Notes: generated by a model from the sequence alone, not told the origin. A stretch of 62,196 nucleotides of DNA from Candidatus Falkowbacteria bacterium S5_I03 (GCA_019248265.1 JAEHGX010000009.1:1-62196); one strand, 5' to 3'; counted from the first letter of the stretch, positions 1-62,196 are shown. A program made the numbers and translations.

Positions 1-91
1 GACCGTGATACATGTGCCGTTTTTTGGCAATTTTGAAATTGGCGCCTGGTATATTCCTATTTTTATTTTTATCATTGTGGCCACTTCCTTT
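1..91 (-). repeat. Terminal inverted copy of an internal mraY segment
   Basis: Bases 1-91 are the reverse complement of 1191-1281 inside mraY, with one mismatch at base 10. At base 92 the sequence changes abruptly to the antisense of ftsW. The copied segment has no start or stop of its own and joins ftsW in opposite orientation, so it is not a gene. An inverted copy of nearby sequence at a contig end is typical of a chimeric read or of multiple displacement amplification. A real inverted duplication is possible but less likely. Confidence 0.9.
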
Positions 92-714
92 CCGGCAAAT
101 ACCACTACCAAAAAAATGTGTTTTATTTTACCGCCGCCGACAAAAAATACCATCATGGCGGTAAAGGCGATTATAAATAAAGTGCCTAAGTCCGGTTGCG
201 CCAACATTAATAAGCTGATAATTCCCAGGATAAACAAAAAAGGAACAATGCCGTCCGAAAAACTATTTAAATCGCCTTTCTTGGCTTCTAACCAGGTCGC
301 CAAATAAATCAAAAATGATAGTTTCACCAACTCGGCCGGCTGGAAAGAGTGGCCAAAAAGATTAATCCAACTGCGAGCCGTCCCATATTCCGATCTAATG
401 CCGGGAATAAACACCAGCGTTAACAGCACAATAGAAAAAATCAATAACAAAAATGCATATTTACGCCAAACCCGATAATCAATTTTAGAAACAATAAAAA
501 AAGCGCCTAAGCCAATAGCGATTGCGGTTAACTGGTTGAGGAAATAAAAATAGGTATTGCCATAACGAGCATAAGAAACAACCGAGGAAGCACTAAATAA
601 AAGAACCAGGCCAAAAATTAACAAAACCATAACGGCGGCAATCAAGCTTTTATCCGGCTCATGTTCGCCTGATTGCAGAGAAAAAAATCTTTTTTTCAAG
701 GCAGACAACTTCAT
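92..714 (-). CDS. ftsW: FtsW/RodA-family lipid II polymerase, 3' end cut off by the contig end
   Basis: This is the N-terminal part (about 207 residues) of a SEDS glycosyltransferase, which polymerises lipid II at the septum (FtsW) or lateral wall (RodA). A basic cytoplasmic N-terminus is followed by several hydrophobic helices. The family motifs QPAELVKL (near residue 125) and AQPDLGT (near residue 175) are present. The ATG overlaps the mraY stop as ATGA, so the two genes are translationally coupled. Position directly after mraY, as in dcw clusters, favours FtsW over RodA. The frame runs cleanly to base 92, where an unrelated inverted mraY fragment begins. The truncation is therefore an end artefact and not evidence for a pseudogene. 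Confidence 0.88.
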
Positions 715-1757
715 ATCTGCTTATCTAGAAGAAAAATAATCAAACCCATGACGGCGCCTAAACCGGCAATTACCCAGAATCTCATAACCACTTTGGATTC
801 CGCCCAACCGATAGCCTGAAAATGATGATGAATAGGCGAAGATATAAAAACTTTTTTATGGCGCAAGCGCTTAGAAAGCGTTTGAATAATAACAGACAGT
901 GATTCCAATAAAAAGATTAAACCGATAAAGACGAGCAGTAAGGCGTTATTAGTTAACATGGCAATAATGCCCAGGGTAACGCCGAGACTCATGGCACCGG
1001 TGTCGCCCATATAAAACCGCGCCGGCGGAATATTAAACCATAAGAAAGCCAGCAGCGCGCCGATAATAACCGCGCAAAAAGTCGCTAAATCATAGCGCCC
1101 CATCACAAAAGCAATTACACCGTAAGAAGCAAAAGCAATTAACAAGGTTCCACCCGCCAAACCATCCAGGCCGTCAGTTTCATTTACCGAAAAGGAAGTG
1201 GCCACAATGATAAAAATAAAAATAGGAATATACCAGGCGCCAATTTCAAAATTGCCAAAAAACGGCACATGCATCACGGTCCAATCAAGCTTAAAATAAA
1301 ACCATAAAGCACCGATTAAAGCGATGAGCGCATAAATAAGTAAACGATGGCGTAACTTTAAGCCGCCGCCGCCAAAAACGCCTTTGTCTCTAACATCCAG
1401 CCAGTCATCAATTAAACCAATAATAGCGGTAGCCACTAAAGCTCCTAAAGGTAACAGGGTTTCTGCTCGAGATAAAAAATTAAATCTTTGAAAAACGCCG
1501 CCCGGAAACAACTCTGATAAAAGATAAAAAAAACCAATCAAAATTAAAGCGGTCCCCCAAATTAAAATTCCGCCCATGGTCGGAGTCCCTGCCTTATGCG
1601 CATGAAGCTCGCTAAAAATTGGAGTAGCGCCGCTATTCCTAATCTTTTTTCCTAATTTATACTTATACAAAAAATGGGTGAGAAGCGGCGTCGCTAAAAC
1701 AGCAAACACGAAAGAAAGGGTCGAAAAGAAGAGAATTCTGATAATTTGATATTCCAT
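711..1757 (-). CDS. mraY: Phospho-N-acetylmuramoyl-pentapeptide transferase
   Basis: MraY transfers phospho-MurNAc-pentapeptide from UDP to undecaprenyl phosphate, forming lipid I at the inner face of the membrane. The 348-residue polytopic protein has all family signatures: HKAGTPTMGG (54-63), the catalytic aspartate pair DD (117-118), NETDGLDGL (192-200), PARFYMGDTG (about 245-254) and the HHH of PIHHHFQ (310-312). Length matches the family. It starts at an ATG ten bases after the end of the 137-residue membrane protein gene and overlaps ftsW by four bases, so the three form one transcription unit. An internal piece (1191-1281) reappears inverted at the contig start. Confidence 0.97.
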   Translation of the reverse strand: MEYQIIRILFFSTLSFVFAVLATPLLTHFLYKYKLGKKIRNSGATPIFSELHAHKAGTPTMGGILIWGTALILIGFFYLLSELFPGGVFQRFNFLSRAETLLPLGALVATAIIGLIDDWLDVRDKGVFGGGGLKLRHRLLIYALIALIGALWFYFKLDWTVMHVPFFGNFEIGAWYIPIFIFIIVATSFSVNETDGLDGLAGGTLLIAFASYGVIAFVMGRYDLATFCAVIIGALLAFLWFNIPPARFYMGDTGAMSLGVTLGIIAMLTNNALLLVFIGLIFLLESLSVIIQTLSKRLRHKKVFISSPIHHHFQAIGWAESKVVMRFWVIAGLGAVMGLIIFLLDKQI

Positions 1758-1767
1758 AGTCAGTATT

Positions 1768-2181
1768 TTATCTAAAATTTATAAAATTAAGAGCCAAAAG
1801 AGCTAAACTCAAGAAAACCGCAAAAGCCACGGCTGCTCCCAGTAAAAAATGGATTATCAACCTGGCTTCCCGGCGTCTGGCTAAGACAGCGGCTAAAATG
1901 ACATTAATAATAGCTACCCCTAAGCCAAAAAATGGGTAATAAAAAATTGATTGCGGACGGCCAATAAGGTCAACGCCAAAATCAATATTATAATGCAAAA
2001 TTGTAAAATCGCCAGTTAAACGACGATAAATGGCGATAGTTTGCAGCCAAGCCAGGACCTGCAAAAAAATAATGAGCCCCGCATAAACCTTGGTAAAATT
2101 AAATTTAAAAATACGCTTAAAAGCCGCCCCTGAAAGTTGCAAAAAAGTATAAAAACGAGCGTAAAAATTAGAATAATTCAT
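1768..2181 (-). CDS. Small membrane protein of unknown function upstream of mraY
   Basis: I do not recognise this 137-residue protein. It has a basic, aromatic N-terminus (about 1-30) and three predicted transmembrane helices (about 32-50, 80-100 and 110-135), with an Arg-rich RRREAR loop between the last two that should face the cytoplasm. It is the first gene of the operon reading into mraY and ftsW, ten bases apart. A role in envelope growth is only guilt by association. The 82-base gap upstream is AT-rich and shared with the divergent ATPase-like gene, so it should hold both promoters. Confidence 0.7.
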   Translation of the reverse strand: MNYSNFYARFYTFLQLSGAAFKRIFKFNFTKVYAGLIIFLQVLAWLQTIAIYRRLTGDFTILHYNIDFGVDLIGRPQSIFYYPFFGLGVAIINVILAAVLARRREARLIIHFLLGAAVAFAVFLSLALLALNFINFR

Positions 2182-2263
2182 AGAAAAAACGAGATAATTA
2201 TATCTTAATTATTAGCTTAACATATTTTTAAAATAATATAAAATATGCTAACATAATAGCATT

Positions 2264-3268
2264 ATGATAAATAAAACTTTCAGCGGCTTATTTAATTTTG
2301 CCAAACAGGAAAAAGCGGAAAGAATTGTGATTTCCGGATCAGAAAAGGGCCACTCTTGTCGTTGCCATCTTCCGGACGGCGAAGAAGCAATCTTTAATCT
2401 GCCTAAAAAATTGGAAAATGACTTAGCCGAAAACTTACGCGCCTTGTTAAAAATAGCCCCCGGAGAACTGGCAGCCGAAAAATATTGCCAGTGGCGCGAT
2501 AAAAATAATGATTTAAATTTCAAGCTTAGTATAATTCCGGATAAATTCGGAGAAAAAATAATTATCAGTATTATCCAGGAAGATAAAGAATCTTTAAGCT
2601 TGAACCAGTTGGGCTGGCAAAAAAATGACTTGGAACTATTAAAAAATAGCAGTCGCTCTAAATCCGGACTAATTATTATCAGTTCGCCTGAAAGACAGGG
2701 GCGCAGCACTACTCTTCAAGCCATTTTAAATCACCTAAACCAAGAAAATAAAAATATTTATTTCCTGGGAGCTAGCGAATTTAACATTCAAGGAATAAAT
2801 TTCTTAGAAAACACCTCAGAAAATTGGAATCGAGTTTTAGGGCATGATTCTGATATTATCGCTCTGGAAATTAAAGAAGGCGATCAAGAAAGTATCAAGC
2901 GTGCGATTATGGCAGCCGGCACGGGACGTTTAGTGCTAATAACAATAAAATCTATTAATTCCCTGCAAGCTCTTTATCAGATTTTAAAGAGCGACCTACC
3001 CTTGAAATTAATTTTGGATAATCTTAAGATGATAAGCGGCCAAGAACTGGCGGTTTTAAAAAGAAAAACAGCTAAAGCCAAAAGAAAACGCATCGGTGTT
3101 TTTGAAACTTTTGTTCCCCGACCGGAAACTATCAGCTTCATTAGCAAAAACCACAAGAAATTAGCAACCGCTAAATTCTGGGAAGATTTTTTCCAGTTGG
3201 CGAATAAAAATGGCTATCAACCTTTAACCGTTGATAAAAATCAAAAGAAAAAAGACGGACTAGTTTAA
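2264..3268 (+). CDS. Degenerate PilB/GspE-like secretion ATPase homologue
   Basis: The 334-residue protein follows the layout of the type IV pilus / type II secretion ATPase core. An N2-like region (1-105) leads into a segment resembling the family's linker before the P-loop (114-140). The P-loop position is SPERQGRST (141-149), where PilB proteins have GPTGSGKTT, so the lysine is replaced by Arg147. The Walker B counterpart DIIALEIK lacks the usual GEIRD pattern. A C-terminal segment RIGVFETF resembles the RTGIYE motif of PilB. The tetracysteine zinc motif is missing. Fold assignment is fairly safe. Loss of ATPase activity is an inference from the substituted residues. No other pilus gene is nearby. 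It is followed five bases later by a GT2 gene. Confidence 0.65.
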   Translation: MINKTFSGLFNFAKQEKAERIVISGSEKGHSCRCHLPDGEEAIFNLPKKLENDLAENLRALLKIAPGELAAEKYCQWRDKNNDLNFKLSIIPDKFGEKIIISIIQEDKESLSLNQLGWQKNDLELLKNSSRSKSGLIIISSPERQGRSTTLQAILNHLNQENKNIYFLGASEFNIQGINFLENTSENWNRVLGHDSDIIALEIKEGDQESIKRAIMAAGTGRLVLITIKSINSLQALYQILKSDLPLKLILDNLKMISGQELAVLKRKTAKAKRKRIGVFETFVPRPETISFISKNHKKLATAKFWEDFFQLANKNGYQPLTVDKNQKKKDGLV

Positions 3269-3273
3269 AAATC

Positions 3274-3936
3274 ATGAAAAAAATCTGCGTCATCCCGGCC
3301 TATAATGAAGCCCAAAATATTAGTGAAGTAATCAAGCGCGTTCGGCCTTTTGTAGACGAAATCGTCGTAATTGATGATGGTTCGCAAGATGAAATGGCGA
3401 TTATGGCCAAACAAGCTGGCGCGACTGTTTTAAGGCACGCTGTTAATCGCGGACAGGGGGCCGCCCTACAAACCGGCAACGAATACGCGCTTTTACGGGG
3501 TGCCGATATTATTATCCATTTTGACGCCGATAATCAATTTCAAGCTGAAGAAATTCCCGACTTAATCGCTCCTATTGAATCTGGCCAAGCGGAAGCAGTT
3601 CTGGGTTCGCGTTTCTTATCAAAGAAATCTGATTTGCCGGCTTTAAAAAAGAACTTAATCATGCCTCTCGCTCGCTTAATCAACCGTTGGTTTTTTAATA
3701 TTCGTCTTAGCGACCCGCAAAGCGGCTTTCGCGTCTTAAGCCGGGATGCCGCGGAAAAGATAATTATTAGCAACGACCGAATGGCGCATTGCAGCGAAAT
3801 TTTGCATCAATTATTTAAAAATAAAATAAAAACTATAGAAATTCCGATTACCGTTGTTTATCACGAATTCGGCCAGAAATTTTCCGGTGGAATCAGAATT
3901 ATAAAGGACTTAGCGATTAAAAGAATTATTAAATAA
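3274..3936 (+). CDS. GT2-family glycosyltransferase (DPM1/polyprenol-phosphate type)
   Basis: The protein resembles dolichol/polyprenyl-phosphate sugar synthases, which move a sugar from a nucleotide donor to a lipid phosphate. It has the N-terminal GT-A fold start VIPAYNE (about 6-12), VVIDDGS (about 31-37) and the metal-binding DAD of HFDADNQF (about 73-80), followed by the DPQSGFR segment common in this subgroup. At 220 residues it is only the catalytic domain and lacks C-terminal membrane helices. It lies five bases after the PilB-like gene and before a strong terminator, so it closes that operon. The acceptor is unknown. Confidence 0.85.
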   Translation: MKKICVIPAYNEAQNISEVIKRVRPFVDEIVVIDDGSQDEMAIMAKQAGATVLRHAVNRGQGAALQTGNEYALLRGADIIIHFDADNQFQAEEIPDLIAPIESGQAEAVLGSRFLSKKSDLPALKKNLIMPLARLINRWFFNIRLSDPQSGFRVLSRDAAEKIIISNDRMAHCSEILHQLFKNKIKTIEIPITVVYHEFGQKFSGGIRIIKDLAIKRIIK

Positions 3937-3964
3937 AAAAGGCTCTTTAAAGAAGAGCCCTTTT
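3935..3964. terminator. Bidirectional intrinsic terminator
   Basis: A seven-base-pair stem, GGCTCTT (3941-3947) with AAGAGCC (3953-3959), is flanked by A6 on the left and T4 on the right. It sits between two convergent genes, the GT2 on the plus strand and the membrane protein on the minus strand, and can serve both. Confidence 0.85.
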
Positions 3965-3980
3965 CAGCGCCTAAGAGCCG

Positions 3981-4475
3981 TTAACCGGCAATAATCGGCA
4001 CTAATAATTTTTCGATGGCAATCGTTCCCAGAGAAATCACCAAAAATTTCAGATAAAGGCAGCGGTTAATGAAGTCGTGCAGCTCCATCATTTCTACCGC
4101 CTGCTCCGAGGTGTGCTGTTTTTTCCAGAAAAGATTCATGGTTGTCCAGACGCTAGTAATGGTTAGCAAACCGAAAACAGCAAAGGCAAACCATAAAATG
4201 CTGCTGGGCGTTCCCTGCAAGTTCCAAAGGAATAAGCCGACTATTGTTAGTAGCCAGACATCAAAGGAAAATGAAAAAATATTTCTCAATCTTTCCATCA
4301 GGTAAATTAGGACAACCGCAATGACCGCGACGGCCAGCAGAATACCGGCAATAACTTCGTCACCGATATGAAAGTTAGCACCCTGCGCCATCAAGATAAA
4401 TCTAACCAGCGCAAATACTCCCAGGAGGAAGAGGCTCATTCCGAGCTCTTTCAACCAATTTGATTTCTGTTTCAT
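3981..4475 (-). CDS. Four-helix membrane protein of unknown function
   Basis: I do not recognise this 164-residue protein. Four hydrophobic helices are visible, about 10-30, 40-62, 70-105 (probably two short spans) and 140-160, with a polar EQAVEMMELHDF stretch before the last that is probably cytoplasmic. It is transcribed alone: a terminator lies just past its stop and a divergent 140-base gap separates it from the DUF2304 gene. No catalytic motif is seen. Confidence 0.6.
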   Translation of the reverse strand: MKQKSNWLKELGMSLFLLGVFALVRFILMAQGANFHIGDEVIAGILLAVAVIAVVLIYLMERLRNIFSFSFDVWLLTIVGLFLWNLQGTPSSILWFAFAVFGLLTITSVWTTMNLFWKKQHTSEQAVEMMELHDFINRCLYLKFLVISLGTIAIEKLLVPIIAG

Positions 4476-4615
4476 TTAAAAAAAAATTTTAATTTTTATA
4501 TTGTAAATGTACGATAAACGCCTCTATCTGCTTAACAAATACGCAAAAATTGGCAAATCATCATAATTTATCATTAATTCTAAATAGTGTCAATAATTAA
4601 TAATCCCCCAAAAAT

Positions 4616-4975
4616 ATGTTGCAACAAATCATAGCTCTCGCCCTTATCGCTATTTTTATCTGGCGACTAAGTGAACAAAAGAAGAAAAAAAAGATTGGCC
4701 AAAACGAATTTATTTTCTGGCTTACCTTCTGGCTTTTGGGCGTGGTGGCGATTATCTTAATTAAACAATTAGACCGCTTAGTTGGCGCCCTCGGCTTCTC
4801 GGGTTCCGGAATTAACTTCCTACTCTACCTGACAGTGATGATTTTGTTTTATATGGTTTTCAAGCTCCGCCTGTCGCTCGCTAAAATGGATGCCAACTTA
4901 ACAAGTATTGTCAGAAAGATTGCGCTCTTAGAAAATAACGGTTCTAATAATAAAGACCAGGGGTCCCAAAAATAA
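4616..4975 (+). CDS. DUF2304-family small membrane protein
   Basis: The 119-residue protein has an N-terminal hydrophobic helix, a Lys-rich loop (about 22-27), a second helix, a third helix (about 72-93) and a polar tail resembling the LR.SLA.M..NL..IVRKIALLE pattern of DUF2304. The family is found almost always next to glycosyltransferases and is thought to assist membrane glycan assembly; its biochemical role is unknown. Here it starts the GT4-GT4 operon, three bases before the first GT4. The upstream 140 bases contain no Shine-Dalgarno sequence that I can see. Confidence 0.7.
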   Translation: MLQQIIALALIAIFIWRLSEQKKKKKIGQNEFIFWLTFWLLGVVAIILIKQLDRLVGALGFSGSGINFLLYLTVMILFYMVFKLRLSLAKMDANLTSIVRKIALLENNGSNNKDQGSQK

Positions 4976-4978
4976 TTT

Positions 4979-6109
4979 ATGAAAATCGCCCAGATAGTCT
5001 GCGCTTATCCGCCCTATGCCGGCGGCATCGGCAACAGCGCTTATCGTTTCCACGAACTGTTAAGCCTTAAACATGAAATTATTAATTTCACGCCTGATAA
5101 CACGCGGCCATTTTTAAGACGCGGCCATGGCGCGGTTTTACCGCAACTATTATGGAAACTGCGCAAATTTGATTATATCTATCTGCATTATCCCTTTTTC
5201 GGCACGGCAGAAATTGTCTGGCTTTTTAAAATTTTTTACAAACGGCCAAAACTGATTATTCAATATCATATGGACGTTAAAAATCAATCTTCAGCCGCTA
5301 AAATTTTAAGCTTACCCAGCAGGCTAATTAGGAATTCCCTTTTCAACCAAGCGGAAGCGATTGTCAGCTCCAGCTTAGATTATGTCAAACATGGCCAACT
5401 AAAAAAATATTATGAGGCCAATATGGGAAAATTCCAAGAAATTCCTTTCGGAATAGACTTGCAAAAATTCCAACCCAATCCTATCAGCCAGCCAAGCGCC
5501 AATAATCTAATCGCGAAAGTGAAAAATATTGTTAAGCATATTAATGATTTATTTATTAAAAAAGACCGACTTGATTTAATTTTTATCGGTGGTCTAGACA
5601 AGGCTCATTATTTCAAGGGAGTGAGCGTTCTGCTTAATTCCCTACCAAGTTTAGACCAAAGAAAATGGAACTTAAAAATTGTCGGTGATGGCGACTTGCG
5701 CCCAGAATATGAAAACTTAGCCGCTCGCCTTAATCTAACAAAACGCGTAGAATTTGCCGGCAAGCTCAGTGACGAGCAAATGATTAAGGCACTACAAAAT
5801 TCTGACTTATTAATTTTACCGTCAGTTAACAATAACGAAGCTTTCGGCCTCGTCTTAATTGAAGCGCTGGCTTGCGGCGTCCCGGTTATCGCTTCCGATC
5901 TCCCCGGAGTCAGAAAAGTGTTTACCGACAAGCGTGAGGGATTGCTGGTTATCCCCGGAAGCGTTGAGGATTTAAATCGTAAATTAGAATTCATTCTAAA
6001 AAATGAAGGTTTGCGCCAGGAGATGGCCAAGGCGGCGCGACGCTTAGCTATCCGAAAATACGATCAAGAGCTGATGAAACAAAAATATGAAAATCTGTTT
6101 ACTGAATAA
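4979..6109 (+). CDS. GT4-family glycosyltransferase
   Basis: A GT-B fold retaining glycosyltransferase of 376 residues. The N-terminal acceptor domain begins with a Gly-rich loop PPYAGGIGNSAYRF (about 11-24). The C-terminal donor domain carries GGLDKAHYFKGV, VGDGDLRPEYE and the donor-site segment EAFGLVLIEALACGVPVIAS, in which the E-x7-E pair binds the nucleotide sugar. Length is normal. Its 3' end overlaps the next GT4 by 23 bases, so the pair is coupled. It probably adds a sugar to a lipid-linked glycan; donor and acceptor cannot be read from sequence. Confidence 0.88.
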   Translation: MKIAQIVCAYPPYAGGIGNSAYRFHELLSLKHEIINFTPDNTRPFLRRGHGAVLPQLLWKLRKFDYIYLHYPFFGTAEIVWLFKIFYKRPKLIIQYHMDVKNQSSAAKILSLPSRLIRNSLFNQAEAIVSSSLDYVKHGQLKKYYEANMGKFQEIPFGIDLQKFQPNPISQPSANNLIAKVKNIVKHINDLFIKKDRLDLIFIGGLDKAHYFKGVSVLLNSLPSLDQRKWNLKIVGDGDLRPEYENLAARLNLTKRVEFAGKLSDEQMIKALQNSDLLILPSVNNNEAFGLVLIEALACGVPVIASDLPGVRKVFTDKREGLLVIPGSVEDLNRKLEFILKNEGLRQEMAKAARRLAIRKYDQELMKQKYENLFTE

Positions 6110-7139
6110 TCTTTATAAGCCCTATAACCGCGGCGGGGCGGAAAACGTCGTTGCGGCCATGATTAAATCATACCAAGGCGCCGGCCATGAAGTCTTTTTA
6201 ATTACTACCCGGCCAAACAATCTTGATTTAGGCGAAAATAAAGATTGCCGGACTTTTTATATTAATTCCGAATTTTATAACTTAAACAAAAAAACGAAAT
6301 TAGCCCGCCTATTTTGGCATCTCTATAATTTGCGCGCGACTAAAAAATATCATGCAATAAAAAAAATATTGCAAACCGAAAAACCGAATTTAGTAATCTC
6401 TCATAATTTAATGGGCCTGGATTTTAAAATTGCGCCGGTAATCAAAGAATTAAAAATCGAACATCATCATTTTTTACACGACATTCAGCTGCTCCACCCT
6501 TCAGGATTGATAATTTATGGAAATGAAAATATTGTTAATAGCGCCGCCGCCAAACTTTACCAAAAAATAACCCGACTTTTCCTGGGTTCGCCGGATTTAA
6601 TTATTTCTCCTTCCCGCTGGCTATTAGAGGAGCACTTAAAGCGCGGATTTTTTAAAAACTCAAAAACAGAAATTCAAAAACTAGAAGATATTTTTAAAAT
6701 TAATCTGGCTGATAAAAAGGCGCAAGTAATAGCCAAGCCTTTTAAGCATCTCCTATTTGTTGGCCAAATAGAAAAACACAAAGGAATACTTTTTTTACTG
6801 GACGCTTTTAAAAAACTGGCGACCACTGAAATGACACTCACAATTGCTGGCGATGGCTCCCTTTTGCCGCTTATTCGTGAACAGTTTTCTAAAGACGAGC
6901 GTATTCAAATTTTAGGGCGCTCAGAAAAACCCGCTTTAGAAAAATATTACCGAGAAGCCGATGCACTCATTATGCCTTCGCTCTGCTATGAAAATTATCC
7001 AACGGTAATAATTGAGGCGCGCCAAGCCGGCTTGCCGATAATCGCGTCTAATCTCGGCGGCATTCCAGAAGCGATTGGTAGCGACGGTTGCTTATTTACG
7101 CCAGGAGATGCTGATGATTTATTTAAAAAAATCATATGA
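6087..7139 (+). CDS. GT4-family glycosyltransferase with a shortened C-terminus
   Basis: A second GT-B enzyme (350 residues), starting with NRGGAENVVAAM (about 14-25), the typical acceptor-domain loop. The donor domain has FVGQIEKHKG, AGDGSLLPLI and the segment ENYPTVIIEARQAGLPIIAS. Most GT4 enzymes continue for about 40-60 residues after the GDADDL segment with a helix that crosses back to the N-terminal domain. This one ends almost at once, in an ATGA overlap with the next gene. I see no displaced C-terminal part in the next frame, so the shortening looks real and stable, though an old frameshift cannot be excluded. Confidence 0.82.
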   Translation: MKICLLNNLYKPYNRGGAENVVAAMIKSYQGAGHEVFLITTRPNNLDLGENKDCRTFYINSEFYNLNKKTKLARLFWHLYNLRATKKYHAIKKILQTEKPNLVISHNLMGLDFKIAPVIKELKIEHHHFLHDIQLLHPSGLIIYGNENIVNSAAAKLYQKITRLFLGSPDLIISPSRWLLEEHLKRGFFKNSKTEIQKLEDIFKINLADKKAQVIAKPFKHLLFVGQIEKHKGILFLLDAFKKLATTEMTLTIAGDGSLLPLIREQFSKDERIQILGRSEKPALEKYYREADALIMPSLCYENYPTVIIEARQAGLPIIASNLGGIPEAIGSDGCLFTPGDADDLFKKII

Positions 7140-7555
7140 AAAAAAATCTAATTTTATTAAATGGCCTACTAACGAATTTTTGGTTCGTGCTGCTACTGGC
7201 CACTATCGCTGGCTGGCTCTTATCTTTTAAAAGTCATCTGCCACAAATCTTTGAGTTCTACAAATTTGGCGGCTTAGACGCGACAAGCGCCGCTATCGGA
7301 AATCTTTTCTTTATTTTCTTCCTACCACTGGCCTTAATTTCCCTCGCCCTATCAGGTTATCTCTCTAAAACCGAGAAAGAACAAAGCCGGCAAGGCTTTC
7401 TCTCGCTGATAATTATCATTGTCTCGTTTGCCTCCCTATTTCTTCTTTGGGGAAAAATCACAACCCTAAATAATGATATTGCTAGCGGCCGCACCTGCAT
7501 CCCAATTGTCGGTGGCCCAAATGACGGTCAGTGCGAACGTGCTTATAAAAACTAA
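7136..7555 (+). CDS. Small membrane protein with a two-Cys tail
   Basis: I do not recognise this 139-residue protein. It has three or four hydrophobic helices (about 5-28, 50-75 and 88-108) and a short polar C-terminal tail of about 30 residues containing two cysteines (GRTCIPIVGG and DGQCERA). If the tail is outside the cell the cysteines could form a disulfide. It overlaps the preceding GT4 by ATGA and is followed by a terminator, so it is the last gene of the operon. A role with the glycosyltransferases is inferred from position only. Confidence 0.65.
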   Translation: MKKNLILLNGLLTNFWFVLLLATIAGWLLSFKSHLPQIFEFYKFGGLDATSAAIGNLFFIFFLPLALISLALSGYLSKTEKEQSRQGFLSLIIIIVSFASLFLLWGKITTLNNDIASGRTCIPIVGGPNDGQCERAYKN

Positions 7556-7564
7556 AAACTAAAC

Positions 7565-7595
7565 AAAAAATCGGACCCTAGAGTCCGATTTTTTT
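7565..7595. terminator. Bidirectional intrinsic terminator
   Basis: A stem of AATCGGAC (7569-7576) with GTCCGATT (7583-7590) has runs of A before and T7 after. It separates the plus-strand glycosyltransferase operon from the convergent minus-strand epimerase gene and can work in both directions. Confidence 0.88.
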
Positions 7596-7614
7596 ATACC
7601 TAATAATTTTTAAA

Positions 7615-8640
7615 TTAATAACTTCCAAACCCCTGCAATTTCTTTTGCGCCTTAACATCAAAAATCGTCTTGCGCAAACCGTTCTCTAAAGTAACGACCG
7701 GCATCCAGCCAAGTTCATTGCGAGCCAGCTTAATGTCCGGCAAAATTAACTCGGTCATAAAGACTAGGTTTTCGGCATGAACAATTTTGGATTTTGATCC
7801 GGTTTCATTAATTATAATTTGCGCTAAATCAACCAATTTACAATCAATATCGGAACCAATATTAATCGGACCAGCGATATCAGTTGTCATAACTTTAGAA
7901 ACAGCATCCAATAAGTCCTCAATATAACAGAAGGAGGATGAAAAATTTTCATCGCCGTTAATTATCAAGTCTTTGTCCTCCAAGGCATTATTAATAAAAT
8001 CAGGAATCATTTGGCCGTCATTAGATTCCATGCGCGGGCCATAGACTCGAAACACTCTGATTATTTTGGTATCAAGCTGGTAAATATCGCGGTAAGTAGA
8101 GACTAGTGTTTCCGAAAAACGCTTGCCTTCATCATAAGAGGCGCGGCTGGAAAGCTGATCAACGACTCCCGGGTCTGATTCGCGCGCTTTAAACTCGGGA
8201 TTATCGGAACGGCGGGGACCATAAACGACCGAAGAGGAAAAATGTAAAAACTTAGCATTATGAGCTAAAGCTAAATCCAATAAATTTTTAACAACTAAGG
8301 AATTAGCTTCCAGGGTTGCCAGGCGATTATTCAAAAAATTACGTGGCGACATCGGACAAGCCAAATTATAAATCTCCTGAATACCCTGAAATTCAACCTT
8401 AAACTTCTTTAACTCATTAATTTCCGCCAAATTAAGCGGCTTAGCTAAATCGTGATTAATAAAAACAAAGTTAGGGTTGGCCAGTAAATGGTCAATGTTC
8501 CGCTCGCTGCCGGAAATAAAATCATCCACGCAAATAACCTTGCAGGTCTTGATTAGTTCATCGCAAAGATGGGAACCGATAAAACCGGCTCCACCAGCGA
8601 CCAGCACATTCTTTTTATCAAAGATAATTTTCTTAGGCAT
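7615..8640 (-). CDS. UXS-like NAD-dependent sugar epimerase/decarboxylase
   Basis: An extended SDR enzyme of 341 residues. It has the NAD-binding GGAGFIGSH (about 16-24), the catalytic Tyr-Lys pair in SYDEGKR (about 168-174) and segments very like UDP-glucuronate decarboxylase (UDP-xylose synthase): NLACPMSPRNF, YGPRMESNDG and a C-terminal PDI.LAR.ELGW. Two arginines conserved in UXS appear changed (NDGQMI for NDGRVV; no Arg in the FSSSFCYIEDL segment). The product could therefore be UDP-xylose or another UDP-sugar. It lies six bases after the subtilase gene and is last on this strand before a terminator. Confidence 0.75.
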   Translation of the reverse strand: MPKKIIFDKKNVLVAGGAGFIGSHLCDELIKTCKVICVDDFISGSERNIDHLLANPNFVFINHDLAKPLNLAEINELKKFKVEFQGIQEIYNLACPMSPRNFLNNRLATLEANSLVVKNLLDLALAHNAKFLHFSSSVVYGPRRSDNPEFKARESDPGVVDQLSSRASYDEGKRFSETLVSTYRDIYQLDTKIIRVFRVYGPRMESNDGQMIPDFINNALEDKDLIINGDENFSSSFCYIEDLLDAVSKVMTTDIAGPINIGSDIDCKLVDLAQIIINETGSKSKIVHAENLVFMTELILPDIKLARNELGWMPVVTLENGLRKTIFDVKAQKKLQGFGSY

Positions 8641-8646
8641 ATATGA

Positions 8647-10671
8647 TTAGTTATTTATTCTTATTATACCAGCATTAACGCCGCCGTTAAAGTCCTGATC
8701 GTAAGCATAGAATGATTCCAGAATTAATCCTTCGCCGCTGAAAACTCTGACATGAGGGGTAGCGCCGCTATAAGCGCTGAGTATTATTTCCGAAATACCG
8801 TCACTGTTAATATCGCCGGCCGATAAATTAACGCCACCTTGCCAGCTCTTTCCATAAGCTAAAAATTTATTAATCAATTGCGCTCGATTGTTATAAATCT
8901 TAACTTGCGGTTCTCGTCCTGATCCGGGGGCAACTATAATTTCGGCTTTATTATGATCTTTACGGCCATCTAAATTAGCAACCGCGACATTAACGCCGCC
9001 GCGAAAACTTTTTTCATAAGCCAAAAAGCTACCGACTAATTTTCCGTCGGAATTAAAAATTCTGACTTGCGGCTCACTGCCTTTTCCAAAACCAACCACA
9101 ATCTCCGGCAAGCCTTTACCGTCGATATCTCCCGCGGAAATATTAAATCCACCTCGCCAATTGCTCGGCGCCGCCCAAAATTGTCCTTTTAAATTTCCTC
9201 GATAATCAAAAATTTTAATTTGCGGACTGCCGCCGGAAGCGGGAGCCACAATTATTCTCTTGGCGCCGCTATTGTCTAAATCTATCAAGGCGACATTTAA
9301 ACCGCCGCGAAATTTTTTATCGGCCGCCCAAAATTCTCCCAATAATTTTCCTTGATTGCTTAAAATTCTAACTTTTGGTTCATCACCGACGGCCGCTCCC
9401 ACCACAATCTCGTCAACACCATTATCATTAACATCGCCAGTTACAAAGGGGGCGCCAGTTTTAATCGCGCCATCAGGCAAATAATAAGCCAAGTCGCCAT
9501 TAGCGGCCGCAACCTTAAGTTTATTCTTCTGGGTCGCCGGTAAAATTAATAAACGGCCAAGATGATTATATAATTTTTCTTTAGCCATTTCGACGGCACG
9601 ATTAACATTTAAACGGCCATTACCTAGCTGACCCAGATAATCAGGATTTAGGCGGCTGATATTATCGGTGGAGGCAAACAAAATATTAACTGTTTCACGA
9701 CGGCTTAATTCCGGATTAGCTTGTTGGATTAAAGCGAGCGTCGCCGAAACTAAAGGCGCAGCCATGGAAGTTCCTGACCAATAGCCATCATAATATTTAA
9801 CCGCTCCCGCGCGACTATCCCCGGTTACGGTATTAAAAAAACTAATTCCGGGAGCAGAAATATCCACACAGCTAAAGCCATAACTGGAAAATTTAGTTTT
9901 CTGATCAAGCGCGTCAGTGGCGGCCACGCCGATAACCATGTTTTCACCGACCAAGTTACCATCATAACAGGCAGGGTAAATTTTGGTTTTATCAATATTA
10001 TAACCTTCGCCGGCAGCTTGTTCATTTCCGGCGGCGGCGACAATCATTACCCCGGCATTATGAGCCCGAGTAATCGCTTCTTGCAAACCGGCACTATAAT
10101 TAAAACTGACAAAACTAAGATTAATAATATCAGCGCCATTATTAATCGCGTAGTCGATAGCGCGAATAACATCGCTGGCCCGCCCTTCGCCCTTATCATT
10201 TAAAGCTTTAAGTGGCATAATTTTGGCGCGCCAAGTCACCCCGGCTACACCCTGATTATTATTACCGCGAGCGGCGATAATTCCGGCCACCATTGTTCCA
10301 TGAGAGATTCCGGCCTCAGTCCAGCCATCAGCAAATTTAGGCGAAGGATCCGGAATATTGGCGGAAAAATCCCAACCGTTTATATCATCAATAAAACCGT
10401 TACGATCGTTATCAATACCATCGCCGGAAATTTCTCGGTTATTTTTCCAAATATTATCACGCAAGTCAGGGTGATTTATTTGAATGCCTGAATCAATAAC
10501 GGCAATTACCGTGTCCGGGCTTTCTGAAACCTTATCCCAAGCGCTATCGGCTTTAATTTTGGAAAGATACCACTGATTGCCAAAGAAGGAATCATTAGGC
10601 GTAATACTAGCATAAACCGGCACGGCTAGCGCGCTTAAAAATATAAAAAAAGATGTTATTGTTTTATTCAT
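8647..10671 (-). CDS. Secreted subtilisin-like serine protease with FG-GAP repeats
   Basis: A 674-residue exported protease. A Sec signal peptide (1-22) ends near VYA|SI. The S8 catalytic domain shows the Asp site AVIDSGIQ, the His site SHGTMVAG, the oxyanion Asn in AAAGNEQ and the Ser site SGTSMAAP, all intact. A DGIDNDRNGFIDD stretch looks like a calcium loop. The C-terminal ~280 residues hold about five FG-GAP/VCBS-like repeats of roughly 50 residues (pattern RGGvN.a..DidG.g..EIvvg.g.G..PqVrif), probably a beta-propeller or adhesion module. I chose ATG 10671 because the upstream GTG lies within the likely -10 box and would spoil the signal peptide. Confidence 0.92.
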   Translation of the reverse strand: MNKTITSFFIFLSALAVPVYASITPNDSFFGNQWYLSKIKADSAWDKVSESPDTVIAVIDSGIQINHPDLRDNIWKNNREISGDGIDNDRNGFIDDINGWDFSANIPDPSPKFADGWTEAGISHGTMVAGIIAARGNNNQGVAGVTWRAKIMPLKALNDKGEGRASDVIRAIDYAINNGADIINLSFVSFNYSAGLQEAITRAHNAGVMIVAAAGNEQAAGEGYNIDKTKIYPACYDGNLVGENMVIGVAATDALDQKTKFSSYGFSCVDISAPGISFFNTVTGDSRAGAVKYYDGYWSGTSMAAPLVSATLALIQQANPELSRRETVNILFASTDNISRLNPDYLGQLGNGRLNVNRAVEMAKEKLYNHLGRLLILPATQKNKLKVAAANGDLAYYLPDGAIKTGAPFVTGDVNDNGVDEIVVGAAVGDEPKVRILSNQGKLLGEFWAADKKFRGGLNVALIDLDNSGAKRIIVAPASGGSPQIKIFDYRGNLKGQFWAAPSNWRGGFNISAGDIDGKGLPEIVVGFGKGSEPQVRIFNSDGKLVGSFLAYEKSFRGGVNVAVANLDGRKDHNKAEIIVAPGSGREPQVKIYNNRAQLINKFLAYGKSWQGGVNLSAGDINSDGISEIILSAYSGATPHVRVFSGEGLILESFYAYDQDFNGGVNAGIIRINN

Positions 10672-10682
10672 ATAACATCTAT

Positions 10683-10710
10683 ATAATACCACAATCGGCG
10701 TTTTTTACAA
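10683..10710 (-). promoter_or_regulatory. Promoter of the subtilase gene, almost leaderless
   Basis: On the minus strand TTGTAA (10705-10710) and TATTAT (10683-10688) are 16 bases apart. The start codon lies 11 bases after the -10 box, so the predicted 5' leader is only a few bases long. No Shine-Dalgarno sequence could fit. Transcription start not verified. Confidence 0.55.
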
Positions 10711-10727
10711 ATCGCAAATAAGCCGAT

Positions 10728-11939
10728 TTAAGTGCTTAAAATTTCCTTTAAAGTTTCTTCAGCGCATTTTTGCCAGCTGAAATTTTGCGCTCTCTCCAGC
10801 CCCTTATTTATTAACCCTTGATGCAACTCGCGATCGTTAATAATTTTAGCCATTGCCTCGGCCATCGCCTTTTTATCCTCGTGATTAAAATATAAAACAG
10901 CGTCAGCAGCAACCTCTTTGAAAACCGGGATATCGGAACAAGCGACCGGCAACCCGCAAGCCATAGCTTGCAAAATCGGAATACCAAAACCTTCATGTTT
11001 AGACGGAAAAATAAAAGCGCTCGCTCCGTTAAAAATACAGGGCATGTCTTCTTCAGCCACCCAGCCCGGCATTAGGACATCATTATTCAAATTAAATTCT
11101 TCAATGACATATTTAACCTCATCATAGCCAAAACTGGCGTCGCCGATAAGAACTAATTTTTCCTTAATTTCCGGATGGCTGTCGCGCATGATTGATAGAG
11201 CCTCGATTAAAGCCGGGGTATTTTTTTTCTTTTCTAAACGGCCGACATATAAGAAATACGGCTGTTCTAAATTATATTTCTCCAACTTAGCTTTAATTTT
11301 TTCTTGATCGCGGCCAATTTTATATAAATCATCATTATAGCCGTTATGGATAACGGTAATATTATCAGCCTTAGCACGCGGATAAAAACTTAAAATATCT
11401 TGTTTAGTGAAATTAGATACGGTAATTATTTTTTTAGCGCGGCGCAAAGCAAAATCAGTTGACCAATATAAATAATCTAAAGACTCGGAATGATACTTCC
11501 CTAAAGTAAACAGGCGCACTAAAAATTCCACAATCTTTTTGGATAAGGCGCGATCAGTTTTTACGCCTTTAGATTGGTAAAGATTCCGATCACGAGCAAA
11601 GGCAATATCATGAATCGTATTAATTGTCCGCTTGGGATAAACTAGCGGCATCGTATGGGCCGGAATAAACAAAATGTCCGGTTTATGAAAAATCATTTCC
11701 AAAGTTAAACGTCCCAAAGTCCAAAAAGAGAGAAAGGGCCAATGCAAGAATTTGACGGAAAAGTTAGGATTATCTTTAATGATTTCTTGGAGTTCCGAAG
11801 ACGGCAAATCATTTAAATAGAGGAGATATTTATTTTCCTTATCAATTTTTGCCAAATTTTTAATTAAGTAAAAAGAGTACCATTCGGTACCAGTCTTTCT
11901 TTTTAAATTAGCCCTGGAGGCGTCTATTCCAATAGTCAT
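10728..11939 (-). CDS. GT4-family glycosyltransferase (mannosyltransferase-like)
   Basis: A full-length GT-B enzyme of 403 residues. It opens with IGIDASRANLKRKTGTEWYSF, resembling the bacterial group that includes WbaZ-type mannosyltransferases. The donor domain shows LYVGRLEKKKNT, PGWVAEEDMP and EGFGIPILQAMACGLPVACS with the E-x7-Q/E region. A terminal helix is present (FSWQKCAEETLKEIL). The specificity is not readable. It lies downstream of mreB and a hairpin, and upstream of the subtilase promoter, so it may be transcribed together with mreB. Confidence 0.87.
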   Translation of the reverse strand: MTIGIDASRANLKRKTGTEWYSFYLIKNLAKIDKENKYLLYLNDLPSSELQEIIKDNPNFSVKFLHWPFLSFWTLGRLTLEMIFHKPDILFIPAHTMPLVYPKRTINTIHDIAFARDRNLYQSKGVKTDRALSKKIVEFLVRLFTLGKYHSESLDYLYWSTDFALRRAKKIITVSNFTKQDILSFYPRAKADNITVIHNGYNDDLYKIGRDQEKIKAKLEKYNLEQPYFLYVGRLEKKKNTPALIEALSIMRDSHPEIKEKLVLIGDASFGYDEVKYVIEEFNLNNDVLMPGWVAEEDMPCIFNGASAFIFPSKHEGFGIPILQAMACGLPVACSDIPVFKEVAADAVLYFNHEDKKAMAEAMAKIINDRELHQGLINKGLERAQNFSWQKCAEETLKEILST

Positions 11940-11940
11940 A

Positions 11941-11976
11941 AATAAATAACAGCTAACCGATATGGTTAGCCGCTTA
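11941..11976 (-). terminator. Hairpin between mreB and the GT4 gene, possible weak terminator
   Basis: A perfect seven-base-pair stem GCTAACC (11952-11958) / GGTTAGC (11964-11970) is extended by AAATAA/TTATTT after a small internal loop. On the minus strand it follows the mreB stop, but the downstream tract TTATTTATT is not a clean T run. It may terminate partly or protect the mRNA end. Confidence 0.45.
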
Positions 11977-12981
11977 TTTAGTTGCTAAAATACTGCGCTT
12001 ATATGAATCTAAATTGTCTAGGGCAATTCCGGTTCCCTTGGCAACACAGAGCATGGCGTCGTCAGCGACATAAGCCGGCACGCCAGTCGTGCGTGCAATC
12101 AACTGGTCCATGTTGCGAAGCAAGGAACTCCCTCCCGTTAAAACAATTCCCTTATCCATAATATCCGCCGATAACTCCGGCGGGGTTTTTTGTAAAACTT
12201 TTTTGGAAGCAGAAATAATGGCTTCTAGTTCATGCTGAATCGCTTCGGTAACGTCATCGCTGGAAACGGTAATACTGCGAGGCAAGCCGGTAACAATATC
12301 TCGGCCCCGAACTTCCATGTGCAACTTATCTTCCATATATAAAGCCGAACCAATATTTATTTTAATTTCTTCAGCGGTTCTTTCGCCAATCGCCAAATTA
12401 TATTTTTTGCGGACATATTCCAAAATTGCGGCATCAAACTTATTGCCGCCCACTCTTACCGAAGTGGAAGCTACTACGCCGCCCAAAGAAATGACCGCCA
12501 TTTCCGCGGTGCCGCCGCCAATATCAATTACCATATGGCCGGTTGCCGAACCAATAGGAATATCCGCGCCAATAGCGGCTGCTACCGGTTCTTTAATAAT
12601 ATAAGCGGCTTTGGCGCCAGCCGCAATCGTAGCCTCAATAACCGCCCGTCTCTCTGTTGAAGAAATCCCGGCCGGAACCGCCACCATAACCTCTGGTCTG
12701 AATAAGCGCAAACCGCCTAAAGTTTTATTAATGAAATATCTAATCATGGCTTCAGTTGCCCGATAATCAGCAATAACTCCATCTTTTAGGGGTTTAACCG
12801 CCATAATAGTATCGGGGGTGCGCCCCAACATATCTTTGGCTTCGTTGCCAACGGCCAATATTTTTTTGTCCGCAATTGAGACGGCTACCACGCTCGGTTC
12901 ATTCACGACGATTCCTCGTCGCGGCAAATAAACGAGCGTATAAGTGGTACCCAAATCAATCCCGATTTGTTTGATAAACAT
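11974..12981 (-). CDS. mreB: MreB-family cell-shape actin, second copy
   Basis: A 335-residue bacterial actin that should form filaments under the membrane and guide wall synthesis. Phosphate 1 loop DLGTTYTLVYL (about 9-19), phosphate 2 loop DIGGGTAEMAVISLGG (about 152-167) and the adenosine motif GIVLTGGSSLLRNM (about 280-293) are intact. It is clearly different from the MreB at 17736-18776 and has a promoter of its own, so it is not a recent duplicate. Lack of adjacent mreC/mreD suggests a specialised role. MreB is more likely than its close relative Mbl on this evidence, but paralogue names cannot be settled. Confidence 0.93.
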   Translation of the reverse strand: MFIKQIGIDLGTTYTLVYLPRRGIVVNEPSVVAVSIADKKILAVGNEAKDMLGRTPDTIMAVKPLKDGVIADYRATEAMIRYFINKTLGGLRLFRPEVMVAVPAGISSTERRAVIEATIAAGAKAAYIIKEPVAAAIGADIPIGSATGHMVIDIGGGTAEMAVISLGGVVASTSVRVGGNKFDAAILEYVRKKYNLAIGERTAEEIKINIGSALYMEDKLHMEVRGRDIVTGLPRSITVSSDDVTEAIQHELEAIISASKKVLQKTPPELSADIMDKGIVLTGGSSLLRNMDQLIARTTGVPAYVADDAMLCVAKGTGIALDNLDSYKRSILATK

Positions 12982-12999
12982 AAGATAATATACAGACCT

Positions 13000-13028
13000 A
13001 TTCTAACCGCTTACGCGCCTTAAGTCAA
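13000..13028 (-). promoter_or_regulatory. Promoter of the second mreB
   Basis: On the minus strand TTGACT (13023-13028) and TAGAAT (13000-13005) are separated by 17 bases, close to the sigma-70 consensus. The start codon follows 18 bases after the -10 box. Confidence 0.7.
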
Positions 13029-13042
13029 TTTGACGATATTCA

Positions 13043-13474
13043 CTAATCAATCATCTGCTCGTCCTCGTCATCGCCATCCTCACTTTTTTCCTGATTATCA
13101 ATTATTTTTAGCACTTTTTCGGCAAATTGAAAAGTGTCGAAATCGTCCTTAAAAAAGACATAATCGGCGCCAATTTCCAAACTGCGCTGGCGGCTATCCT
13201 CATCGCTTAAATCAGTAAAAATAAAGATTTGCTTATCACCTAGCTCCTCATCCGATTTCAAGCGCTTAACAATATCAAAACCGTCAATTTTCGGTAAAAT
13301 TAAATCCAACACAATAAAATCTGGCTGAAATTCTCTCAAATTATCCATCAATTCTTCTGCCTCCTCTTCCGCTTCGCTCACCTCGACTTCCAAGCCGGAA
13401 TTAGAAAATTGCGCCTCTAGACCATAGAGAATATTAGCGTCATCTTCAATAATAAAGATTTTTTTGTGTGACAT
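13043..13474 (-). CDS. Stand-alone response regulator receiver protein
   Basis: A 143-residue CheY-like single-domain protein. The acidic pair DD (11-12), the phospho-acceptor Asp57 in FIVLD, Thr87 in FTDLSD and Lys109 in FFKDD are all in place. There is no DNA-binding or enzymatic output domain; the C-terminal ~20 residues are strongly acidic (EDGDDEDEQ). No histidine kinase is encoded in the window. It lies 13 bases after rmlB on the same strand, so it is probably co-transcribed with the sugar genes. It must act by protein-protein contact, on an unknown partner. Confidence 0.88.
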   Translation of the reverse strand: MSHKKIFIIEDDANILYGLEAQFSNSGLEVEVSEAEEEAEELMDNLREFQPDFIVLDLILPKIDGFDIVKRLKSDEELGDKQIFIFTDLSDEDSRQRSLEIGADYVFFKDDFDTFQFAEKVLKIIDNQEKSEDGDDEDEQMID

Positions 13475-13487
13475 ACTTATTTATTAC

Positions 13488-14453
13488 TTATTTTTTTAAT
13501 TTTTTCCACCACGCCTGATTATTTTTATACCAATTTACCGTTTCTTGCAAGCCGCTTTCAAACGAATGTTTTGGCTTAAAGCCCAATTCCTTTTCCGCTT
13601 TGGAAAAATTAATGGCATATCTTAAATCATGGCCTAAACGATCGCCGACATATTCAATCATTTCTTCTCCTTTTCCCATTAAAGCCAAGACCGCTCTAGT
13701 AATTTCTAAATTAGTTTTTTCGCTATTGCCGCCGAGGCAATAAGTTTCGCCAATCTTTCCCTTTTTAATAATTAAATCAACGCCATAATTGTGGTCATCA
13801 ACATGAATCCAATCGCGAATATTCAAACCGTTGCCATAAACTGGAACTTTTTTACCCTCTATTAAATTCGTGACAAATAAAGGAATCAATTTTTCAGGGT
13901 ATTGATAGGGCCCATAATTATTAGAACAATTGGAAATGGTAATCGGCAATTTATGGGTATGAAAATACGCTCTGACTAAATGATCGCTGGCGGCCTTTGA
14001 AGCACTATAAGGCGAGCGCGGCGAATAAGGAGTGTCTTCATTGAATTTTTTATCAGCCATTTCCAAGGCGCCAAAAACCTCATCGGTAGAAACATGATGG
14101 AATCTGATGCCACCATTATTTTTAGCGGCGTCAAGCAGAACGCGCGTACCTTCAACATTAGTTTTAACAAAATCCGAACTATCATTAATCGAACGGTCAA
14201 CATGGCTTTCGGCAGCAAAGTGAACAATCAAATCTACTCCCTGAACAGCTCGCCCAACTAAATCCCGGTCGCAAATATCGCCTTGAATAAATTCATAATT
14301 AGGATGATTTTCAACATCTCTTAAATTATCCAAATTACCGGCATAAGTTAAAAGATCAAGATTTCTAATTTGATCTTGCGGATATTGGCTTAACCAATAA
14401 TGGATAAAATTCGAACCGATAAAACCGGCGCCGCCGGTAACAAGTATTTTCAT
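13488..14453 (-). CDS. rmlB: dTDP-glucose 4,6-dehydratase
   Basis: RmlB/RfbB converts dTDP-glucose to dTDP-4-keto-6-deoxyglucose, the branch point to rhamnose and many deoxysugars. The 321-residue protein has the NAD loop GGAGFIGSN (7-15), the dehydratase signature STDEVFG (about 118-124) with the catalytic Asp-Glu pair, the SDR YSASK motif, and RDWIHVDDH near residue 212. It is one base from the HIT gene. rmlA and rmlD are not in the window; only a possible RmlC-type cupin lies two genes upstream. Confidence 0.95.
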   Translation of the reverse strand: MKILVTGGAGFIGSNFIHYWLSQYPQDQIRNLDLLTYAGNLDNLRDVENHPNYEFIQGDICDRDLVGRAVQGVDLIVHFAAESHVDRSINDSSDFVKTNVEGTRVLLDAAKNNGGIRFHHVSTDEVFGALEMADKKFNEDTPYSPRSPYSASKAASDHLVRAYFHTHKLPITISNCSNNYGPYQYPEKLIPLFVTNLIEGKKVPVYGNGLNIRDWIHVDDHNYGVDLIIKKGKIGETYCLGGNSEKTNLEITRAVLALMGKGEEMIEYVGDRLGHDLRYAINFSKAEKELGFKPKHSFESGLQETVNWYKNNQAWWKKLKK

Positions 14454-14454
14454 A

Positions 14455-14850
14455 TTAAGAAGTCAGTTTTTTAAAAATTTCGTCTATCTCTCCGTGGGCG
14501 TATTCAACCTTTGGCCAATCTCCCAGACCATCGCCGGAATGACGAGGGATAAGATGAAAATGGATGTGCGGTATCTGTTGGCCGGCGACCGGATCATTGT
14601 TAGAGGCAATATTATAACCGGGAGCAACTAATTTATTTTTAAGTATTGAGCCGACTTTTTTAGTGGTTAAAATAAGAGCCGTTAAATCGGTCTCGGGTAT
14701 TTCTTCTAAATTAGCATAATGAGTTTTAGGAATAACGATTGTATGACCGATACTACTGGGATAAATATTCAAAAAAGCCAAAGTTTTTTCATCTTCATAA
14801 ATCTTATAGGACGGCAACTCACCGGCCACAATTTTACAAAAAATACACAT
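14455..14850 (-). CDS. HIT-family nucleotide hydrolase/transferase
   Basis: A 131-residue Hint-branch histidine triad protein. The catalytic triad HIHFH (His95, His97, His99) is intact and an N-terminal CIFCKIV pair (Cys2, Cys5) is typical of zinc-containing members. Such proteins hydrolyse nucleoside phosphoramidates or AMP esters. The gene is between the RmlC-like gene and rmlB with only one to eleven bases of spacing. There is no clear functional link with sugar synthesis. Confidence 0.92.
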   Translation of the reverse strand: MCIFCKIVAGELPSYKIYEDEKTLAFLNIYPSSIGHTIVIPKTHYANLEEIPETDLTALILTTKKVGSILKNKLVAPGYNIASNNDPVAGQQIPHIHFHLIPRHSGDGLGDWPKVEYAHGEIDEIFKKLTS

Positions 14851-14861
14851 ATATTTTTTGA

Positions 14862-15314
14862 TTAACTTATTTTATAAGGACTTTCAGGATCTTTTTCCCA
14901 GCGAATTTCATCTACTTCTTCTTTCTTCCCTTCACCGCGATAAAGCTTGTCGGGAAAATTAAGACTTAAGGCCGGAATTTCCGAAATACATTTATAGCCA
15001 TGAACTACTCCGGGAGGAACGATTACCAGTGTGGGATTATTTTCGCCGACAATAATTTCCATTTTCTCGCCGTTAGTACTGGAATTTGCTCTCCGGTCCC
15101 AGAGATGAAGAGCAAAGCTGCCTGGCCCCAGAAAAACAAAACAATCACTTTGAGCAACGTGTTCATGAGGCCCACGAATGACTCCCGGATTAGTAAAACT
15201 GGCATAAGACATCGCCGGTTTAAAATCTAATTCATCAGCTCGGAAAAGTTCCGCTAAAAAACCGCGGTCATCATAATTTTTGGATATCTCTTTAACTATT
15301 ACCTCGTTTATCAT
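14862..15314 (-). CDS. RmlC-like cupin (sugar 3,5-epimerase family)
   Basis: A 150-residue cupin similar to dTDP-4-dehydrorhamnose 3,5-epimerases. The segment DDRGFLAELFRADEL (about 15-29) and GVIRGPHEH (about 44-52), where RmlC has its catalytic His in RGLHYQ, support this. It is some 30 residues shorter than classical RmlC and the second His/Tyr region is not obvious. It could be a single-site epimerase or an isomerase of the WxcM/FdtA kind. Position with rmlB makes a dTDP-sugar substrate likely. Confidence 0.72.
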   Translation of the reverse strand: MINEVIVKEISKNYDDRGFLAELFRADELDFKPAMSYASFTNPGVIRGPHEHVAQSDCFVFLGPGSFALHLWDRRANSSTNGEKMEIIVGENNPTLVIVPPGVVHGYKCISEIPALSLNFPDKLYRGEGKKEEVDEIRWEKDPESPYKIS

Positions 15315-15324
15315 AAAATTATAT

Positions 15325-16317
15325 TTACATTTTTATTTTTAACAATCCATTTTGCGCGCCCAGATGAGCAATTTTAGAAGCCGTATTGCGTGCGCTTAAG
15401 AGCAAAGCTTTTTTAATATCCCCCTTGAACAGCTCAACGCCGGCCGCAAAAGTAGAATTAAAAATATCGCCGACACCGGTCGTATCAACTCGCTTTTTTT
15501 CTTTGCATATCGGCTGATAATAAAATTTCTGTCCGTCATAAGCGTAAGCGCCCGCACTGCCGGAAGTAATTAATACTATTTTCGGTCCATAACTTTTAAT
15601 TATTTGGAGCAAATTTTTTTCATCATTCAGAAAGGTGGCTTTTAATTTTTGGCCGCGCAATTTAGAATGAGCTAGAGCTAATTCTATAGCTTCATCTTTA
15701 TTGACTGAAAAAATAAAAGTATTTTTCAAAAAGGGCATCAATTTTTTCAAGCCGCTGGAATATTGCGCTTCGCTCGGATTCCAGGCAACTCTAATTCCTT
15801 TTCGTGAAGCGATGCTAAAAACTTTTTTTAAAATTGACGTCCAGTTTCCCGACAAAGAAGAAATATAAATGTTTCTAGTATTTTTAAGAGCAATTTCATC
15901 TTTAGCGGCAATTTGCAACAGGCCATTGGCTCCGCGTTCGGTAAATATTATCCGTTCGCCAGTTTTAGAAATTATAATAAACGAGAAACCACTATGTTCA
16001 CCGTTCACTTTTTTTATCAAAGATACGGACACTTGGCGTTCTTGGAAATTTTTAATTATTGCCCGGCCATTCTCATCATCGCCGATAGCGGATAAGCATC
16101 CGGCTTTAAAGCCAAAGTGAGCTAAATTAACTGCGGCATTAGCCGCACCGCCGCCGTAACTGTAGTTAAATTTATCAATTCTAATTTTAGCGCCATATTC
16201 AAAAGCTAAAAGCTGTTGACGCAAAATATCGCGCGGATTATTAATTAGGATTCCTTGATCAGTAAAAAAACTAATATCTCTAGTCGCCCCGCCGATGGTA
16301 ACAAAGTCGTAAATCAT
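15325..16317 (-). CDS. PfkB-family carbohydrate or nucleoside kinase
   Basis: A ribokinase-fold sugar kinase of 330 residues. The N-terminal GG motif region (YGGGAANAAVNLAHFG, about 55-70) and the C-terminal signature DTTGVGDIFNSTFAAG (about 279-294), with the catalytic Asp in GVGD, are both present. Substrate is not readable; ribokinase, fructokinase, adenosine kinase and ADP-heptose synthesis enzymes share these motifs. It lies ten bases before the RmlC-like gene and 24 bases after mreD, so it links the shape operon with the sugar genes. Confidence 0.85.
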   Translation of the reverse strand: MIYDFVTIGGATRDISFFTDQGILINNPRDILRQQLLAFEYGAKIRIDKFNYSYGGGAANAAVNLAHFGFKAGCLSAIGDDENGRAIIKNFQERQVSVSLIKKVNGEHSGFSFIIISKTGERIIFTERGANGLLQIAAKDEIALKNTRNIYISSLSGNWTSILKKVFSIASRKGIRVAWNPSEAQYSSGLKKLMPFLKNTFIFSVNKDEAIELALAHSKLRGQKLKATFLNDEKNLLQIIKSYGPKIVLITSGSAGAYAYDGQKFYYQPICKEKKRVDTTGVGDIFNSTFAAGVELFKGDIKKALLLSARNTASKIAHLGAQNGLLKIKM

Positions 16318-16341
16318 ATTTTTTATATTACTTTTATAATA

Positions 16342-16884
16342 TCATAACCCGCCTTTCTTTTCCAGAAAGAATGGTTGGAATCTTTTTGCTAAAGCAACGG
16401 AAATATTGAAAAATAAAGCAGCCGCCAAAATATTCCAAGCCGATTGATAAAAAACATTACGCCAGAAAGAAAAAGTAAAGAATCCCGGCAAGCCCTGAAA
16501 ATTAACCGCGAAAAAAGCGAGAATAACTGCAACCAAATTATAAACCAAAGTCGCCGCTAGAAATAAAACCCAAAAAGAATATAAAGATTTATTGGTCAGC
16601 CAGTTTTCTAAAATTAAATAGGAGGCGACAGCGGCAGCGGCCAAACAAATAAAATAGAAGCCAAAAAATTGGAAAGAAAAAGTGTCCATCAAAAATCCAA
16701 AAGAAAAGATAAAAAATAAGGCGGCTTTAGCGCCAAAAAAGAACAGAATAAATACTAATAGCATCAAACCGAGATTAATTTGATTAAAAGCGCCCGGAAG
16801 CGAAGAAACAAAGGCAAACTGCAAATTAGACGCCACCAAACAAATCGCGGCAAAAATTAAAATTTGTCCGACTTTTTTAAACAT
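16342..16884 (-). CDS. mreD: MreD-like rod-shape membrane protein
   Basis: A 180-residue polytopic protein with five or six hydrophobic helices and few charged residues, of usual MreD length. Sequence identity within MreD is always weak. The assignment rests mainly on topology, the INLGLMLLVFILFFFG-like second helix, the FGFLMDTFSFQFFG segment that resembles the MreD G(x)DxxS region, and its place ten bases after mreC. MreD is an essential membrane partner of MreC in the elongasome. Confidence 0.8.
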   Translation of the reverse strand: MFKKVGQILIFAAICLVASNLQFAFVSSLPGAFNQINLGLMLLVFILFFFGAKAALFFIFSFGFLMDTFSFQFFGFYFICLAAAAVASYLILENWLTNKSLYSFWVLFLAATLVYNLVAVILAFFAVNFQGLPGFFTFSFWRNVFYQSAWNILAAALFFNISVALAKRFQPFFLEKKGGL

Positions 16885-16893
16885 AAAATTATT

Positions 16894-17706
16894 TTAAGGG
16901 ATGACAACAGAGACGACCGTTAAATCATTAAGATTAACCAGCGGCTCAATAATGGCCGCCTGCCAAACTTCATTGCTTTCGCTTTTGACTTCCGAAACTT
17001 TGCCGATTACCAGTCCGCGGGGGATATTTCCGCCTAAACCGGAGGTAATTACCATATCGCCCAGTGTAATTTTCTCTAGCTGCGGAATATAATTCATATT
17101 AATTGTCAGCCCCAAATTACCATCGGTGATTCCCTTGGTTTTATCTTCGTTCTGCAAACTAGCGGCCAATTGGCAGCCAGGACTAGTCACTAAACAAATT
17201 CGGGAGCTAGTATCGCCCACTTCCACAATCTTGCCAATAATCGCTCCGTCGGGGCTAAGCACGCCGTAATCGGGACGCAAGCCATCTTTCTGCCCGCGAT
17301 CAATCACTAAATCGCGGCTGTCTTCGGTCGCGGAGAAAACCTCTTCCTTGGCAATAATGTTGGCTAAAACCACTCGGAATTTATTAGCGGCCACAAAGTT
17401 CAATTGACTGCGTAATTTTTCATTTTCTCCTTCCACTTCTCGCCAATGAGAATCCTGAATAGTTAAGGCTGACACTGATTGTTGCAAGCGATTAATTTCT
17501 GAAAGTAAATCTGTTTTTTCCCGATTTTCACTATAAGAAGAACTAATGCCCGTCCCCCAAACATACAACTTGCTGCTTACCGGTTTTACCAAGAACAACA
17601 AAGCATTCTCTAAGGGGCGGATAATTCCGAGTCCGTGTAAAAAAACCAGTAGTCCGAGAACTACCGTAAAAATTAACAAGGGATTATTTTTTTTAATCCT
17701 AATCAT
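16894..17706 (-). CDS. mreC: MreC rod-shape-determining protein
   Basis: A 270-residue bitopic protein. A short basic N-terminus and one transmembrane helix (about 9-27) lead to a coiled coil (about 60-100, SEINRLQQSVSAL and ENEKLRSQL) and the paired beta-barrel domain of MreC, with family segments GYGVLSPDGAIIGKI-like (DYGVLSPDG) and GDMVITSGLGGNIPRGLVIG. It should connect MreB filaments with transpeptidases outside the membrane. It is in the normal order mreB-mreC-mreD. Confidence 0.95.
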   Translation of the reverse strand: MIRIKKNNPLLIFTVVLGLLVFLHGLGIIRPLENALLFLVKPVSSKLYVWGTGISSSYSENREKTDLLSEINRLQQSVSALTIQDSHWREVEGENEKLRSQLNFVAANKFRVVLANIIAKEEVFSATEDSRDLVIDRGQKDGLRPDYGVLSPDGAIIGKIVEVGDTSSRICLVTSPGCQLAASLQNEDKTKGITDGNLGLTINMNYIPQLEKITLGDMVITSGLGGNIPRGLVIGKVSEVKSESNEVWQAAIIEPLVNLNDLTVVSVVIP

Positions 17707-17735
17707 ATAAACTCAAGTCTCTTAAAATATAAGGA

Positions 17736-18776
17736 TTAGTCGGAACTGGTCGGCAAAATTACTTTTTCTAATAATTCTTTATTATTTAGCAACAAGCCTG
17801 TCCCGCGAGCAACGCAAGTTAAGGGGTCATCGACAATTTTAACCGGAATTTTAGAAGCGACGGAAATCGCCTTGTCTAGGCCGCGAAGCAAAGCGCCTCC
17901 ACCTGACAAATAAAGACCGCGTTCATAAATATCGGATACCAGCTCCGGCGGCGTGGTTTCTAAAATGGTTTTAATATTATCAATTATTTTACTGACCGTA
18001 CGGCTAATTGCCTCTCTGATTTGCTTATCATTAATCATGATCGCTTTTGGCAATCCGGTTAGCAAATCACGACCACGAACTTCCATTTCTTTCGGCTCAT
18101 CAAGCGGAACGGCTGAACCAATGCCAATCTTAATACTTTCAGCCAATTGTTCGCCGATTAAAATATTAAATTCCTCGCGAATATATTCAATAATGTTGCC
18201 ATCAAATTCATTGCCGGCTGCCTTCAAAGATTTCCAAGTAACCACGCCGCCCAAAGAAATAACCGCAATTTCGGTAGTACCGCCGCCGATATCCACAATC
18301 ATGGTCGCCGTCGCATCGGTTACCGGCAAGCGGGCGCCAATCGCCGCGGCCATCGCCTCTTCAATCAAATAAACTTTACGCGCGCCGGCTGATTTAGCGG
18401 CGTCTTCCACCGCCTTTTTTTCCACTTCCGTTAAATCCAGGGGAATGCCAATCACCACGCGCGGCCGAGAAACTAACGCAAAATTATCATTATGAACTTT
18501 ACTGATAAAATACTTAAGCATCTTTTCCGTTACTTCAAAATCAGAAATAACGCCATCAACCAAAGGCTTAATGGCTTCAATATGCCCCGGGGTCTTGCCA
18601 ACCATTTTTTTGGCCGCTTCCCCGACTTCCAAAATTTCATTGGTCCGTTTATTAATCGCGACTACGCTCGGCTCATTGATTACTAGGCCTTTGTCGCTAA
18701 GATAAACCAGAGTATTTCTGGTACCTAAATCAATTCCTAAATCGTGGCTAAATTTTCCTAGCAATCTATTGAACAT
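17736..18776 (-). CDS. mreB: MreB cell-shape actin, elongasome copy
   Basis: A 346-residue actin homologue with phosphate loops DLGTRNTLVYL (about 16-26) and DIGGGTTEIAVISLGG (about 159-174) and the GLYLSGGGALLRGL adenosine motif. Its place directly before mreC and mreD shows it is the canonical rod-shape MreB. The N-terminus begins with a short amphipathic stretch (MFNRLLGKFS) suited to membrane binding. It follows proS by 13 bases and probably shares its transcript. A second, divergent MreB is at 11974-12981. Confidence 0.96.
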   Translation of the reverse strand: MFNRLLGKFSHDLGIDLGTRNTLVYLSDKGLVINEPSVVAINKRTNEILEVGEAAKKMVGKTPGHIEAIKPLVDGVISDFEVTEKMLKYFISKVHNDNFALVSRPRVVIGIPLDLTEVEKKAVEDAAKSAGARKVYLIEEAMAAAIGARLPVTDATATMIVDIGGGTTEIAVISLGGVVTWKSLKAAGNEFDGNIIEYIREEFNILIGEQLAESIKIGIGSAVPLDEPKEMEVRGRDLLTGLPKAIMINDKQIREAISRTVSKIIDNIKTILETTPPELVSDIYERGLYLSGGGALLRGLDKAISVASKIPVKIVDDPLTCVARGTGLLLNNKELLEKVILPTSSD

Positions 18777-18789
18777 AGTTTAAATTATT

Positions 18790-20226
18790 TTAGTAACACT
18801 TAGCGAAAAGCCAATCATGTTTGGCCTCTTGGCCGCTGATAAAACATTTTTTATTTTTAGGCGCTTCATTCTCTTTTTCTCTTAGAAGTACCCGCGAAAC
18901 AATTCCGTATTTTTCTTTTAGCTGCTTCTCGGTTTCCGGATCTTCACTCCAGCTAGCCTCAAACCAGCCGGCTTGGTCTTTAATTTCATCCCAGCTTTCA
19001 ATTCTATTAATATGTTTTGCGGAGAAATCAACTGCTTGCTGATAAAGACTTTGATGGATGTCGGACATAATAACCGGCAACGCTTTAGATAAATCTTCAA
19101 TAGCCATCACTTCTTTAACCCCATTATCTCGTCTGAATAAAGTCACCTTATTTTCTGCGACTTCTTTTAAGCCCACTTCCAACCTGACAGGAACGCCGCG
19201 CACTTCCCAATAATTAAATTTAAATCCCGGTGTTTGGCCATCACGTTCATCAATTTTAATACGATAGTTACTTCCAAATTTATTTTTGATGGTACCGCAA
19301 AAATCTAAAACCTGCTGTCGGGAGACTTCATCTTTATAAATCGGAACAATTATAATCTGAATAGGGGCGATATTTGGCGGCAAGCGCAAACCATTATCGT
19401 CGCCGTGAACCATAACCAACGCCCCCACCGAACGCCAAGATAAGCCCCAGCTGTTCTGATGCGCAAAATGAGAATTACCATCGGCTCCCAAATAATTAAC
19501 GCCAAATACTTCAGCAAAATTAGTCCCTAAATAATGGCTGGTGGCTCCTTGAATAGCTTTGCCGTCTTTAGCCATCACTTCAACGGTTGTGGTCATAACC
19601 GCTCCGGCAAATTTTTCATTTTCTGATTTTCGGCCGGTAAAAGTTGGGATGGCCATAAAATCATAAATATCTTTATATATATCCAGCATTTTTATAACTT
19701 CAGCGCGGGCCTCATCTTCAGTTGCGAAAGCGGTATGCCCTTCTTGCCATAAAAATTCACTCCAACGTAAAAAGGCGCGCGGTCTCTTTTCCCAGCGGAC
19801 AACATTTGCCCATTGATTAAGGCGTAAAGGCAAATCCTTATAACTTTGAATCCATTTAGCATAAGTCTTATACATCGCCGCTTCACTGGTTGGACGGATA
19901 GCCAGCTTATTCGTCAATTCTTCACCGCCGGCGTGAGTCACTACTGCCAACTCGGGGGCAAATCCTTCGACATGGTCTTTCTCGGCTTCTAAATTTTCTA
20001 GAGGCACAAAGATTGGAAAATAAACATTTTCCACACCATCATCTTCTAAGCGACGGCTAAGCTCAGCCTTAATCAGTTCCCAAATCTTTAACCCGTAAGG
20101 CCTGACAATTCCGCAGCCTCTAACCTCAGAGGACTCGGCCAATTCCGCCTCACGAACGACATCCTGATACCAGGCCGGGAAATCAATCGCTTGTTTAGTA
20201 ATTGTTCTTTTTTCGCTAATAGCCAT
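18790..20226 (-). CDS. proS: Prolyl-tRNA synthetase, archaeal/eukaryotic type
   Basis: A class II synthetase of 478 residues charging tRNA-Pro. Motif 2 is within RWEKRPRAFLRWSEFLWQEGHTAF and motif 3 is the GLRLPPNIAP region; the TSEAAMYKTYAKWI segment is typical. It lacks the large editing insertion of bacterial-type ProRS, has the extended C-terminal domain, and ends in a C-terminal tyrosine (AKCY), the hallmark of the archaeal/eukaryotic type. I use ATG 20226; an upstream TTG would add nine unconserved residues. It is the first gene of the run into mreBCD, 48 bases after ruvA. Confidence 0.95.
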   Translation of the reverse strand: MAISEKRTITKQAIDFPAWYQDVVREAELAESSEVRGCGIVRPYGLKIWELIKAELSRRLEDDGVENVYFPIFVPLENLEAEKDHVEGFAPELAVVTHAGGEELTNKLAIRPTSEAAMYKTYAKWIQSYKDLPLRLNQWANVVRWEKRPRAFLRWSEFLWQEGHTAFATEDEARAEVIKMLDIYKDIYDFMAIPTFTGRKSENEKFAGAVMTTTVEVMAKDGKAIQGATSHYLGTNFAEVFGVNYLGADGNSHFAHQNSWGLSWRSVGALVMVHGDDNGLRLPPNIAPIQIIIVPIYKDEVSRQQVLDFCGTIKNKFGSNYRIKIDERDGQTPGFKFNYWEVRGVPVRLEVGLKEVAENKVTLFRRDNGVKEVMAIEDLSKALPVIMSDIHQSLYQQAVDFSAKHINRIESWDEIKDQAGWFEASWSEDPETEKQLKEKYGIVSRVLLREKENEAPKNKKCFISGQEAKHDWLFAKCY

Positions 20227-20274
20227 ATAGTTCTTTTCTTTTATCCTATCCAAAAAACGAGCGCTTGTAAAGCG

Positions 20275-20853
20275 TCATTTTTTCATGATTTTTAAGGCTT
20301 GTTTTACTCTTTCCCCTGTGTCTTTTAGCTCCGAATCAACGCTTCCTAAAGCAGCTCGCGCTTCGCTGAGTGAATAACCTAAAGACATAAGCGCATCTAG
20401 TTCGTCGCTAGAAGCTAAAGACGAAGTGTCGCCACTTAAAGATGCCGGAGCAATCTTCAAAATCTTGCTCTTTAATTCTAAGACCAAACGCTCGGCTGTT
20501 TTCTTGCCGATACCGGAAACTTTGGTTAATAAGTCAGCATCACCTCTAATAATTGATTCCTTAATATCATTGGCGGTTGCTACCGCTAAGACTCCTAAAG
20601 CTGATTTTGGACCGACGCCGGAAACACTAATTAACATTTCAAATAAATCCAGATCTTCTAAACTTTTAAAACCATACAAATCATTAGCGTCTTCGCGAAT
20701 ATGATGATGAGTAAAAACCTCTAAAGAAGCACCGGCTTGAATATCATTTAAAAAATTCTCGCCGGCAAAAATCGCGTAACCAACATCACGGACATCCAAA
20801 ATAAAATAATTAGTGGACTTAGAAATAATTGTGCCGCGTAAATAAGAAATCAT
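20275..20853 (-). CDS. ruvA: Holliday junction helicase subunit RuvA
   Basis: RuvA binds four-way junctions and loads RuvB. The 192-residue protein has the N-terminal OB-fold (MISYLRGTI, about 1-62), the double helix-hairpin-helix domain with SVSGVGPKSALGVL (about 74-87) and VSGIGKKTAERLVLEL (about 110-125), and the C-terminal three-helix RuvB-binding domain (about 147-192, DALMSLGYSLSEARAAL). All domains are intact. ruvB and ruvC are not in the window. It is 12 bases after the U32 gene. Confidence 0.96.
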   Translation of the reverse strand: MISYLRGTIISKSTNYFILDVRDVGYAIFAGENFLNDIQAGASLEVFTHHHIREDANDLYGFKSLEDLDLFEMLISVSGVGPKSALGVLAVATANDIKESIIRGDADLLTKVSGIGKKTAERLVLELKSKILKIAPASLSGDTSSLASSDELDALMSLGYSLSEARAALGSVDSELKDTGERVKQALKIMKK

Positions 20854-20865
20854 ATTTTAAATTTA

Positions 20866-22173
20866 TTATTTTTTAATTTCCGGCTTAAGCTTCCTTCTGA
20901 TAACCGCTAGCTCAGGCAAAACAACATTTTCTTCTAGCTGAATTAAGCACTCCTGCGCTCCGCCACCGCCATGCGCTTCGGTTAATTCTTCTTGAGTCTT
21001 GGCGCTTACCAATTTCCGCAACTTCATTTTAATTATATCATAATCAAAACCGATAATCTCAATTTCGTCATCTAGCTTAATAGTATTATGGACTTTAAAT
21101 AATAAATTAGTCTTGCCATCTTTATCTTTAATAACTTTAATAACCTGGCCGCAGAACTCCCAAGAACTTTGATTATGGGAATCGACAATATTTTGCTCCG
21201 CCTTATCACCCAATAAAAACCCGGTGGTATAACCGCGATGGATCAACTTGGTTTCCAGTTCTTTATATAAATAGGTTAAATCTTTCTTCAATTTTGACCC
21301 CGCCGTTTTTTTAGCGATTAAGCTGATGGCGCGACGATAGATAGCGCAAACAGTTGCTTGATAATAAACACTTTTCGCCCGCCCTTCTATTTTAAAACTG
21401 GTCACGCCCGCCTTAATCAATTCTGGCAGATATTTAATCAAGCACAAATCTTTGGAATTCAACAAATAAGAACCGTGTTCTTCTTCCACTAACTCCAACT
21501 CTTCTTCATGCCCACGCGCTTTGACGGTATAACGGTTAACGTCATATTGCCAACGGCAAGGCTGGGCGCAATCGCCTAAGTTGCCGCTCCGATTAATAAA
21601 CATTTTGGAAAGAAAGCAGCGACCTGAATAAGCCATGCACATTGCTCCGTGCACAAAATATTCCAATTCTAATTTCGGCAAGGCGTTATGAATTGCTTTA
21701 ATTTCTGTTAAGGTGACTTCCCGACCTAAGACAATACGACTGACGCCTTGGCTAAACCAAAAACGAGCGGCGGCTAAATTAGTGCAATTAGCCTGAGTAG
21801 ATAAATGCAATTCGGCGCGGGGAATAATTTTTTTGATCAAGCTAAGAACTCCCGGGTCGGAGACAATGAAGGCGTCTACGCCCAACGGTTTCAATTTTTT
21901 TAAATATGCTTCCAACTTACTGAAATGCTTATTATGAGCAAAGATATTAACCGTAATATAAACCTTCTTGCCACGCTCATGCGCATATTTAAGGGCGATT
22001 TTTATTTTTGGCAAATCAAAATCGTTAATGCGCACGCGCAAAGAAAAGTCAGGAATGCCAAGATAAACAGCATCCGCACCGTAAGCAAAAGCGGTCTGCA
22101 GCTTCAACATGTTGCCGGCAGGCGCCAGCAATTCTAAGTTCGGTTTTTTTATTTTAGCGCGACCGGAAATCAT
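20866..22173 (-). CDS. Peptidase U32 family protein, TrhP/YegQ-like
   Basis: A 435-residue U32 protein. The TIM-barrel part begins with LELLAPAGNMLKLQTAFAYG (about 13-32). The cluster-binding signature is HGAMCMAYSGRCFLS, RSGNLGDCAQPCRWQY, with the cysteine set that binds an iron-sulfur cluster in this family. A C-terminal beta-domain (about 335-420) resembles the YegQ layout. YegQ/TrhP acts in prephenate-dependent tRNA hydroxylation (ho5U34); the related RlhA modifies 23S rRNA. Which RNA is the target here cannot be told. The old annotation as collagenase is unlikely to be right. Confidence 0.88.
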   Translation of the reverse strand: MISGRAKIKKPNLELLAPAGNMLKLQTAFAYGADAVYLGIPDFSLRVRINDFDLPKIKIALKYAHERGKKVYITVNIFAHNKHFSKLEAYLKKLKPLGVDAFIVSDPGVLSLIKKIIPRAELHLSTQANCTNLAAARFWFSQGVSRIVLGREVTLTEIKAIHNALPKLELEYFVHGAMCMAYSGRCFLSKMFINRSGNLGDCAQPCRWQYDVNRYTVKARGHEEELELVEEEHGSYLLNSKDLCLIKYLPELIKAGVTSFKIEGRAKSVYYQATVCAIYRRAISLIAKKTAGSKLKKDLTYLYKELETKLIHRGYTTGFLLGDKAEQNIVDSHNQSSWEFCGQVIKVIKDKDGKTNLLFKVHNTIKLDDEIEIIGFDYDIIKMKLRKLVSAKTQEELTEAHGGGGAQECLIQLEENVVLPELAVIRRKLKPEIKK

Positions 22174-22176
22174 AAT

Positions 22177-23124
22177 TTAAGAACGCTTTATTCTAATCAA
22201 TCCGCTAATTGCTACGATTTCAATTCCCTGCTTTTCAATTTCATCCAACAAAAGATTCATTCCCAGGGAATCCGAAGCCATATGTCCGGCAATCACCACA
22301 TTGATATGATATTTTTCCGCTTCCTTACGATGCTCTTCGGACATATGCATGCCGATAATCGTACCGATGCCATACTGAGACATCTTTTCATAAATATCTT
22401 TGGAGCCGCTAGTACCGCCGGTAAATTCGGTTACCACAATCTTACCGCAGCTACTATCTTCAGAGCCGGCAAAAATCATCGGGCCTGCTTTTCGTTTTTT
22501 AGCTTCAGCATATTCAGGAATAGACATTAAAAGTTCCATTAAATCGCCGACTGTATCCAATTTTTCCAGATTTTTCTGAACAAGGTTCTCCATAAAACTA
22601 GCCCCTAAATTATCGGCGGGCGTATGAATGCACATAAAATTAGTATCCAGGGCTCTGGCGGCGTCAACCGCTCGATCATGATTAATCGGCGAGATTCCGC
22701 GATGGACTTCACTGATGCGCGATTTAATCACTGATTCGGCAATATTAATCGGTACACCATAACTGGCCAGAACTTGAGCCTGCAACGCCATTACGTCCGA
22801 TAAATCAGCTAGAGCGGCCCCTTCGGGATGATGAGCCATTACTAAATCAATATTCCCTAATTGTTTGGCCAACAGAAGTTCGGGTGTTTCAATATCAATA
22901 CCGACCATAATCCTTTTGACTTCTCGGCCATTATCAAATAAAACCCGAGCATCGGAATAAGGATTGCTTAATTTTTCCATATCAAAAAGCGCTTTATCTT
23001 TATCGGACAAGGCTTCATATTTTTTATTGACGCGCGCTAAATATTTTTTAACTTCCATCTCACCGCGCAAGTCAGCTTTCATTCCCAACTTGATGGCCAA
23101 ATCGTAAATCTCTTTCGTCTTCAT
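22177..23124 (-). CDS. NIF3-like dinuclear-metal protein
   Basis: A 315-residue member of the NIF3/YbgI family. The segment MVGIDIETPELLLAK (about 73-87) and MAHHPEGAAL (about 95-104) correspond to the family's first metal-binding region, in which His residues bind two metals. The C-terminal region HINVVIAGHMASDSLGMNL (about 272-290) carries the other His site. The N-terminal ~70 helical residues are unlike short NIF3 proteins. A role in GTP cyclohydrolase I type 2 reactions is often transferred to this family but is not established. It is three bases from the U32 gene. Confidence 0.75.
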   Translation of the reverse strand: MKTKEIYDLAIKLGMKADLRGEMEVKKYLARVNKKYEALSDKDKALFDMEKLSNPYSDARVLFDNGREVKRIMVGIDIETPELLLAKQLGNIDLVMAHHPEGAALADLSDVMALQAQVLASYGVPINIAESVIKSRISEVHRGISPINHDRAVDAARALDTNFMCIHTPADNLGASFMENLVQKNLEKLDTVGDLMELLMSIPEYAEAKKRKAGPMIFAGSEDSSCGKIVVTEFTGGTSGSKDIYEKMSQYGIGTIIGMHMSEEHRKEAEKYHINVVIAGHMASDSLGMNLLLDEIEKQGIEIVAISGLIRIKRS

Positions 23125-23155
23125 ATATTATCACTTTAATAATTAGTAATTTTAT

Positions 23156-24058
23156 TTAAACCAAACCGCGTAATTTTTTTATACGCTCTTCAACCGGCGG
23201 GTGAGTCATCATCATTCGCGATACCCAACTGCGCCCTTCGCGGCCTTTAAAAGGTGAAGCGATATATAAATGCGCGGTTGCGCGATTAGCAACTTCAAGC
23301 GGCTCTTGGTCCGCGGAAATTTTTTCTAGAGCGCGCGCTAAACCTTCAGGATAGCGGGTAAGCAAAGCGCCGTCGGCATCGGCTGCAAATTCCCGCTTGC
23401 GAGAAATTGCAAATTGCAACATATAAGCAAATATCGGCGCTAGAATTGATAAAACAATCGCAACAATCGTAATAATTAATTGCATTTGATTATTCCCGCT
23501 GTCACTGCTACGCCGATTGCCAAAAAATGACCAGTGTCTAAACCAATCAGCTAGCAGAACTACCAGGCCAACCAAAACAGTCACAATTGTAGAAAGCAGG
23601 ATATCGCGATTACCAATATGAGATAATTCGTGAGCGATTACCCCCTCCAGTTCCGCTTTATCTAATTTTTGTAAAAGACCGGAGGTGACGGCGATTACCG
23701 CGTGATCCTTATCGCGTCCGGTCGCAAAGGCGTTAGGAGCAGTATCATCAATAATATAAATCTTCGGCGTTGGCAGGCCGGCAGTAATACAAAGATTCTC
23801 CACTAAGTGATAAAGCTCACGGTTGGAATCGTGGTCAATTTCGTGTGCCTTGCTCATAGCGAGCACCATTTTATCGCTGTTATAATAAGCTAAAAAATTA
23901 GCGACCACGCTGAAAATTACCGCAATATATAAGATAGAGGAATCGTCCATCGCCATGCTAAAAATGTAGCCGACAATAATAATAAAGACAAAAAACCCGG
24001 CCAAGTAGGCCCAGGTTTTTCGCTTGTTAGAATCGCTGTGAGTATAAAGACTAGCCAT
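23156..24058 (-). CDS. htpX: HtpX-family membrane zinc metalloprotease
   Basis: An M48B protease that degrades damaged membrane proteins. The 300-residue protein has two N-terminal membrane helices (about 15-55), NAFATGRDKDHAVIAVTSGL before the catalytic HELSH (about 143-147), two further helices, and the third zinc ligand in REFAADADG (about 225-233). It is two bases from the slipin gene. lemA, slipin and htpX share a promoter upstream of lemA. LemA-HtpX neighbourhoods are common in bacteria. Confidence 0.95.
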   Translation of the reverse strand: MASLYTHSDSNKRKTWAYLAGFFVFIIIVGYIFSMAMDDSSILYIAVIFSVVANFLAYYNSDKMVLAMSKAHEIDHDSNRELYHLVENLCITAGLPTPKIYIIDDTAPNAFATGRDKDHAVIAVTSGLLQKLDKAELEGVIAHELSHIGNRDILLSTIVTVLVGLVVLLADWFRHWSFFGNRRSSDSGNNQMQLIITIVAIVLSILAPIFAYMLQFAISRKREFAADADGALLTRYPEGLARALEKISADQEPLEVANRATAHLYIASPFKGREGRSWVSRMMMTHPPVEERIKKLRGLV

Positions 24059-24060
24059 AT

Positions 24061-24813
24061 TTATTCTTTCTTTTTACCAAAGCCTTCAAAGGCCTTTAAA
24101 ACTTCCATCGGGGTCATAAAGACGACAGTATTAGATTGGTCGGAAGAAATATCGTTAATCGCCTGCAGAGTTCTGAGATGCAAGGCGCCGTCGGAAGCGG
24201 CCAACATTTTGGCGGCAGCGGCAATATTGGCAGCGGCGGCCAGTTCGCCTTCGGAATTAATAATTACCGCGCGCTTTTCGCGTTCTGCTTCCGCCTGTTT
24301 AGCAATAGTTCTTTCCATTGATTCCGGCAAAGAAACATCTTTCAGTTCTACATTATTAACTTTAATCCCCCATTCATCGGTTTCCTTATCAACAATTTCT
24401 TTTATGCGGTCAGCAATTTCATCACGCTTACTTAAAAGCTCGTCTAAGGTAACTGAACCGACAATATTACGCATGGTTGTTTGTGCGTATTGGCTAATCG
24501 CGTAGAAAAAATTTTCAACTTCGATGACAGCTTTTTCCGCAAAGGCAACTTTATAATAAATAACGGCATTAACAGTAACGGAAACGTTATCACGAGTAAT
24601 TGCTTTCTGATCAGGGACATCAACAGCTTTTACGCGGATATCCACTTTTTTGAAAGTTTGAAAAACCGGAATCAAAATTCGCCACCCCGGCTCCATAATT
24701 CCGGAAAATTTACCCATGGTAAAGCGGACGCCTCGCTCATACTGATTAATTTGCTTTAAACTGCTTAGAATTAAAACGCCGATGATAATGATAAGATAAA
24801 TTGCGATTCCCAT
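24061..24813 (-). CDS. Slipin/stomatin-like SPFH (band 7) protein
   Basis: A 250-residue membrane-anchored SPFH protein. An N-terminal hydrophobic hairpin (1-17) precedes the band 7 domain, with INQYERGVRFTMGKF, GWRILIPVFQTFKKVDIR and an Ala/Glu-rich coiled coil (about 168-210, RTIAKQAEAEREKRAVII). Slipins form ring oligomers on membranes and usually work with proteases. Classical partners are NfeD-like proteases; here the neighbour is HtpX instead. No NfeD gene is seen. Confidence 0.92.
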   Translation of the reverse strand: MGIAIYLIIIIGVLILSSLKQINQYERGVRFTMGKFSGIMEPGWRILIPVFQTFKKVDIRVKAVDVPDQKAITRDNVSVTVNAVIYYKVAFAEKAVIEVENFFYAISQYAQTTMRNIVGSVTLDELLSKRDEIADRIKEIVDKETDEWGIKVNNVELKDVSLPESMERTIAKQAEAEREKRAVIINSEGELAAAANIAAAAKMLAASDGALHLRTLQAINDISSDQSNTVVFMTPMEVLKAFEGFGKKKE

Positions 24814-24848
24814 ATAATTGTAGTTAATTTTTTACTTAAGGATGCACA

Positions 24849-25412
24849 TTAAAATTTAACTTCTACGTTCTTTCTCTCAACAGCATCTTCAATTTCAAAG
24901 AACTTACGCGCGGTAAATTTCAACCAACCGGCAATCATATTATTCGGGAAAACTTGAATCTTGGTATTGAAGTCGCGAACATTAGTATTATAGAAGCGGC
25001 GAGAAGCCTGAATTTTATCCTCAGTGTCGGTTAACTCTCTTTGCAACTCTAGAAAGTTTTGGTTAGCTTTTAAATCAGGATAACTTTCCGCGAGCGCAAA
25101 AATTGACTTTAAAGTTCCCGATAAAGTATTTTCTGCTTGTGCTTGCGCCTCGGCGTCGCCACCCTTTTGTGCGGCCATGGCCTGATTACGGGCGCTAATC
25201 ACTTTTTCAAAGGTTGCCTGTTCGTGAGCCGCATAACCTTTAACTGTTTCAATCAAATTTGGAATTAAATCATAGCGGCGCTTGAGCTGGACATCAATAT
25301 CGCTCCAAGCTTCGTCCACTCGATTTTTAAGGCGAATTAGGCCGTTATACATAGCGATTACAAATAGCGCAACCACTACGACAACTCCCAAAATGACATA
25401 GAGAATAGTCAT
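24849..25412 (-). CDS. lemA: LemA-family protein
   Basis: A 187-residue LemA protein with one N-terminal transmembrane helix (about 3-22) and a long helical domain with the family core NGLIRLKNRVDEAWSDID (about 24-41), RRYDLIPNLIETVKGYA and RRFYNTNVRDFNTKIQVFPN (split across about 139-158). LemA function is unclear; it is commonly encoded beside HtpX or TPM-domain proteins and is linked with envelope stress. A clear promoter lies upstream. Confidence 0.94.
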   Translation of the reverse strand: MTILYVILGVVVVVALFVIAMYNGLIRLKNRVDEAWSDIDVQLKRRYDLIPNLIETVKGYAAHEQATFEKVISARNQAMAAQKGGDAEAQAQAENTLSGTLKSIFALAESYPDLKANQNFLELQRELTDTEDKIQASRRFYNTNVRDFNTKIQVFPNNMIAGWLKFTARKFFEIEDAVERKNVEVKF

Positions 25413-25458
25413 AAATTTTTAATTATTTTTGTTAAATTAATTTATAAAACTTTTAAAT

Positions 25459-25487
25459 ATTATAACAGAAAATGCTTATTTTTTCAA
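25459..25487 (-). promoter_or_regulatory. Strong promoter of the lemA-slipin-htpX operon
   Basis: On the minus strand TTGAAA (25482-25487) and a perfect TATAAT (25459-25464) are 17 bases apart. The -35 box overlaps the 3' end of the upstream gene. The leader to the lemA ATG is about 40 bases and AT-rich without a Shine-Dalgarno sequence. Confidence 0.8.
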
Positions 25488-25871
25488 GTTAAGGTCCTGA
25501 TCTTTCTTTTTAAATCCAAGGTTAATAACTTTAGCGTCTGTCAGGTCAAATCTAACACTTTTCATGCCTTTCTCAAAATCATCTAAAAATTTATTACCTG
25601 AACGGAAATAAAAAACGATAAGAACTATCAAAGCTATCAAAGAAGTCAGAAATTCAACACTAAAAATAGAACCGCGATTGCTAATTAAAACAGAAACAAG
25701 AATAATTATTGGGATTAATAATACCGCCTTAATCCGGCCCATGATAAATCTGAAAAACCCCATCATTATTTTCTGGGCTTGAGGCGGAATTGGCTCTTCT
25801 CTGCCTAAGGTTTGTTCGGAATTGATAACTTGTTCTGCGTTGACAGGAATGTTAATATTTTCTTTTTCCAT
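25476..25871 (-). CDS. Two-helix membrane protein of unknown function
   Basis: I do not recognise this 131-residue protein. A polar N-terminus of about 33 residues is followed by a short amphipathic segment, two transmembrane helices (about 49-66 and 74-91) and a charged C-terminus (FRSGNKFLDDFEKGMKSVRF and a Lys/Asp-rich tail). Both ends should be cytoplasmic. It lies two bases after ileS, so it is co-transcribed with that gene. No enzyme motif is present. Confidence 0.65.
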   Translation of the reverse strand: MEKENINIPVNAEQVINSEQTLGREEPIPPQAQKIMMGFFRFIMGRIKAVLLIPIIILVSVLISNRGSIFSVEFLTSLIALIVLIVFYFRSGNKFLDDFEKGMKSVRFDLTDAKVINLGFKKKDQDLNLKK

Positions 25872-25873
25872 AA

Positions 25874-28800
25874 TTATTTAATTACCTTTAAAAAAATAAC
25901 AACCCTTTGCCCATCAATCTTTATTTCCTTACTAAAGTTAGATGCGGGGACTTCGGCAACTAAACTCAAAGATTCGCTCAAGGTTTCTTTAGCAATCTCT
26001 GTGCCCAGTTTTTCAATGGCTTCTGAAATTTCTCCTGATTCCGAAATAATTTGAACATCAACTTTATCCCCCAAACTTAAGCCGGCGTCTTTGCGTGACA
26101 AGTTAATAAAACGAATAAGCTCGCGCTTTAATCCTTCCAACTTAAGTTCTGGCGTAATTTCCGTATCTAATTCTACTTCTAGATTTTCAAAACCGGCCGC
26201 TAAATCTAAGCTTTTAATATTAAGCTCGTCTTTAATCAATCCTTGGTATGTCTCCTCTAAATCAATACTGCCTTTAACGATTGCTTGATTTAACATCTGT
26301 CTAATCTTAATGCCAGCGGCATCGCGTTTAGCCAAGCCAATTTCTACGATATTGCGCACAAAGGCCATTTTTTCCAGGACTTCATCTTTTTCTAGTTTCA
26401 GAGCAACTGGCCAATTTTCCAGATGAACTGAAGCGTTTTCATTTTTAAAATCAAAACCATTTAGTTTCTGCCAGAGATTTTCCGCCATAAACGGCATAAA
26501 CGGCGCCATCACTTTAGCGAGCTCTGACATAATTAATTTGGTTGTTAAGAGCGCGTTTTTCTTATCAGTCTCATCATCGGACTTAAAACGATCCCGACTC
26601 CTTCTCAAATACCAAGTAGAAAATTCATCAATAAACTCGGTAATTGGCCGCACCGCTTTCGGAAGATTATAAGCTTCCATGCCAGCGCCGACTTCAGCTA
26701 GAAGCGCGTTAAACTTTAACATCAGCCATCTATCCAAAACGTTCTCGCTATTTAAAACTTCATTCTTTAAATCTCCATAGCTTATGCCTAAAATCATTTC
26801 CTGATTATCAGTCGCATAGAGTTCATAAAACTTATAGACATTAAAAAGAAGCATGATATTTTTGCGCAAAGATTCCTCAACGCCCCTCTCCGAAAAATTT
26901 AAATCCTCAGCCAACATCACTGGTGATGATAGTAAATAAGCACGTAAAGCATCCGCGCCATATTTAGTCATAATTAAAAATGGATCCGGATAATTTTTTA
27001 ATTTTTTAGCCATTTTTTTGCCATCCTCAGCCAATGCAATCCCATTAGCGATAACATTTTCAAAAGCATTACTATTTTTTAGGGCGCCAGAAATAACGTG
27101 TAAATAATAAAACCAGGCACGTGTCTGATCAACGCCTTCGGCAATAAATTTAGCGGGAAAATTTTGTTCCACTTTCTCTTTATTTTCAAAAGGATAATGA
27201 TATTGAGCATATGGCATAGCGCCCGATTCAAACCAGCAATCCAAAACATCGGGGATGCGTTTCATGGTGCCACCGCATTTTGCGCACGGCATAATAATAA
27301 GATCTACCTTGTCCTTATGAATATCAGTTATACCAGACTGTCCAGATAATTCTTCTAATTCCGAGACACTGCCAACAAAACAACGATGGCCACAATTACA
27401 TTCCCAAATAGGAATCGCGCTGGCCCAGAAACGCTGGCGGGAAATTGACCAATCACGCGCGCCTTCCAACCAATTACCAAATCTCCCATTTTTCAAATAT
27501 TCCGGTGACCAATTAATTTTCTTAGCACTTTCCAAAAGGCCGGCTTTCATTTTAGTAACAGACACAAACCAAGAGGAGGTCGCGTAATTAATTAAAGGCG
27601 TATCACAACGCCAACAATGCGGATAACTATGTTCATATTTTTCTTTATAAAATAACAAACCGTTCTTGGCTAAATATTTAATAATTTCAACATCGGTCGT
27701 TGTATGGTCGCCAATCGGTTTAACATGTAATCCTGGAAAATCGATTACCTCCGGCTTAAAAATACCATCCATCCCGACATGTTGCACAAAGGGGAGATTA
27801 TTAGCTTTGCCTAAATTCATATCATCCTCACCAAAGGCGGGCGCAATATGAACGACGCCAGTACCATCCGTAGTGGTCACAAAATCGCCAGCATAAATTT
27901 TCCAACCGTTCTCACGATTAGTTAATTTAGCATCGTTGGCGTAGTAATTAAAAAGAGGATTATAGGCTCTTCCTACTAAGTCAGATCCCATTAGATCTTT
28001 TGTCTTTTTAAGTTTAACTTCACCATCATATAGCGTTACTGCATATTCATTAATATCGGATGAATCCAATCTTTTTTCATCAACCCCTAATATATCCCCA
28101 GACCTGTCCAATGCAACAATAAGGCTATCACCTATTTTGTATTTAGTATTTTCAAAATTTACATCAATAACTTTAAATTTTACATATTTAATATCTTTCC
28201 CCACCGCCAAAGCCACGTTACCAATCAAGGTCCAAGGGGTAGTTGTCCAAGCCAGAACAAAAGTTCCTGGCTCATCAACTAATTCAAACTTCGCAATCGC
28301 GCTTAAATCTTTAATATCGCGATAGCCCTCTGTTACTTCTGATTGCGACAAAGTAGTTTCACAACGCGGACAAATGTGCATGGAACGATAAGCTTTGTAA
28401 ATTAAATTTTTATTCCACATTTCTTTAAGCACCCACCAAATAGTCTCCATATAATCCAAATCCATTGTTCGATAAGGATTATTCATATCTACCCAGCGCC
28501 CCAATCGACCAATAACCTTTTTCCATTCATCAATATAAGTTGACACGCGAACACGACAAATATCATTAAATTGGGTCACCCCCATTTCCTCGATATCCTT
28601 CTTACTTCTTGTGCCCAACTCTTTTTCCACAATATTTTCAATCGGCAAACCGTGACAATCCCAGCCCCATTTCCGCTCTACATGGTAGCCATTCATCGTC
28701 TTATAACGAGGGATGACATCTTTCATTATACTACCAATTAAATGTCCATAATGTGGTGTGCCGGTAGCAAATGGCGGTCCATCATAAAAAACATAATCTC

Positions 28801-28921
28801 CTTCTGGCGATTCTTTATCTAAAGATTTTTGAAAAATATTAGCCTCACCCCAAAAATGTAAAACGTCTTCTTCCATACTAGGAAATGATGTAATTATCTT
28901 TCCATCAGTGTTTTTTGTCAT
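25874..28921 (-). CDS. ileS: Isoleucyl-tRNA synthetase, archaeal/eukaryotic-like (type 2)
   Basis: A class Ia synthetase of 1015 residues. The HIGH motif is HYGH in GTPHYGHLIGS (about 55-65), the editing domain includes AWTTTPWTLIGNVAL, and the KMSKS counterpart is KKMAKKLKNYPDP (about 600). The LKNYPDP context and overall length match the type 2 enzymes of archaea, eukaryotes and some bacteria, known for natural mupirocin insensitivity. The fourth and fifth KMSKS positions are Ala and Lys-Lys, a modest deviation. A CAKCGG pair in the inserted zinc region is present. It has its own promoter and reads into the two-helix membrane protein gene. Confidence 0.97.
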   Translation of the reverse strand: MTKNTDGKIITSFPSMEEDVLHFWGEANIFQKSLDKESPEGDYVFYDGPPFATGTPHYGHLIGSIMKDVIPRYKTMNGYHVERKWGWDCHGLPIENIVEKELGTRSKKDIEEMGVTQFNDICRVRVSTYIDEWKKVIGRLGRWVDMNNPYRTMDLDYMETIWWVLKEMWNKNLIYKAYRSMHICPRCETTLSQSEVTEGYRDIKDLSAIAKFELVDEPGTFVLAWTTTPWTLIGNVALAVGKDIKYVKFKVIDVNFENTKYKIGDSLIVALDRSGDILGVDEKRLDSSDINEYAVTLYDGEVKLKKTKDLMGSDLVGRAYNPLFNYYANDAKLTNRENGWKIYAGDFVTTTDGTGVVHIAPAFGEDDMNLGKANNLPFVQHVGMDGIFKPEVIDFPGLHVKPIGDHTTTDVEIIKYLAKNGLLFYKEKYEHSYPHCWRCDTPLINYATSSWFVSVTKMKAGLLESAKKINWSPEYLKNGRFGNWLEGARDWSISRQRFWASAIPIWECNCGHRCFVGSVSELEELSGQSGITDIHKDKVDLIIMPCAKCGGTMKRIPDVLDCWFESGAMPYAQYHYPFENKEKVEQNFPAKFIAEGVDQTRAWFYYLHVISGALKNSNAFENVIANGIALAEDGKKMAKKLKNYPDPFLIMTKYGADALRAYLLSSPVMLAEDLNFSERGVEESLRKNIMLLFNVYKFYELYATDNQEMILGISYGDLKNEVLNSENVLDRWLMLKFNALLAEVGAGMEAYNLPKAVRPITEFIDEFSTWYLRRSRDRFKSDDETDKKNALLTTKLIMSELAKVMAPFMPFMAENLWQKLNGFDFKNENASVHLENWPVALKLEKDEVLEKMAFVRNIVEIGLAKRDAAGIKIRQMLNQAIVKGSIDLEETYQGLIKDELNIKSLDLAAGFENLEVELDTEITPELKLEGLKRELIRFINLSRKDAGLSLGDKVDVQIISESGEISEAIEKLGTEIAKETLSESLSLVAEVPASNFSKEIKIDGQRVVIFLKVIK

Positions 28922-28960
28922 ATAATTATTTGTAATTTATAATTCAATTAATAATAGAAA

Positions 28961-28989
28961 AAAATATCACATTAAAAGCCGAAAATCAA
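28961..28989 (-). promoter_or_regulatory. Probable ileS promoter
   Basis: On the minus strand TTGATT (28984-28989) and TATTTT (28961-28966) are 17 bases apart, about 40 bases before the ileS ATG. I see no T-box specifier or antiterminator in the leader. Confidence 0.5.
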
Positions 28990-29037
28990 GTCAAAGAGAA
29001 ACAACATAACTATATAGACACTGGCATTAAATAAAAA

Positions 29038-30849
29038 TTATATAATTTTTTTAAAAATTAAAAAATTTGTTATTTGTTTCACGCTTTCTTCTATGGATAA
29101 CTGATCGGTATCGAGTGTCAAATCAGGATTTAATGGCTCTTCATATGGATGAGATATGCCAGTAAAATTATTAATTTCTCCCAACTGTGCTTTTTTATAA
29201 AACCCCTTTACATCCCTCTTTTTGCAAGTACCGATAGATGCTTTTACATAAATCTCAAAAAAGTTTTTATTTTTTTTCATATCATTTCTTTGTTTCCTAT
29301 ATGGAGAAATAAAGGAAGCTAGTACTATAATCCCGTGATTCGATAGTTTATTGGCAACGTAAGAAGCTACTTTAATATTCTTTACTCTATCGTTCTTTGA
29401 ATAGTCAAAACCTAAAGACAATTCCTTCCTAAATATATCGCCATCAAGAGACTCTACTTTTATTCCTTTGGATTTTAAGTTTTTAAACAAGCGAGAAGAA
29501 ATTGTTGTTTTTCCAGAACAAGATAGTCCAGTAAACCATAAAATAGCACCATGCTTCTCATTTAATACACGCTTCTCATTTAATATTGGTTCTTTTCTAG
29601 GGCAATTCTTAGTAATAACTCCGCCAGCAACCGTATTATTTGTTAATTCGTCTATTACAATAAAACTGCCCATTGATTTATTTTCCGAAAAATAATCAAA
29701 ATAAATAGGCTCCTGAGTTCTTATTCTAACTAGCCCTATGTCATTACTATTCATAGATTCTTTATTCTGACGGGCTAAAAAATTATTTTTATTAATTACG
29801 TATTCTATGTTTTTAACAAAAAAACTAGTTGTATGTGTTGTGTGTTTCAAAAAATATCTTGATTTATTATTCATTTTCTCCCTGCCAAACCAACATATGT
29901 AAGCTAGGAAATCATTAGAAATAAAAGGTTTTTTATTTTTACAAAGCAAATCTCCTCGGCTAATATCAATATTATCTTTTAACAAAACTAATACTGACTG
30001 TTTCTTGGTAGCTGAAGGCGATATACTACCAGAAACAAAAATTTTTTCTATAACAGTCTTTTCTCCAGATGGAAGAACCATTACTTTATCACCGGTTAAC
30101 ACTTCTCCAGCTTCTATTGTTCCGGCATATCCTCGAAAATACTGATTACCCCTAACAACTAGTTGAATCGGGAGTCGTAGATTTTTTGTATTGTTTTCGG
30201 GACTAATTTTCATTTTTTCAAAAAAATCTAGAACAGTTTTTCCTTTATACCATGGCATATTACCCTTTTTCCTGACAACCATATCACCGCTTATAGACGA
30301 AACTGGAATGAATAATGGCCCATTTAATCGTATTTTTTTACAGAAACTTACACACTGCCTCTTTACCTTAATAAACTCTTTCTCATTGTAATTGACTAAG
30401 TCCATCTTATTAATAACAATGGCTATACTAGGAATACGCAGCAAGGCCAGAATAAATAAATGTCTTTTTGTCTGCTCCGACAATCCTTTTCTTACATCAA
30501 CTAAAATAATAGCCCTGTCTGCTTTAGAGGCACCCGTAAACATATTTCGAGTATACTGTTCGTGGCCGGGGACATCGGCGATGATAAAATGCCCATTTTT
30601 TGTAAAAAAATATCTATAAGCAACATCTATTGTAATCTTCTGTTCCCTTTCAGACGACAACCCGTCAGTAAATAGTGAAAAATCAATTTCTCCATTAATG
30701 CCCCCCGCCATTTTCACGGCCTCTACTTGGTCTTCATATACTTGGCCAGAATCAAATAATAAACGACCTATCAACGTCGACTTTCCGTCGTCCACACTTC
30801 CGGCAACAACAATTGTGGTGTAATTTGAATTATTATCCTTTTTTTTCAT
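29038..30849 (-). CDS. cysNC: Bifunctional sulfate adenylyltransferase subunit 1 / APS kinase
   Basis: A 603-residue CysN-CysC fusion, like NodQ. The N-terminal GTPase domain drives adenylyl sulfate formation together with CysD: G1 AGSVDDGKST (about 16-25), G3 DVPGHEQ (about 94-100) and G4 NKMDLV. Beta-barrel domains 2 and 3 follow (about 225-420). The C-terminal APS kinase has the P-loop GLSCSGKTT (about 437-445), SLDGDIFRKELS and the ISPYRKQR segment, and turns APS into PAPS. No PAPS reductase or sulfite reductase is nearby, so the output seems to be PAPS for sulfation. The coding sequence is visibly more AT-rich than ileS. One base separates it from cysD. Confidence 0.95.
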   Translation of the reverse strand: MKKKDNNSNYTTIVVAGSVDDGKSTLIGRLLFDSGQVYEDQVEAVKMAGGINGEIDFSLFTDGLSSEREQKITIDVAYRYFFTKNGHFIIADVPGHEQYTRNMFTGASKADRAIILVDVRKGLSEQTKRHLFILALLRIPSIAIVINKMDLVNYNEKEFIKVKRQCVSFCKKIRLNGPLFIPVSSISGDMVVRKKGNMPWYKGKTVLDFFEKMKISPENNTKNLRLPIQLVVRGNQYFRGYAGTIEAGEVLTGDKVMVLPSGEKTVIEKIFVSGSISPSATKKQSVLVLLKDNIDISRGDLLCKNKKPFISNDFLAYICWFGREKMNNKSRYFLKHTTHTTSFFVKNIEYVINKNNFLARQNKESMNSNDIGLVRIRTQEPIYFDYFSENKSMGSFIVIDELTNNTVAGGVITKNCPRKEPILNEKRVLNEKHGAILWFTGLSCSGKTTISSRLFKNLKSKGIKVESLDGDIFRKELSLGFDYSKNDRVKNIKVASYVANKLSNHGIIVLASFISPYRKQRNDMKKNKNFFEIYVKASIGTCKKRDVKGFYKKAQLGEINNFTGISHPYEEPLNPDLTLDTDQLSIEESVKQITNFLIFKKII

Positions 30850-30850
30850 A

Positions 30851-31750
30851 TTAAAAGTAACCTTGTTTCTTTTTTTTCTCCATAGAGGAATCGGAAGTAT
30901 AATCTATTGCTCTAGTTGATCTCTCTGACTTCTTTACATTTTTTACCTCTTCCAAAATCTCCTCTAAACTAGTAGCCGTGGAAAAAACGACCCCGGTAGA
31001 AGGAGAACATCCCAAGGTTCTATATCTACACTTAGCACGGATAACTTTTTCTCCGCTTACCGGTTTATTAAATTTATCAACCCTAATATAAATACCGTTC
31101 CTTTTAAAAACTGACCTGTTAACAGAAAAATAAAGAGGCACAACCTCTATTTTTTCCTTAACTATATAAGACCAAATATCAGCTTCGGTCCAATTTGATA
31201 AGGGAAAAATTCTCATTGAATTTTTTTCTCCAATATTTGTATTATATAATTCCCATAATTCTGGTCGTTGATTTTTAGGATCCCAGGAACCAAATTCATC
31301 TCTAACTGAAAATACTCTTTCTTTTGCTCTTGATTTTTCTTCCTCTCTTCTAGCGCCACCTATTGCTGCATTAAAATTATATTTCCTCAAGGCGTCAAGT
31401 AGTGGTTTTGTTTTTTTATGATATATATAATAATCAGATGAGGCGTCTTCTGGCTTTAATTTCCCTGCTTCTTTAGATAAATTTTTGTAGACAATTAAAT
31501 CTATTCCATTTTTTTTAATACAATCATCTCTAAATTTTATCATCTCTTCAAATTTATATCCCGTGTCTATATGAAGAAACTTAAAAGGAACCTTCCCTGG
31601 GAAAAAAGCCTTTTTACATAAATGAAGCAAAACCGAAGAGTCTTTTCCTATTGAATATAATAAAACTAAATTTTTATAATTAGCCGAGGCTTCTCTTATA
31701 ATATTTATACCCTCTGATTCTAATTTATCTAAATAAGTTAGTTTATTCAT
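30851..31750 (-). CDS. cysD: Sulfate adenylyltransferase subunit 2
   Basis: The catalytic subunit of the CysDN ATP sulfurylase. The 299-residue length is that of the family. The PP-loop is YSIGKDSSVLLHL (about 32-44), HIDTGYKFEEMI (about 61-72) follows, and the C-terminal KCRYRTLGCSPSTG (about 240-253) and SERSTRAIDYTSDSSMEKKKK regions are characteristic of CysD. It precedes cysNC by one base, and both are transcribed away from a 239-base AT-rich gap. Confidence 0.96.
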   Translation of the reverse strand: MNKLTYLDKLESEGINIIREASANYKNLVLLYSIGKDSSVLLHLCKKAFFPGKVPFKFLHIDTGYKFEEMIKFRDDCIKKNGIDLIVYKNLSKEAGKLKPEDASSDYYIYHKKTKPLLDALRKYNFNAAIGGARREEEKSRAKERVFSVRDEFGSWDPKNQRPELWELYNTNIGEKNSMRIFPLSNWTEADIWSYIVKEKIEVVPLYFSVNRSVFKRNGIYIRVDKFNKPVSGEKVIRAKCRYRTLGCSPSTGVVFSTATSLEEILEEVKNVKKSERSTRAIDYTSDSSMEKKKKQGYF

Positions 31751-31919
31751 AATATTTTACAAAAAAAGAAATAAACAACATTTAAAAACTTTAAGATAAA
31801 AAAACCTTATTTATTCTATTTTTACATAAAATTACAAAAAAATCAATGAAATTTACAAGTTATAGAATATTTTAAGTATTTTCAGAAAAATTAAATTATT
31901 TTCAAATAAAAAATAAAAA

Positions 31920-31948
31920 TTGACTTTTATTAATTATTATGTTATTCT
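31920..31948 (+). promoter_or_regulatory. Promoter of the small 121-residue gene
   Basis: TTGACT (31920-31925) and TATTCT (31943-31948) are 17 bases apart, 41 bases before the ATG at 31990. The rest of the gap 31751-31919 is extremely AT-rich and should hold the opposed cysD promoter, which I could not place with confidence. Confidence 0.65.
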
Positions 31949-31989
31949 TTAATAAATTATTAGTTTTTTAACAACAAATTTAGAAAAAA

Positions 31990-32355
31990 ATGAAAACAAA
32001 AACAGACGAAGCTTATCGTGATTTAAAAAATCGCCTATCGTACCAAAAACTTTTTTTTACAGAAGACGTGGCTGAAAATTTTAAAATATTAGATAACGAA
32101 TTAAACACGGTCAATATAATGAAGTGTAGCCTGACAGATTTAGAAATAGAATCGCCAGGAAGTTCAAATTATTTAGCCTATTTACTCCAATCTAATAATG
32201 AAGTTAACTTTGGCCTTTGTGAAAAAGTAAAAATCTGGCGCAACCAATCTGGTTTTCAAAGCAGATGCCAACATGACGGAAAACTAATGTTTTGTCGATG
32301 TTTTGGAAATCTTAATAACTGCTCAATACTAAACAACAAACCAAAAAAGACCTAG
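31990..32355 (+). CDS. Unknown 121-residue Cys-containing protein inside the sulfation block
   Basis: I do not recognise this protein. It is soluble, with no signal peptide or membrane helix, and is polar and Lys-rich. Six cysteines are present, five of them in the C-terminal half, with CQHDGKLMFCRCF and NNCS suggesting a small metal-binding or redox site. It stands alone on the plus strand between the cysD and sulfotransferase genes, with a good promoter before it and a terminator overlapping its stop. This independent unit argues that it is a real gene. Function unknown. Confidence 0.6.
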   Translation: MKTKTDEAYRDLKNRLSYQKLFFTEDVAENFKILDNELNTVNIMKCSLTDLEIESPGSSNYLAYLLQSNNEVNFGLCEKVKIWRNQSGFQSRCQHDGKLMFCRCFGNLNNCSILNNKPKKT

Positions 32356-32373
32356 ATTAAACCGGGTCTTTTT
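32343..32373. terminator. Bidirectional terminator between the small gene and the sulfotransferase gene
   Basis: AAAAAGACC (32344-32352) pairs with GGTCTTTTT (32365-32373). The stem overlaps the stop codon of the plus-strand gene and lies just past the end of the minus-strand sulfotransferase gene. Both sides end in A/T runs. Confidence 0.8.
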
Positions 32374-32389
32374 AAAAATATACAGGATG

Positions 32390-33148
32390 TTAATAGTGAA
32401 GCAATTTATTAATTTTTTTCGACAAAGTATTCTTATCTATTTCATCAGCGAAATCTTTATATGTCTTTCTCCTGGAAAGTTCACCAATGCCTCCTTTTTT
32501 AATTCCACGAGAATATTCCGGCAAATCCGTATCTCCGGTAACATTAGTATAATCTGAGAATTTTTTAAAATCACTGCTGTAACTCATCTCTGTATATTTA
32601 CAAATTGATTTCATAGTCTTAACTGGAAATTTACAAAAATCCTCATAACGAAAAATTTTGATCTTTTTTTTAATCAAATGCTCAATAAATTCATTTAAAT
32701 ATGTAAGCTTTGTATCATAAAAAGTTCTGGGGGACGCTTGAAATGACAACCAAACGTCTATTGAATTTCTAACTAAGGCAAACGGGGTGACGGGAAAAAA
32801 TTTTGAGATGCTAATTAGAGTAGATAATCTTTTTGATGGATTAAAATCGTTATATTTAGAAGGAACAAAACTACCAAAGGTCCAATCTCTTATAACCAAA
32901 ATCTTATCATTTTTTTCACAATAGTCATAAAGCTCCTTTATATTATTTATGAATCCGTCGGTTTTTAAATTGATACGATACCACTTCATGGCCTGTTCTT
33001 TTATTGTGTTGCAAGAGCTTGGGCATAGAGCCTCTACATTAACTTCTGACAACATAATTATGTTGGGCATTTTAGCAATACATCTGTTAAGTAGCGTCCC
33101 GCCGGAACGCGCATAAGCCAACATAATAATTATTGGTCTATTTTTCAT
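32390..33148 (-). CDS. PAPS-dependent sulfotransferase family protein
   Basis: A 252-residue protein with the two PAPS-binding elements of sulfotransferases. The 5'-phosphosulfate loop is AYARSGGTLLNR (11-22), comparable with PRSGTTLL. The 3'-phosphate site is FALVRNSIDVWLSF (123-136), with Arg127 and Ser135 at the usual spacing of eight. A YEDF segment, common in Stf0/NodH-like and carbohydrate sulfotransferases, follows. It should transfer sulfate from PAPS to a hydroxyl or amine of an unknown acceptor. The start overlaps the radical SAM gene by 11 bases, so it is last in that operon. cysD and cysNC nearby would supply PAPS. Confidence 0.82.
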   Translation of the reverse strand: MKNRPIIIMLAYARSGGTLLNRCIAKMPNIIMLSEVNVEALCPSSCNTIKEQAMKWYRINLKTDGFINNIKELYDYCEKNDKILVIRDWTFGSFVPSKYNDFNPSKRLSTLISISKFFPVTPFALVRNSIDVWLSFQASPRTFYDTKLTYLNEFIEHLIKKKIKIFRYEDFCKFPVKTMKSICKYTEMSYSSDFKKFSDYTNVTGDTDLPEYSRGIKKGGIGELSRRKTYKDFADEIDKNTLSKKINKLLHY

Positions 33149-34100
33149 TTTTAGAATTATTAAAAAAAATATTATACTCGCGTATAGTTGAATTAAGCTG
33201 TTCTTCTAAATCGTCAATGCCTCCTCCGATCGGGTTTAAAAAATAAGATGAGGTATAAAAAAATTTTCCGCCATGAGATCCTATCCAGTATCTCCCATCA
33301 AGAAGTGGGCTTTTTTTTGTGCTAATAATATTAGACTGAAATTCTGGAGAAACTGGAGCTATTCTGAAGAAAAAATCCGAATCAAACTGATAAATAATAC
33401 CATATCTATTTTTAATGGCGGACTCTAGAACGTTTAATTTTCTGTCCCTAAACCAATTAAGAAATAACTTTTTTATATCATTAAATTTTACTTTGGGCTT
33501 ACCAAAACTCAATTCTTCAATTAATTTAAGATTGATTTGGTTATCATAACAAAAATCGAGTAATTTATTTATGACCGGAAAATTAATCTCCGTTACTGGT
33601 GTATTAAATTCTACTCTAGCCCCTTGCCTCTTTATAGTCTTAACCGAATTAATAATATCTAATATTCTCTTTTGGCTAATAGCGACGCCAGCTGTTTTAG
33701 AATATATATTTGAATCCAGAGATGGAAAGTGAATATGAAAATCAGATATACCCCTTTTCACTAATTTCAATCCTATTTGGGGGTTAAGTAAAGAACCATT
33801 AGTAGTGATACCAATATTTTTAATTTTAAATTTTCTTAAAATATCGACTATTTCTGGCAAATCTTTTCTCAACATCGGCTCTCCACCTGTTAGCTGAATA
33901 TGAATATTGTTATTTTTTATAACACCACCTAATCGTGCAGCGAACTCCCCTATCAGGTTAATTGGCATCCTCTCGTAGCCTTTATTATATTTCCCGTCGG
34001 TAAAAGGCCCGCAATAAAAACATTTTTGATTACACGCGCCTATAAGGGAAAGCCTTATTTCGTAAAATGGCATGGTGATGTCATATTTAGTTTCTTTCAT
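33138..34100 (-). CDS. Radical SAM enzyme of unknown substrate
   Basis: A 320-residue radical SAM protein. The 4Fe-4S motif CNQKCFYC (Cys23, Cys27, Cys30) and the SAM-binding LTGGEPMLRKDL are intact. The N-terminal half resembles MoaA, but the C-terminal half lacks the second cysteine cluster and the terminal GG of MoaA, so it is not a molybdenum cofactor enzyme. It also has no SPASM cysteines. I chose ATG 34100, which overlaps the DUF62 stop as ATGA and has a weak GGAAA upstream; a TTG four codons earlier is less likely. Confidence 0.85.
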   Translation of the reverse strand: MKETKYDITMPFYEIRLSLIGACNQKCFYCGPFTDGKYNKGYERMPINLIGEFAARLGGVIKNNNIHIQLTGGEPMLRKDLPEIVDILRKFKIKNIGITTNGSLLNPQIGLKLVKRGISDFHIHFPSLDSNIYSKTAGVAISQKRILDIINSVKTIKRQGARVEFNTPVTEINFPVINKLLDFCYDNQINLKLIEELSFGKPKVKFNDIKKLFLNWFRDRKLNVLESAIKNRYGIIYQFDSDFFFRIAPVSPEFQSNIISTKKSPLLDGRYWIGSHGGKFFYTSSYFLNPIGGGIDDLEEQLNSTIREYNIFFNNSKNEK

Positions 34101-34867
34101 ATTATTTTCCAAGTTAATATATCGCCCACCTTAACATTGAGTTCCTTTGCTCCATCTTTACATCTCACTTTTCCCAATTCCGGCAATCCCATTGAACTAC
34201 CAGAATACAGAACCCAAGTACCATCTTCGTGATTCATCATTCTTTCAGAAGCAACAGCCGTAACAGATTTTTTACCGTTTACAAACAAATTTACAATTTC
34301 CCCTTCTTTATAAATAAGCGGCTTTCCTTTTATTTTCATGAGTCCAAAATTATCTATATGAACAACAGTCCCGTCTGGTATGGAAAACTTATTTAGCCTG
34401 TTTCTTCCTATCCTTTTCCCATATTCCCTAAATGGGATTCCTGAAGCCATTTTAGCCACAACTGGAGAATGAACATATTTCCCGCCAAAGGCATAAAATT
34501 TTTTTTCTGTTATTTCATACAAAGATGATAAACCAAAATCTTTTAAAAGCCAATTTAAAGCTCCGGTATCCGCCCCCTCAAAATAAACTCCATCTGAAAT
34601 TTTTCCAAAAATTCTCTTAGGTCTTTTTTGTAATGGATTTAAAATTAACATAAATAATACATTTTCACGATAATGATCCGCCATTAAGCGTGCTAGAAAT
34701 GCCCCATTAATAATAGAAAACTCCTCTGCCGGAACGAGAGGCTCGACTACAGTATAATAATTCCCCAACTTCTCACATTCCAGCAATATCTGCCTTCTCA
34801 TTTCACAAAAAGCGACATCCTTGCAATCAGTAATTATTACTATATGTCTTATTTTAATTTCTTTCAT
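34097..34867 (-). CDS. DUF62 / SAM hydroxide adenosyltransferase family protein without the catalytic triad
   Basis: This 256-residue protein matches the DUF62 (fluorinase/chlorinase-related) fold along its length: ITDCKD (12-17) for the TDFG start, an NGAFLARLMADHY helix, LILNPLQKRPKR (74-85) for the VDPGVG...R segment, a GADTGALNWLL stretch (98-108) for PDNG, the GTVVHIDNFG domain junction, and a C-terminal LNVKVGD. The archaeal enzymes use an Asp-Arg-His triad. By alignment the Asp is Asn77, the Arg is Lys84 (Arg85 adjacent) and the His is Gly128. It is probably not a normal SAM hydrolase. It is coupled to the radical SAM gene by ATGA. Confidence 0.72.
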   Translation of the reverse strand: MKEIKIRHIVIITDCKDVAFCEMRRQILLECEKLGNYYTVVEPLVPAEEFSIINGAFLARLMADHYRENVLFMLILNPLQKRPKRIFGKISDGVYFEGADTGALNWLLKDFGLSSLYEITEKKFYAFGGKYVHSPVVAKMASGIPFREYGKRIGRNRLNKFSIPDGTVVHIDNFGLMKIKGKPLIYKEGEIVNLFVNGKKSVTAVASERMMNHEDGTWVLYSGSSMGLPELGKVRCKDGAKELNVKVGDILTWKII

Positions 34868-34893
34868 ATTTTAAAAATTAAACTAATATTTTT

Positions 34894-36582
34894 TTAAAAA
34901 ACAGAAATAATAACATTATACTTGCATGGTAGCGTACTGCTGCTTATTTTATCAAAAATGCTTGAAACATATATTTTTTTTGATTTTCGTGATAATTTTT
35001 CATAAGCGTCAATTCTCATAATCTCCCAAGGTGTTATAATTTTGGTAAAAACTTCTTCAGTTATGACGGGATTATTAGAATTATTTTTTTTATAGGCGAG
35101 CGTGGTACCAACAATAATTTTTTTAACGCTTGGGATGCTAGCCACTACACACCATTTATTATTATTTTCTTTTTCTAAAAGAATTTTTCTTCTGAAACCA
35201 TCACTATCAACAAACCTATTTATATCCCGCTCTGCCTTCTTTAAAACATTTCTTTTCCATTTTTCGAGGAGATTGGCGGTCTTGTTATAATAATTATTAT
35301 TTATATCTAAACGGGCCCCTACAAGATTATTATAATTAGGACAACCTTTCACCCTTGAACTAATAGTCACAAAACAATCTGAGCTTCTATATTTTTTTAT
35401 TATACTTGGAGACACATAAGAATTTAAACCTCTTTCAAATCTTCCAGGCGGGAAAATATCATAACGATTATGAGCCTTTGCATATGTTGAATCGCTAAAC
35501 TCCTTTCTCATAATGTTGGCCTCATTATATAAAATTTTTTCAAATATTTTTACCAATTTTTTTGTTCTCCCCGTTATATCATAAAATACAAGAAAAGCTG
35601 TCGATATTATGGTGTGATATACCCCCGGATAAAATTTACCATTAGAAATTATATACCCTGGCATAGAAGATAAAAAGCCGCCACCTCTTGCAGGGCGACA
35701 ATTTATTGTGGTTTCAATTCTCTGTCCGTTAAAAGTGTGACGCGCATGACAAGGGTGGCTAAATTCATCTACGCGAAAATCCGTCATATCATATTGAACA
35801 TCCATTCGCTTATTTAGAGATTTTTTTAAATCAGTATAAACCATCTTTTTAAAAACATCGAAAGTAACAAAATGAATACTTATGATAAATTTCTTATTTC
35901 TAACCGGGAATTTTTGGCTAAAAACATCAACATTATCACTTTTAATAAGTTTCTTAAATAACTTTATTCTCTTTAAAAATATGTATTTATCTTTTTCAAA
36001 AAAAATTTCACTATTAATTAATTTTTTCCATGCCCATTTTTTAAAAAAACCATCCTTTATAACAATCAGGGCGTCTATATCTGAAAAATCTTTACTTCTA
36101 GAATTTTCACGTATACCAAAAAACGGAGAATAACTCATAGAGCCGCCAAAAATAATAGATTCCACCCCGTCTGAAAAAATTTCTGGAAGTTTTTCCATAA
36201 TCTCATAACGCTCAATTGTGGGTAAAACGCTTTCCCTAAAAGATGGCTGCCTTTTGCCACAAATAACTACCCCGCAAGAACTAAGAAATTCGGATAAATT
36301 AGCAGTTTTTATTACTTGCATTAACTGTTCTTTAAAATTATTGCGGATTTCGACCGGTTGATTACTAGCTGAAACAAAATAAGATTTTTCGCATAAACCA
36401 GCAAGCCAGCCAGCAACAATTCTTTGCTCTGGCAAATCTCCAAAAAAATCATTAGCCATACTAATATAACTGGAAACGTAAAATTGCCAATTTTTTTTGT
36501 TTATATGCAAATAAAATTTTTTAAAATTACAAAAAAGCTTGTTAAGCGACGTTTGACCTTCTAAGGTGTTACTATTTTTCAT
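34894..36582 (-). CDS. Large protein with a nucleotidyltransferase (pol beta-type) fold domain
   Basis: A 562-residue protein with no close family that I know. A nucleotidyltransferase core is visible: IIFGGSMSYSPFFG (143-156) followed by the metal-binding SDIDALIVI (167-175, Asp168 and Asp170), and a candidate third carboxylate at Asp219 in NVDVFSQ. The N-terminal 130 residues are helical. The C-terminal ~300 residues, rich in Lys and aromatic residues, match nothing I recognise. It could transfer a nucleotide to a small molecule, protein or sugar. It overlaps asnB by 11 bases. Confidence 0.6.
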   Translation of the reverse strand: MKNSNTLEGQTSLNKLFCNFKKFYLHINKKNWQFYVSSYISMANDFFGDLPEQRIVAGWLAGLCEKSYFVSASNQPVEIRNNFKEQLMQVIKTANLSEFLSSCGVVICGKRQPSFRESVLPTIERYEIMEKLPEIFSDGVESIIFGGSMSYSPFFGIRENSRSKDFSDIDALIVIKDGFFKKWAWKKLINSEIFFEKDKYIFLKRIKLFKKLIKSDNVDVFSQKFPVRNKKFIISIHFVTFDVFKKMVYTDLKKSLNKRMDVQYDMTDFRVDEFSHPCHARHTFNGQRIETTINCRPARGGGFLSSMPGYIISNGKFYPGVYHTIISTAFLVFYDITGRTKKLVKIFEKILYNEANIMRKEFSDSTYAKAHNRYDIFPPGRFERGLNSYVSPSIIKKYRSSDCFVTISSRVKGCPNYNNLVGARLDINNNYYNKTANLLEKWKRNVLKKAERDINRFVDSDGFRRKILLEKENNNKWCVVASIPSVKKIIVGTTLAYKKNNSNNPVITEEVFTKIITPWEIMRIDAYEKLSRKSKKIYVSSIFDKISSSTLPCKYNVIISVF

Positions 36583-38299
36583 AAGTGTTATCTAATTGAG
36601 AAAGCCATAATTCTAAACACAATAAAACCCAAATTTTTTGTGATGCCCTTTCTGGGCGTTTTCTTTTTTCATAAAAATCATCCAAATAATTATTTATTAC
36701 TTTTAATGAAAACATGGTCTTTAATTGCCCAGAACGAAGTCTCTTAAACACATAATTTTTAATTTGAGAACTGTGAAGCCATCTATCTATAGGGGCGCCG
36801 AATCCTTGCTTACTACGGCGAGTAAAAGTATCTGGCATATATTCAGAAAGAATATCTTTAAGTATATGCTTCTGTTCCCCATTACTGATCTTATATTCAT
36901 ATGGTAGATTAAAAACAAATTCTAGTAAATCAATATCTAAAAATGGCGATCTGACCTCTAATCCATGCATCATTCCGGCTCTATCAATTTTAGTTAAAAT
37001 TTGTCCAGGTAAATGAGATGTTATATCAAACATTGTCACGCAATCAATCTGATTTTTTAAATTATAAAAGACTTCCTCAGTAAGAATATTATTATTTATA
37101 AAATTATCAGACCCCCATAATGCTACTCGCTCATCGAACGTAAACGGGCAAATAAAATTAAGACGATTATAAAGAAGCTCGTCGGACATTTTTGTGTGCC
37201 ATTTGTATCCAAGAAACAACTCATCTGCTCCATCGCCAGATAGGACAATCTTCACTTTTTTAGATGCTAAACCAGATATAATGTGTTGAGGAAAATCCGA
37301 TGTGTCCGCATGAGGCTCATCAAAATAATGAATTACGCGCTTCACTTCATCAATTAAACATTTATCTATTTTGGATACAAAATGTTTTGCATTTATTTTT
37401 TTCCCGACTTGCTTGGCAAAAGACAATTCATCATGACCGGCGTAACTAACGGAAAAAGCTTTTAATGGATAGCCTAAATTCTTATTAGCAATAAGCGCAA
37501 TTAACGAAGAATCCACTCCTCCCGATAGAAAAACCCCTATTTCAACATCTGAATTTCCCAGTCTTTTTCTTACGGCATTAATTAATAAGCGACGGACTTC
37601 ATTCTTGGCCTCATCATAAGGGATATTTATAGATTTATGTCTTAAATGCCAATATCTTTTAAGTAATAGTTTGCCATTTTTAAATATTCCGCAGTGTGCC
37701 GGAGGAATTTGAAAAATATTTTTATAAACTGATTTCCATGGTGGTATATACATCAACCTTAGATAATCATCGATAGCACAATAATCTAATTGGGGCTTTA
37801 CGGCATTAGAGGCAATTAACGATTTAATTTCTGATGCCATCAATATTTTTTTATTATCAAAAAAATAATAAAACGGCTTCTGGCCTAATCTATCTCTAGC
37901 AACAAACATTTCATTTTTAAAATCATCCCAAATAACAAAAGCAAATATCCCATCAAAGTATTTAACACAATTATTTCCCCACACGCTATAAGCTTTTAAG
38001 ATGGTTTCTGCGTCAGATTCCGTATTAAAAATAATTCCTCTTTCTTTTAATTTAATACGCAACTCTAAATTATTATAAATCTCTCCATTAAAAGATATGG
38101 ATAAATGGCCGTCGGACATTGGCTGTCCGCCATTTTCTAAATCAACAATGGATAACCTCCTGTGCCCTAACCAGCAATTAGAAAATAATGCCTCCCCAAA
38201 ACCGTCGGGACCTCGTTTTTCTAATTTTCGAAGCATGCTATCAATATCATAATTAGTTATATTTAATTGTTCTCCGGCGATCGCAATAAATCCACACAT
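36572..38299 (-). CDS. asnB: Glutamine-hydrolysing asparagine synthase family protein
   Basis: A two-domain AsnB homologue of 575 residues. With ATG 38299 the nucleophile Cys2 of the class II glutaminase domain (MCGFIA) is correctly exposed; the upstream ATG would bury it. RRLSIVDL and SFNGEIYN are glutaminase landmarks. The synthetase domain has the PP-loop LSGGVDSSLIA (about 258-268) and LSGDGADELFLGY. All expected residues are present, so it is probably active. It may make asparagine, or amidate a carboxyl group of a surface sugar or small molecule, as AsnB homologues do in polysaccharide and antibiotic clusters. Coupled to the nucleotidyltransferase-fold gene. Confidence 0.93.
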   Translation of the reverse strand: MCGFIAIAGEQLNITNYDIDSMLRKLEKRGPDGFGEALFSNCWLGHRRLSIVDLENGGQPMSDGHLSISFNGEIYNNLELRIKLKERGIIFNTESDAETILKAYSVWGNNCVKYFDGIFAFVIWDDFKNEMFVARDRLGQKPFYYFFDNKKILMASEIKSLIASNAVKPQLDYCAIDDYLRLMYIPPWKSVYKNIFQIPPAHCGIFKNGKLLLKRYWHLRHKSINIPYDEAKNEVRRLLINAVRKRLGNSDVEIGVFLSGGVDSSLIALIANKNLGYPLKAFSVSYAGHDELSFAKQVGKKINAKHFVSKIDKCLIDEVKRVIHYFDEPHADTSDFPQHIISGLASKKVKIVLSGDGADELFLGYKWHTKMSDELLYNRLNFICPFTFDERVALWGSDNFINNNILTEEVFYNLKNQIDCVTMFDITSHLPGQILTKIDRAGMMHGLEVRSPFLDIDLLEFVFNLPYEYKISNGEQKHILKDILSEYMPDTFTRRSKQGFGAPIDRWLHSSQIKNYVFKRLRSGQLKTMFSLKVINNYLDDFYEKRKRPERASQKIWVLLCLELWLSQLDNTYEK

Positions 38300-38307
38300 A
38301 AAAAATA

Positions 38308-38955
38308 TCAAAAATTATCTACGGCTTTTAAAAATATATCCTTAGCACTCAAATAACTAGAATCTATTAATAAATCGTGTCCCTCTATATCAACTGGAAG
38401 CCCCCCTCTATCAATTCTCAAATCCAACTCGCTTTTACTCATTTCTGGGTTTCTTCTGGAAAGTCTTTCCTCTCTAATCTGTTTATTGGCGGTCATATGA
38501 ATCCAAATGATTCTATCGCCCAAAGCTTCCTTTAATTCTTTAGCTATTTTAACTGTAGGAGAAACAAAACAGTTGATACCTCCCTTTTTAATTTCACTGA
38601 TCCAGCTGCGAGGGCAGCCGTAATATGCCCCGCCAAAATAAGATGATTCCATGGAATCTTGTATATAGCAACTTTTTAAAAAATTACTCTTAAATTCTTC
38701 TACTGATAAAAATATATTATCAACTCCGTCAATTTCGCCATCTCTAATATTTCTTGTTGTGTGCGTGGGTGATGGTTTTAAATTAAAAAAAGCAACTAAA
38801 CAGCGAAATAAGGTTGTTTTGCCGCTTACAGAGGGGCCCGTAATAATAACTGATTTTTTCATCTTGCTTCTCAAGTTCTTTGGAATTTCTGTAAGTAGAC
38901 CAGAATACTCTTCAGCCCAAGAAATTCTTCCGCATTGATGGCTATAATTTTCCAT
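38308..38955 (-). CDS. Guanylate-kinase-like P-loop protein
   Basis: A 215-residue P-loop kinase. The Walker A loop is GPSVSGKTTL (40-49). HTTRNIRDGEIDGVDNIFLS (about 69-88) resembles the GMP-binding TTR.PR.GE.dG.dY.F segment of guanylate kinase. The 31-residue N-terminal extension is unusual; an internal ATG before KKSVIITG could be the true start. The C-terminal half diverges from Gmk, so the phosphate acceptor may differ. Eight bases separate it from asnB and 17 from the upstream Nudix gene. Confidence 0.72.
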   Translation of the reverse strand: MENYSHQCGRISWAEEYSGLLTEIPKNLRSKMKKSVIITGPSVSGKTTLFRCLVAFFNLKPSPTHTTRNIRDGEIDGVDNIFLSVEEFKSNFLKSCYIQDSMESSYFGGAYYGCPRSWISEIKKGGINCFVSPTVKIAKELKEALGDRIIWIHMTANKQIREERLSRRNPEMSKSELDLRIDRGGLPVDIEGHDLLIDSSYLSAKDIFLKAVDNF

Positions 38956-38972
38956 AACGCTTTTTTATCTTA

Positions 38973-39446
38973 TTAACAAATAATTTCTAATTTTTGACTA
39001 ATAATTTTTGCAGTATATTCGGCAGTTGACGGCTTATCAAAAACAAATTCTCCCTTAAATTTCTGGCCGGCAATTAAGAGCGGCAACCAGAAAATATCAT
39101 CGGCCCACATCTTCTCATACGGAATATCTTTAACTTCAAACCACTGCGGACGCATTTCTTCAGTTTCTTGCAGCTCGCCGGAAAATTCGGAGACCCGAAA
39201 AACATGGACTTCCAAATCTGGAGTCGCGTCAACAAATTTAAAAATTAAAGTTCCTAGTTCTAATAAATCACTGGCAACAACATTAGACTCTTCAAATAAT
39301 TCTCTTGCCGCCGCCTCCTCGATTGTCTCGCCCAATTCAACTTTACCGCCAAAACCATTCCACCTACCAGCGCCAAAACCGCGCTTCTTCATTCCGAGCA
39401 ACACTTGATCGTCATGGCAAATTATCACTAGCGTTAATTGCTTCAT
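38973..39446 (-). CDS. MTH1-like Nudix hydrolase (8-oxo-dGTPase)
   Basis: A 157-residue Nudix enzyme. The Nudix box begins GGKVELGETIEEAAAREL and ends with FEES (33-54). The surrounding sequence is strikingly close to human MTH1: GFGAGRWNGFGGK, EMRPQWF and MWADDIFW. Residues that MTH1 uses to bind the oxidised base, Asn33, Trp117, Asp119 and Asp120, have counterparts Asn30, Trp114, Asp116 and Asp117 with the same spacing. It should remove oxidised purine nucleotides from the dNTP pool. It is four bases from the deoxyribosyltransferase-like gene. Confidence 0.9.
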   Translation of the reverse strand: MKQLTLVIICHDDQVLLGMKKRGFGAGRWNGFGGKVELGETIEEAAARELFEESNVVASDLLELGTLIFKFVDATPDLEVHVFRVSEFSGELQETEEMRPQWFEVKDIPYEKMWADDIFWLPLLIAGQKFKGEFVFDKPSTAEYTAKIISQKLEIIC

Positions 39447-39450
39447 TCAA

Positions 39451-39840
39451 TTATAAAAATTTTATCAATTCTTCTGGAGTCTTAACCACAGCGCCGAATA
39501 AAACTTGACGGCAAGGCTCGGCATCATTTCCCTCTTGGACATAAATCGGTTTATTGAGCGCAACCGCATAACCAATTTCCATATTAACGCTCACTCCAGC
39601 ATAACCATCTTTATTATAAATATAAATTACATCAGCCATACGCATTTTATAAAAATGGTCATGAGTTAAACCAAGGGCAACATATTTACGATCAGATTCT
39701 TTGATTTCGCTCCAAACCCCTCCAGACGCTCGATAGAGATGAGGCTCATAAACAACTACGCCTAAATTTTTAAGACGCTCGGCAAATTCTCTCATCTCGG
39801 AAGCAAAGCTGGAGCTTCCACAAATAACTACTGACTTCAT
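39451..39840 (-). CDS. Nucleoside 2-deoxyribosyltransferase-like protein
   Basis: A 129-residue protein with a Rossmann-like start VVICGSSSFASEM (4-16), an ADVIYIYN strand (about 69-76) and the GYAGVSVNMEIGYAVALNKPIYV segment, in which the Glu of NMEIGYA matches the catalytic Glu of the family. Related proteins exchange or hydrolyse the base of deoxynucleosides or deoxynucleotides (DNPH1). The position among Nudix and HD genes supports a nucleotide-pool role. The exact reaction is open. Confidence 0.78.
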   Translation of the reverse strand: MKSVVICGSSSFASEMREFAERLKNLGVVVYEPHLYRASGGVWSEIKESDRKYVALGLTHDHFYKMRMADVIYIYNKDGYAGVSVNMEIGYAVALNKPIYVQEGNDAEPCRQVLFGAVVKTPEELIKFL

Positions 39841-39867
39841 ATTTATTTTCTAAAAATAATAAACAAA

Positions 39868-40596
39868 TTATTCCAACTCCGCCAAAGCCTTTTCCAATTC
39901 ATCTTTAATAAACCGCGAGTTATCATAAACGTTTTGCCAATAATGCAGGGCATTCAAAAGACTTCTGGGAATTTCATTTAAAGCATCGGTTTTGGCATCA
40001 GTTAAACCCGCCGCCTCATTATATAAACTATGCATCTCTTCAAATTCCGAGCCGACTAAATTATGTTTTTCACAGTATGGTTGCCAAAGACGCTGGAATT
40101 TTTCTTCAGACAATTCAACCATGCTTTTTATTTCATTTAACTTATCGCCCAAACTAATCATCATATCGACTTTTTCGCCGCCCCGAGTTTCTTTCAGGCT
40201 CCTAATCTTTTGCCAGTCATCGTCTTCTAAAATTCCATAAGTCCGAGGTAAAAAAGTTAAATCTCCAGAAAAGCGACTATTTTCAATTTTATCCTTGCCT
40301 TCATAAAAATACTGTTCTCGTTTTTCGGCAATCCCCTTCCAGGCTCGATGTTTGGGATCGCTTTTGTGAAAAATATAGACGCCACCGCTAGTCGGTTCAA
40401 CAAAATCTCTCTTTTTCAATTCATAAGCACCGCCTTGCCTTGTATGCTGCTGTAAATAATCACGTAAAACCGCTGCTTGTTCAAAGTCTTCTTTTTTAAT
40501 CGCCTCATCAAGCTGAGCTGAGACCAATTTTAAATCAGGATTTTCTTTCATGATTTCGGAGGAACGCTTAGTCATTTCCATTTTTTCTAAACCCAT
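39868..40596 (-). CDS. UVR-motif protein, paralogue A
   Basis: A 242-residue soluble protein that I cannot assign. Its N-terminus has a UvrB/UvrC-type UVR helical hairpin, LDEAIKKEDFEQAAVLRD (about 28-45). A middle motif SDPKHRAWKGI and a C-terminal segment LNALHYWQNVYDNSRFIKDEL are shared with the protein at 41229-41978, so the two are paralogues. In UvrB the UVR motif binds UvrC; in other proteins such as ClpC/McsA it mediates protein contacts. No catalytic motif is visible. The start (MGLEKM) is uncertain; MEMTKR five codons later is possible. Confidence 0.65.
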   Translation of the reverse strand: MGLEKMEMTKRSSEIMKENPDLKLVSAQLDEAIKKEDFEQAAVLRDYLQQHTRQGGAYELKKRDFVEPTSGGVYIFHKSDPKHRAWKGIAEKREQYFYEGKDKIENSRFSGDLTFLPRTYGILEDDDWQKIRSLKETRGGEKVDMMISLGDKLNEIKSMVELSEEKFQRLWQPYCEKHNLVGSEFEEMHSLYNEAAGLTDAKTDALNEIPRSLLNALHYWQNVYDNSRFIKDELEKALAELE

Positions 40597-40636
40597 AAAT
40601 TTAAAATTAATTTTAAAATTGAAACTTAGAGCGAAA

Positions 40637-41224
40637 CTATCTTCCCGTTTCCGGCATCTTTATCCATTTATTAGCCTTCAGATGCCAATCGGAAACGTCC
40701 GTTGTTTGAATTTCATCCCAAACTTTTTTGGCCGATTCCGTATATAATTTTTCATTTCTGACTAACTTGCGAAAATCTTGCAGTTTAGCCGGCAGCTTTG
40801 AACCGCGCTCTTCTAACTCTTTAAGTTCTAAATCAATATCCAGATTATCGGCATCTTTAACAATTTTAGCTTCCAAGGAATTACGCTCTTCATACTCTTT
40901 AAAAACATCGGTATAAAAATCGGAAAAAACTGTATCAGCCAGAGAATCGTGGGCTGCTTTATCGTCGTCGGCTTTAGTATAAACTTTTTGGATATAACCT
41001 AAATCGGAAGTTCTGATTTCTGAAATATCATGAACTAAAGCCATTTTAATAATTTTATTTTCATCCGCCCCCTTCTCCATTCGCGCTATCATAAGCGCCA
41101 ACCAAACAACACGGTAAGTATGTTCATGAACGCTCGCGCAATCCAAACCGAAATGCTGGCGCCAGGCGCGCGGCACATTGCGCATTGTTCCAAGTTCAAA
41201 TAAAAAATTAATATCGTTATTCAT
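40637..41224 (-). CDS. HD-domain hydrolase, YfbR/HDDC2-like
   Basis: A 195-residue HD phosphohydrolase. The metal site is formed by His in SVHEHTYRV (about 33-41), the HD pair in ALVHDISE (about 68-75), and Asp in IVKDADNLD (about 124-132). This spacing fits the 5'-deoxynucleotidase group (YfbR, HDDC2), which removes phosphate from deoxynucleoside monophosphates. The gene lies between the two UVR paralogues with four bases to one and 40 to the other. Confidence 0.82.
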   Translation of the reverse strand: MNNDINFLFELGTMRNVPRAWRQHFGLDCASVHEHTYRVVWLALMIARMEKGADENKIIKMALVHDISEIRTSDLGYIQKVYTKADDDKAAHDSLADTVFSDFYTDVFKEYEERNSLEAKIVKDADNLDIDLELKELEERGSKLPAKLQDFRKLVRNEKLYTESAKKVWDEIQTTDVSDWHLKANKWIKMPETGR

Positions 41225-41228
41225 AAAT

Positions 41229-41978
41229 TTATTCAGTCATTTCTTTAATTGCCAACTCTAAATCATCAGCTATCTGGCTAGCATTATCATATATTCCATT
41301 CCAATAAGCGAGCGGCTTACTGATAAAATCCGGCATGGCCTCCATTCTCTTCCGCAATACATCCTGTGTTTTTGGCAGACCCGGAAAACGACTAGGAGCA
41401 TTTTCAACGTTAACTTTTGAAATCGGCTCGCGTTTATTATAGGTTTGAAAAATATTATCAATTTTTGATTTGGCAATATTTTTTAACTCTTGCGCTTCGC
41501 TATATAAATTATTAAGAGAGCTTAAATAATCTGTTCTTTCACCCAAATCTTGTAAATGTTTATAATGTCTAATGTCCTCCCAAAGCTCGGTGGCAAACCC
41601 TCCTAAATATTGATCATTCTTGCCTAAATAACGAGAAAATGAAGAAGATTTAACAATCTCTTTACCAATAAACATATCGGCCATTTGTTTGTCCATAATT
41701 CCCTGCCAAGCCCTTAGCTTAGGATCGTCGATTTCATCTTCGGATGCAGATTTCTCATTATTTTCCTTTTCTTCACCTAAAATATCTTCTTCACGGATAT
41801 AGGCTAGCGGTTGATTATTTTTGCTTAATTTCTCTTGTACGTCCCGTAAACAAGTTGCCTGTTCATAATCTTCCTCGGAAATTGCCTCTTTCATTTGCAG
41901 GCTAATATATTGCAAAGCTCCGAGTTCTTTCTTTTTCTCGGGACTGGCGGAAAAATTTGGCATCTTTTCAGGACTCAT
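41229..41978 (-). CDS. UVR-motif protein, paralogue B
   Basis: A 249-residue protein related to the one at 39868-40596. It has the UVR hairpin MKEAISEEDYEQATCLRD (about 28-45) at the same position, the DPKLRAWQGI middle motif and a LAYWNGIYDNASQIADDL C-terminal segment. Between the UVR motif and the middle motif is a charged, low-complexity stretch (GEEKENNEKSASEDE). The function is unknown. Two divergent copies separated by an HD gene suggest an old duplication of a functional unit. Confidence 0.65.
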   Translation of the reverse strand: MSPEKMPNFSASPEKKKELGALQYISLQMKEAISEEDYEQATCLRDVQEKLSKNNQPLAYIREEDILGEEKENNEKSASEDEIDDPKLRAWQGIMDKQMADMFIGKEIVKSSSFSRYLGKNDQYLGGFATELWEDIRHYKHLQDLGERTDYLSSLNNLYSEAQELKNIAKSKIDNIFQTYNKREPISKVNVENAPSRFPGLPKTQDVLRKRMEAMPDFISKPLAYWNGIYDNASQIADDLELAIKEMTE

Positions 41979-41983
41979 ACATT

Positions 41984-42307
41984 TTAAATAATTTTAAAAT
42001 TTAACATCTTAACAAGTGTATTCCAATTTACCTTGTCACCATAAAAAGATTGATAATTTTCCAACATTTCTTCGCGGCTTGCAAATTTTTCGTGTCCAAC
42101 AAAATCTTCGTCTTTAATATCTTGCAATTCTTTTTCTTTTACGGCAATAATCTCGGCATCGGCAAATTTTTCCTTGGTTTCCCAAATCAGTAATTCAACC
42201 CGATCTCCGATTCTCAAATTCTTATCGTCAAATAAACGCCAAGTTGCCGTCTTTCTGCCGGACAATATTTCGTCCGCTAAATTTTTCCTGAACTTGAGGG
42301 TTTTCAT
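41984..42307 (-). CDS. ASCH-domain protein
   Basis: A 107-residue stand-alone ASCH domain. The beta-barrel start KTLKFRKNLADEILSGRKTA and GDRVELLIWE are typical; the TxR pattern of TATWRLF places Thr and Arg where the family has its conserved cleft. ASCH proteins bind RNA or modified nucleosides; the E. coli member YqfB hydrolyses N4-acetylcytidine. This member lies four bases after a Nudix gene in a nucleotide-related cluster, which fits a nucleoside substrate, but this is inference. Confidence 0.78.
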   Translation of the reverse strand: MKTLKFRKNLADEILSGRKTATWRLFDDKNLRIGDRVELLIWETKEKFADAEIIAVKEKELQDIKDEDFVGHEKFASREEMLENYQSFYGDKVNWNTLVKMLNFKII

Positions 42308-42311
42308 GGTT

Positions 42312-42731
42312 TTACTTTGACTCTTTATTTTCGATAATATTTATTGTCTCCATTATATATTCACTACGCAACTGGTCTTTCATATTCTTAATTTCTTCTA
42401 AAGTAAACCAGCCGGCATTAAGAATTTCATCTTTCGGCCAAACTAATTCTCCCCCAATTATTCGTGCCTCATAGACATGTTTTGGAGGGGTCTGCGTGTG
42501 GGCTTGAAATATATCAATCTTACGAATCAACTCAACCTCATATCCAGATTCTTCTTTTGCTTCACGAACAGCCGCCTCTTCTATTGTTTCGCCCTCATCT
42601 ACTTTCCCGGCCGGAAAATTCCATGATTCATGAACTTTTGTGCCTGGACGATTCTCTTGAACCAACAAATATTTATTATCTTGCTTGATAACTACCCCGG
42701 CTACAATATTTGTAGTAACTAGTTTTTTCAT
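42312..42731 (-). CDS. Nudix hydrolase
   Basis: A 139-residue Nudix protein with the box GKVDEGETIEEAAVREAKEE and following SGY (about 47-69). The first strands are NIVAGVVIKQDNKYLLVQE. I use ATG 42731 (MKKLVTTN); the open frame extends further upstream only because it shadows the 3' end of secA. It is unlike the MTH1-type enzyme at 38973, and its substrate is unknown. It begins ten bases after secA, so it is probably co-transcribed with it. Confidence 0.88.
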   Translation of the reverse strand: MKKLVTTNIVAGVVIKQDNKYLLVQENRPGTKVHESWNFPAGKVDEGETIEEAAVREAKEESGYEVELIRKIDIFQAHTQTPPKHVYEARIIGGELVWPKDEILNAGWFTLEEIKNMKDQLRSEYIMETINIIENKESK

Positions 42732-42741
42732 AATTTTATTT

Positions 42742-45477
42742 CTACTTCCCGTGACACTTCTTATATTTCTTGCCGCTACCACAAGGACAAGGGTCATTGC
42801 GACCGACTTTTTCGCCGCTTTCATCTTTAGTTTTTTCATGAACCAAATCAGCAGTATTGCGAGCCTCTGCCTGTTTATGCATTTCTTTCTGAGCGCCACT
42901 AAATTCCAATTTGGCCGCTGGCTTATTGGCAAATAATTTTATAGCTTCGCTCTCGGCGGCGCGTTCGGCGGCAACCGCAAAAGCTTCACCGGCCTTGAAA
43001 ATTGAATAAGCGACATCGCGGTTAATCAAGCCGTTCAACTCTTGATACATCCGGTAGGCTTCTTTTTTGTATTCCACGAGCGGATCGCGTTGGCCATAGC
43101 CGCGCAGGCCGATGCCGCGGCGCAAGTAATCAACCGTTTCCAAGTGTTCAACCCAAAAATTATCAATTGTTCTGATTAAAATTCCTTTTTCTATTTCCTT
43201 AAAATCAATTCCTGCGGCTGCAAACTTTTCAGTCATCGAGGTGTAGCGACTATCAATTTCTTTTTCCAAATAGGCGATAATTTCTTCCCGAATATTGTCA
43301 GCGCGGCCGGTTTGAGCAGCTAAGGCTAATAATTTTTCCTTCACTTCTTCAGAGGCCGTCATTATTGTCTTAACCGTTTCATAAATTTCTTTAATGTTCC
43401 ACTCGGCGATATGTTCAGCGGCGGTATGAAAAACAACGACATTTTGAATCTCTTCTTTAATCATCGGAATAACTATCTCTGATAAAGTTTTAGGCGCGCC
43501 CTCCTCAGACTTAATAATTCCTTCGCTTAAATCAATAATCTCGCGACGACGACGATAGATTGCGGTTCGATGCTTGTTAATGACATCATCATATTCTACT
43601 AAATGTTTTCTGATATCAAAATTATTGCCTTCAACTTTTTTCTGGGCGCTTTCAATCGATTTGGAAATCATCTTATTTTCAATGGGCATGTCAGCCGGAA
43701 CATTCAAGGTCTTCATTAAATTCTTCATTCGATCGCCGCCAAAAATGCGCATTAAATCATCGTCGGTAGAAACATAAAACTGCGAAGAACCGGGGTCCCC
43801 CTGACGTCCGGCGCGTCCTCTTAACTGATTATCAATACGGCGTGATTCATGGCGCTCGGTACCAATGACATGTAATCCACCCGCGGCTTGAACCGCTTCT
43901 TGTTCAGCCTTCTCCGGCGGATTGCCGCCCAAAATAATATCAACTCCGCGCCCCGCCATATTGGTTGCTAAAGTAATGGCGCCGCGGCGTCCAGCCTGAG
44001 CGATAATTTCCGCTTCTCGTTGGTGGTTTTTAGCATTTAACATTTGCGGTCGCAGACCCTCGCGTTCCATCATCTCGGTCAAAACTTCATTTTTTTCAAT
44101 AGAAATAGTGCCGATTAATACCGGCTGGCCTTTTTCGCTCCGCTCTTTAACATTGCGGATGACAGCCTTGAACTTGTCTTCTTCGGTTCGGTAAATTAAA
44201 TCATTCAAGTCTTTTCTAACATTCGGACGATTAGTCGGGATAACAATGGTTTCTAAATTATAAATTTTATGGAATTCTTCCGCTTCTGTCGCCGCGGTTC
44301 CGGTCATACCCGAGAGCTTGTGATACATTCTGAATAAATTTTGGAAAGTAATGGTTGCCATGGTCTGGGATTCTTTCTGAACTTTAACCCCCTCTTTGGC
44401 TTCAATCGCTTGATGTAAGCCTTCGCTATAGCGGCGGCCAGGCATCATGCGGCCGGTAAATTCATCAACAATAATTATTTCACCGTCTTTAACAACATAG
44501 TCTTTGTCGCGCTTGAACAGAACGCGCGCTTTTAAAGCTTGTTCTAAATGGTGAACTTCCTTGACACCGCCTTCAACATAAATATTCCCCAAGCCTAAAA
44601 TCTTTTCTACTTTAGCGATACCGCCTTCAGTTAAAGTGGCGGCTTTCATTTTTTCATCAACATTATAATCATCATTTTCTTCTAGGCGTTCCACAATTTG
44701 CGCAAAGCGGGCATATTTTTCACCGGATTCTTCCGCCGGCGAAGAGATAATTAAAGGAGTGCGGGCTTCATCAATTAAAATGGAATCGATTTCATCGACG
44801 ATGGCATAGTGAAGCGGTCTTTGGACGGTTTGGGCAAGCGTATAAACCATGTTATCGCGCAAATAATCAAAGCCAAACTCGTTATTGGTTCCATAAGTGA
44901 TGTCACAATAATAGGCGTCACGGCGCGGTACGCGGCGAAAATGTTGCAATCGTTCATCAAACTGGCTTTCGTCAATATATTCAGGATCGTAAAGATAGGC
45001 GTTATCATGAACGATAACGCTAGTTGTTAATCCTAAAGCATGATAAACCGGAGCCATCCAACCAGCGCCGACGCGCGCCAAATAATCATTCACTGTAATT
45101 AAGTGAACGCCTTGTCCTTCCAGGGCATTTAAATACAAAGGTAAAGTCGCCACTAAAGTTTTACCTTCACCGGTACGCATTTCCGCAATCTGACCACGAT
45201 GAAGAACGATGCCGCCGATAAGCTGAACATCGTAATGTCTTTGACCTAAAATTCTGACTGAAGCTTCCCGAACCGCCGCAAAGGCTTCTGGTAAAAGATC
45301 ATCTAAACTTGCGCCTTTTTGAAGCCGCGCTTTAAAGTCGGCCGTTTTGGATTTTAAATCCTCCGGACTTAAATTTTTATATTCGGCCTCCAAGCCATTA
45401 ACCTTATCTATCAATGGTTTCAGACCATCAATTACCTTTTCGTTCGCATCTGGGAACAATTTGCTGAAAATACTCAT
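42742..45477 (-). CDS. secA: Preprotein translocase ATPase SecA
   Basis: The motor of the Sec export channel, 911 residues. It has the N-terminal MSIFSKLFPDANEK, DEAD-like Walker A MRTGEGKTLVA (about 100-110), Walker B VDEIDSILIDEARTPLIIS, the TGMTGTA segment, GRGVDI and QLRGRAGRQGDPG of the second helicase domain, and the C-terminal zinc/SecB-binding RNDPCPCGSGKKYKKCHG. I take ATG 45477; the seven upstream residues are not SecA-like. It is the first gene of a long same-strand run down to 32390 with very short gaps. The leader holds a hairpin. Confidence 0.98.
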   Translation of the reverse strand: MSIFSKLFPDANEKVIDGLKPLIDKVNGLEAEYKNLSPEDLKSKTADFKARLQKGASLDDLLPEAFAAVREASVRILGQRHYDVQLIGGIVLHRGQIAEMRTGEGKTLVATLPLYLNALEGQGVHLITVNDYLARVGAGWMAPVYHALGLTTSVIVHDNAYLYDPEYIDESQFDERLQHFRRVPRRDAYYCDITYGTNNEFGFDYLRDNMVYTLAQTVQRPLHYAIVDEIDSILIDEARTPLIISSPAEESGEKYARFAQIVERLEENDDYNVDEKMKAATLTEGGIAKVEKILGLGNIYVEGGVKEVHHLEQALKARVLFKRDKDYVVKDGEIIIVDEFTGRMMPGRRYSEGLHQAIEAKEGVKVQKESQTMATITFQNLFRMYHKLSGMTGTAATEAEEFHKIYNLETIVIPTNRPNVRKDLNDLIYRTEEDKFKAVIRNVKERSEKGQPVLIGTISIEKNEVLTEMMEREGLRPQMLNAKNHQREAEIIAQAGRRGAITLATNMAGRGVDIILGGNPPEKAEQEAVQAAGGLHVIGTERHESRRIDNQLRGRAGRQGDPGSSQFYVSTDDDLMRIFGGDRMKNLMKTLNVPADMPIENKMISKSIESAQKKVEGNNFDIRKHLVEYDDVINKHRTAIYRRRREIIDLSEGIIKSEEGAPKTLSEIVIPMIKEEIQNVVVFHTAAEHIAEWNIKEIYETVKTIMTASEEVKEKLLALAAQTGRADNIREEIIAYLEKEIDSRYTSMTEKFAAAGIDFKEIEKGILIRTIDNFWVEHLETVDYLRRGIGLRGYGQRDPLVEYKKEAYRMYQELNGLINRDVAYSIFKAGEAFAVAAERAAESEAIKLFANKPAAKLEFSGAQKEMHKQAEARNTADLVHEKTKDESGEKVGRNDPCPCGSGKKYKKCHGK

Positions 45478-45496
45478 AATTTTTCTATTAATAACC

Positions 45497-45518
45497 AAAA
45501 AATTGCCGTCTAAACGGC
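45497..45518 (-). promoter_or_regulatory. Terminator-like hairpin in the secA leader
   Basis: On the minus strand GCCGT (45514-45518) TTAG ACGGC (45505-45509) is followed by AATTTTTT, ending about 20 bases before the secA ATG. The nrd terminator lies further upstream and no gene lies between, so this hairpin is in the leader of secA itself. It may be an attenuator. The stem is only five base pairs. Confidence 0.4.
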
Positions 45519-45580
45519 TTTCTATTCAATTCCAGTATAATACGAATGTTTAATAAAATAAATATTGACAAAAAAGTATA

Positions 45581-45613
45581 AAAATTATAAAAGCCGCCCT
45601 TCTTATGGCGGCT
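45581..45613 (-). terminator. Terminator of the nrdA-nrdB operon
   Basis: On the minus strand AGCCGCC (45607-45613) pairs with GGCGGCT (45592-45598), followed by TTTATAATTTTT. It lies about 35 bases past the nrdB stop. Confidence 0.8.
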
Positions 45614-45646
45614 CTTAAATTATAAAATATTAGTTTTTATCGCTGA

Positions 45647-46627
45647 TTATTTATGCGCCCTATTATCTACCTCGTATTTAGTATTCTGAGCTTCAAAAAA
45701 GTTAACGAGCTCTAGAGTATCGGTTTCCGTCGCCATCCATTGCGCCGGATTAACGGTATTGAAATGTGGCTCAAAGCCTAATTCTTCCAAGCGCCGATCG
45801 GCGACATACTCCACATATTGATTAACGTAGTCAGCGTTGATGCCTAATATGCCGCGCGGGAATAAATCGCGATTATAAGCAGTTTCTAAATTAACGCCAT
45901 CAATGACAATATTTTTAATTTCTTCCGCAAATTCTGGAGTGGCAAGTTCTGGATTTTCTTCTAGAATCGTCAGAATTAAATTGATACCAAATTTAAGATG
46001 CAAACTTTCATCGCGCACCACCCAATCAATCATGGAACCAAAATTCTTAAGCTTCTGCTTTTGGCGGAAGGAAAGTGCGACCATAAAGCCGGAATAAAAC
46101 CAAGTACCCTCCATCACAATGTTATAGGCGACTAAATTACGGACAAATTCCCGTTTCCCTTCCAAACTCTCAATGTCCAAAGTGGTATCGCTCATGCGGT
46201 TTAAAAACTTAGCGATAAAATCTTCCTTAGCTTTAATAGAAGGGATTTCTAAATGCTGAGCAAAAATCTTTTCTTTATCCAGAGGAAAGGTTTCCAAGAC
46301 ATATTCAAAAGCTACGCAATGATTAGCTTCCTCCCACATCTGCTTCGCCAAATATAAATGAGCTTCCGGTGCTTTGAGATACGGGTAGACGCCGAGTGCC
46401 AACGTTCGATTAACAATCAACTCGCCGGGGTTAAAAAAGCTCATCAAAAAACTAACGGCTTGTTTTTCATCCTCATCCATCTTGCGCCAATCATCCAAAT
46501 CTTCTCCGAGCGCGATTTCGTGCGGGAACCAAGTATTGGCGACCGCCTGGTTATATAAATCATAGGCCCACTGATATTTTATGGGGCGCAGATTCATGTC
46601 TTCATTTAAGGGTTTTCCTAATATCAT
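45647..46627 (-). CDS. nrdB: Class I ribonucleotide reductase small subunit, class Ic-like
   Basis: The 326-residue R2 subunit generates the oxidant for NrdA. Metal ligands are Glu69, Glu100, His103, Glu173, Glu207 and His210. Spacing matches E. coli NrdB exactly: 69 to 100 equals 84 to 115, and 173 to 207 equals 204 to 238. The tyrosyl-radical position, four residues after the first His, is Phe107. The first ligand is Glu, not Asp. Glu plus Phe at these positions is the pattern of Chlamydia trachomatis R2 (Glu89, Phe127), which uses a Mn/Fe cofactor without a tyrosyl radical. It is 17 bases after nrdA in the same operon. Confidence 0.95.
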   Translation of the reverse strand: MILGKPLNEDMNLRPIKYQWAYDLYNQAVANTWFPHEIALGEDLDDWRKMDEDEKQAVSFLMSFFNPGELIVNRTLALGVYPYLKAPEAHLYLAKQMWEEANHCVAFEYVLETFPLDKEKIFAQHLEIPSIKAKEDFIAKFLNRMSDTTLDIESLEGKREFVRNLVAYNIVMEGTWFYSGFMVALSFRQKQKLKNFGSMIDWVVRDESLHLKFGINLILTILEENPELATPEFAEEIKNIVIDGVNLETAYNRDLFPRGILGINADYVNQYVEYVADRRLEELGFEPHFNTVNPAQWMATETDTLELVNFFEAQNTKYEVDNRAHK

Positions 46628-46644
46628 ATAATTTTATATTTAAT

Positions 46645-49176
46645 TTATTGACAACTATCACACTGCGCCCGTTCTTGAGGATCAGTTGGGCAGGCTTTAA
46701 ATTGAACCGGCTCTTCAACTTTCATCTCAACCGGCACGGCGGCTTTTTCTAATTCCGCACTGGTGGCCACGACTGTAGCGCCAAAACCGGTTTTCTTAGC
46801 AACTGCTCCAAAGCCCGTTTTACCGATAGCGGTCGATTTGTTAACAGCGATTGTTGACTGCTCGGCGCTGTGGCGCGGTTTCATGTGAAGATAATAAGTG
46901 GTCTTTAGCCCTTTCTCCCAAGCCTTAATATAAACATTCATTACTTCATCAATCTCTCTAGTTGCTAAATACATATTGCGGCTAATCGCTTGGTCAACCC
47001 ATTTCTGAGCGCGCGAGGCAACCTCTACGAAAGCTTGCGGGTCGACAGAGAAAGAATCTTTATAAATGTGTTTAATATTTTCCGGAATATAATCCAAACC
47101 GCTGATGTCTCCATAAGAAGCAAGAATATCTTCGCGTGCCTTCTCCCAGAGACCCAACTTTTTTAATTTATTAACCAAATTAACATTCAATTCTAAATGC
47201 TTGCCGCCAAGGGTATTGCGGCTGAAAATCTGAGCGAAGCGCGGATCAATCCCGGTAGAAGTCCCGGCGACCAATCCAATATTGGCAGTCGGGGCAATCG
47301 CCATCAAGGTTGAATTACGCATTCCTTGCTTAACCTTGAGACGCAGCTTATCCCAATCGAGTCTAAAGGAAACATTGATTTCGGATTTTTCGCCGATATC
47401 GCGTCCGTTTTCCAAAACCTTAACCGTATCTAACGGCACAAAGCCTTTGGACCAGCGGGAGCCATAAAAATTACTATAGGCGCCACGCTCTTGTGCTAAA
47501 TCAGCGCTGGCATCAATCGCCTGATAACTAATGAATTCCATCACGGCGTCGCTAAGCTCATAAGCCTCGGCTGAGTCATAAGCAATATCAAATTTTTCAA
47601 ACATATCCGCGAGCCCCATGACACCTAAACCAACCGCTCGATTATGACTGTCAAAATTACGCGCTTCAATAATTGGCGGCTCATTAATGTCAACCAAATT
47701 ATCTAATTGGCGAACGGCTAAGCGGACACTTTTTTCAAGCTCCGACCAATCAATACTAAACTTCCCATTATCTTCTTTTAAGTGGCGCACCAAATTTATA
47801 GACGCCAAGTTGCAAACGGCAACATTATCTTTATTAGTCGGCAAAGTTATTTCCGTGCATAAATTAGAGCCGTAAATTGTCCCGGTATTATTATTGAGAG
47901 CGCGGACGTTAATTGTATCTTTAAAAGTTATCCAGGGATGAGCCGAGGCTTGCAGAGAAACTATCATCTGGCGGAATTGATCTAAAGCCTTAACTTTTTT
48001 AAAGACGCGCATTTCGCCTTGTTCGGCTAAATGACAATATTTTTGATAACGCACGCTAAAATCTTCACCGTACAAATCAATTAAATCTGGAGTTTCTTGG
48101 GGATCGAACAAATACCAATAATCATCATTCTTAACCCGCATCATAAATTCATCCGATAAATAAACAGCGGTATTGGCGGTTCGGGTGCGACGGTAATCAT
48201 CACCGGCGTTTTGTTTTAAATCTAAATATTCCTGAAAATCAAAATGCCAATTCTCCATATAGAAACAGAGGGCCCCCATTTTCTTGCCGGCGCGGGAAAT
48301 CGCGCGGATAGCAGAATCAATAATATGTAAAAAAGGAACGGGGCCGGAAGAAAAAGTATTGTTAGTAGAAATAGGCGAGCCGCTAGCCCGTAATTTAGTA
48401 ACCGCTAAGCCGATGCCTCCGGTCGCTTTAGATAATTTCAAAACATCAGAAACAGTTTTACCGATATGATCAACATTGTCTTCCATCTCCATAATAAAAC
48501 AGTTGCTCAGGCGCGGCGAACGAGCGCCGGCGTTAACATTGGTCGAGCCTCCTGAAATATAATAAAGTTTGGACATGCGGTCATAAAAATCCGCCGCCAC
48601 TTTATCCGGCTCCTCCTCATTCCAAGACAAACCCATTGCCACCCGCAACCAAAAATATTGCGGTACCTCAGTCAATTTTTGTTTTTCATCACGCATCATA
48701 TAACGACGCGACAAAGTTTCAATACCGGCGTAAGTAAATAATTCATCGCGAGACGGGTCTAAAAGAACTATCAGTTTATCAAGATCAAACCGCTGTAATT
48801 TTGAGGATAACCAGCCCTTATCAATACCAGCGCGTAATTCTTTCTTCAAGCCAGCGCGATAAATCTCCGAAAAATTGTCATCATTAGAATCAACCCCTAA
48901 AACTTCCCAATAAATACCTTTTAAAAATAAAGAGGCTGCTAATTTATCATAATTCGGGTCATCTTTAATATGCTGCGCCGCGGATTGGGTCAAGGCTTTA
49001 TCAACCTCGCGCTCCGGCATGTTTTCATAAAGCGTTTGCCAGGCTTCCGCCGCGACCGCCTTTATTTTTTCCGCGCCTAATCCTGATTTTTGGCCGGCGG
49101 CGACCAATTTATTTTCTAAATCCGGTAAAGATAATTCTCGGGTTTCGCCTCCATATGAGACAATCTTCTTAAGCAT
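46645..49176 (-). CDS. nrdA: Class I ribonucleoside-diphosphate reductase large subunit
   Basis: NrdA reduces all four ribonucleoside diphosphates. The protein is 843 residues from ATG 49176; the longer open frame upstream crosses the promoter. An N-terminal ATP-cone (1-90) suggests dATP feedback. Active-site residues are in place: Cys in RLSNCFIME, N-x-C-x-E in SNLCTEITLP, second redox Cys in VAVCNLASIN, and the radical-transfer pair in TTYYLH. The C-terminus ends in QCDSCQ, a CxxC pair that passes electrons from thioredoxin or glutaredoxin. nrdB follows 17 bases later. Confidence 0.97.
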   Translation of the reverse strand: MLKKIVSYGGETRELSLPDLENKLVAAGQKSGLGAEKIKAVAAEAWQTLYENMPEREVDKALTQSAAQHIKDDPNYDKLAASLFLKGIYWEVLGVDSNDDNFSEIYRAGLKKELRAGIDKGWLSSKLQRFDLDKLIVLLDPSRDELFTYAGIETLSRRYMMRDEKQKLTEVPQYFWLRVAMGLSWNEEEPDKVAADFYDRMSKLYYISGGSTNVNAGARSPRLSNCFIMEMEDNVDHIGKTVSDVLKLSKATGGIGLAVTKLRASGSPISTNNTFSSGPVPFLHIIDSAIRAISRAGKKMGALCFYMENWHFDFQEYLDLKQNAGDDYRRTRTANTAVYLSDEFMMRVKNDDYWYLFDPQETPDLIDLYGEDFSVRYQKYCHLAEQGEMRVFKKVKALDQFRQMIVSLQASAHPWITFKDTINVRALNNNTGTIYGSNLCTEITLPTNKDNVAVCNLASINLVRHLKEDNGKFSIDWSELEKSVRLAVRQLDNLVDINEPPIIEARNFDSHNRAVGLGVMGLADMFEKFDIAYDSAEAYELSDAVMEFISYQAIDASADLAQERGAYSNFYGSRWSKGFVPLDTVKVLENGRDIGEKSEINVSFRLDWDKLRLKVKQGMRNSTLMAIAPTANIGLVAGTSTGIDPRFAQIFSRNTLGGKHLELNVNLVNKLKKLGLWEKAREDILASYGDISGLDYIPENIKHIYKDSFSVDPQAFVEVASRAQKWVDQAISRNMYLATREIDEVMNVYIKAWEKGLKTTYYLHMKPRHSAEQSTIAVNKSTAIGKTGFGAVAKKTGFGATVVATSAELEKAAVPVEMKVEEPVQFKACPTDPQERAQCDSCQ

Positions 49177-49245
49177 ACTTGTATAAGAGTAAAAATTTAT
49201 TAATTTCCCGATTCTTGCGCTTATGTTGTGGTCGGGATATAAGTT

Positions 49246-49274
49246 ATTATACCATATATAGTATTTGCCAACAA
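49246..49274 (-). promoter_or_regulatory. nrdAB promoter with an embedded NrdR-box-like palindrome
   Basis: On the minus strand TTGTTG (49269-49274) and TATAAT (49246-49251) are 17 bases apart. Between and partly over the -10 box lies ATACTATATATGGTAT (49249-49264), an almost perfect inverted repeat that matches the NrdR consensus ACACWATATATWGTGT at 13 of 16 positions. NrdR represses ribonucleotide reductase genes. The usual second box about three helical turns away was not seen. nrdR itself is not in the window. Confidence 0.7.
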
Positions 49275-49290
49275 TAGCGAAAACCCCAAT

Positions 49291-49325
49291 AAAAAAGCCC
49301 AAAAATTCAATTTTGGACTTTTTTT
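49291..49325 (-). terminator. Terminator after hpf
   Basis: An AT-rich hairpin of about 13 pairs with one mismatch (49291-49304 with 49311-49324, loop ATTCAA) ends in a T run on either strand. On the minus strand it lies about 60 bases past the hpf stop and separates that gene from the nrdA promoter. Confidence 0.75.
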
Positions 49326-49382
49326 ATCACTAACTAATAGTAAAATTATTCTAGTTATCCACAGCTCATCCTCAGAAAAAAT

Positions 49383-49709
49383 CTATTTTCCTCGTTTCTT
49401 ATCAATCAATTTTTCCTTATATTTTTTAACAACCAGTTCCAAGTGATCTTTAACCTTATCAATCGCCTTATACAGATCACTTTCGGTCTTCTCTACCCTT
49501 AAAATTTCACTAGGTACTTCTAAATTAACCTCAGCGCGAAAAATATCACCCTTATGCTGGCCGCCAACTGTCTTAGCAACTTCAAAATCACAATTAATGA
49601 CTTTCACTTTAGTGCCTAAATATTTCTCCACCGCGTCCATCTTGTTTTCAATATACTGCTTAATAGCGTCGGTCATTTCTAAGCGCGTAGCTTTAATTTT
49701 AATTTTCAT
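49383..49709 (-). CDS. hpf: Ribosome hibernation promoting factor, short form
   Basis: A 108-residue HPF/YfiA (RaiA) protein that binds the 30S A and P sites in resting cells. The N-terminal beta strand KIKIKATRLEMTDAIKQYIE, the EKYLGTKVKVINCDFEV segment and the Lys-rich helix LYKAIDKVKDHLELVVKKYKE are typical. It lacks the C-terminal dimerisation domain of long HPF, so it should not form 100S dimers by that route. It is in a single unit before a terminator. Confidence 0.94.
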   Translation of the reverse strand: MKIKIKATRLEMTDAIKQYIENKMDAVEKYLGTKVKVINCDFEVAKTVGGQHKGDIFRAEVNLEVPSEILRVEKTESDLYKAIDKVKDHLELVVKKYKEKLIDKKRGK

Positions 49710-49770
49710 ATATTTAGTGAGTTAATTATTACATTTGTTTATACGCCTCTGGTTAGCAACTTCTTCACTT

Positions 49771-50940
49771 TTAAAACAGTTTAACAATGTCTTTATAGGT
49801 GATAAAAATAATCAGAACAATCAGTAACATGAAGCCGATATTATGGATAACAGCTTCCACGTCCCGGCGGACCGGCTTGCCCTTAATTCTTTCAATCAAC
49901 AAGAAGAAAATACGACCGCCGTCTAAAGCCGGGAAAGGCAAGATATTAATTACAGCCAAATTAAGAGATAATAAAGCCGTTAACTGCAGAAGATAAATCA
50001 AGCCTAGACGCGCAGCTTGACCGGTAATATTGGCAATTCCGACCGGACCCGCAAAATCAGCCGCCACCGACTGGCCGTGGAATAAACTGCCAATTAAATT
50101 ACCAAAGGCCACAAAAATTTCTTTCAAGGTCCAGATAGTAGTTTTTGCTCCCTCCCAAATGGCGTTAAAAAATGGATAGCGGACAGTCCCGGCGGCCATA
50201 ATACTGACACCAATAGCCGCTCGACCTTCAGCGCCACTCAAATTGGCAGCCGGAGTAACCTTTAATATCTTATCTTCACCATTATTACTGACAATAATTT
50301 CTGTTTCTTGTCCGCCGCGAATGCCAATAATTTTTTGAACATCGATTTCAGTGGCGACCGCTTCCCCATTTATTCGAGAGATTAAATCTCCGGCCTTAAG
50401 ACCGGCATTTTCCGCCGGTGAGCCAGGCAAAACATCAATCACTGCTACCCGCTGTTCAGAAATTATCGCTCTGGATCCTAATTCAGCGGTCGCTTGCGGC
50501 AAGCCCATCATATAACCGATAGAAAAAATTACCCAAGCCAAAAGAATATTCATAATCACACCGGCCGCTAAAATGATTACCCGCTTCCAAATCTTTTTGG
50601 CGGCAAAGCTATCGGGGTCATTTTCGCCATCTCCATTTTCGCCCTTAATTTTAACGAAGCCACCGATTGGCAACCAATTAAGCGAATAAATAGTTGAACC
50701 AAGCGCCGGAATTTTCTTGGCATCCGTACTTTGTTCTAAACTTTCATAAGTTTTACTGCCGACCACGCGCTGCCATTTACCGTTTTTATTCTTATAAAAA
50801 CCGATGGCGCGCGGCGGGAATCCAAAACCGAATTCATCCGCCCTGACTCCCAGGCGTCGAGCGGTCATAAAATGACCAAGCTCGTGCACAAAAATCAAGA
50901 CCGACAAAACTAAAATAAATATAATAATTGTTAAAAACAT
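49771..50940 (-). CDS. rseP: RseP-like site-2 membrane zinc protease
   Basis: An M50 intramembrane protease of 389 residues. The zinc-binding HELGH is in the first helix (about 19-23), GGFVKIKGE is the family's membrane-associated loop, a single PDZ domain spans about 155-235 (VLPGSPAENAGLKAGDLI), and the third ligand is in INILPFPALDGGR (about 330-342). RseP cleaves anti-sigma factors and leftover signal peptides. Nineteen bases separate it from frr; this frr-rseP order is common in bacteria. Confidence 0.95.
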   Translation of the reverse strand: MFLTIIIFILVLSVLIFVHELGHFMTARRLGVRADEFGFGFPPRAIGFYKNKNGKWQRVVGSKTYESLEQSTDAKKIPALGSTIYSLNWLPIGGFVKIKGENGDGENDPDSFAAKKIWKRVIILAAGVIMNILLAWVIFSIGYMMGLPQATAELGSRAIISEQRVAVIDVLPGSPAENAGLKAGDLISRINGEAVATEIDVQKIIGIRGGQETEIIVSNNGEDKILKVTPAANLSGAEGRAAIGVSIMAAGTVRYPFFNAIWEGAKTTIWTLKEIFVAFGNLIGSLFHGQSVAADFAGPVGIANITGQAARLGLIYLLQLTALLSLNLAVINILPFPALDGGRIFFLLIERIKGKPVRRDVEAVIHNIGFMLLIVLIIFITYKDIVKLF

Positions 50941-50959
50941 TTGTAGTGTTGGTTAATTC

Positions 50960-51514
50960 TTAAATTTCCATGATATCCTTTTCCTTGCGGTCACGGACAT
51001 CCTTCAATTCTTCGTTCTTACGCGCCGAAAATTCATCCAATTCTTTAATGAAACGGAATTTATCGTCCTCGCTCATTTCTTTGTCATCATAAACCTTCTC
51101 AATCGTGCTCTTAATCGCCTCTCGGACTTGGCGTAAAATGATTCTGGTTTTTTCCATTTTTTCATTAAGTTTTTTCACCAAATCTTTACGATTTTCTTCG
51201 GTTAAAGCCGGAACGGTTAAGCGAATTTTATCGCCCTCATTAACTACTCCCAGACCTAAGCCGGCATCAACAATCGCCTTCTCAATGTTTTTCAAAATCC
51301 CCTTATCCCAAGCGGCGATTAAAATATTGCGCGCATCAGAAACGGCAATGTTCGCCACGGTATTAAGCGGATTCATAACCCCATAAGCTTCAACCTGGAT
51401 GCCATCTAAAACCGCCGGATTAGCGCGGCCTGTTCGAAGAGTCGCAATTTCTTTTTTGAAGAAATCAATTGCGTTGGAAAAATCTCCTTGTTTGTCTGCT
51501 AAATATTGATTCAT
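50960..51514 (-). CDS. frr: Ribosome recycling factor
   Basis: A 184-residue RRF that splits post-termination ribosomes together with EF-G. It has the helical bundle with LRTGRANPAVLDGIQVEAYG (about 27-46), the hinge and beta domain (SVADARNILIAAWDKGILKNIEKAI-like, here SDARNILIAAWDKG) and the C-terminal helix MSEDDKFRFIKELDEF. Length is standard. It starts seven bases after the lipoprotein gene. Confidence 0.97.
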   Translation of the reverse strand: MNQYLADKQGDFSNAIDFFKKEIATLRTGRANPAVLDGIQVEAYGVMNPLNTVANIAVSDARNILIAAWDKGILKNIEKAIVDAGLGLGVVNEGDKIRLTVPALTEENRKDLVKKLNEKMEKTRIILRQVREAIKSTIEKVYDDKEMSEDDKFRFIKELDEFSARKNEELKDVRDRKEKDIMEI

Positions 51515-51521
51515 ATATTTT

Positions 51522-52634
51522 TTATTTTAATTTTATGGTACCTAAGTAAATATTCTTTGGATTGCTAAAATCAATTAATAAATTGCGACCGGCGCGCGTG
51601 GTCGGCAACTTCTTGGTCGCCCAAGTAACGCCCCCGTCTGAAGAACTAAAGAAGGTCGTATTGGTTACATAATATAGTTCATCAGAATTCTTCGGATTGA
51701 CGGCTAAAGCATTAACGGTCGCGGCTTTATCAGGCTGAATAAGTTTTATTTGCTCCCAAGTAATGCCATTGTCCGGAGAACGCAAAATAGTTTGATTAGT
51801 CGCGATAAACATCTTACCATCCGCCGCACAAACCACAAAATCCTTGAATGAAGAGCCGAGATTATAATCTTTTAGAACGGTGTTTAAATCATTCCAGTTA
51901 ACTACCATAAAATTCTGGTCGATGTTGCCGGAATCAGCGGCATTAGTCGCGCTGTTGGAAGTAAAACTATAAATATTATTCTTGGCAGAAGCGACAAATA
52001 TTAAGCGGCTGTCTAAAGGTGAAATAATCAAGCGAGATACGCCTTCTTCTAAGCGGCGAATCGTTCGCCACGAAGCTCCGCTATCAATACTTTTGATAAT
52101 CTCGCCGCGCGAAGTGCCGATATAAATATTTTTAGTATTATAAAAATCAATCACAATCGCATTCACACTGACAGCTGGGTCGGTATCAAAATAAACCTGA
52201 TCCCAAGTACGGGCGCAATCGCTGGAACGATATAGGCGATTAGAAATGGCAGCGTAAATTACACATTTACTCTTCGGGTCGACTTTAACATCGTTAACAG
52301 TTGCTTCCGGCAAATTCTTAACCTTAATCCAACCGGTGTTAAGAACATTATAAGTATAATATAAACCATGCTCATAAGTCGCCAAATAGACTGCTAAATT
52401 ATCCGCCGGATCCATGGTCATCGTATTAACGTTCAAAGATTTGATGTCTTGAGCCTGCCCGGTAGTAGCTAAAGCCGCGGCCGTGCGCCAAGTGTTACCA
52501 CCATCAGTTGAAAGAAAAACGCTGCTATCCTGAGTGGCGCTATTATTGGAAGAGTTGGTCGAAATTGAACAAGCCGATAAAGACAGCCCCAATATGGCCA
52601 AGCAAGCGCCAAGAATAACTTTTTTGTGCTTCAT
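51522..52634 (-). CDS. Beta-propeller lipoprotein (YCF48/sortilin-like BNR repeats)
   Basis: A 370-residue exported lipoprotein. The signal peptide ends in a lipobox LSLSAC with the acylated Cys at about 22, followed by a Ser/Asn-rich linker. The rest is built of BNR/YCF48-type repeats with the Asp-box pattern S.DGG.TW (for example STDGGNTWR, SIDSGASWR, SPDNGITWE, SSDGGVTWA) about every 45-60 residues, which should form a beta-propeller. Such proteins bind glycans or help assemble membrane complexes; the partner is unknown. It is unusual that it sits between holB and frr, with six and seven base gaps. Confidence 0.85.
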   Translation of the reverse strand: MKHKKVILGACLAILGLSLSACSISTNSSNNSATQDSSVFLSTDGGNTWRTAAALATTGQAQDIKSLNVNTMTMDPADNLAVYLATYEHGLYYTYNVLNTGWIKVKNLPEATVNDVKVDPKSKCVIYAAISNRLYRSSDCARTWDQVYFDTDPAVSVNAIVIDFYNTKNIYIGTSRGEIIKSIDSGASWRTIRRLEEGVSRLIISPLDSRLIFVASAKNNIYSFTSNSATNAADSGNIDQNFMVVNWNDLNTVLKDYNLGSSFKDFVVCAADGKMFIATNQTILRSPDNGITWEQIKLIQPDKAATVNALAVNPKNSDELYYVTNTTFFSSSDGGVTWATKKLPTTRAGRNLLIDFSNPKNIYLGTIKLK

Positions 52635-52640
52635 ATATTT

Positions 52641-53648
52641 TTATAAATTAATTACTAATTGTTCCAAAACTAAGCGCGGATTAACATTGGCCAGCAGATA
52701 CTCCCGCGCCATCGCCGTTAATTTGAATTTTAATAAGATAAAAGCGGAAAAATTATCATTGCTATTTTTAGAAGCTACCAGAATATCAATCGCTTGCAGG
52801 GCCTCTTTGAGTTCGGCGGCTAAAGCCGAATGTTGAATTTTTTCCGGCTGATTAAAGTGAAGCAAAAATAAATCGCGCAACAAGCCTTCAATCATTGTTA
52901 AAATATCTTCTGCGCCTGAAAGAGCCGCCACGCCGTAAGATTTATCACTAAACAATTTATCCAATACGCTTAAACGTTCATTAAGGCCGGTATTAAACAA
53001 TTTTAAAAACAAACTCGCTTTCTCCAAATAAGCGGCGTAAGTCTCCGGATTCTCCAAAAATCTAGCCGCTTTAAGCGGTCGCCCCAGAGCTAAGTTGGCC
53101 AAATCTTTGGCTAGCGAACGCTTGGCCTGGTGCTCAGTTAATAAATAATCGTAAATAGTTTCTGCTTTTACCGGATTAAAATATAATTTTTGGCCGCGTG
53201 ATAAAATCGTGGGCAATAAATTTTCCTCGCTCTTGGCGAGTAAAATGATAACCGTTTCCCCCTTAGGCTCTTCCAGGGTTTTTAAAATTGCACTCTGCGC
53301 TTCCGAACTTAAGCTGTCAGCCTCCTTAATTATACCTATCTTATAAGCATTAAGAAAAGGACTTAAGCTTAAATCTTTAATAAACTGGCGCACCTGTTCA
53401 ATAGAGATTGATTTTTTACCGTCATCCGGCTTCAAAATATGGAGATCACTATTAAAACCTTCTTGGGGACCAAGCACTTTACTCATTAGATTATGAGCAA
53501 AAGCTAAAGCCACGGTTGATTTGCCTAAATCATCCGAACCAATAAAGACATAAGTCTGAGCAATCCGACCGCCAGAAACCGCGCGATTTAAAAATTCAAT
53601 CGCCTGCTCGTTACCAATCTGTGGCCAATTAGAGTCGCTTTCCGCCAT
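52641..53648 (-). CDS. holB: DNA polymerase III delta' subunit
   Basis: A 335-residue clamp-loader subunit. The AAA+ domain has a P-loop counterpart GSDDLGKSTVALAFA (about 38-52), SLSSEAQSAILKTLEEPKGETVIIL (split near 107-131, containing the LLKTLEEP signature) and the sensor region LPTILSRGQKL, in which the usual SRC motif is SRG. The four-cysteine zinc module that follows the P-loop in many delta' and gamma/tau proteins is absent. It lies 17 bases after tyrS. Confidence 0.88.
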   Translation of the reverse strand: MAESDSNWPQIGNEQAIEFLNRAVSGGRIAQTYVFIGSDDLGKSTVALAFAHNLMSKVLGPQEGFNSDLHILKPDDGKKSISIEQVRQFIKDLSLSPFLNAYKIGIIKEADSLSSEAQSAILKTLEEPKGETVIILLAKSEENLLPTILSRGQKLYFNPVKAETIYDYLLTEHQAKRSLAKDLANLALGRPLKAARFLENPETYAAYLEKASLFLKLFNTGLNERLSVLDKLFSDKSYGVAALSGAEDILTMIEGLLRDLFLLHFNQPEKIQHSALAAELKEALQAIDILVASKNSNDNFSAFILLKFKLTAMAREYLLANVNPRLVLEQLVINL

Positions 53649-53665
53649 AAATGTTTGGCTTAGAC

Positions 53666-54838
53666 TTAAACTATCTTAAGAAATTTTAATTTTCCTTTCT
53701 GTAAAATTGCGCCCGCAGGAATATCAAAATCTAATTCCTTAACGACTTGTTGGTCAATTTTAACGCCGCCCTGTTCAATGACGCGCTTGGCCTCAGATTT
53801 AGAAGAGGCTAGGCCGGACTCCAAAAGAACGGATACTAAATTATAACTGGTCGGTTTTAATTCAATAATTTCATCGGGCATCTCCTTTTTAGAAAAAACT
53901 TTAATAAAATTTTCCTCCTGCGCCTGAGCATCTGCCTCACTGTGATAAAATCGGACAATCTCTTTAGCTAATAAAATTTTATAGTCACGCGGATTAGCGC
54001 CTTTTTTAAGCGCTTCTTCATATTTTTTAATCTCCGTCTCATTAACTCTGGTTAATAAGGTAAAATATTTGATAATAAATTCATCCTGCAGAGACATAAG
54101 CTTACCGAACATTTCCGCGGGTGAATCAAAAAGATTAACGGTATTTCCCCAACTGGAGCTCATCTTGCGTCCGTCTAAACCCTCAATGAGCGGATTAGTA
54201 ATAATGTTTTGCGGTGTTTGGCCATAAGCGCGTTGCATTTCCCGACCGGCGAGCAAATTAAAGCGCTGGTCTGTGCCGCCTAGTTCCACGTCCGCTTTAA
54301 TCATCACGGAATCATAGCCCTGCATCATCGGATACATCACTTCGCGCAAAGAAACGCGGGAGCCGGCATCCAAGCGACGGCGAATATTATCACGCGAAAT
54401 AAATTCATTAATCGAAAAAATATCGGCTTGGCGGCAAACTTCTTTATATTCCAACTTCGCCAACCATTCGCTATTATAATGAACCTCGCATTTAGTAACA
54501 TCAATTACTTTTCCGGCTTGGGCAATATAATTTTTAATATTTTCCTTAATCACTGCCTCGTCTAACATCGGGCGTTCGCTGTTTTTGTCCGAAGTATCAC
54601 CAATTGTCCCGGTAAAGTCGCCGATAATAAAAACTATTTGATGGCCCAAGTCTTGAAAATCACGCAATTTTAAAAGCGGGATGGAGCGACCTAGGTGAAT
54701 ATTGGGGCTGGTTGGGTCAATTCCGAGTTTAATTCTTAAAGGCTTACCGGACAAAAGTTTAGCCTCCAAATCTTTAAAGTCAATAACCTCCTCGACACCG
54801 CGGCTAAGTACTTCCTTTATTTTCTGATTGTTTACCAT
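53666..54838 (-). CDS. tyrS: Tyrosyl-tRNA synthetase (TyrZ-like)
   Basis: A class Ic synthetase of 390 residues. The HIGH motif reads HLGR in NIHLGRSIPLLKLRDF (about 46-61) and KMSKS reads KMSSS in DGRKMSSSWGNT (about 225-236). Other landmarks, IGDFTGTIGD, QGYDSVMIKADVELGGTDQRFN (split) and a C-terminal S4 domain (about 325-390, SGLASSKSEAKRVIEQGGVKI), are normal. The overall pattern is that of the TyrZ branch. Replacement of the second His of HIGH by Arg is notable but the rest suggests an active enzyme. It is the first gene of the tyrS-holB-lipoprotein-frr-rseP run. Confidence 0.95.
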   Translation of the reverse strand: MVNNQKIKEVLSRGVEEVIDFKDLEAKLLSGKPLRIKLGIDPTSPNIHLGRSIPLLKLRDFQDLGHQIVFIIGDFTGTIGDTSDKNSERPMLDEAVIKENIKNYIAQAGKVIDVTKCEVHYNSEWLAKLEYKEVCRQADIFSINEFISRDNIRRRLDAGSRVSLREVMYPMMQGYDSVMIKADVELGGTDQRFNLLAGREMQRAYGQTPQNIITNPLIEGLDGRKMSSSWGNTVNLFDSPAEMFGKLMSLQDEFIIKYFTLLTRVNETEIKKYEEALKKGANPRDYKILLAKEIVRFYHSEADAQAQEENFIKVFSKKEMPDEIIELKPTSYNLVSVLLESGLASSKSEAKRVIEQGGVKIDQQVVKELDFDIPAGAILQKGKLKFLKIV

Positions 54839-54948
54839 ATTTTTATCTTATTTTAGCTAATTTTTATGGAAAGACTGGTTTAGGCGCCCAACAGGCTCCT
54901 TATTTATTTATAGTATATCATATTTCTATAAAGATAACATAAAAACGA

Positions 54949-54977
54949 TTGATTTTTCAAGCGGAAACTGTTATATT
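54949..54977 (+). promoter_or_regulatory. Promoter of the surface-polysaccharide operon, leaderless
   Basis: TTGATT (54949-54954) and TATATT (54972-54977) are 17 bases apart. The ATG at 54986 follows only eight bases after the -10 box, so transcription should start at or next to the start codon. The opposite strand of this 147-base gap should hold the tyrS promoter. Confidence 0.65.
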
Positions 54978-54985
54978 GGCCTTAT

Positions 54986-56305
54986 ATGACCAGCGGTTTT
55001 AAAAAAATAATTCTCCTCAGTGGCGATTTAACTTCTCTGTTTTTAGCTTTGTCATTAGTACTGCTATTCAGATATCCTCAAGCTGCCTTTAACGAGCAGT
55101 TTCAAAAGCATATTTGGCCCTTTCTTCTGGTTTTTATTTTTTGGCTAATTGCTATTTATATTAGCGGACTTTATGATTTAAACTTAAGGACTCGAAGCCG
55201 CCGCTTTTTAAAGGCGGTGATGAGCGCCGCGGCCGTCGCCAGCTTAATTTCCATAACCTATTTCTATTTAAATGTCGCGTCTAACGTCGCCCCAAGAACT
55301 AATCTGGCATTATTTATTGCTTTTTTCTTGGGACTCTTTTTTATTTGGCGCTACTTATACCAAACGATCCAGCGCGCCGTCCCTGGGGTGGGTCTGGCAA
55401 TTATGGGCAATAATGAGAAAAGCCACGCCCTGCAAAGCGAACTAAACAAAAATCCCGGCGCCGGCTATAGGCTAGAAATAATAATCCCCGACGAGAGCGA
55501 GCTAGAAAAATTAAAAAATCAAGTAGAAGGCGAGAAGGTAAAAATCGTGGTCGTTTGTGATGATTTTGGCTCCGCGAAAACGACCGATGCCCTGCTTAAC
55601 CTTTTGCAAAACCGAATTAGCGTTTATAGCTATCCAGATTTTTATGAACTTTTGAGTGGTAAAATTCCGGTGGAAGAAATTAGCGCCAATTGGTTTTTAG
55701 AGAACTTGCGGGAAAACCAGCGCGGCTATTTCAATCTTTTAAAAAGAATTATGGACTTTATCGGCGCGCTAATTGTTTTAATAATTTCTTTAATTTTTTG
55801 GCCGCTGATTGCCCTGATTATTAAATTGGAAAGTCGGGGCCCGATTTTCTTCCGCCAAAAACGCCTCGGCCGCCAAGGAAAGCTATTTACCATCATTAAG
55901 TTTCGCACCATGCGCGAAACCGATAATGACCGCGCTCTAACAGTTGACGGCGATAAAAGAATTACCGCTTTTGGAAATTTTTTGCGCAAAACGCGATTGG
56001 ATGAAATTCCACAGATGATAAATATCTTAAAAGGAGAAATGAGCTTTATCGGCCCGCGGCCCGAAAGGCCGGAGTTGGCAGAAGCCCTAGAACAAAAAAT
56101 TTCTTTTTACAATACTAGACTAATAGTCAAACCCGGTCTTTCCGGCTGGGACCAAATTTCTGGTGAATACCATTCGCCTACAGAAGAGGATACTCTTAAA
56201 AAATTGCAGAATGATTTATTTTATATTAAAAACCGCTCCCTATTCTTAGACCTCGCCATTATTATGAAAACGGTAGCCACAATTATAAGCCGAGGAGGAA
56301 AATAA
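54986..56305 (+). CDS. Polyprenyl glycosylphosphotransferase (WbaP/CpsE-like)
   Basis: The priming enzyme of a surface polysaccharide: it places sugar-1-phosphate on undecaprenyl phosphate. The 439-residue protein has four N-terminal transmembrane helices (about 8-120), a Rossmann-like central domain (about 130-225), a fifth hydrophobic hairpin (about 258-282), and the catalytic domain with FFRQKRLGRQGKLFTIIKFRTM (split near 289-311), KTRLDEIPQ (Asp-Glu catalytic pair) and SFIGPRPERPE. It opens the plus-strand operon that runs to the contig end. Confidence 0.94.
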   Translation: MTSGFKKIILLSGDLTSLFLALSLVLLFRYPQAAFNEQFQKHIWPFLLVFIFWLIAIYISGLYDLNLRTRSRRFLKAVMSAAAVASLISITYFYLNVASNVAPRTNLALFIAFFLGLFFIWRYLYQTIQRAVPGVGLAIMGNNEKSHALQSELNKNPGAGYRLEIIIPDESELEKLKNQVEGEKVKIVVVCDDFGSAKTTDALLNLLQNRISVYSYPDFYELLSGKIPVEEISANWFLENLRENQRGYFNLLKRIMDFIGALIVLIISLIFWPLIALIIKLESRGPIFFRQKRLGRQGKLFTIIKFRTMRETDNDRALTVDGDKRITAFGNFLRKTRLDEIPQMINILKGEMSFIGPRPERPELAEALEQKISFYNTRLIVKPGLSGWDQISGEYHSPTEEDTLKKLQNDLFYIKNRSLFLDLAIIMKTVATIISRGGK

Positions 56306-56310
56306 GAAAT

Positions 56311-56844
56311 ATGTCGAAAATTATTAATTATTTAAAAAAATACCCGCTTATTTATTTAGTATTAAGAATAATCTTTCGCTTTTTTGTTAAACTTGCAAGA
56401 GGTGTTGATTATCTGCGCTTAAAATATATTTTTGGCATCGGCCAAGTCGGTCGCAACGTCCGATTTGATAAGGGCTTCCGAGTTTTTCACGGCGCTAAAA
56501 ATATAAATGTGGGCAACAATGTATATCTGACTGACGTTTTACTAAACGCCGGAGATAATGCTGGCTCCATTAAAATTGAAGACTTTGTATTTTTCAGCCA
56601 TAAAGTAATGGTAATCGCTCGTGGACATGATTACCAAAAATTAGACAAGGAACGACAAGAAGCAATAACCGAAGCTCCAATTTTAATAAAAAGGGGCGCC
56701 TGGATAGGATCGGGGGTAACAATTCTAAAAGGGGTAACTATTGGACAGAACGCTGTCATTGCCGCCGGTAGTTTGGTAACTAAAAACGTAGACGATAATA
56801 CAATTGTGGCCGGAGTACCTGCCAGATTAATAAAATCAATATAA
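56311..56844 (+). CDS. Left-handed beta-helix acyltransferase (WbbJ-like)
   Basis: A 177-residue hexapeptide-repeat acyltransferase. Two blocks of [LIV]-G-x4 repeats are seen, KNINVGNNVYLTDVLLNAG and IGSGVTILKGVTIGQNAVI, and the end VAGVPARLIK is typical of maltose/galactoside acetyltransferase relatives. The catalytic His is probably in ARGHDY. An N-terminal helical, partly hydrophobic stretch (about 10-35) may bind the membrane. It should acetylate a sugar of the glycan. A GAGGAGG sequence 12 bases upstream is inside the end of the preceding gene. Confidence 0.87.
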   Translation: MSKIINYLKKYPLIYLVLRIIFRFFVKLARGVDYLRLKYIFGIGQVGRNVRFDKGFRVFHGAKNINVGNNVYLTDVLLNAGDNAGSIKIEDFVFFSHKVMVIARGHDYQKLDKERQEAITEAPILIKRGAWIGSGVTILKGVTIGQNAVIAAGSLVTKNVDDNTIVAGVPARLIKSI

Positions 56845-56846
56845 AT

Positions 56847-57632
56847 ATGAAAAAAATTATAAAGGCAATTTTAAAAAAATTTCGAATTCGCATTATTAGA
56901 GAAACTAAGAAATCCGTTAAAACAACACGGCTATCATTTCATGAAACTTCTACTGGCAATTATTGGCTGCCTAAAGATGCATATAGCGACGATATTGCAA
57001 ACACAATAAAAAAAAATAAGATATTTGAAGAACCTGTGTATGACGTGATAAAAAAGTACGCCAAGCCAAACACGGAAGTTATAGATATTGGATCAAATTT
57101 TGGACAAATGGCAGTTTTAATGTCTAAACTAGTTGGTGATAACGGACTAGTCCACGCTTTTGAGGCTAACAGTTTTGTATATTCCATATTAGAAAAAAAT
57201 TGTAAAGAAAATGCAAAAAATATTATTACTTATTTTGGCGCCGTACACGACAAAAGCGGAGAGTCATTATTTTTTCAAGAACAAAATTTTGAAGAATATA
57301 ATACTTACGGCGCATACGGAATAGATTATATCAATCAGAATGGTCATCAAGTAAAAACATTAACCATTGATGAAATTCAATTTAAAAAACCAGTTAGTTT
57401 TATAAAAATCGACATACAGGGCGGAGATTTATTAGCCATGAAAGGTGCAGTTGAGACAATTAAAAAAAATAGATGCCCTATAATTTTTGAGTATGAATAT
57501 TTGCTTGAAGAAAAATTAAAATTATCTTTTCAGGAATATGTCGATTTTGTAAAAAGTATAGATTATCATTTTGAAAGAGTAATAATTGGTCAAAATTTTT
57601 TAATACTACCAAATGAAACAAAAAATAAATAA
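56847..57632 (+). CDS. FkbM-family methyltransferase
   Basis: A 261-residue SAM-dependent O-methyltransferase. Motif I is [15 protein letters not shown] (about 75-89), then [19 protein letters not shown]; a late [18 protein letters not shown] segment matches the FkbM VDvEGaE.evL.G pattern. FkbM proteins in polysaccharide clusters usually methylate sugar hydroxyls. Bases here are visibly more AT-rich than in the flanking gmd gene, suggesting separate acquisition. Two bases separate it from the acyltransferase gene. Confidence 0.86.
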
Positions 57633-57664
57633 TTAAAATCATCAAAAATAAAAGAGAAATAAAT

Positions 57665-58681
57665 ATGAAAAAAGCATTAATTACCGGCATCACCGGACAA
57701 GACGGATCTTATTTGGCCGAGTTCCTTTTGAATAAAGGATATGAAGTCCATGGCATCAGAAGAGCGGCTTCCGTTTTTAACACGGAAAGAATAGACCATT
57801 TGCTGAGTGACAAGAATTTAAATTTTCATCTTCATTACGGCGATTTAATAGACTCCAGCAACCTTAATCGTCTTTTAGAAGAAATAAAGCCAGATGAAAT
57901 TTATAATCTAGGCGCCCAGTCCCATGTCCATATTTCTTTTCAGCTTCCAGAATATACGGCCGAGATAGATGGTATCGGAACTTTAAGATTGTTAGACGCC
58001 ATTAAAGGAACGGGCATTAAAACAAAATTCTACCAAGCTTCTACTTCTGAATTATTCGGCAAAGTTCAAGAAATGCCCCAAACCGAAAAGACTCCTTTCT
58101 ATCCGCGCTCGCCTTACGGAGTCGCTAAACTATTTTCTTTTTGGACAGTTAAAAATTATCGCGAAGCCTATGGTCTGTTCGCCTGCAACGGCATTCTATT
58201 TAATCATGAATCACCCCGCCGCGGACGCATTTTTGTCACCCGCAAAATAACTGAAGGAATCGCCGATATTAAAGCCGGCCGCAATACCAAAATAATGCTC
58301 GGCAACCTTGACGCTAAACGCGACTGGGGCTATGCGCCAGATTACGTCGAAGCCATGTGGTTAATGCTCCAGCAAGAAACTCCGGACGATTTTGTAATCG
58401 CGACCGGAGAAACTCATAGCATCAGAGAATTTTGCGAAGAAGCCTTCAAGCTGGCTGGCTATGAAATTGCCTGGCAAGGACAGGGGCTGGAAGAAAAGGG
58501 TGTGGATAAAAACACCGGCCAAGTTTTAATTGAAGTTGATCCTAAATACTTCCGCCCCGCTGAAGTTGATATTTTAATGGGCGACAGTTCTAAGGCGCTG
58601 ACACAACTCGGTTGGAAACCGAAAGTAACTTTTAAGGAACTGGTTAAAATAATGTTGGAAAGCGATTTAAATCAAAAATAA
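57665..58681 (+). CDS. gmd: GDP-mannose 4,6-dehydratase
   Basis: Gmd makes GDP-4-keto-6-deoxymannose, precursor of fucose, rhamnose and related sugars. The 338-residue protein has [15 protein letters not shown] (about 8-22), [17 protein letters not shown] with NADP-contacting arginines, [16 protein letters not shown] with the catalytic Thr/Ser-Glu pair, the YGVAK motif, and [18 protein letters not shown]. All are textbook Gmd. A second, shorter paralogue is two genes downstream. Confidence 0.95.
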
Positions 58682-58685
58682 AATT

Positions 58686-59942
58686 ATGCTTTATCAAGAG
58701 ATAGCCAAATGCCGGATTTGCGGCAATAAAAATTTAGTTTCCATTTTAGATTTAGGCCATCAGCATTTAACCGGTATTTTTCCAAAACCGGAAGATGAAG
58801 TGGAACGCGGCCCATTGGAAATAGTTAAATGCGTTAGTCTTAATGGCGAAGATGTTTGCGGCCTACTCCAATTAAAACATGATTACCAAATGGAAAAGCT
58901 CTACGGCGATAACTATGGCTATCGCTCCGGACTTAATAAATCCATGGTTGAACATCTGGGCGAGATTGTTAAAAAAATAGAAAACCGCGTCGCCTTGTCT
59001 GATGGCGATTTAATAATTGATATTGCCAGCAACGATGGCACTCTACTCTCTAAATATGAAAATAAAAACCTGGACCTCTTAGGCATAGACCCGACTTCTA
59101 AAAAATTTAAAGAATATTATCCGACTCATATTGATAGCGTGGCCGATTTCTTTTCCAAAAATATCGTGCAACAAAAAAGGGGAGATAAAAAAGCCAAAGC
59201 AATTACCTCTATCGCCATGTTTTATGATTTACCAGCACCCTTAGAAATAATGAAAGAAATTGAGAGCGTGATGGATAATGAAGGTATTTGGGTAGTAGAA
59301 CAAAGCTATCTGCCGGAAATGATAAATAATACTTCATATGATACCATTTGCCATGAACATTTAGAATTTTATGCGCTTAAACAATTTAAGTGGATGGCTG
59401 ATAGGGCGGGCTTAAAAATAATTGATATTGAAATGAACCGGATAAACGGGGCCAGCTTTGCTCTCACGCTGGCTAAAAAGTCCTCAGCTTATAAAGAGGC
59501 AACCGAGGAAATAAACAAAATTCTAGAATTGGAGGAAGCGGGTGGATTTAATGATTTGAATATTTACTTAACTTTTAAAGAAAAAACTGAAAAGCATAAA
59601 CTGGAATTAATCGACTTAATTAAAAAATTAAAATCGGAAAATAAAAAAATATTAGGCTACGGCGCTTCCACCAAGGGAAATGTCATTTTGCAATATTGCG
59701 AATTTACAATTACTGACATCCCCGCAATCGCCGATGTCAATGAATATAAATTTGGACGCCAAACCCCGGGGACTAATATTCTAATTGTTTCCGAAGCGGA
59801 AGCCAAAAAATCCGGTGTCGACTATTTTCTGGTTCTCCCCTGGCACTTTAAAGATAATATTATAGAGAGAGAAAAAGAATTTTTAGCAAGTGGCGGCAAA
59901 TTAATATTTCCGCTGCCTAATATAGAAATAATCGGCTTATGA
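58686..59942 (+). CDS. Sugar C-methyltransferase (TylCIII/TcaB9 family)
   Basis: A 418-residue SAM enzyme with three parts. The N-terminal zinc-binding domain has CRICGN (Cys9, Cys12) and further cysteines near 57-64. The methyltransferase domain carries IIDIASNDGTLLS (about 113-125) and DTICHEHLEFY, the HEH being conserved and probably catalytic. The C-terminal domain has GYGASTKGNVILQYC. The family adds a methyl group to carbon 3 of 4-keto-deoxysugars. Placed between gmd and a Gmd-like gene, it implies a branched-chain GDP-deoxysugar. Bases 59302-59358 are repeated at the contig end. Confidence 0.9.
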   Translation: MLYQEIAKCRICGNKNLVSILDLGHQHLTGIFPKPEDEVERGPLEIVKCVSLNGEDVCGLLQLKHDYQMEKLYGDNYGYRSGLNKSMVEHLGEIVKKIENRVALSDGDLIIDIASNDGTLLSKYENKNLDLLGIDPTSKKFKEYYPTHIDSVADFFSKNIVQQKRGDKKAKAITSIAMFYDLPAPLEIMKEIESVMDNEGIWVVEQSYLPEMINNTSYDTICHEHLEFYALKQFKWMADRAGLKIIDIEMNRINGASFALTLAKKSSAYKEATEEINKILELEEAGGFNDLNIYLTFKEKTEKHKLELIDLIKKLKSENKKILGYGASTKGNVILQYCEFTITDIPAIADVNEYKFGRQTPGTNILIVSEAEAKKSGVDYFLVLPWHFKDNIIEREKEFLASGGKLIFPLPNIEIIGL

Positions 59943-60886
59943 AAACGGCCAACAAAAAAGCGATAATTGTCGGCGCGGGCGGCCAAGACGGAAAGCTGCT
60001 ATTTAAATTGTTATCTGATTTTGATTACACGATTATCGGCTTGGATAAAAATGGCATAAGAACTAACAACGTAATTTGGAAAAATAAAATAAACATCAGC
60101 GACCAAAAACAAGTTTTTTCACTTATCAAAAAATTTAAACCTGATGAAATTTATTATTTAGCCGCTTATCATTTCTCTTCCCAAGATAAGCGTGGCGACA
60201 TCTATCAGGAACTGCGCCAAAGCTACGAAATAAACGTTCTGGCATTTTTAAATTTTTTGGAAGGCATCCGATTATTTTCCGCAAAAACAAAAATATTTTA
60301 CGCCGGCTCTTCTTTATTATTCGGCAATACTCCGACTAAAATTCAAACCGAAAAAACCCCCTTTAAACCAACTGGCGCTTATGGACTTAGTAAAGAAGGT
60401 GGTGCTAATTTGTGTCGTTTATACCGCGAAAAATATCAAGTTTTTGCCGCGGTCGGTATAATGTACAATCATGAATCTGAATATCGAACGGCCAACTTTC
60501 TATCGATGAAAATAATCCGCGGCGCCAAAAATATCGCCGACGAAAAAGAACAAAAACTAATCGTTGGCGATTTAAAGGCGCGCGTTGATTGGGGTTATGC
60601 GCCCGACTATGTTTTGGCAATGAAATTAATTTTAAACTTAAAAAAAGCCGATGATTTTATTATCGCCACCGGGCAAGCCCATTCGGTTTTAGATTTTATA
60701 AAAACCACCTTTAAAGCTTTTGGCTTAGACTGGAAAAAATATGTCCAGGAAGATAAAAAAATAATTGACGAGAAAAGAAGCATCTTAATCGGCGATGCCC
60801 GAAAATTAAAAATGGCTACTGGCTGGAAACCGAGTGTTTCTTTTCAAAAAATGATTGAAAAAATAATAAATAATTTGGATAAATAA
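59939..60886 (+). CDS. Gmd-like NAD(P)-dependent sugar dehydratase/reductase
   Basis: A 315-residue extended SDR related to Gmd. VGAGGQDGKLLFKLL (about 11-25), AGSSLLFGNTPTKIQTE, AYGLSKEGG (catalytic Tyr and Lys), YNHES and [15 protein letters not shown] parallel the Gmd at 57665. The arginine-rich NADP segment after the first strand is lost and the Glu of STSELFG is Leu, so the dehydratase step is unlikely in its normal form. It could be the reductase or epimerase that acts after C-methylation. It overlaps the C-methyltransferase gene by four bases (ATGA). Confidence 0.82.
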   Translation: MKTANKKAIIVGAGGQDGKLLFKLLSDFDYTIIGLDKNGIRTNNVIWKNKINISDQKQVFSLIKKFKPDEIYYLAAYHFSSQDKRGDIYQELRQSYEINVLAFLNFLEGIRLFSAKTKIFYAGSSLLFGNTPTKIQTEKTPFKPTGAYGLSKEGGANLCRLYREKYQVFAAVGIMYNHESEYRTANFLSMKIIRGAKNIADEKEQKLIVGDLKARVDWGYAPDYVLAMKLILNLKKADDFIIATGQAHSVLDFIKTTFKAFGLDWKKYVQEDKKIIDEKRSILIGDARKLKMATGWKPSVSFQKMIEKIINNLDK

Positions 60887-60887
60887 T

Positions 60888-61763
60888 ATGGACAAACCGC
60901 TTCTTAGCATTTGCATACCGACTTTTAACCGCGCGCCCTTTTTAAAAGAATGCCTGAGAAGTTTGACTGATCAATTTTCCAATCCAATTATAAAAAACCA
61001 AGTTGATATTTTTATTCTAGACAATCAAAGTGCAGACAATACTGCTGAAATAGTAAAACCGTTCACCGCTGTTTATGATAACATAAAATATATTCGAGAC
61101 TCGGAACCCAGAAAAATAATTCCCGGAATTATTAAAGTCGCTTCACTAGCCGATGGCGAATATATCTGGGTTTTTTCCGATGACGATTTACAATCGCCAG
61201 ACTCATTAATTACCGTTATTAATTTTATTAATAAAAATCATTCCGATCTCATTTTAGGAAACTTGCTTGGTTTTAGCGACACCAGTACCACTCAATATAG
61301 GAATCTTCTCAAAGTAAATGAAGATATTATCATGAAAGATAAAAAAGAATTTTTTGCGCTCCTAAACACTAAATTCAACACCAGTATTGATTATTACACT
61401 ACTCTTTGTTCCGATTGGATAATTAAAAAAGAAATCTACGACAAAAATTTTTACATTTTTGAAAAATTTAACGACAAATCAGACATGTTCCCTTTGCCAT
61501 CGCTTTTCTTTTATACTAACATGGAATTTACTGCCGGTGTAATTGCTAAAGAAATAATTTTAAACCGCGGCGATAATGAAACTTGGGGCAGTAAAAACAA
61601 AATTAAGCATTTTTTTTATCGCGACCGACTCTGGCGGGGTTACTACCAAAAAATAATTGCCAATAACCAAGAATTTTTGCCAAAAAATTTCTCCAGAAAT
61701 GTAAAAATAAAACATATTCTAAGTTATAAAAAATTACTAAAAATAATATGGCTCAAAAATTAA
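60888..61763 (+). CDS. GT2-family glycosyltransferase
   Basis: A 291-residue GT-A enzyme. Start LSICIPTFNRAPFLKECLRSL (split), then FILDNQSADNT and the metal-binding VFSDDDLQSPDSL (about 91-103). The C-terminal half includes a DWIIKKEIYDKNFYIFEKF region seen in abequosyltransferase-like GT2 proteins. It probably adds a sugar to the repeat unit made by this cluster. The next gene is a tandem paralogue; the two overlap by 16 bases. Confidence 0.86.
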   Translation: MDKPLLSICIPTFNRAPFLKECLRSLTDQFSNPIIKNQVDIFILDNQSADNTAEIVKPFTAVYDNIKYIRDSEPRKIIPGIIKVASLADGEYIWVFSDDDLQSPDSLITVINFINKNHSDLILGNLLGFSDTSTTQYRNLLKVNEDIIMKDKKEFFALLNTKFNTSIDYYTTLCSDWIIKKEIYDKNFYIFEKFNDKSDMFPLPSLFFYTNMEFTAGVIAKEIILNRGDNETWGSKNKIKHFFYRDRLWRGYYQKIIANNQEFLPKNFSRNVKIKHILSYKKLLKIIWLKN

Positions 61764-62139
61764 TTAGTATCTGCATTCCAACTTATAACAGGGCAACATT
61801 TCTGCAAGAGTGCCTAGAAAGTATTACTGCTCAATTTTCAGATCAAAAAATAAGAGACGAGGTTAATGTTTTTATTCTTGACAATCAAAGCATTGATAAC
61901 ACCAAAGAAATATCGGATAAATTTATCAATCTTTTTGATAATGTAAAATACATAAGAGACAGTAAAAACAGAAAAATTGCTCCAGGAATTATAGAGGCGG
62001 CATCTTTGGCTGATGGAAAATATATTTGGGTTTTTTCAGATGACGACTTACAAACAAACAACACTTTAAAGTTTATTATTGATGCAATTAATATAAACCA
62101 ACCGGATTTAATTATTAGTAATCTAAATAGTTTTTTTGG
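61748..62139 (+). CDS. GT2-family glycosyltransferase, 3' end missing
   Basis: About 130 residues of a second GT2 enzyme, very similar to its upstream neighbour (ISICIPTYNRATFL, FILDNQSIDNT, WVFSDDDLQTNNTL). The true coding sequence stops at about 62139. From 62140 the sequence is a copy of 59302-59358 from the C-methyltransferase gene, read in another frame and giving an artificial stop. The gene is truncated by the contig end and is not necessarily broken in the organism. Confidence 0.82.
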
Positions 62140-62196
62140 AAAGCTATCTGCCGGAAATGATAAATAATACTTCATATGATACCATTTGCCATGAAC
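62140..62196 (+). repeat. Terminal direct copy of an internal C-methyltransferase segment
   Basis: These 57 bases are identical to 59302-59358. They interrupt the last GT2 gene out of frame and run to the contig end. As at the left end, this looks like a chimeric junction and should be trimmed. Confidence 0.93.

Follow-up and report, generated by a model that had tools for sequence, protein, structure and literature searches.

The genome of Candidatus Falkowbacteria bacterium S5_I03 contains a block of genes for sulfate activation, sulfate transfer and additional chemistry that is real, laterally acquired and apparently undescribed. The window that we analyzed is a stretch of 62,196 nucleotides, and the block occupies positions 29038-38955 on its minus strand. 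In our preferred reading, to which we assign a probability of roughly 0.45, this horizontally acquired pair of modules would make a small molecule that is amidated, activated with a nucleotide and sulfated, and the supply of PAPS would be encoded beside the biosynthetic operon. The eight genes of the block, found at the coordinates given in the initial annotation, encode CysNC, CysD, a sulfotransferase, a MoaA-like radical SAM enzyme, a DUF62 variant, a nucleotidyltransferase (NTase)-fold protein, AsnB, and a guanylate-kinase-like protein. The features are as follows.

38308..38955, minus strand: P-loop kinase, a relative of guanylate kinase and gene 1 of the operon (PF00625, 56 bits)
36572..38311, minus strand: AsnB-type glutamine amidotransferase (TIGR01536, 432.8 against a cut-off of 267)
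34894..36582, minus strand: large NTase-fold protein (GGS...SDID motif; low-confidence model)
34097..34867, minus strand: variant of DUF62 (SAM_HAT) (PF01887, 30 bits)
33138..34112, minus strand: MoaA-derived radical SAM enzyme (CNQKCFYC; TIGR02666, 94.6)
32390..33148, minus strand: predicted PAPS-type sulfotransferase, the final gene of the operon (PF13469, E 1.9e-5; PAPS motifs)
32344..32373, minus strand: hairpin and U-run, a possible terminator (RNA fold -10.7 kcal/mol; z -1.74, suggestive only)
31990..32355, plus strand: 121-codon ORF between the two units, a doubtful gene (no family match)
30851..31750, minus strand: CysD, small subunit of sulfate adenylyltransferase (TIGR02039, 411.6 against 396.6)
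29038..30849, minus strand: CysNC, large subunit of sulfate adenylyltransferase fused to APS kinase (TIGR02034, 452 bits; TIGR00455, 197 bits)
28922..38972, no strand: extent of the insertion, from the ileS start (28921) to the Nudix end (38973), by comparison with genomes G003 and G015

The six genes from the kinase to the sulfotransferase either overlap or are separated by gaps of at most 26 nt, and therefore likely form a single operon, as the initial annotation had proposed; the order of the core genes is conserved in a second CPR order (genome G655, described below). The same annotation had treated PAPS synthesis and the operon as one block. Here only the six-gene operon stands, whereas CysD-CysNC, judged from the layout, forms a separate transcription unit approximately 640 bp from the sulfotransferase gene, with the possible terminator in between. 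The hairpin lies 17 nt past the sulfotransferase stop codon and was not listed by a pattern scan. The 3′ end of the opposing 121-codon ORF runs into the hairpin; this ORF has a codon score of 0.09, compared with 0.24-0.35 for its neighbors, and matches none of the Pfam or curated family models. Genes for an exporter, a glycosyltransferase or a precursor peptide were not found within the block. Glycosyltransferase loci are present in the window at 3.3-8.6 kb and 55-62 kb.

Comparison with related genomes indicates that the whole block of approximately 10 kb is a sharply bounded foreign insertion acquired horizontally, given its low G+C content and the direct adjacency of the Nudix and ileS genes in a genome of the same genus. 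The block has a G+C content of 0.318, compared with 0.396 for the window outside it; GC3 ranges from 0.23 to 0.30 in the eight block genes, but from 0.30 to 0.41 in four flanking genes. Both modules are alike in their low G+C (0.31-0.35) and lie within one insertion. In G003, a single-contig genome of that genus, only 15 bp separate Nudix from ileS, and both flanks, one running from secA to Nudix and the other from ileS to a U32 peptidase gene, are syntenic with the window at 75-99% identity; G015 likewise lacks the block. The junctions coincide with the final codons of Nudix at one end and the initial codons of ileS at the other. We found no tRNA gene in the window and recognized no integrase among the ORFs at the insertion site. 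Since a single assembly, of 75 contigs, is the source of the block, there is a small chance of a rare assembly fault.

CysD (411.6 bits, cut-off 396.6), CysN (452, cut-off 336) and APS kinase (197, cut-off 139) all exceed the thresholds of their curated models, and the SIGKDS, GSVDDGKS and GLSCSGKT motifs of CysD, CysN and CysC are intact, including both P-loops of CysNC. The initial assignment of PAPS synthesis to these two genes is thus well founded. Its companion statement, that no reductive sulfate gene lies nearby, extends to the genome as a whole: in the window's own genome (89% complete), the PAPS reductase family model PF01507 matches only CysD. Assimilatory sulfate reduction normally begins with CysDNC, and the genes could simply feed the reduction of sulfate for cysteine synthesis; with no PF01507 match besides CysD in the 89% complete genome, however, we regard ordinary assimilation as the least probable of the explanations considered here, and scarcely credible. 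CysD is rare, occurring in four of 380 genomes of the phylum with the window's own genome counted. Among the CPR CysDNC sets that we compared, those of G220, where CysDNC adjoins an SsuABC-type (sulfonate) importer, are closest to the window's proteins (69% identity for CysD and 54% for CysNC).

The neighboring sulfotransferase gene had been said to carry both PAPS-binding motifs, and we confirmed this: the 5′-PSB motif is R14-S-G-G-T and the 3′-PB motif is R127-x7-S135, and both are conserved in the G655 orthologue. The Pfam sulfotransferase score is 25.5 for the window's protein, below the cut-off of 27, and 27.8 for the orthologue, above it. A low-confidence structural model (pLDDT 57.7), which did not yield a confident PAPS pocket, found TPST2 as its best Foldseek match (E 1.6e-4), together with other PAPS sulfotransferases. 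In a second structural alignment, the same weak model scored Z 8-10 against sulfotransferases and also 8-10 against P-loop kinases, so that the fold lends support without deciding the matter. A sulfotransferase-fold protein of the predicted PAPS type is a credible assignment. The close clade of this protein is present in two of 284 genomes of the class, including the window's own, and only in these two operons.

The second operon was found with the NTase profile in G655, a 97% complete CPR genome from another order of the same class. Its genes run in the order kinase, AsnB, NTase, DUF62 variant, enolase paralogue and sulfotransferase, with identities to the window's proteins of 49% for the kinase, 58% for AsnB, 46% for the NTase, 52% for the DUF62 variant and 61% for the sulfotransferase; the NTase gene contains one in-frame TGA. 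The initial annotation had proposed a search for the six-gene neighborhood in other genomes and a test of whether CysDNC and the sulfotransferase always co-occur. The core does recur in order, but without the radical SAM gene and without CysDNC, and an obligatory tie between operon and CysDNC is not supported: in G655, CysDNC is absent from the locus, and PF01583 matches no APS kinase anywhere in the genome at 97% completeness. PAPS is therefore not evidently available there; it may be imported or host-derived, or the gene may lie in the missing ~3%. Wide occurrence of the operon without cysDNC had been named as an argument against a sulfation pathway; we found such an operon in one genome, not widely, and the argument applies in part. 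The core operon is known from two genomes only, the window's own and G655, and given these low survey counts we regard it as rare and patchy.

The G655 findings also bear on whether the two modules are independent cargoes, in which case the sulfotransferase-fold protein would use another donor or no PAPS at all, and CysDNC would be present by chance or for another sulfotransferase. Retention by G655 of the sulfotransferase with intact motifs in a genome without an APS kinase match fits this explanation, as do the position of CysDNC in a separate unit past a possible terminator and the near-equal scores of P-loop kinases on the weak model. We nevertheless consider independence distinctly unlikely, because the modules share one insertion and a matched composition, both PAPS motifs are kept in both orthologues, and chance pairing of two rare traits, CysD being one, is improbable. 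A link between the PAPS genes and the operon is plausible, with one relative, G655, counting against it.

Among the remaining core proteins, AsnB, the kinase and the NTase would fit amidation and activation of a scaffold. AsnB carries the PP-loop SGGVDS, and its true start is probably an internal ATG giving MCGF, and hence an N-terminal Cys; the G655 orthologue begins at MCG. Its best PDB match is the hydroxyamidotransferase 7ylz. The kinase keeps the P-loop GPSVSGKT but scores 71.8 against the guanylate kinase equivalog TIGR03263, whose cut-off is 160, and in an alignment with yeast GMK the Tyr and Glu of the GMP site and the Asp pair are replaced, with loss of residues that contact GMP in the yeast enzyme. 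The NTase consists of a core of ~380 aa and a C-terminal extension of ~180 aa that is common to G655. It matches no Pfam family, but its G-G-S...D-I-D motif is conserved across four homologues, and residues 122-351 of a low-confidence model (pLDDT 50) align with ANT(4″), LinB and Tam41 at Z 5-7. The NTase core occurs in three of 380 phylum genomes, its own counted, and two stand-alone relatives each adjoin a DEDDh exonuclease gene. The NTase profile also matched genes in G468 and G439, but their surroundings are unrelated and include none of the operon genes, and the sole match in a scan of genome contigs was a chance similarity to ATP synthase gamma in Clostridium. Tblastn searches of phages and plasmids with the NTase gave no match, and viral contigs searched with the NTase, DUF62, sulfotransferase and kinase queries contained no relatives.

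DUF62 membership of the next protein holds, with 30.0 bits for SAM_HAT_N (PF01887) against a cut-off of 26.3. When aligned with canonical DUF62 proteins, however, it shows N77 for D, K84 for R, G128 for H, and FGL for FGN. The His-Arg-Asp triad is conserved in DUF62 SAM hydrolases (PMC10491745), and since the triad residues are replaced, the variant is unlikely to hydrolyze SAM in the known way. This triad is also absent from the related fluorinases and chlorinases (PMC10491745), and by analogy the variant may use a different nucleophile or serve in binding. The variant is 45% identical to a homologue in G707, and the clade defined by the FGGKxVHxP and DNFGL motifs is limited to the window, G655 and G707 among the genomes surveyed; within the order, two of 111 genomes have it, the window's own included. 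Other DUF62-profile matches were set aside: those found in further CPR classes belong to genes that stand alone, without an operon partner, and are of canonical or intermediate type, and those on plasmids are weak, partial and located on records of E. coli size. For both the DUF62 relative and the guanylate-kinase-like protein, the family relationship reported initially stands but standard membership does not; by alignment, they are non-standard members that have lost residues on which the textbook activities depend.

The radical SAM gene occupies what appears to be an exchangeable position. The protein has the N-terminal CX3CX2C cluster motif (CNQKCFYC) but, at 94.6, falls short of the MoaA equivalog cut-off of 284 (TIGR02666). 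No Cys occurs in the C-terminal third of its sequence, where a MoaA-type second cluster would be bound, and we classify it as MoaA-like without that cluster. It had been listed in the six-gene set, but it is not obligatory, since an enolase paralogue takes its place in G655. When that paralogue is aligned with solved enolases, its N-terminus proves degenerate, whereas the motifs of the C-terminal barrel are retained, among them the LKVNQ lysine and the SHRSGE histidine. Phosphonate biosynthesis, suggested by enolase and NTase, was rejected because no PEP mutase was recognized near either operon, and a matching cluster was not found in the paper searched. The radical SAM protein also matches the pVip models of PADLOC at E 1e-14. 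Together with the nucleotide-kinase-like kinase and the island-type, patchy distribution, this raises the idea of defense or toxin-like chemistry, in which a viperin-like radical SAM enzyme, the kinase and the NTase would produce a modified nucleotide active against phages or competitors. We judge it very improbable: the MoaA fit (94.6 bits) is far better than that to the NCBI viperin model NF038283 (44 bits, cut-off 180), enolase replaces the radical SAM enzyme in G655, and the remaining proteins have no meaningful PADLOC match. To our knowledge, no viperin system includes a sulfotransferase or AsnB.

For the preferred reading of a sulfated small molecule, we infer the reactions, their order, the product and the PAPS supply as follows. 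Module 1 would be a compact biosynthetic operon in which five members are constant (kinase, AsnB, NTase, DUF62 variant and sulfotransferase) and one tailoring slot is exchangeable, filled by the MoaA-like radical SAM enzyme here and by the enolase paralogue in G655. AsnB would catalyze glutamine-dependent amidation of a carboxylate, the NTase and kinase would attach an activating nucleotide or phosphate to the scaffold, the slot enzyme would change the carbon skeleton, and the sulfotransferase would add a sulfate ester with PAPS as donor. Module 2, CysD-CysNC, would make PAPS and feed module 1. This reading is favored by the core order shared with G655, the intact PAPS genes with no PAPS reductase, the sulfotransferase motifs and folds, the PP-loop and N-terminal Cys of AsnB, the single low-G+C insertion, the rarity of CysD, and the ties of CPR CysD to sulfotransferase or glycan genes or a sulfonate importer. 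Against it count the lack of CysDNC and of an APS kinase match in G655, the separate CysDNC unit, a core limited to two genomes, a block without exporter, glycosyltransferase or precursor peptide genes, and models with pLDDT of only 58 and 50.

The main rival is sulfation of a surface glycan. CysDNC and the sulfotransferase would decorate a polysaccharide made by glycosyltransferase loci elsewhere, and the operon would make or amidate a special sugar or substituent. It is favored among the rivals because CysDNC is found with glycan loci elsewhere in CPR bacteria and sulfotransferase relatives are found in GDP-fucose loci: G384 has CysDNC and a sulfotransferase inside a capsule-type locus (L009), CysD and CysN adjoin a glycan locus in G174, and distant sulfotransferase homologues adjoin gmd and GDP-fucose synthase genes on Rhodobacterales plasmids. 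G560 has a weakly related sulfotransferase within a glycan locus, and the window carries gmd and glycosyltransferases of its own. Neither the block nor the G655 operon, however, includes a glycosyltransferase or sugar enzyme, and the close sulfotransferase clade is confined to these two operons. We know of no joint role for AsnB, DUF62 and kinase proteins in glycans, and on balance we regard glycan sulfation as rather unlikely.

CPR bacteria, whose genomes are very small, are believed to live on other microbes, and sulfated compounds elsewhere serve in host signaling and antibiosis. A lateral, patchy operon with a conserved core, a swappable enzyme and a terminal sulfotransferase suggests that a sulfated compound is a dedicated product of some CPR bacteria. 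The operon further brings to light a DUF62 clade whose active site is remodeled and a family of NTases that Pfam does not list. A bolder extension, which we hold to be unlikely, is that the operon is an undescribed mobile CPR pathway to a sulfated nucleotide-derived small molecule, in which the triad-less DUF62 variant would perform a new adenosyl- or nucleoside-transfer and the slot would diversify the product.

The literature that we searched contained nothing relevant, either on such a combination of genes or on CPR sulfotransferases that use PAPS, in line with the initial impression that no such system had been described; several known systems are nevertheless similar in part. NodPQ-NodH of Sinorhizobium, which serves the sulfated Nod factor, likewise places PAPS synthesis genes beside a PAPS sulfotransferase. 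No NodABC or lipochitooligosaccharide genes were recognized among the window ORFs, however, CysDNC is separable from the operon in the window, and NodPQ-NodH has no counterpart to AsnB, the DUF62 variant, the NTase, the kinase or the radical SAM enzyme. In the RaxP/RaxQ-RaxST system of Xanthomonas, a dedicated ATP sulfurylase/APS kinase serves a sulfotransferase (PMC4216712), and the window's protein, albeit with a weak model, has tyrosylprotein sulfotransferases among its best structural matches; the block lacks the secretion system, peptidase and precursor peptide. Clusters for 5′-O-sulfamoyl nucleosides of the ascamycin/nucleocidin type also combine APS kinase, ATP sulfurylase, a sulfotransferase and radical SAM enzymes (PMC4257720). 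Unlike them, the block has no halogenase, sulfatase, AcmN-type amidinotransferase or alanyl-tRNA-synthetase relatives, and its radical SAM protein is MoaA-like, not B12-binding; conversely, the ascamycin gene list includes no AsnB, NTase or DUF62 variant (PMC4257720). With the DUF62 SAM hydrolases, fluorinases and chlorinases (PMC10491745), the window's variant shares the SAM_HAT fold family and, like the halogenases, it has no triad, but it belongs to a distinct clade. Within the CPR, the G384 capsule locus is similar in that CysDNC adjoins a sulfotransferase gene; it differs in being embedded in glycosyl and capsule genes, in having another sulfotransferase, and in carrying none of the remaining operon genes.

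Outside the operon that ends in the sulfotransferase gene, stand-alone relatives of its large, putative nucleotidyltransferase (NTase)-fold protein occur in two unrelated CPR genomes (L014:9349-11179 and L015:9161-10884), and at both loci a DEDDh exonuclease gene adjoins the NTase gene, with convergent ends or overlap. The NTase and the DEDDh exonuclease are a conserved pair at L014 and L015. In G655, a CPR genome of another order with the operon core, a single in-frame TGA (L021:9359-9361) breaks the NTase gene, whose reading frame is otherwise intact.

One further ORF lies between the operon and the CysD-CysNC module:

31990-32355, + strand, 121-codon ORF between the two modules, on the opposing strand

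This ORF has a Cys-rich end and a weak coding signal, and its 3' end overlaps the hairpin, a possible terminator, that follows the sulfotransferase gene. Elsewhere in the window, an HD-domain gene is flanked by two related proteins (39868-40596 and 41229-41978), each 26-30% identical to the other's counterpart in G003, a same-genus genome lacking the block, where the pair is kept.

In G220, the CPR genome whose CysD is closest to that of the window, an SsuABC-type sulfonate importer adjoins CysDNC (L010:7696-12954). A third gene for the DUF62 variant is found in G707, a genome of the window's own order (L032:86-2611, on a 3.2-kb contig), where it adjoins alpha/beta hydrolase-like and PPDK-like (PEP-utilising) genes, a gene set that differs from those around the other DUF62-variant loci.
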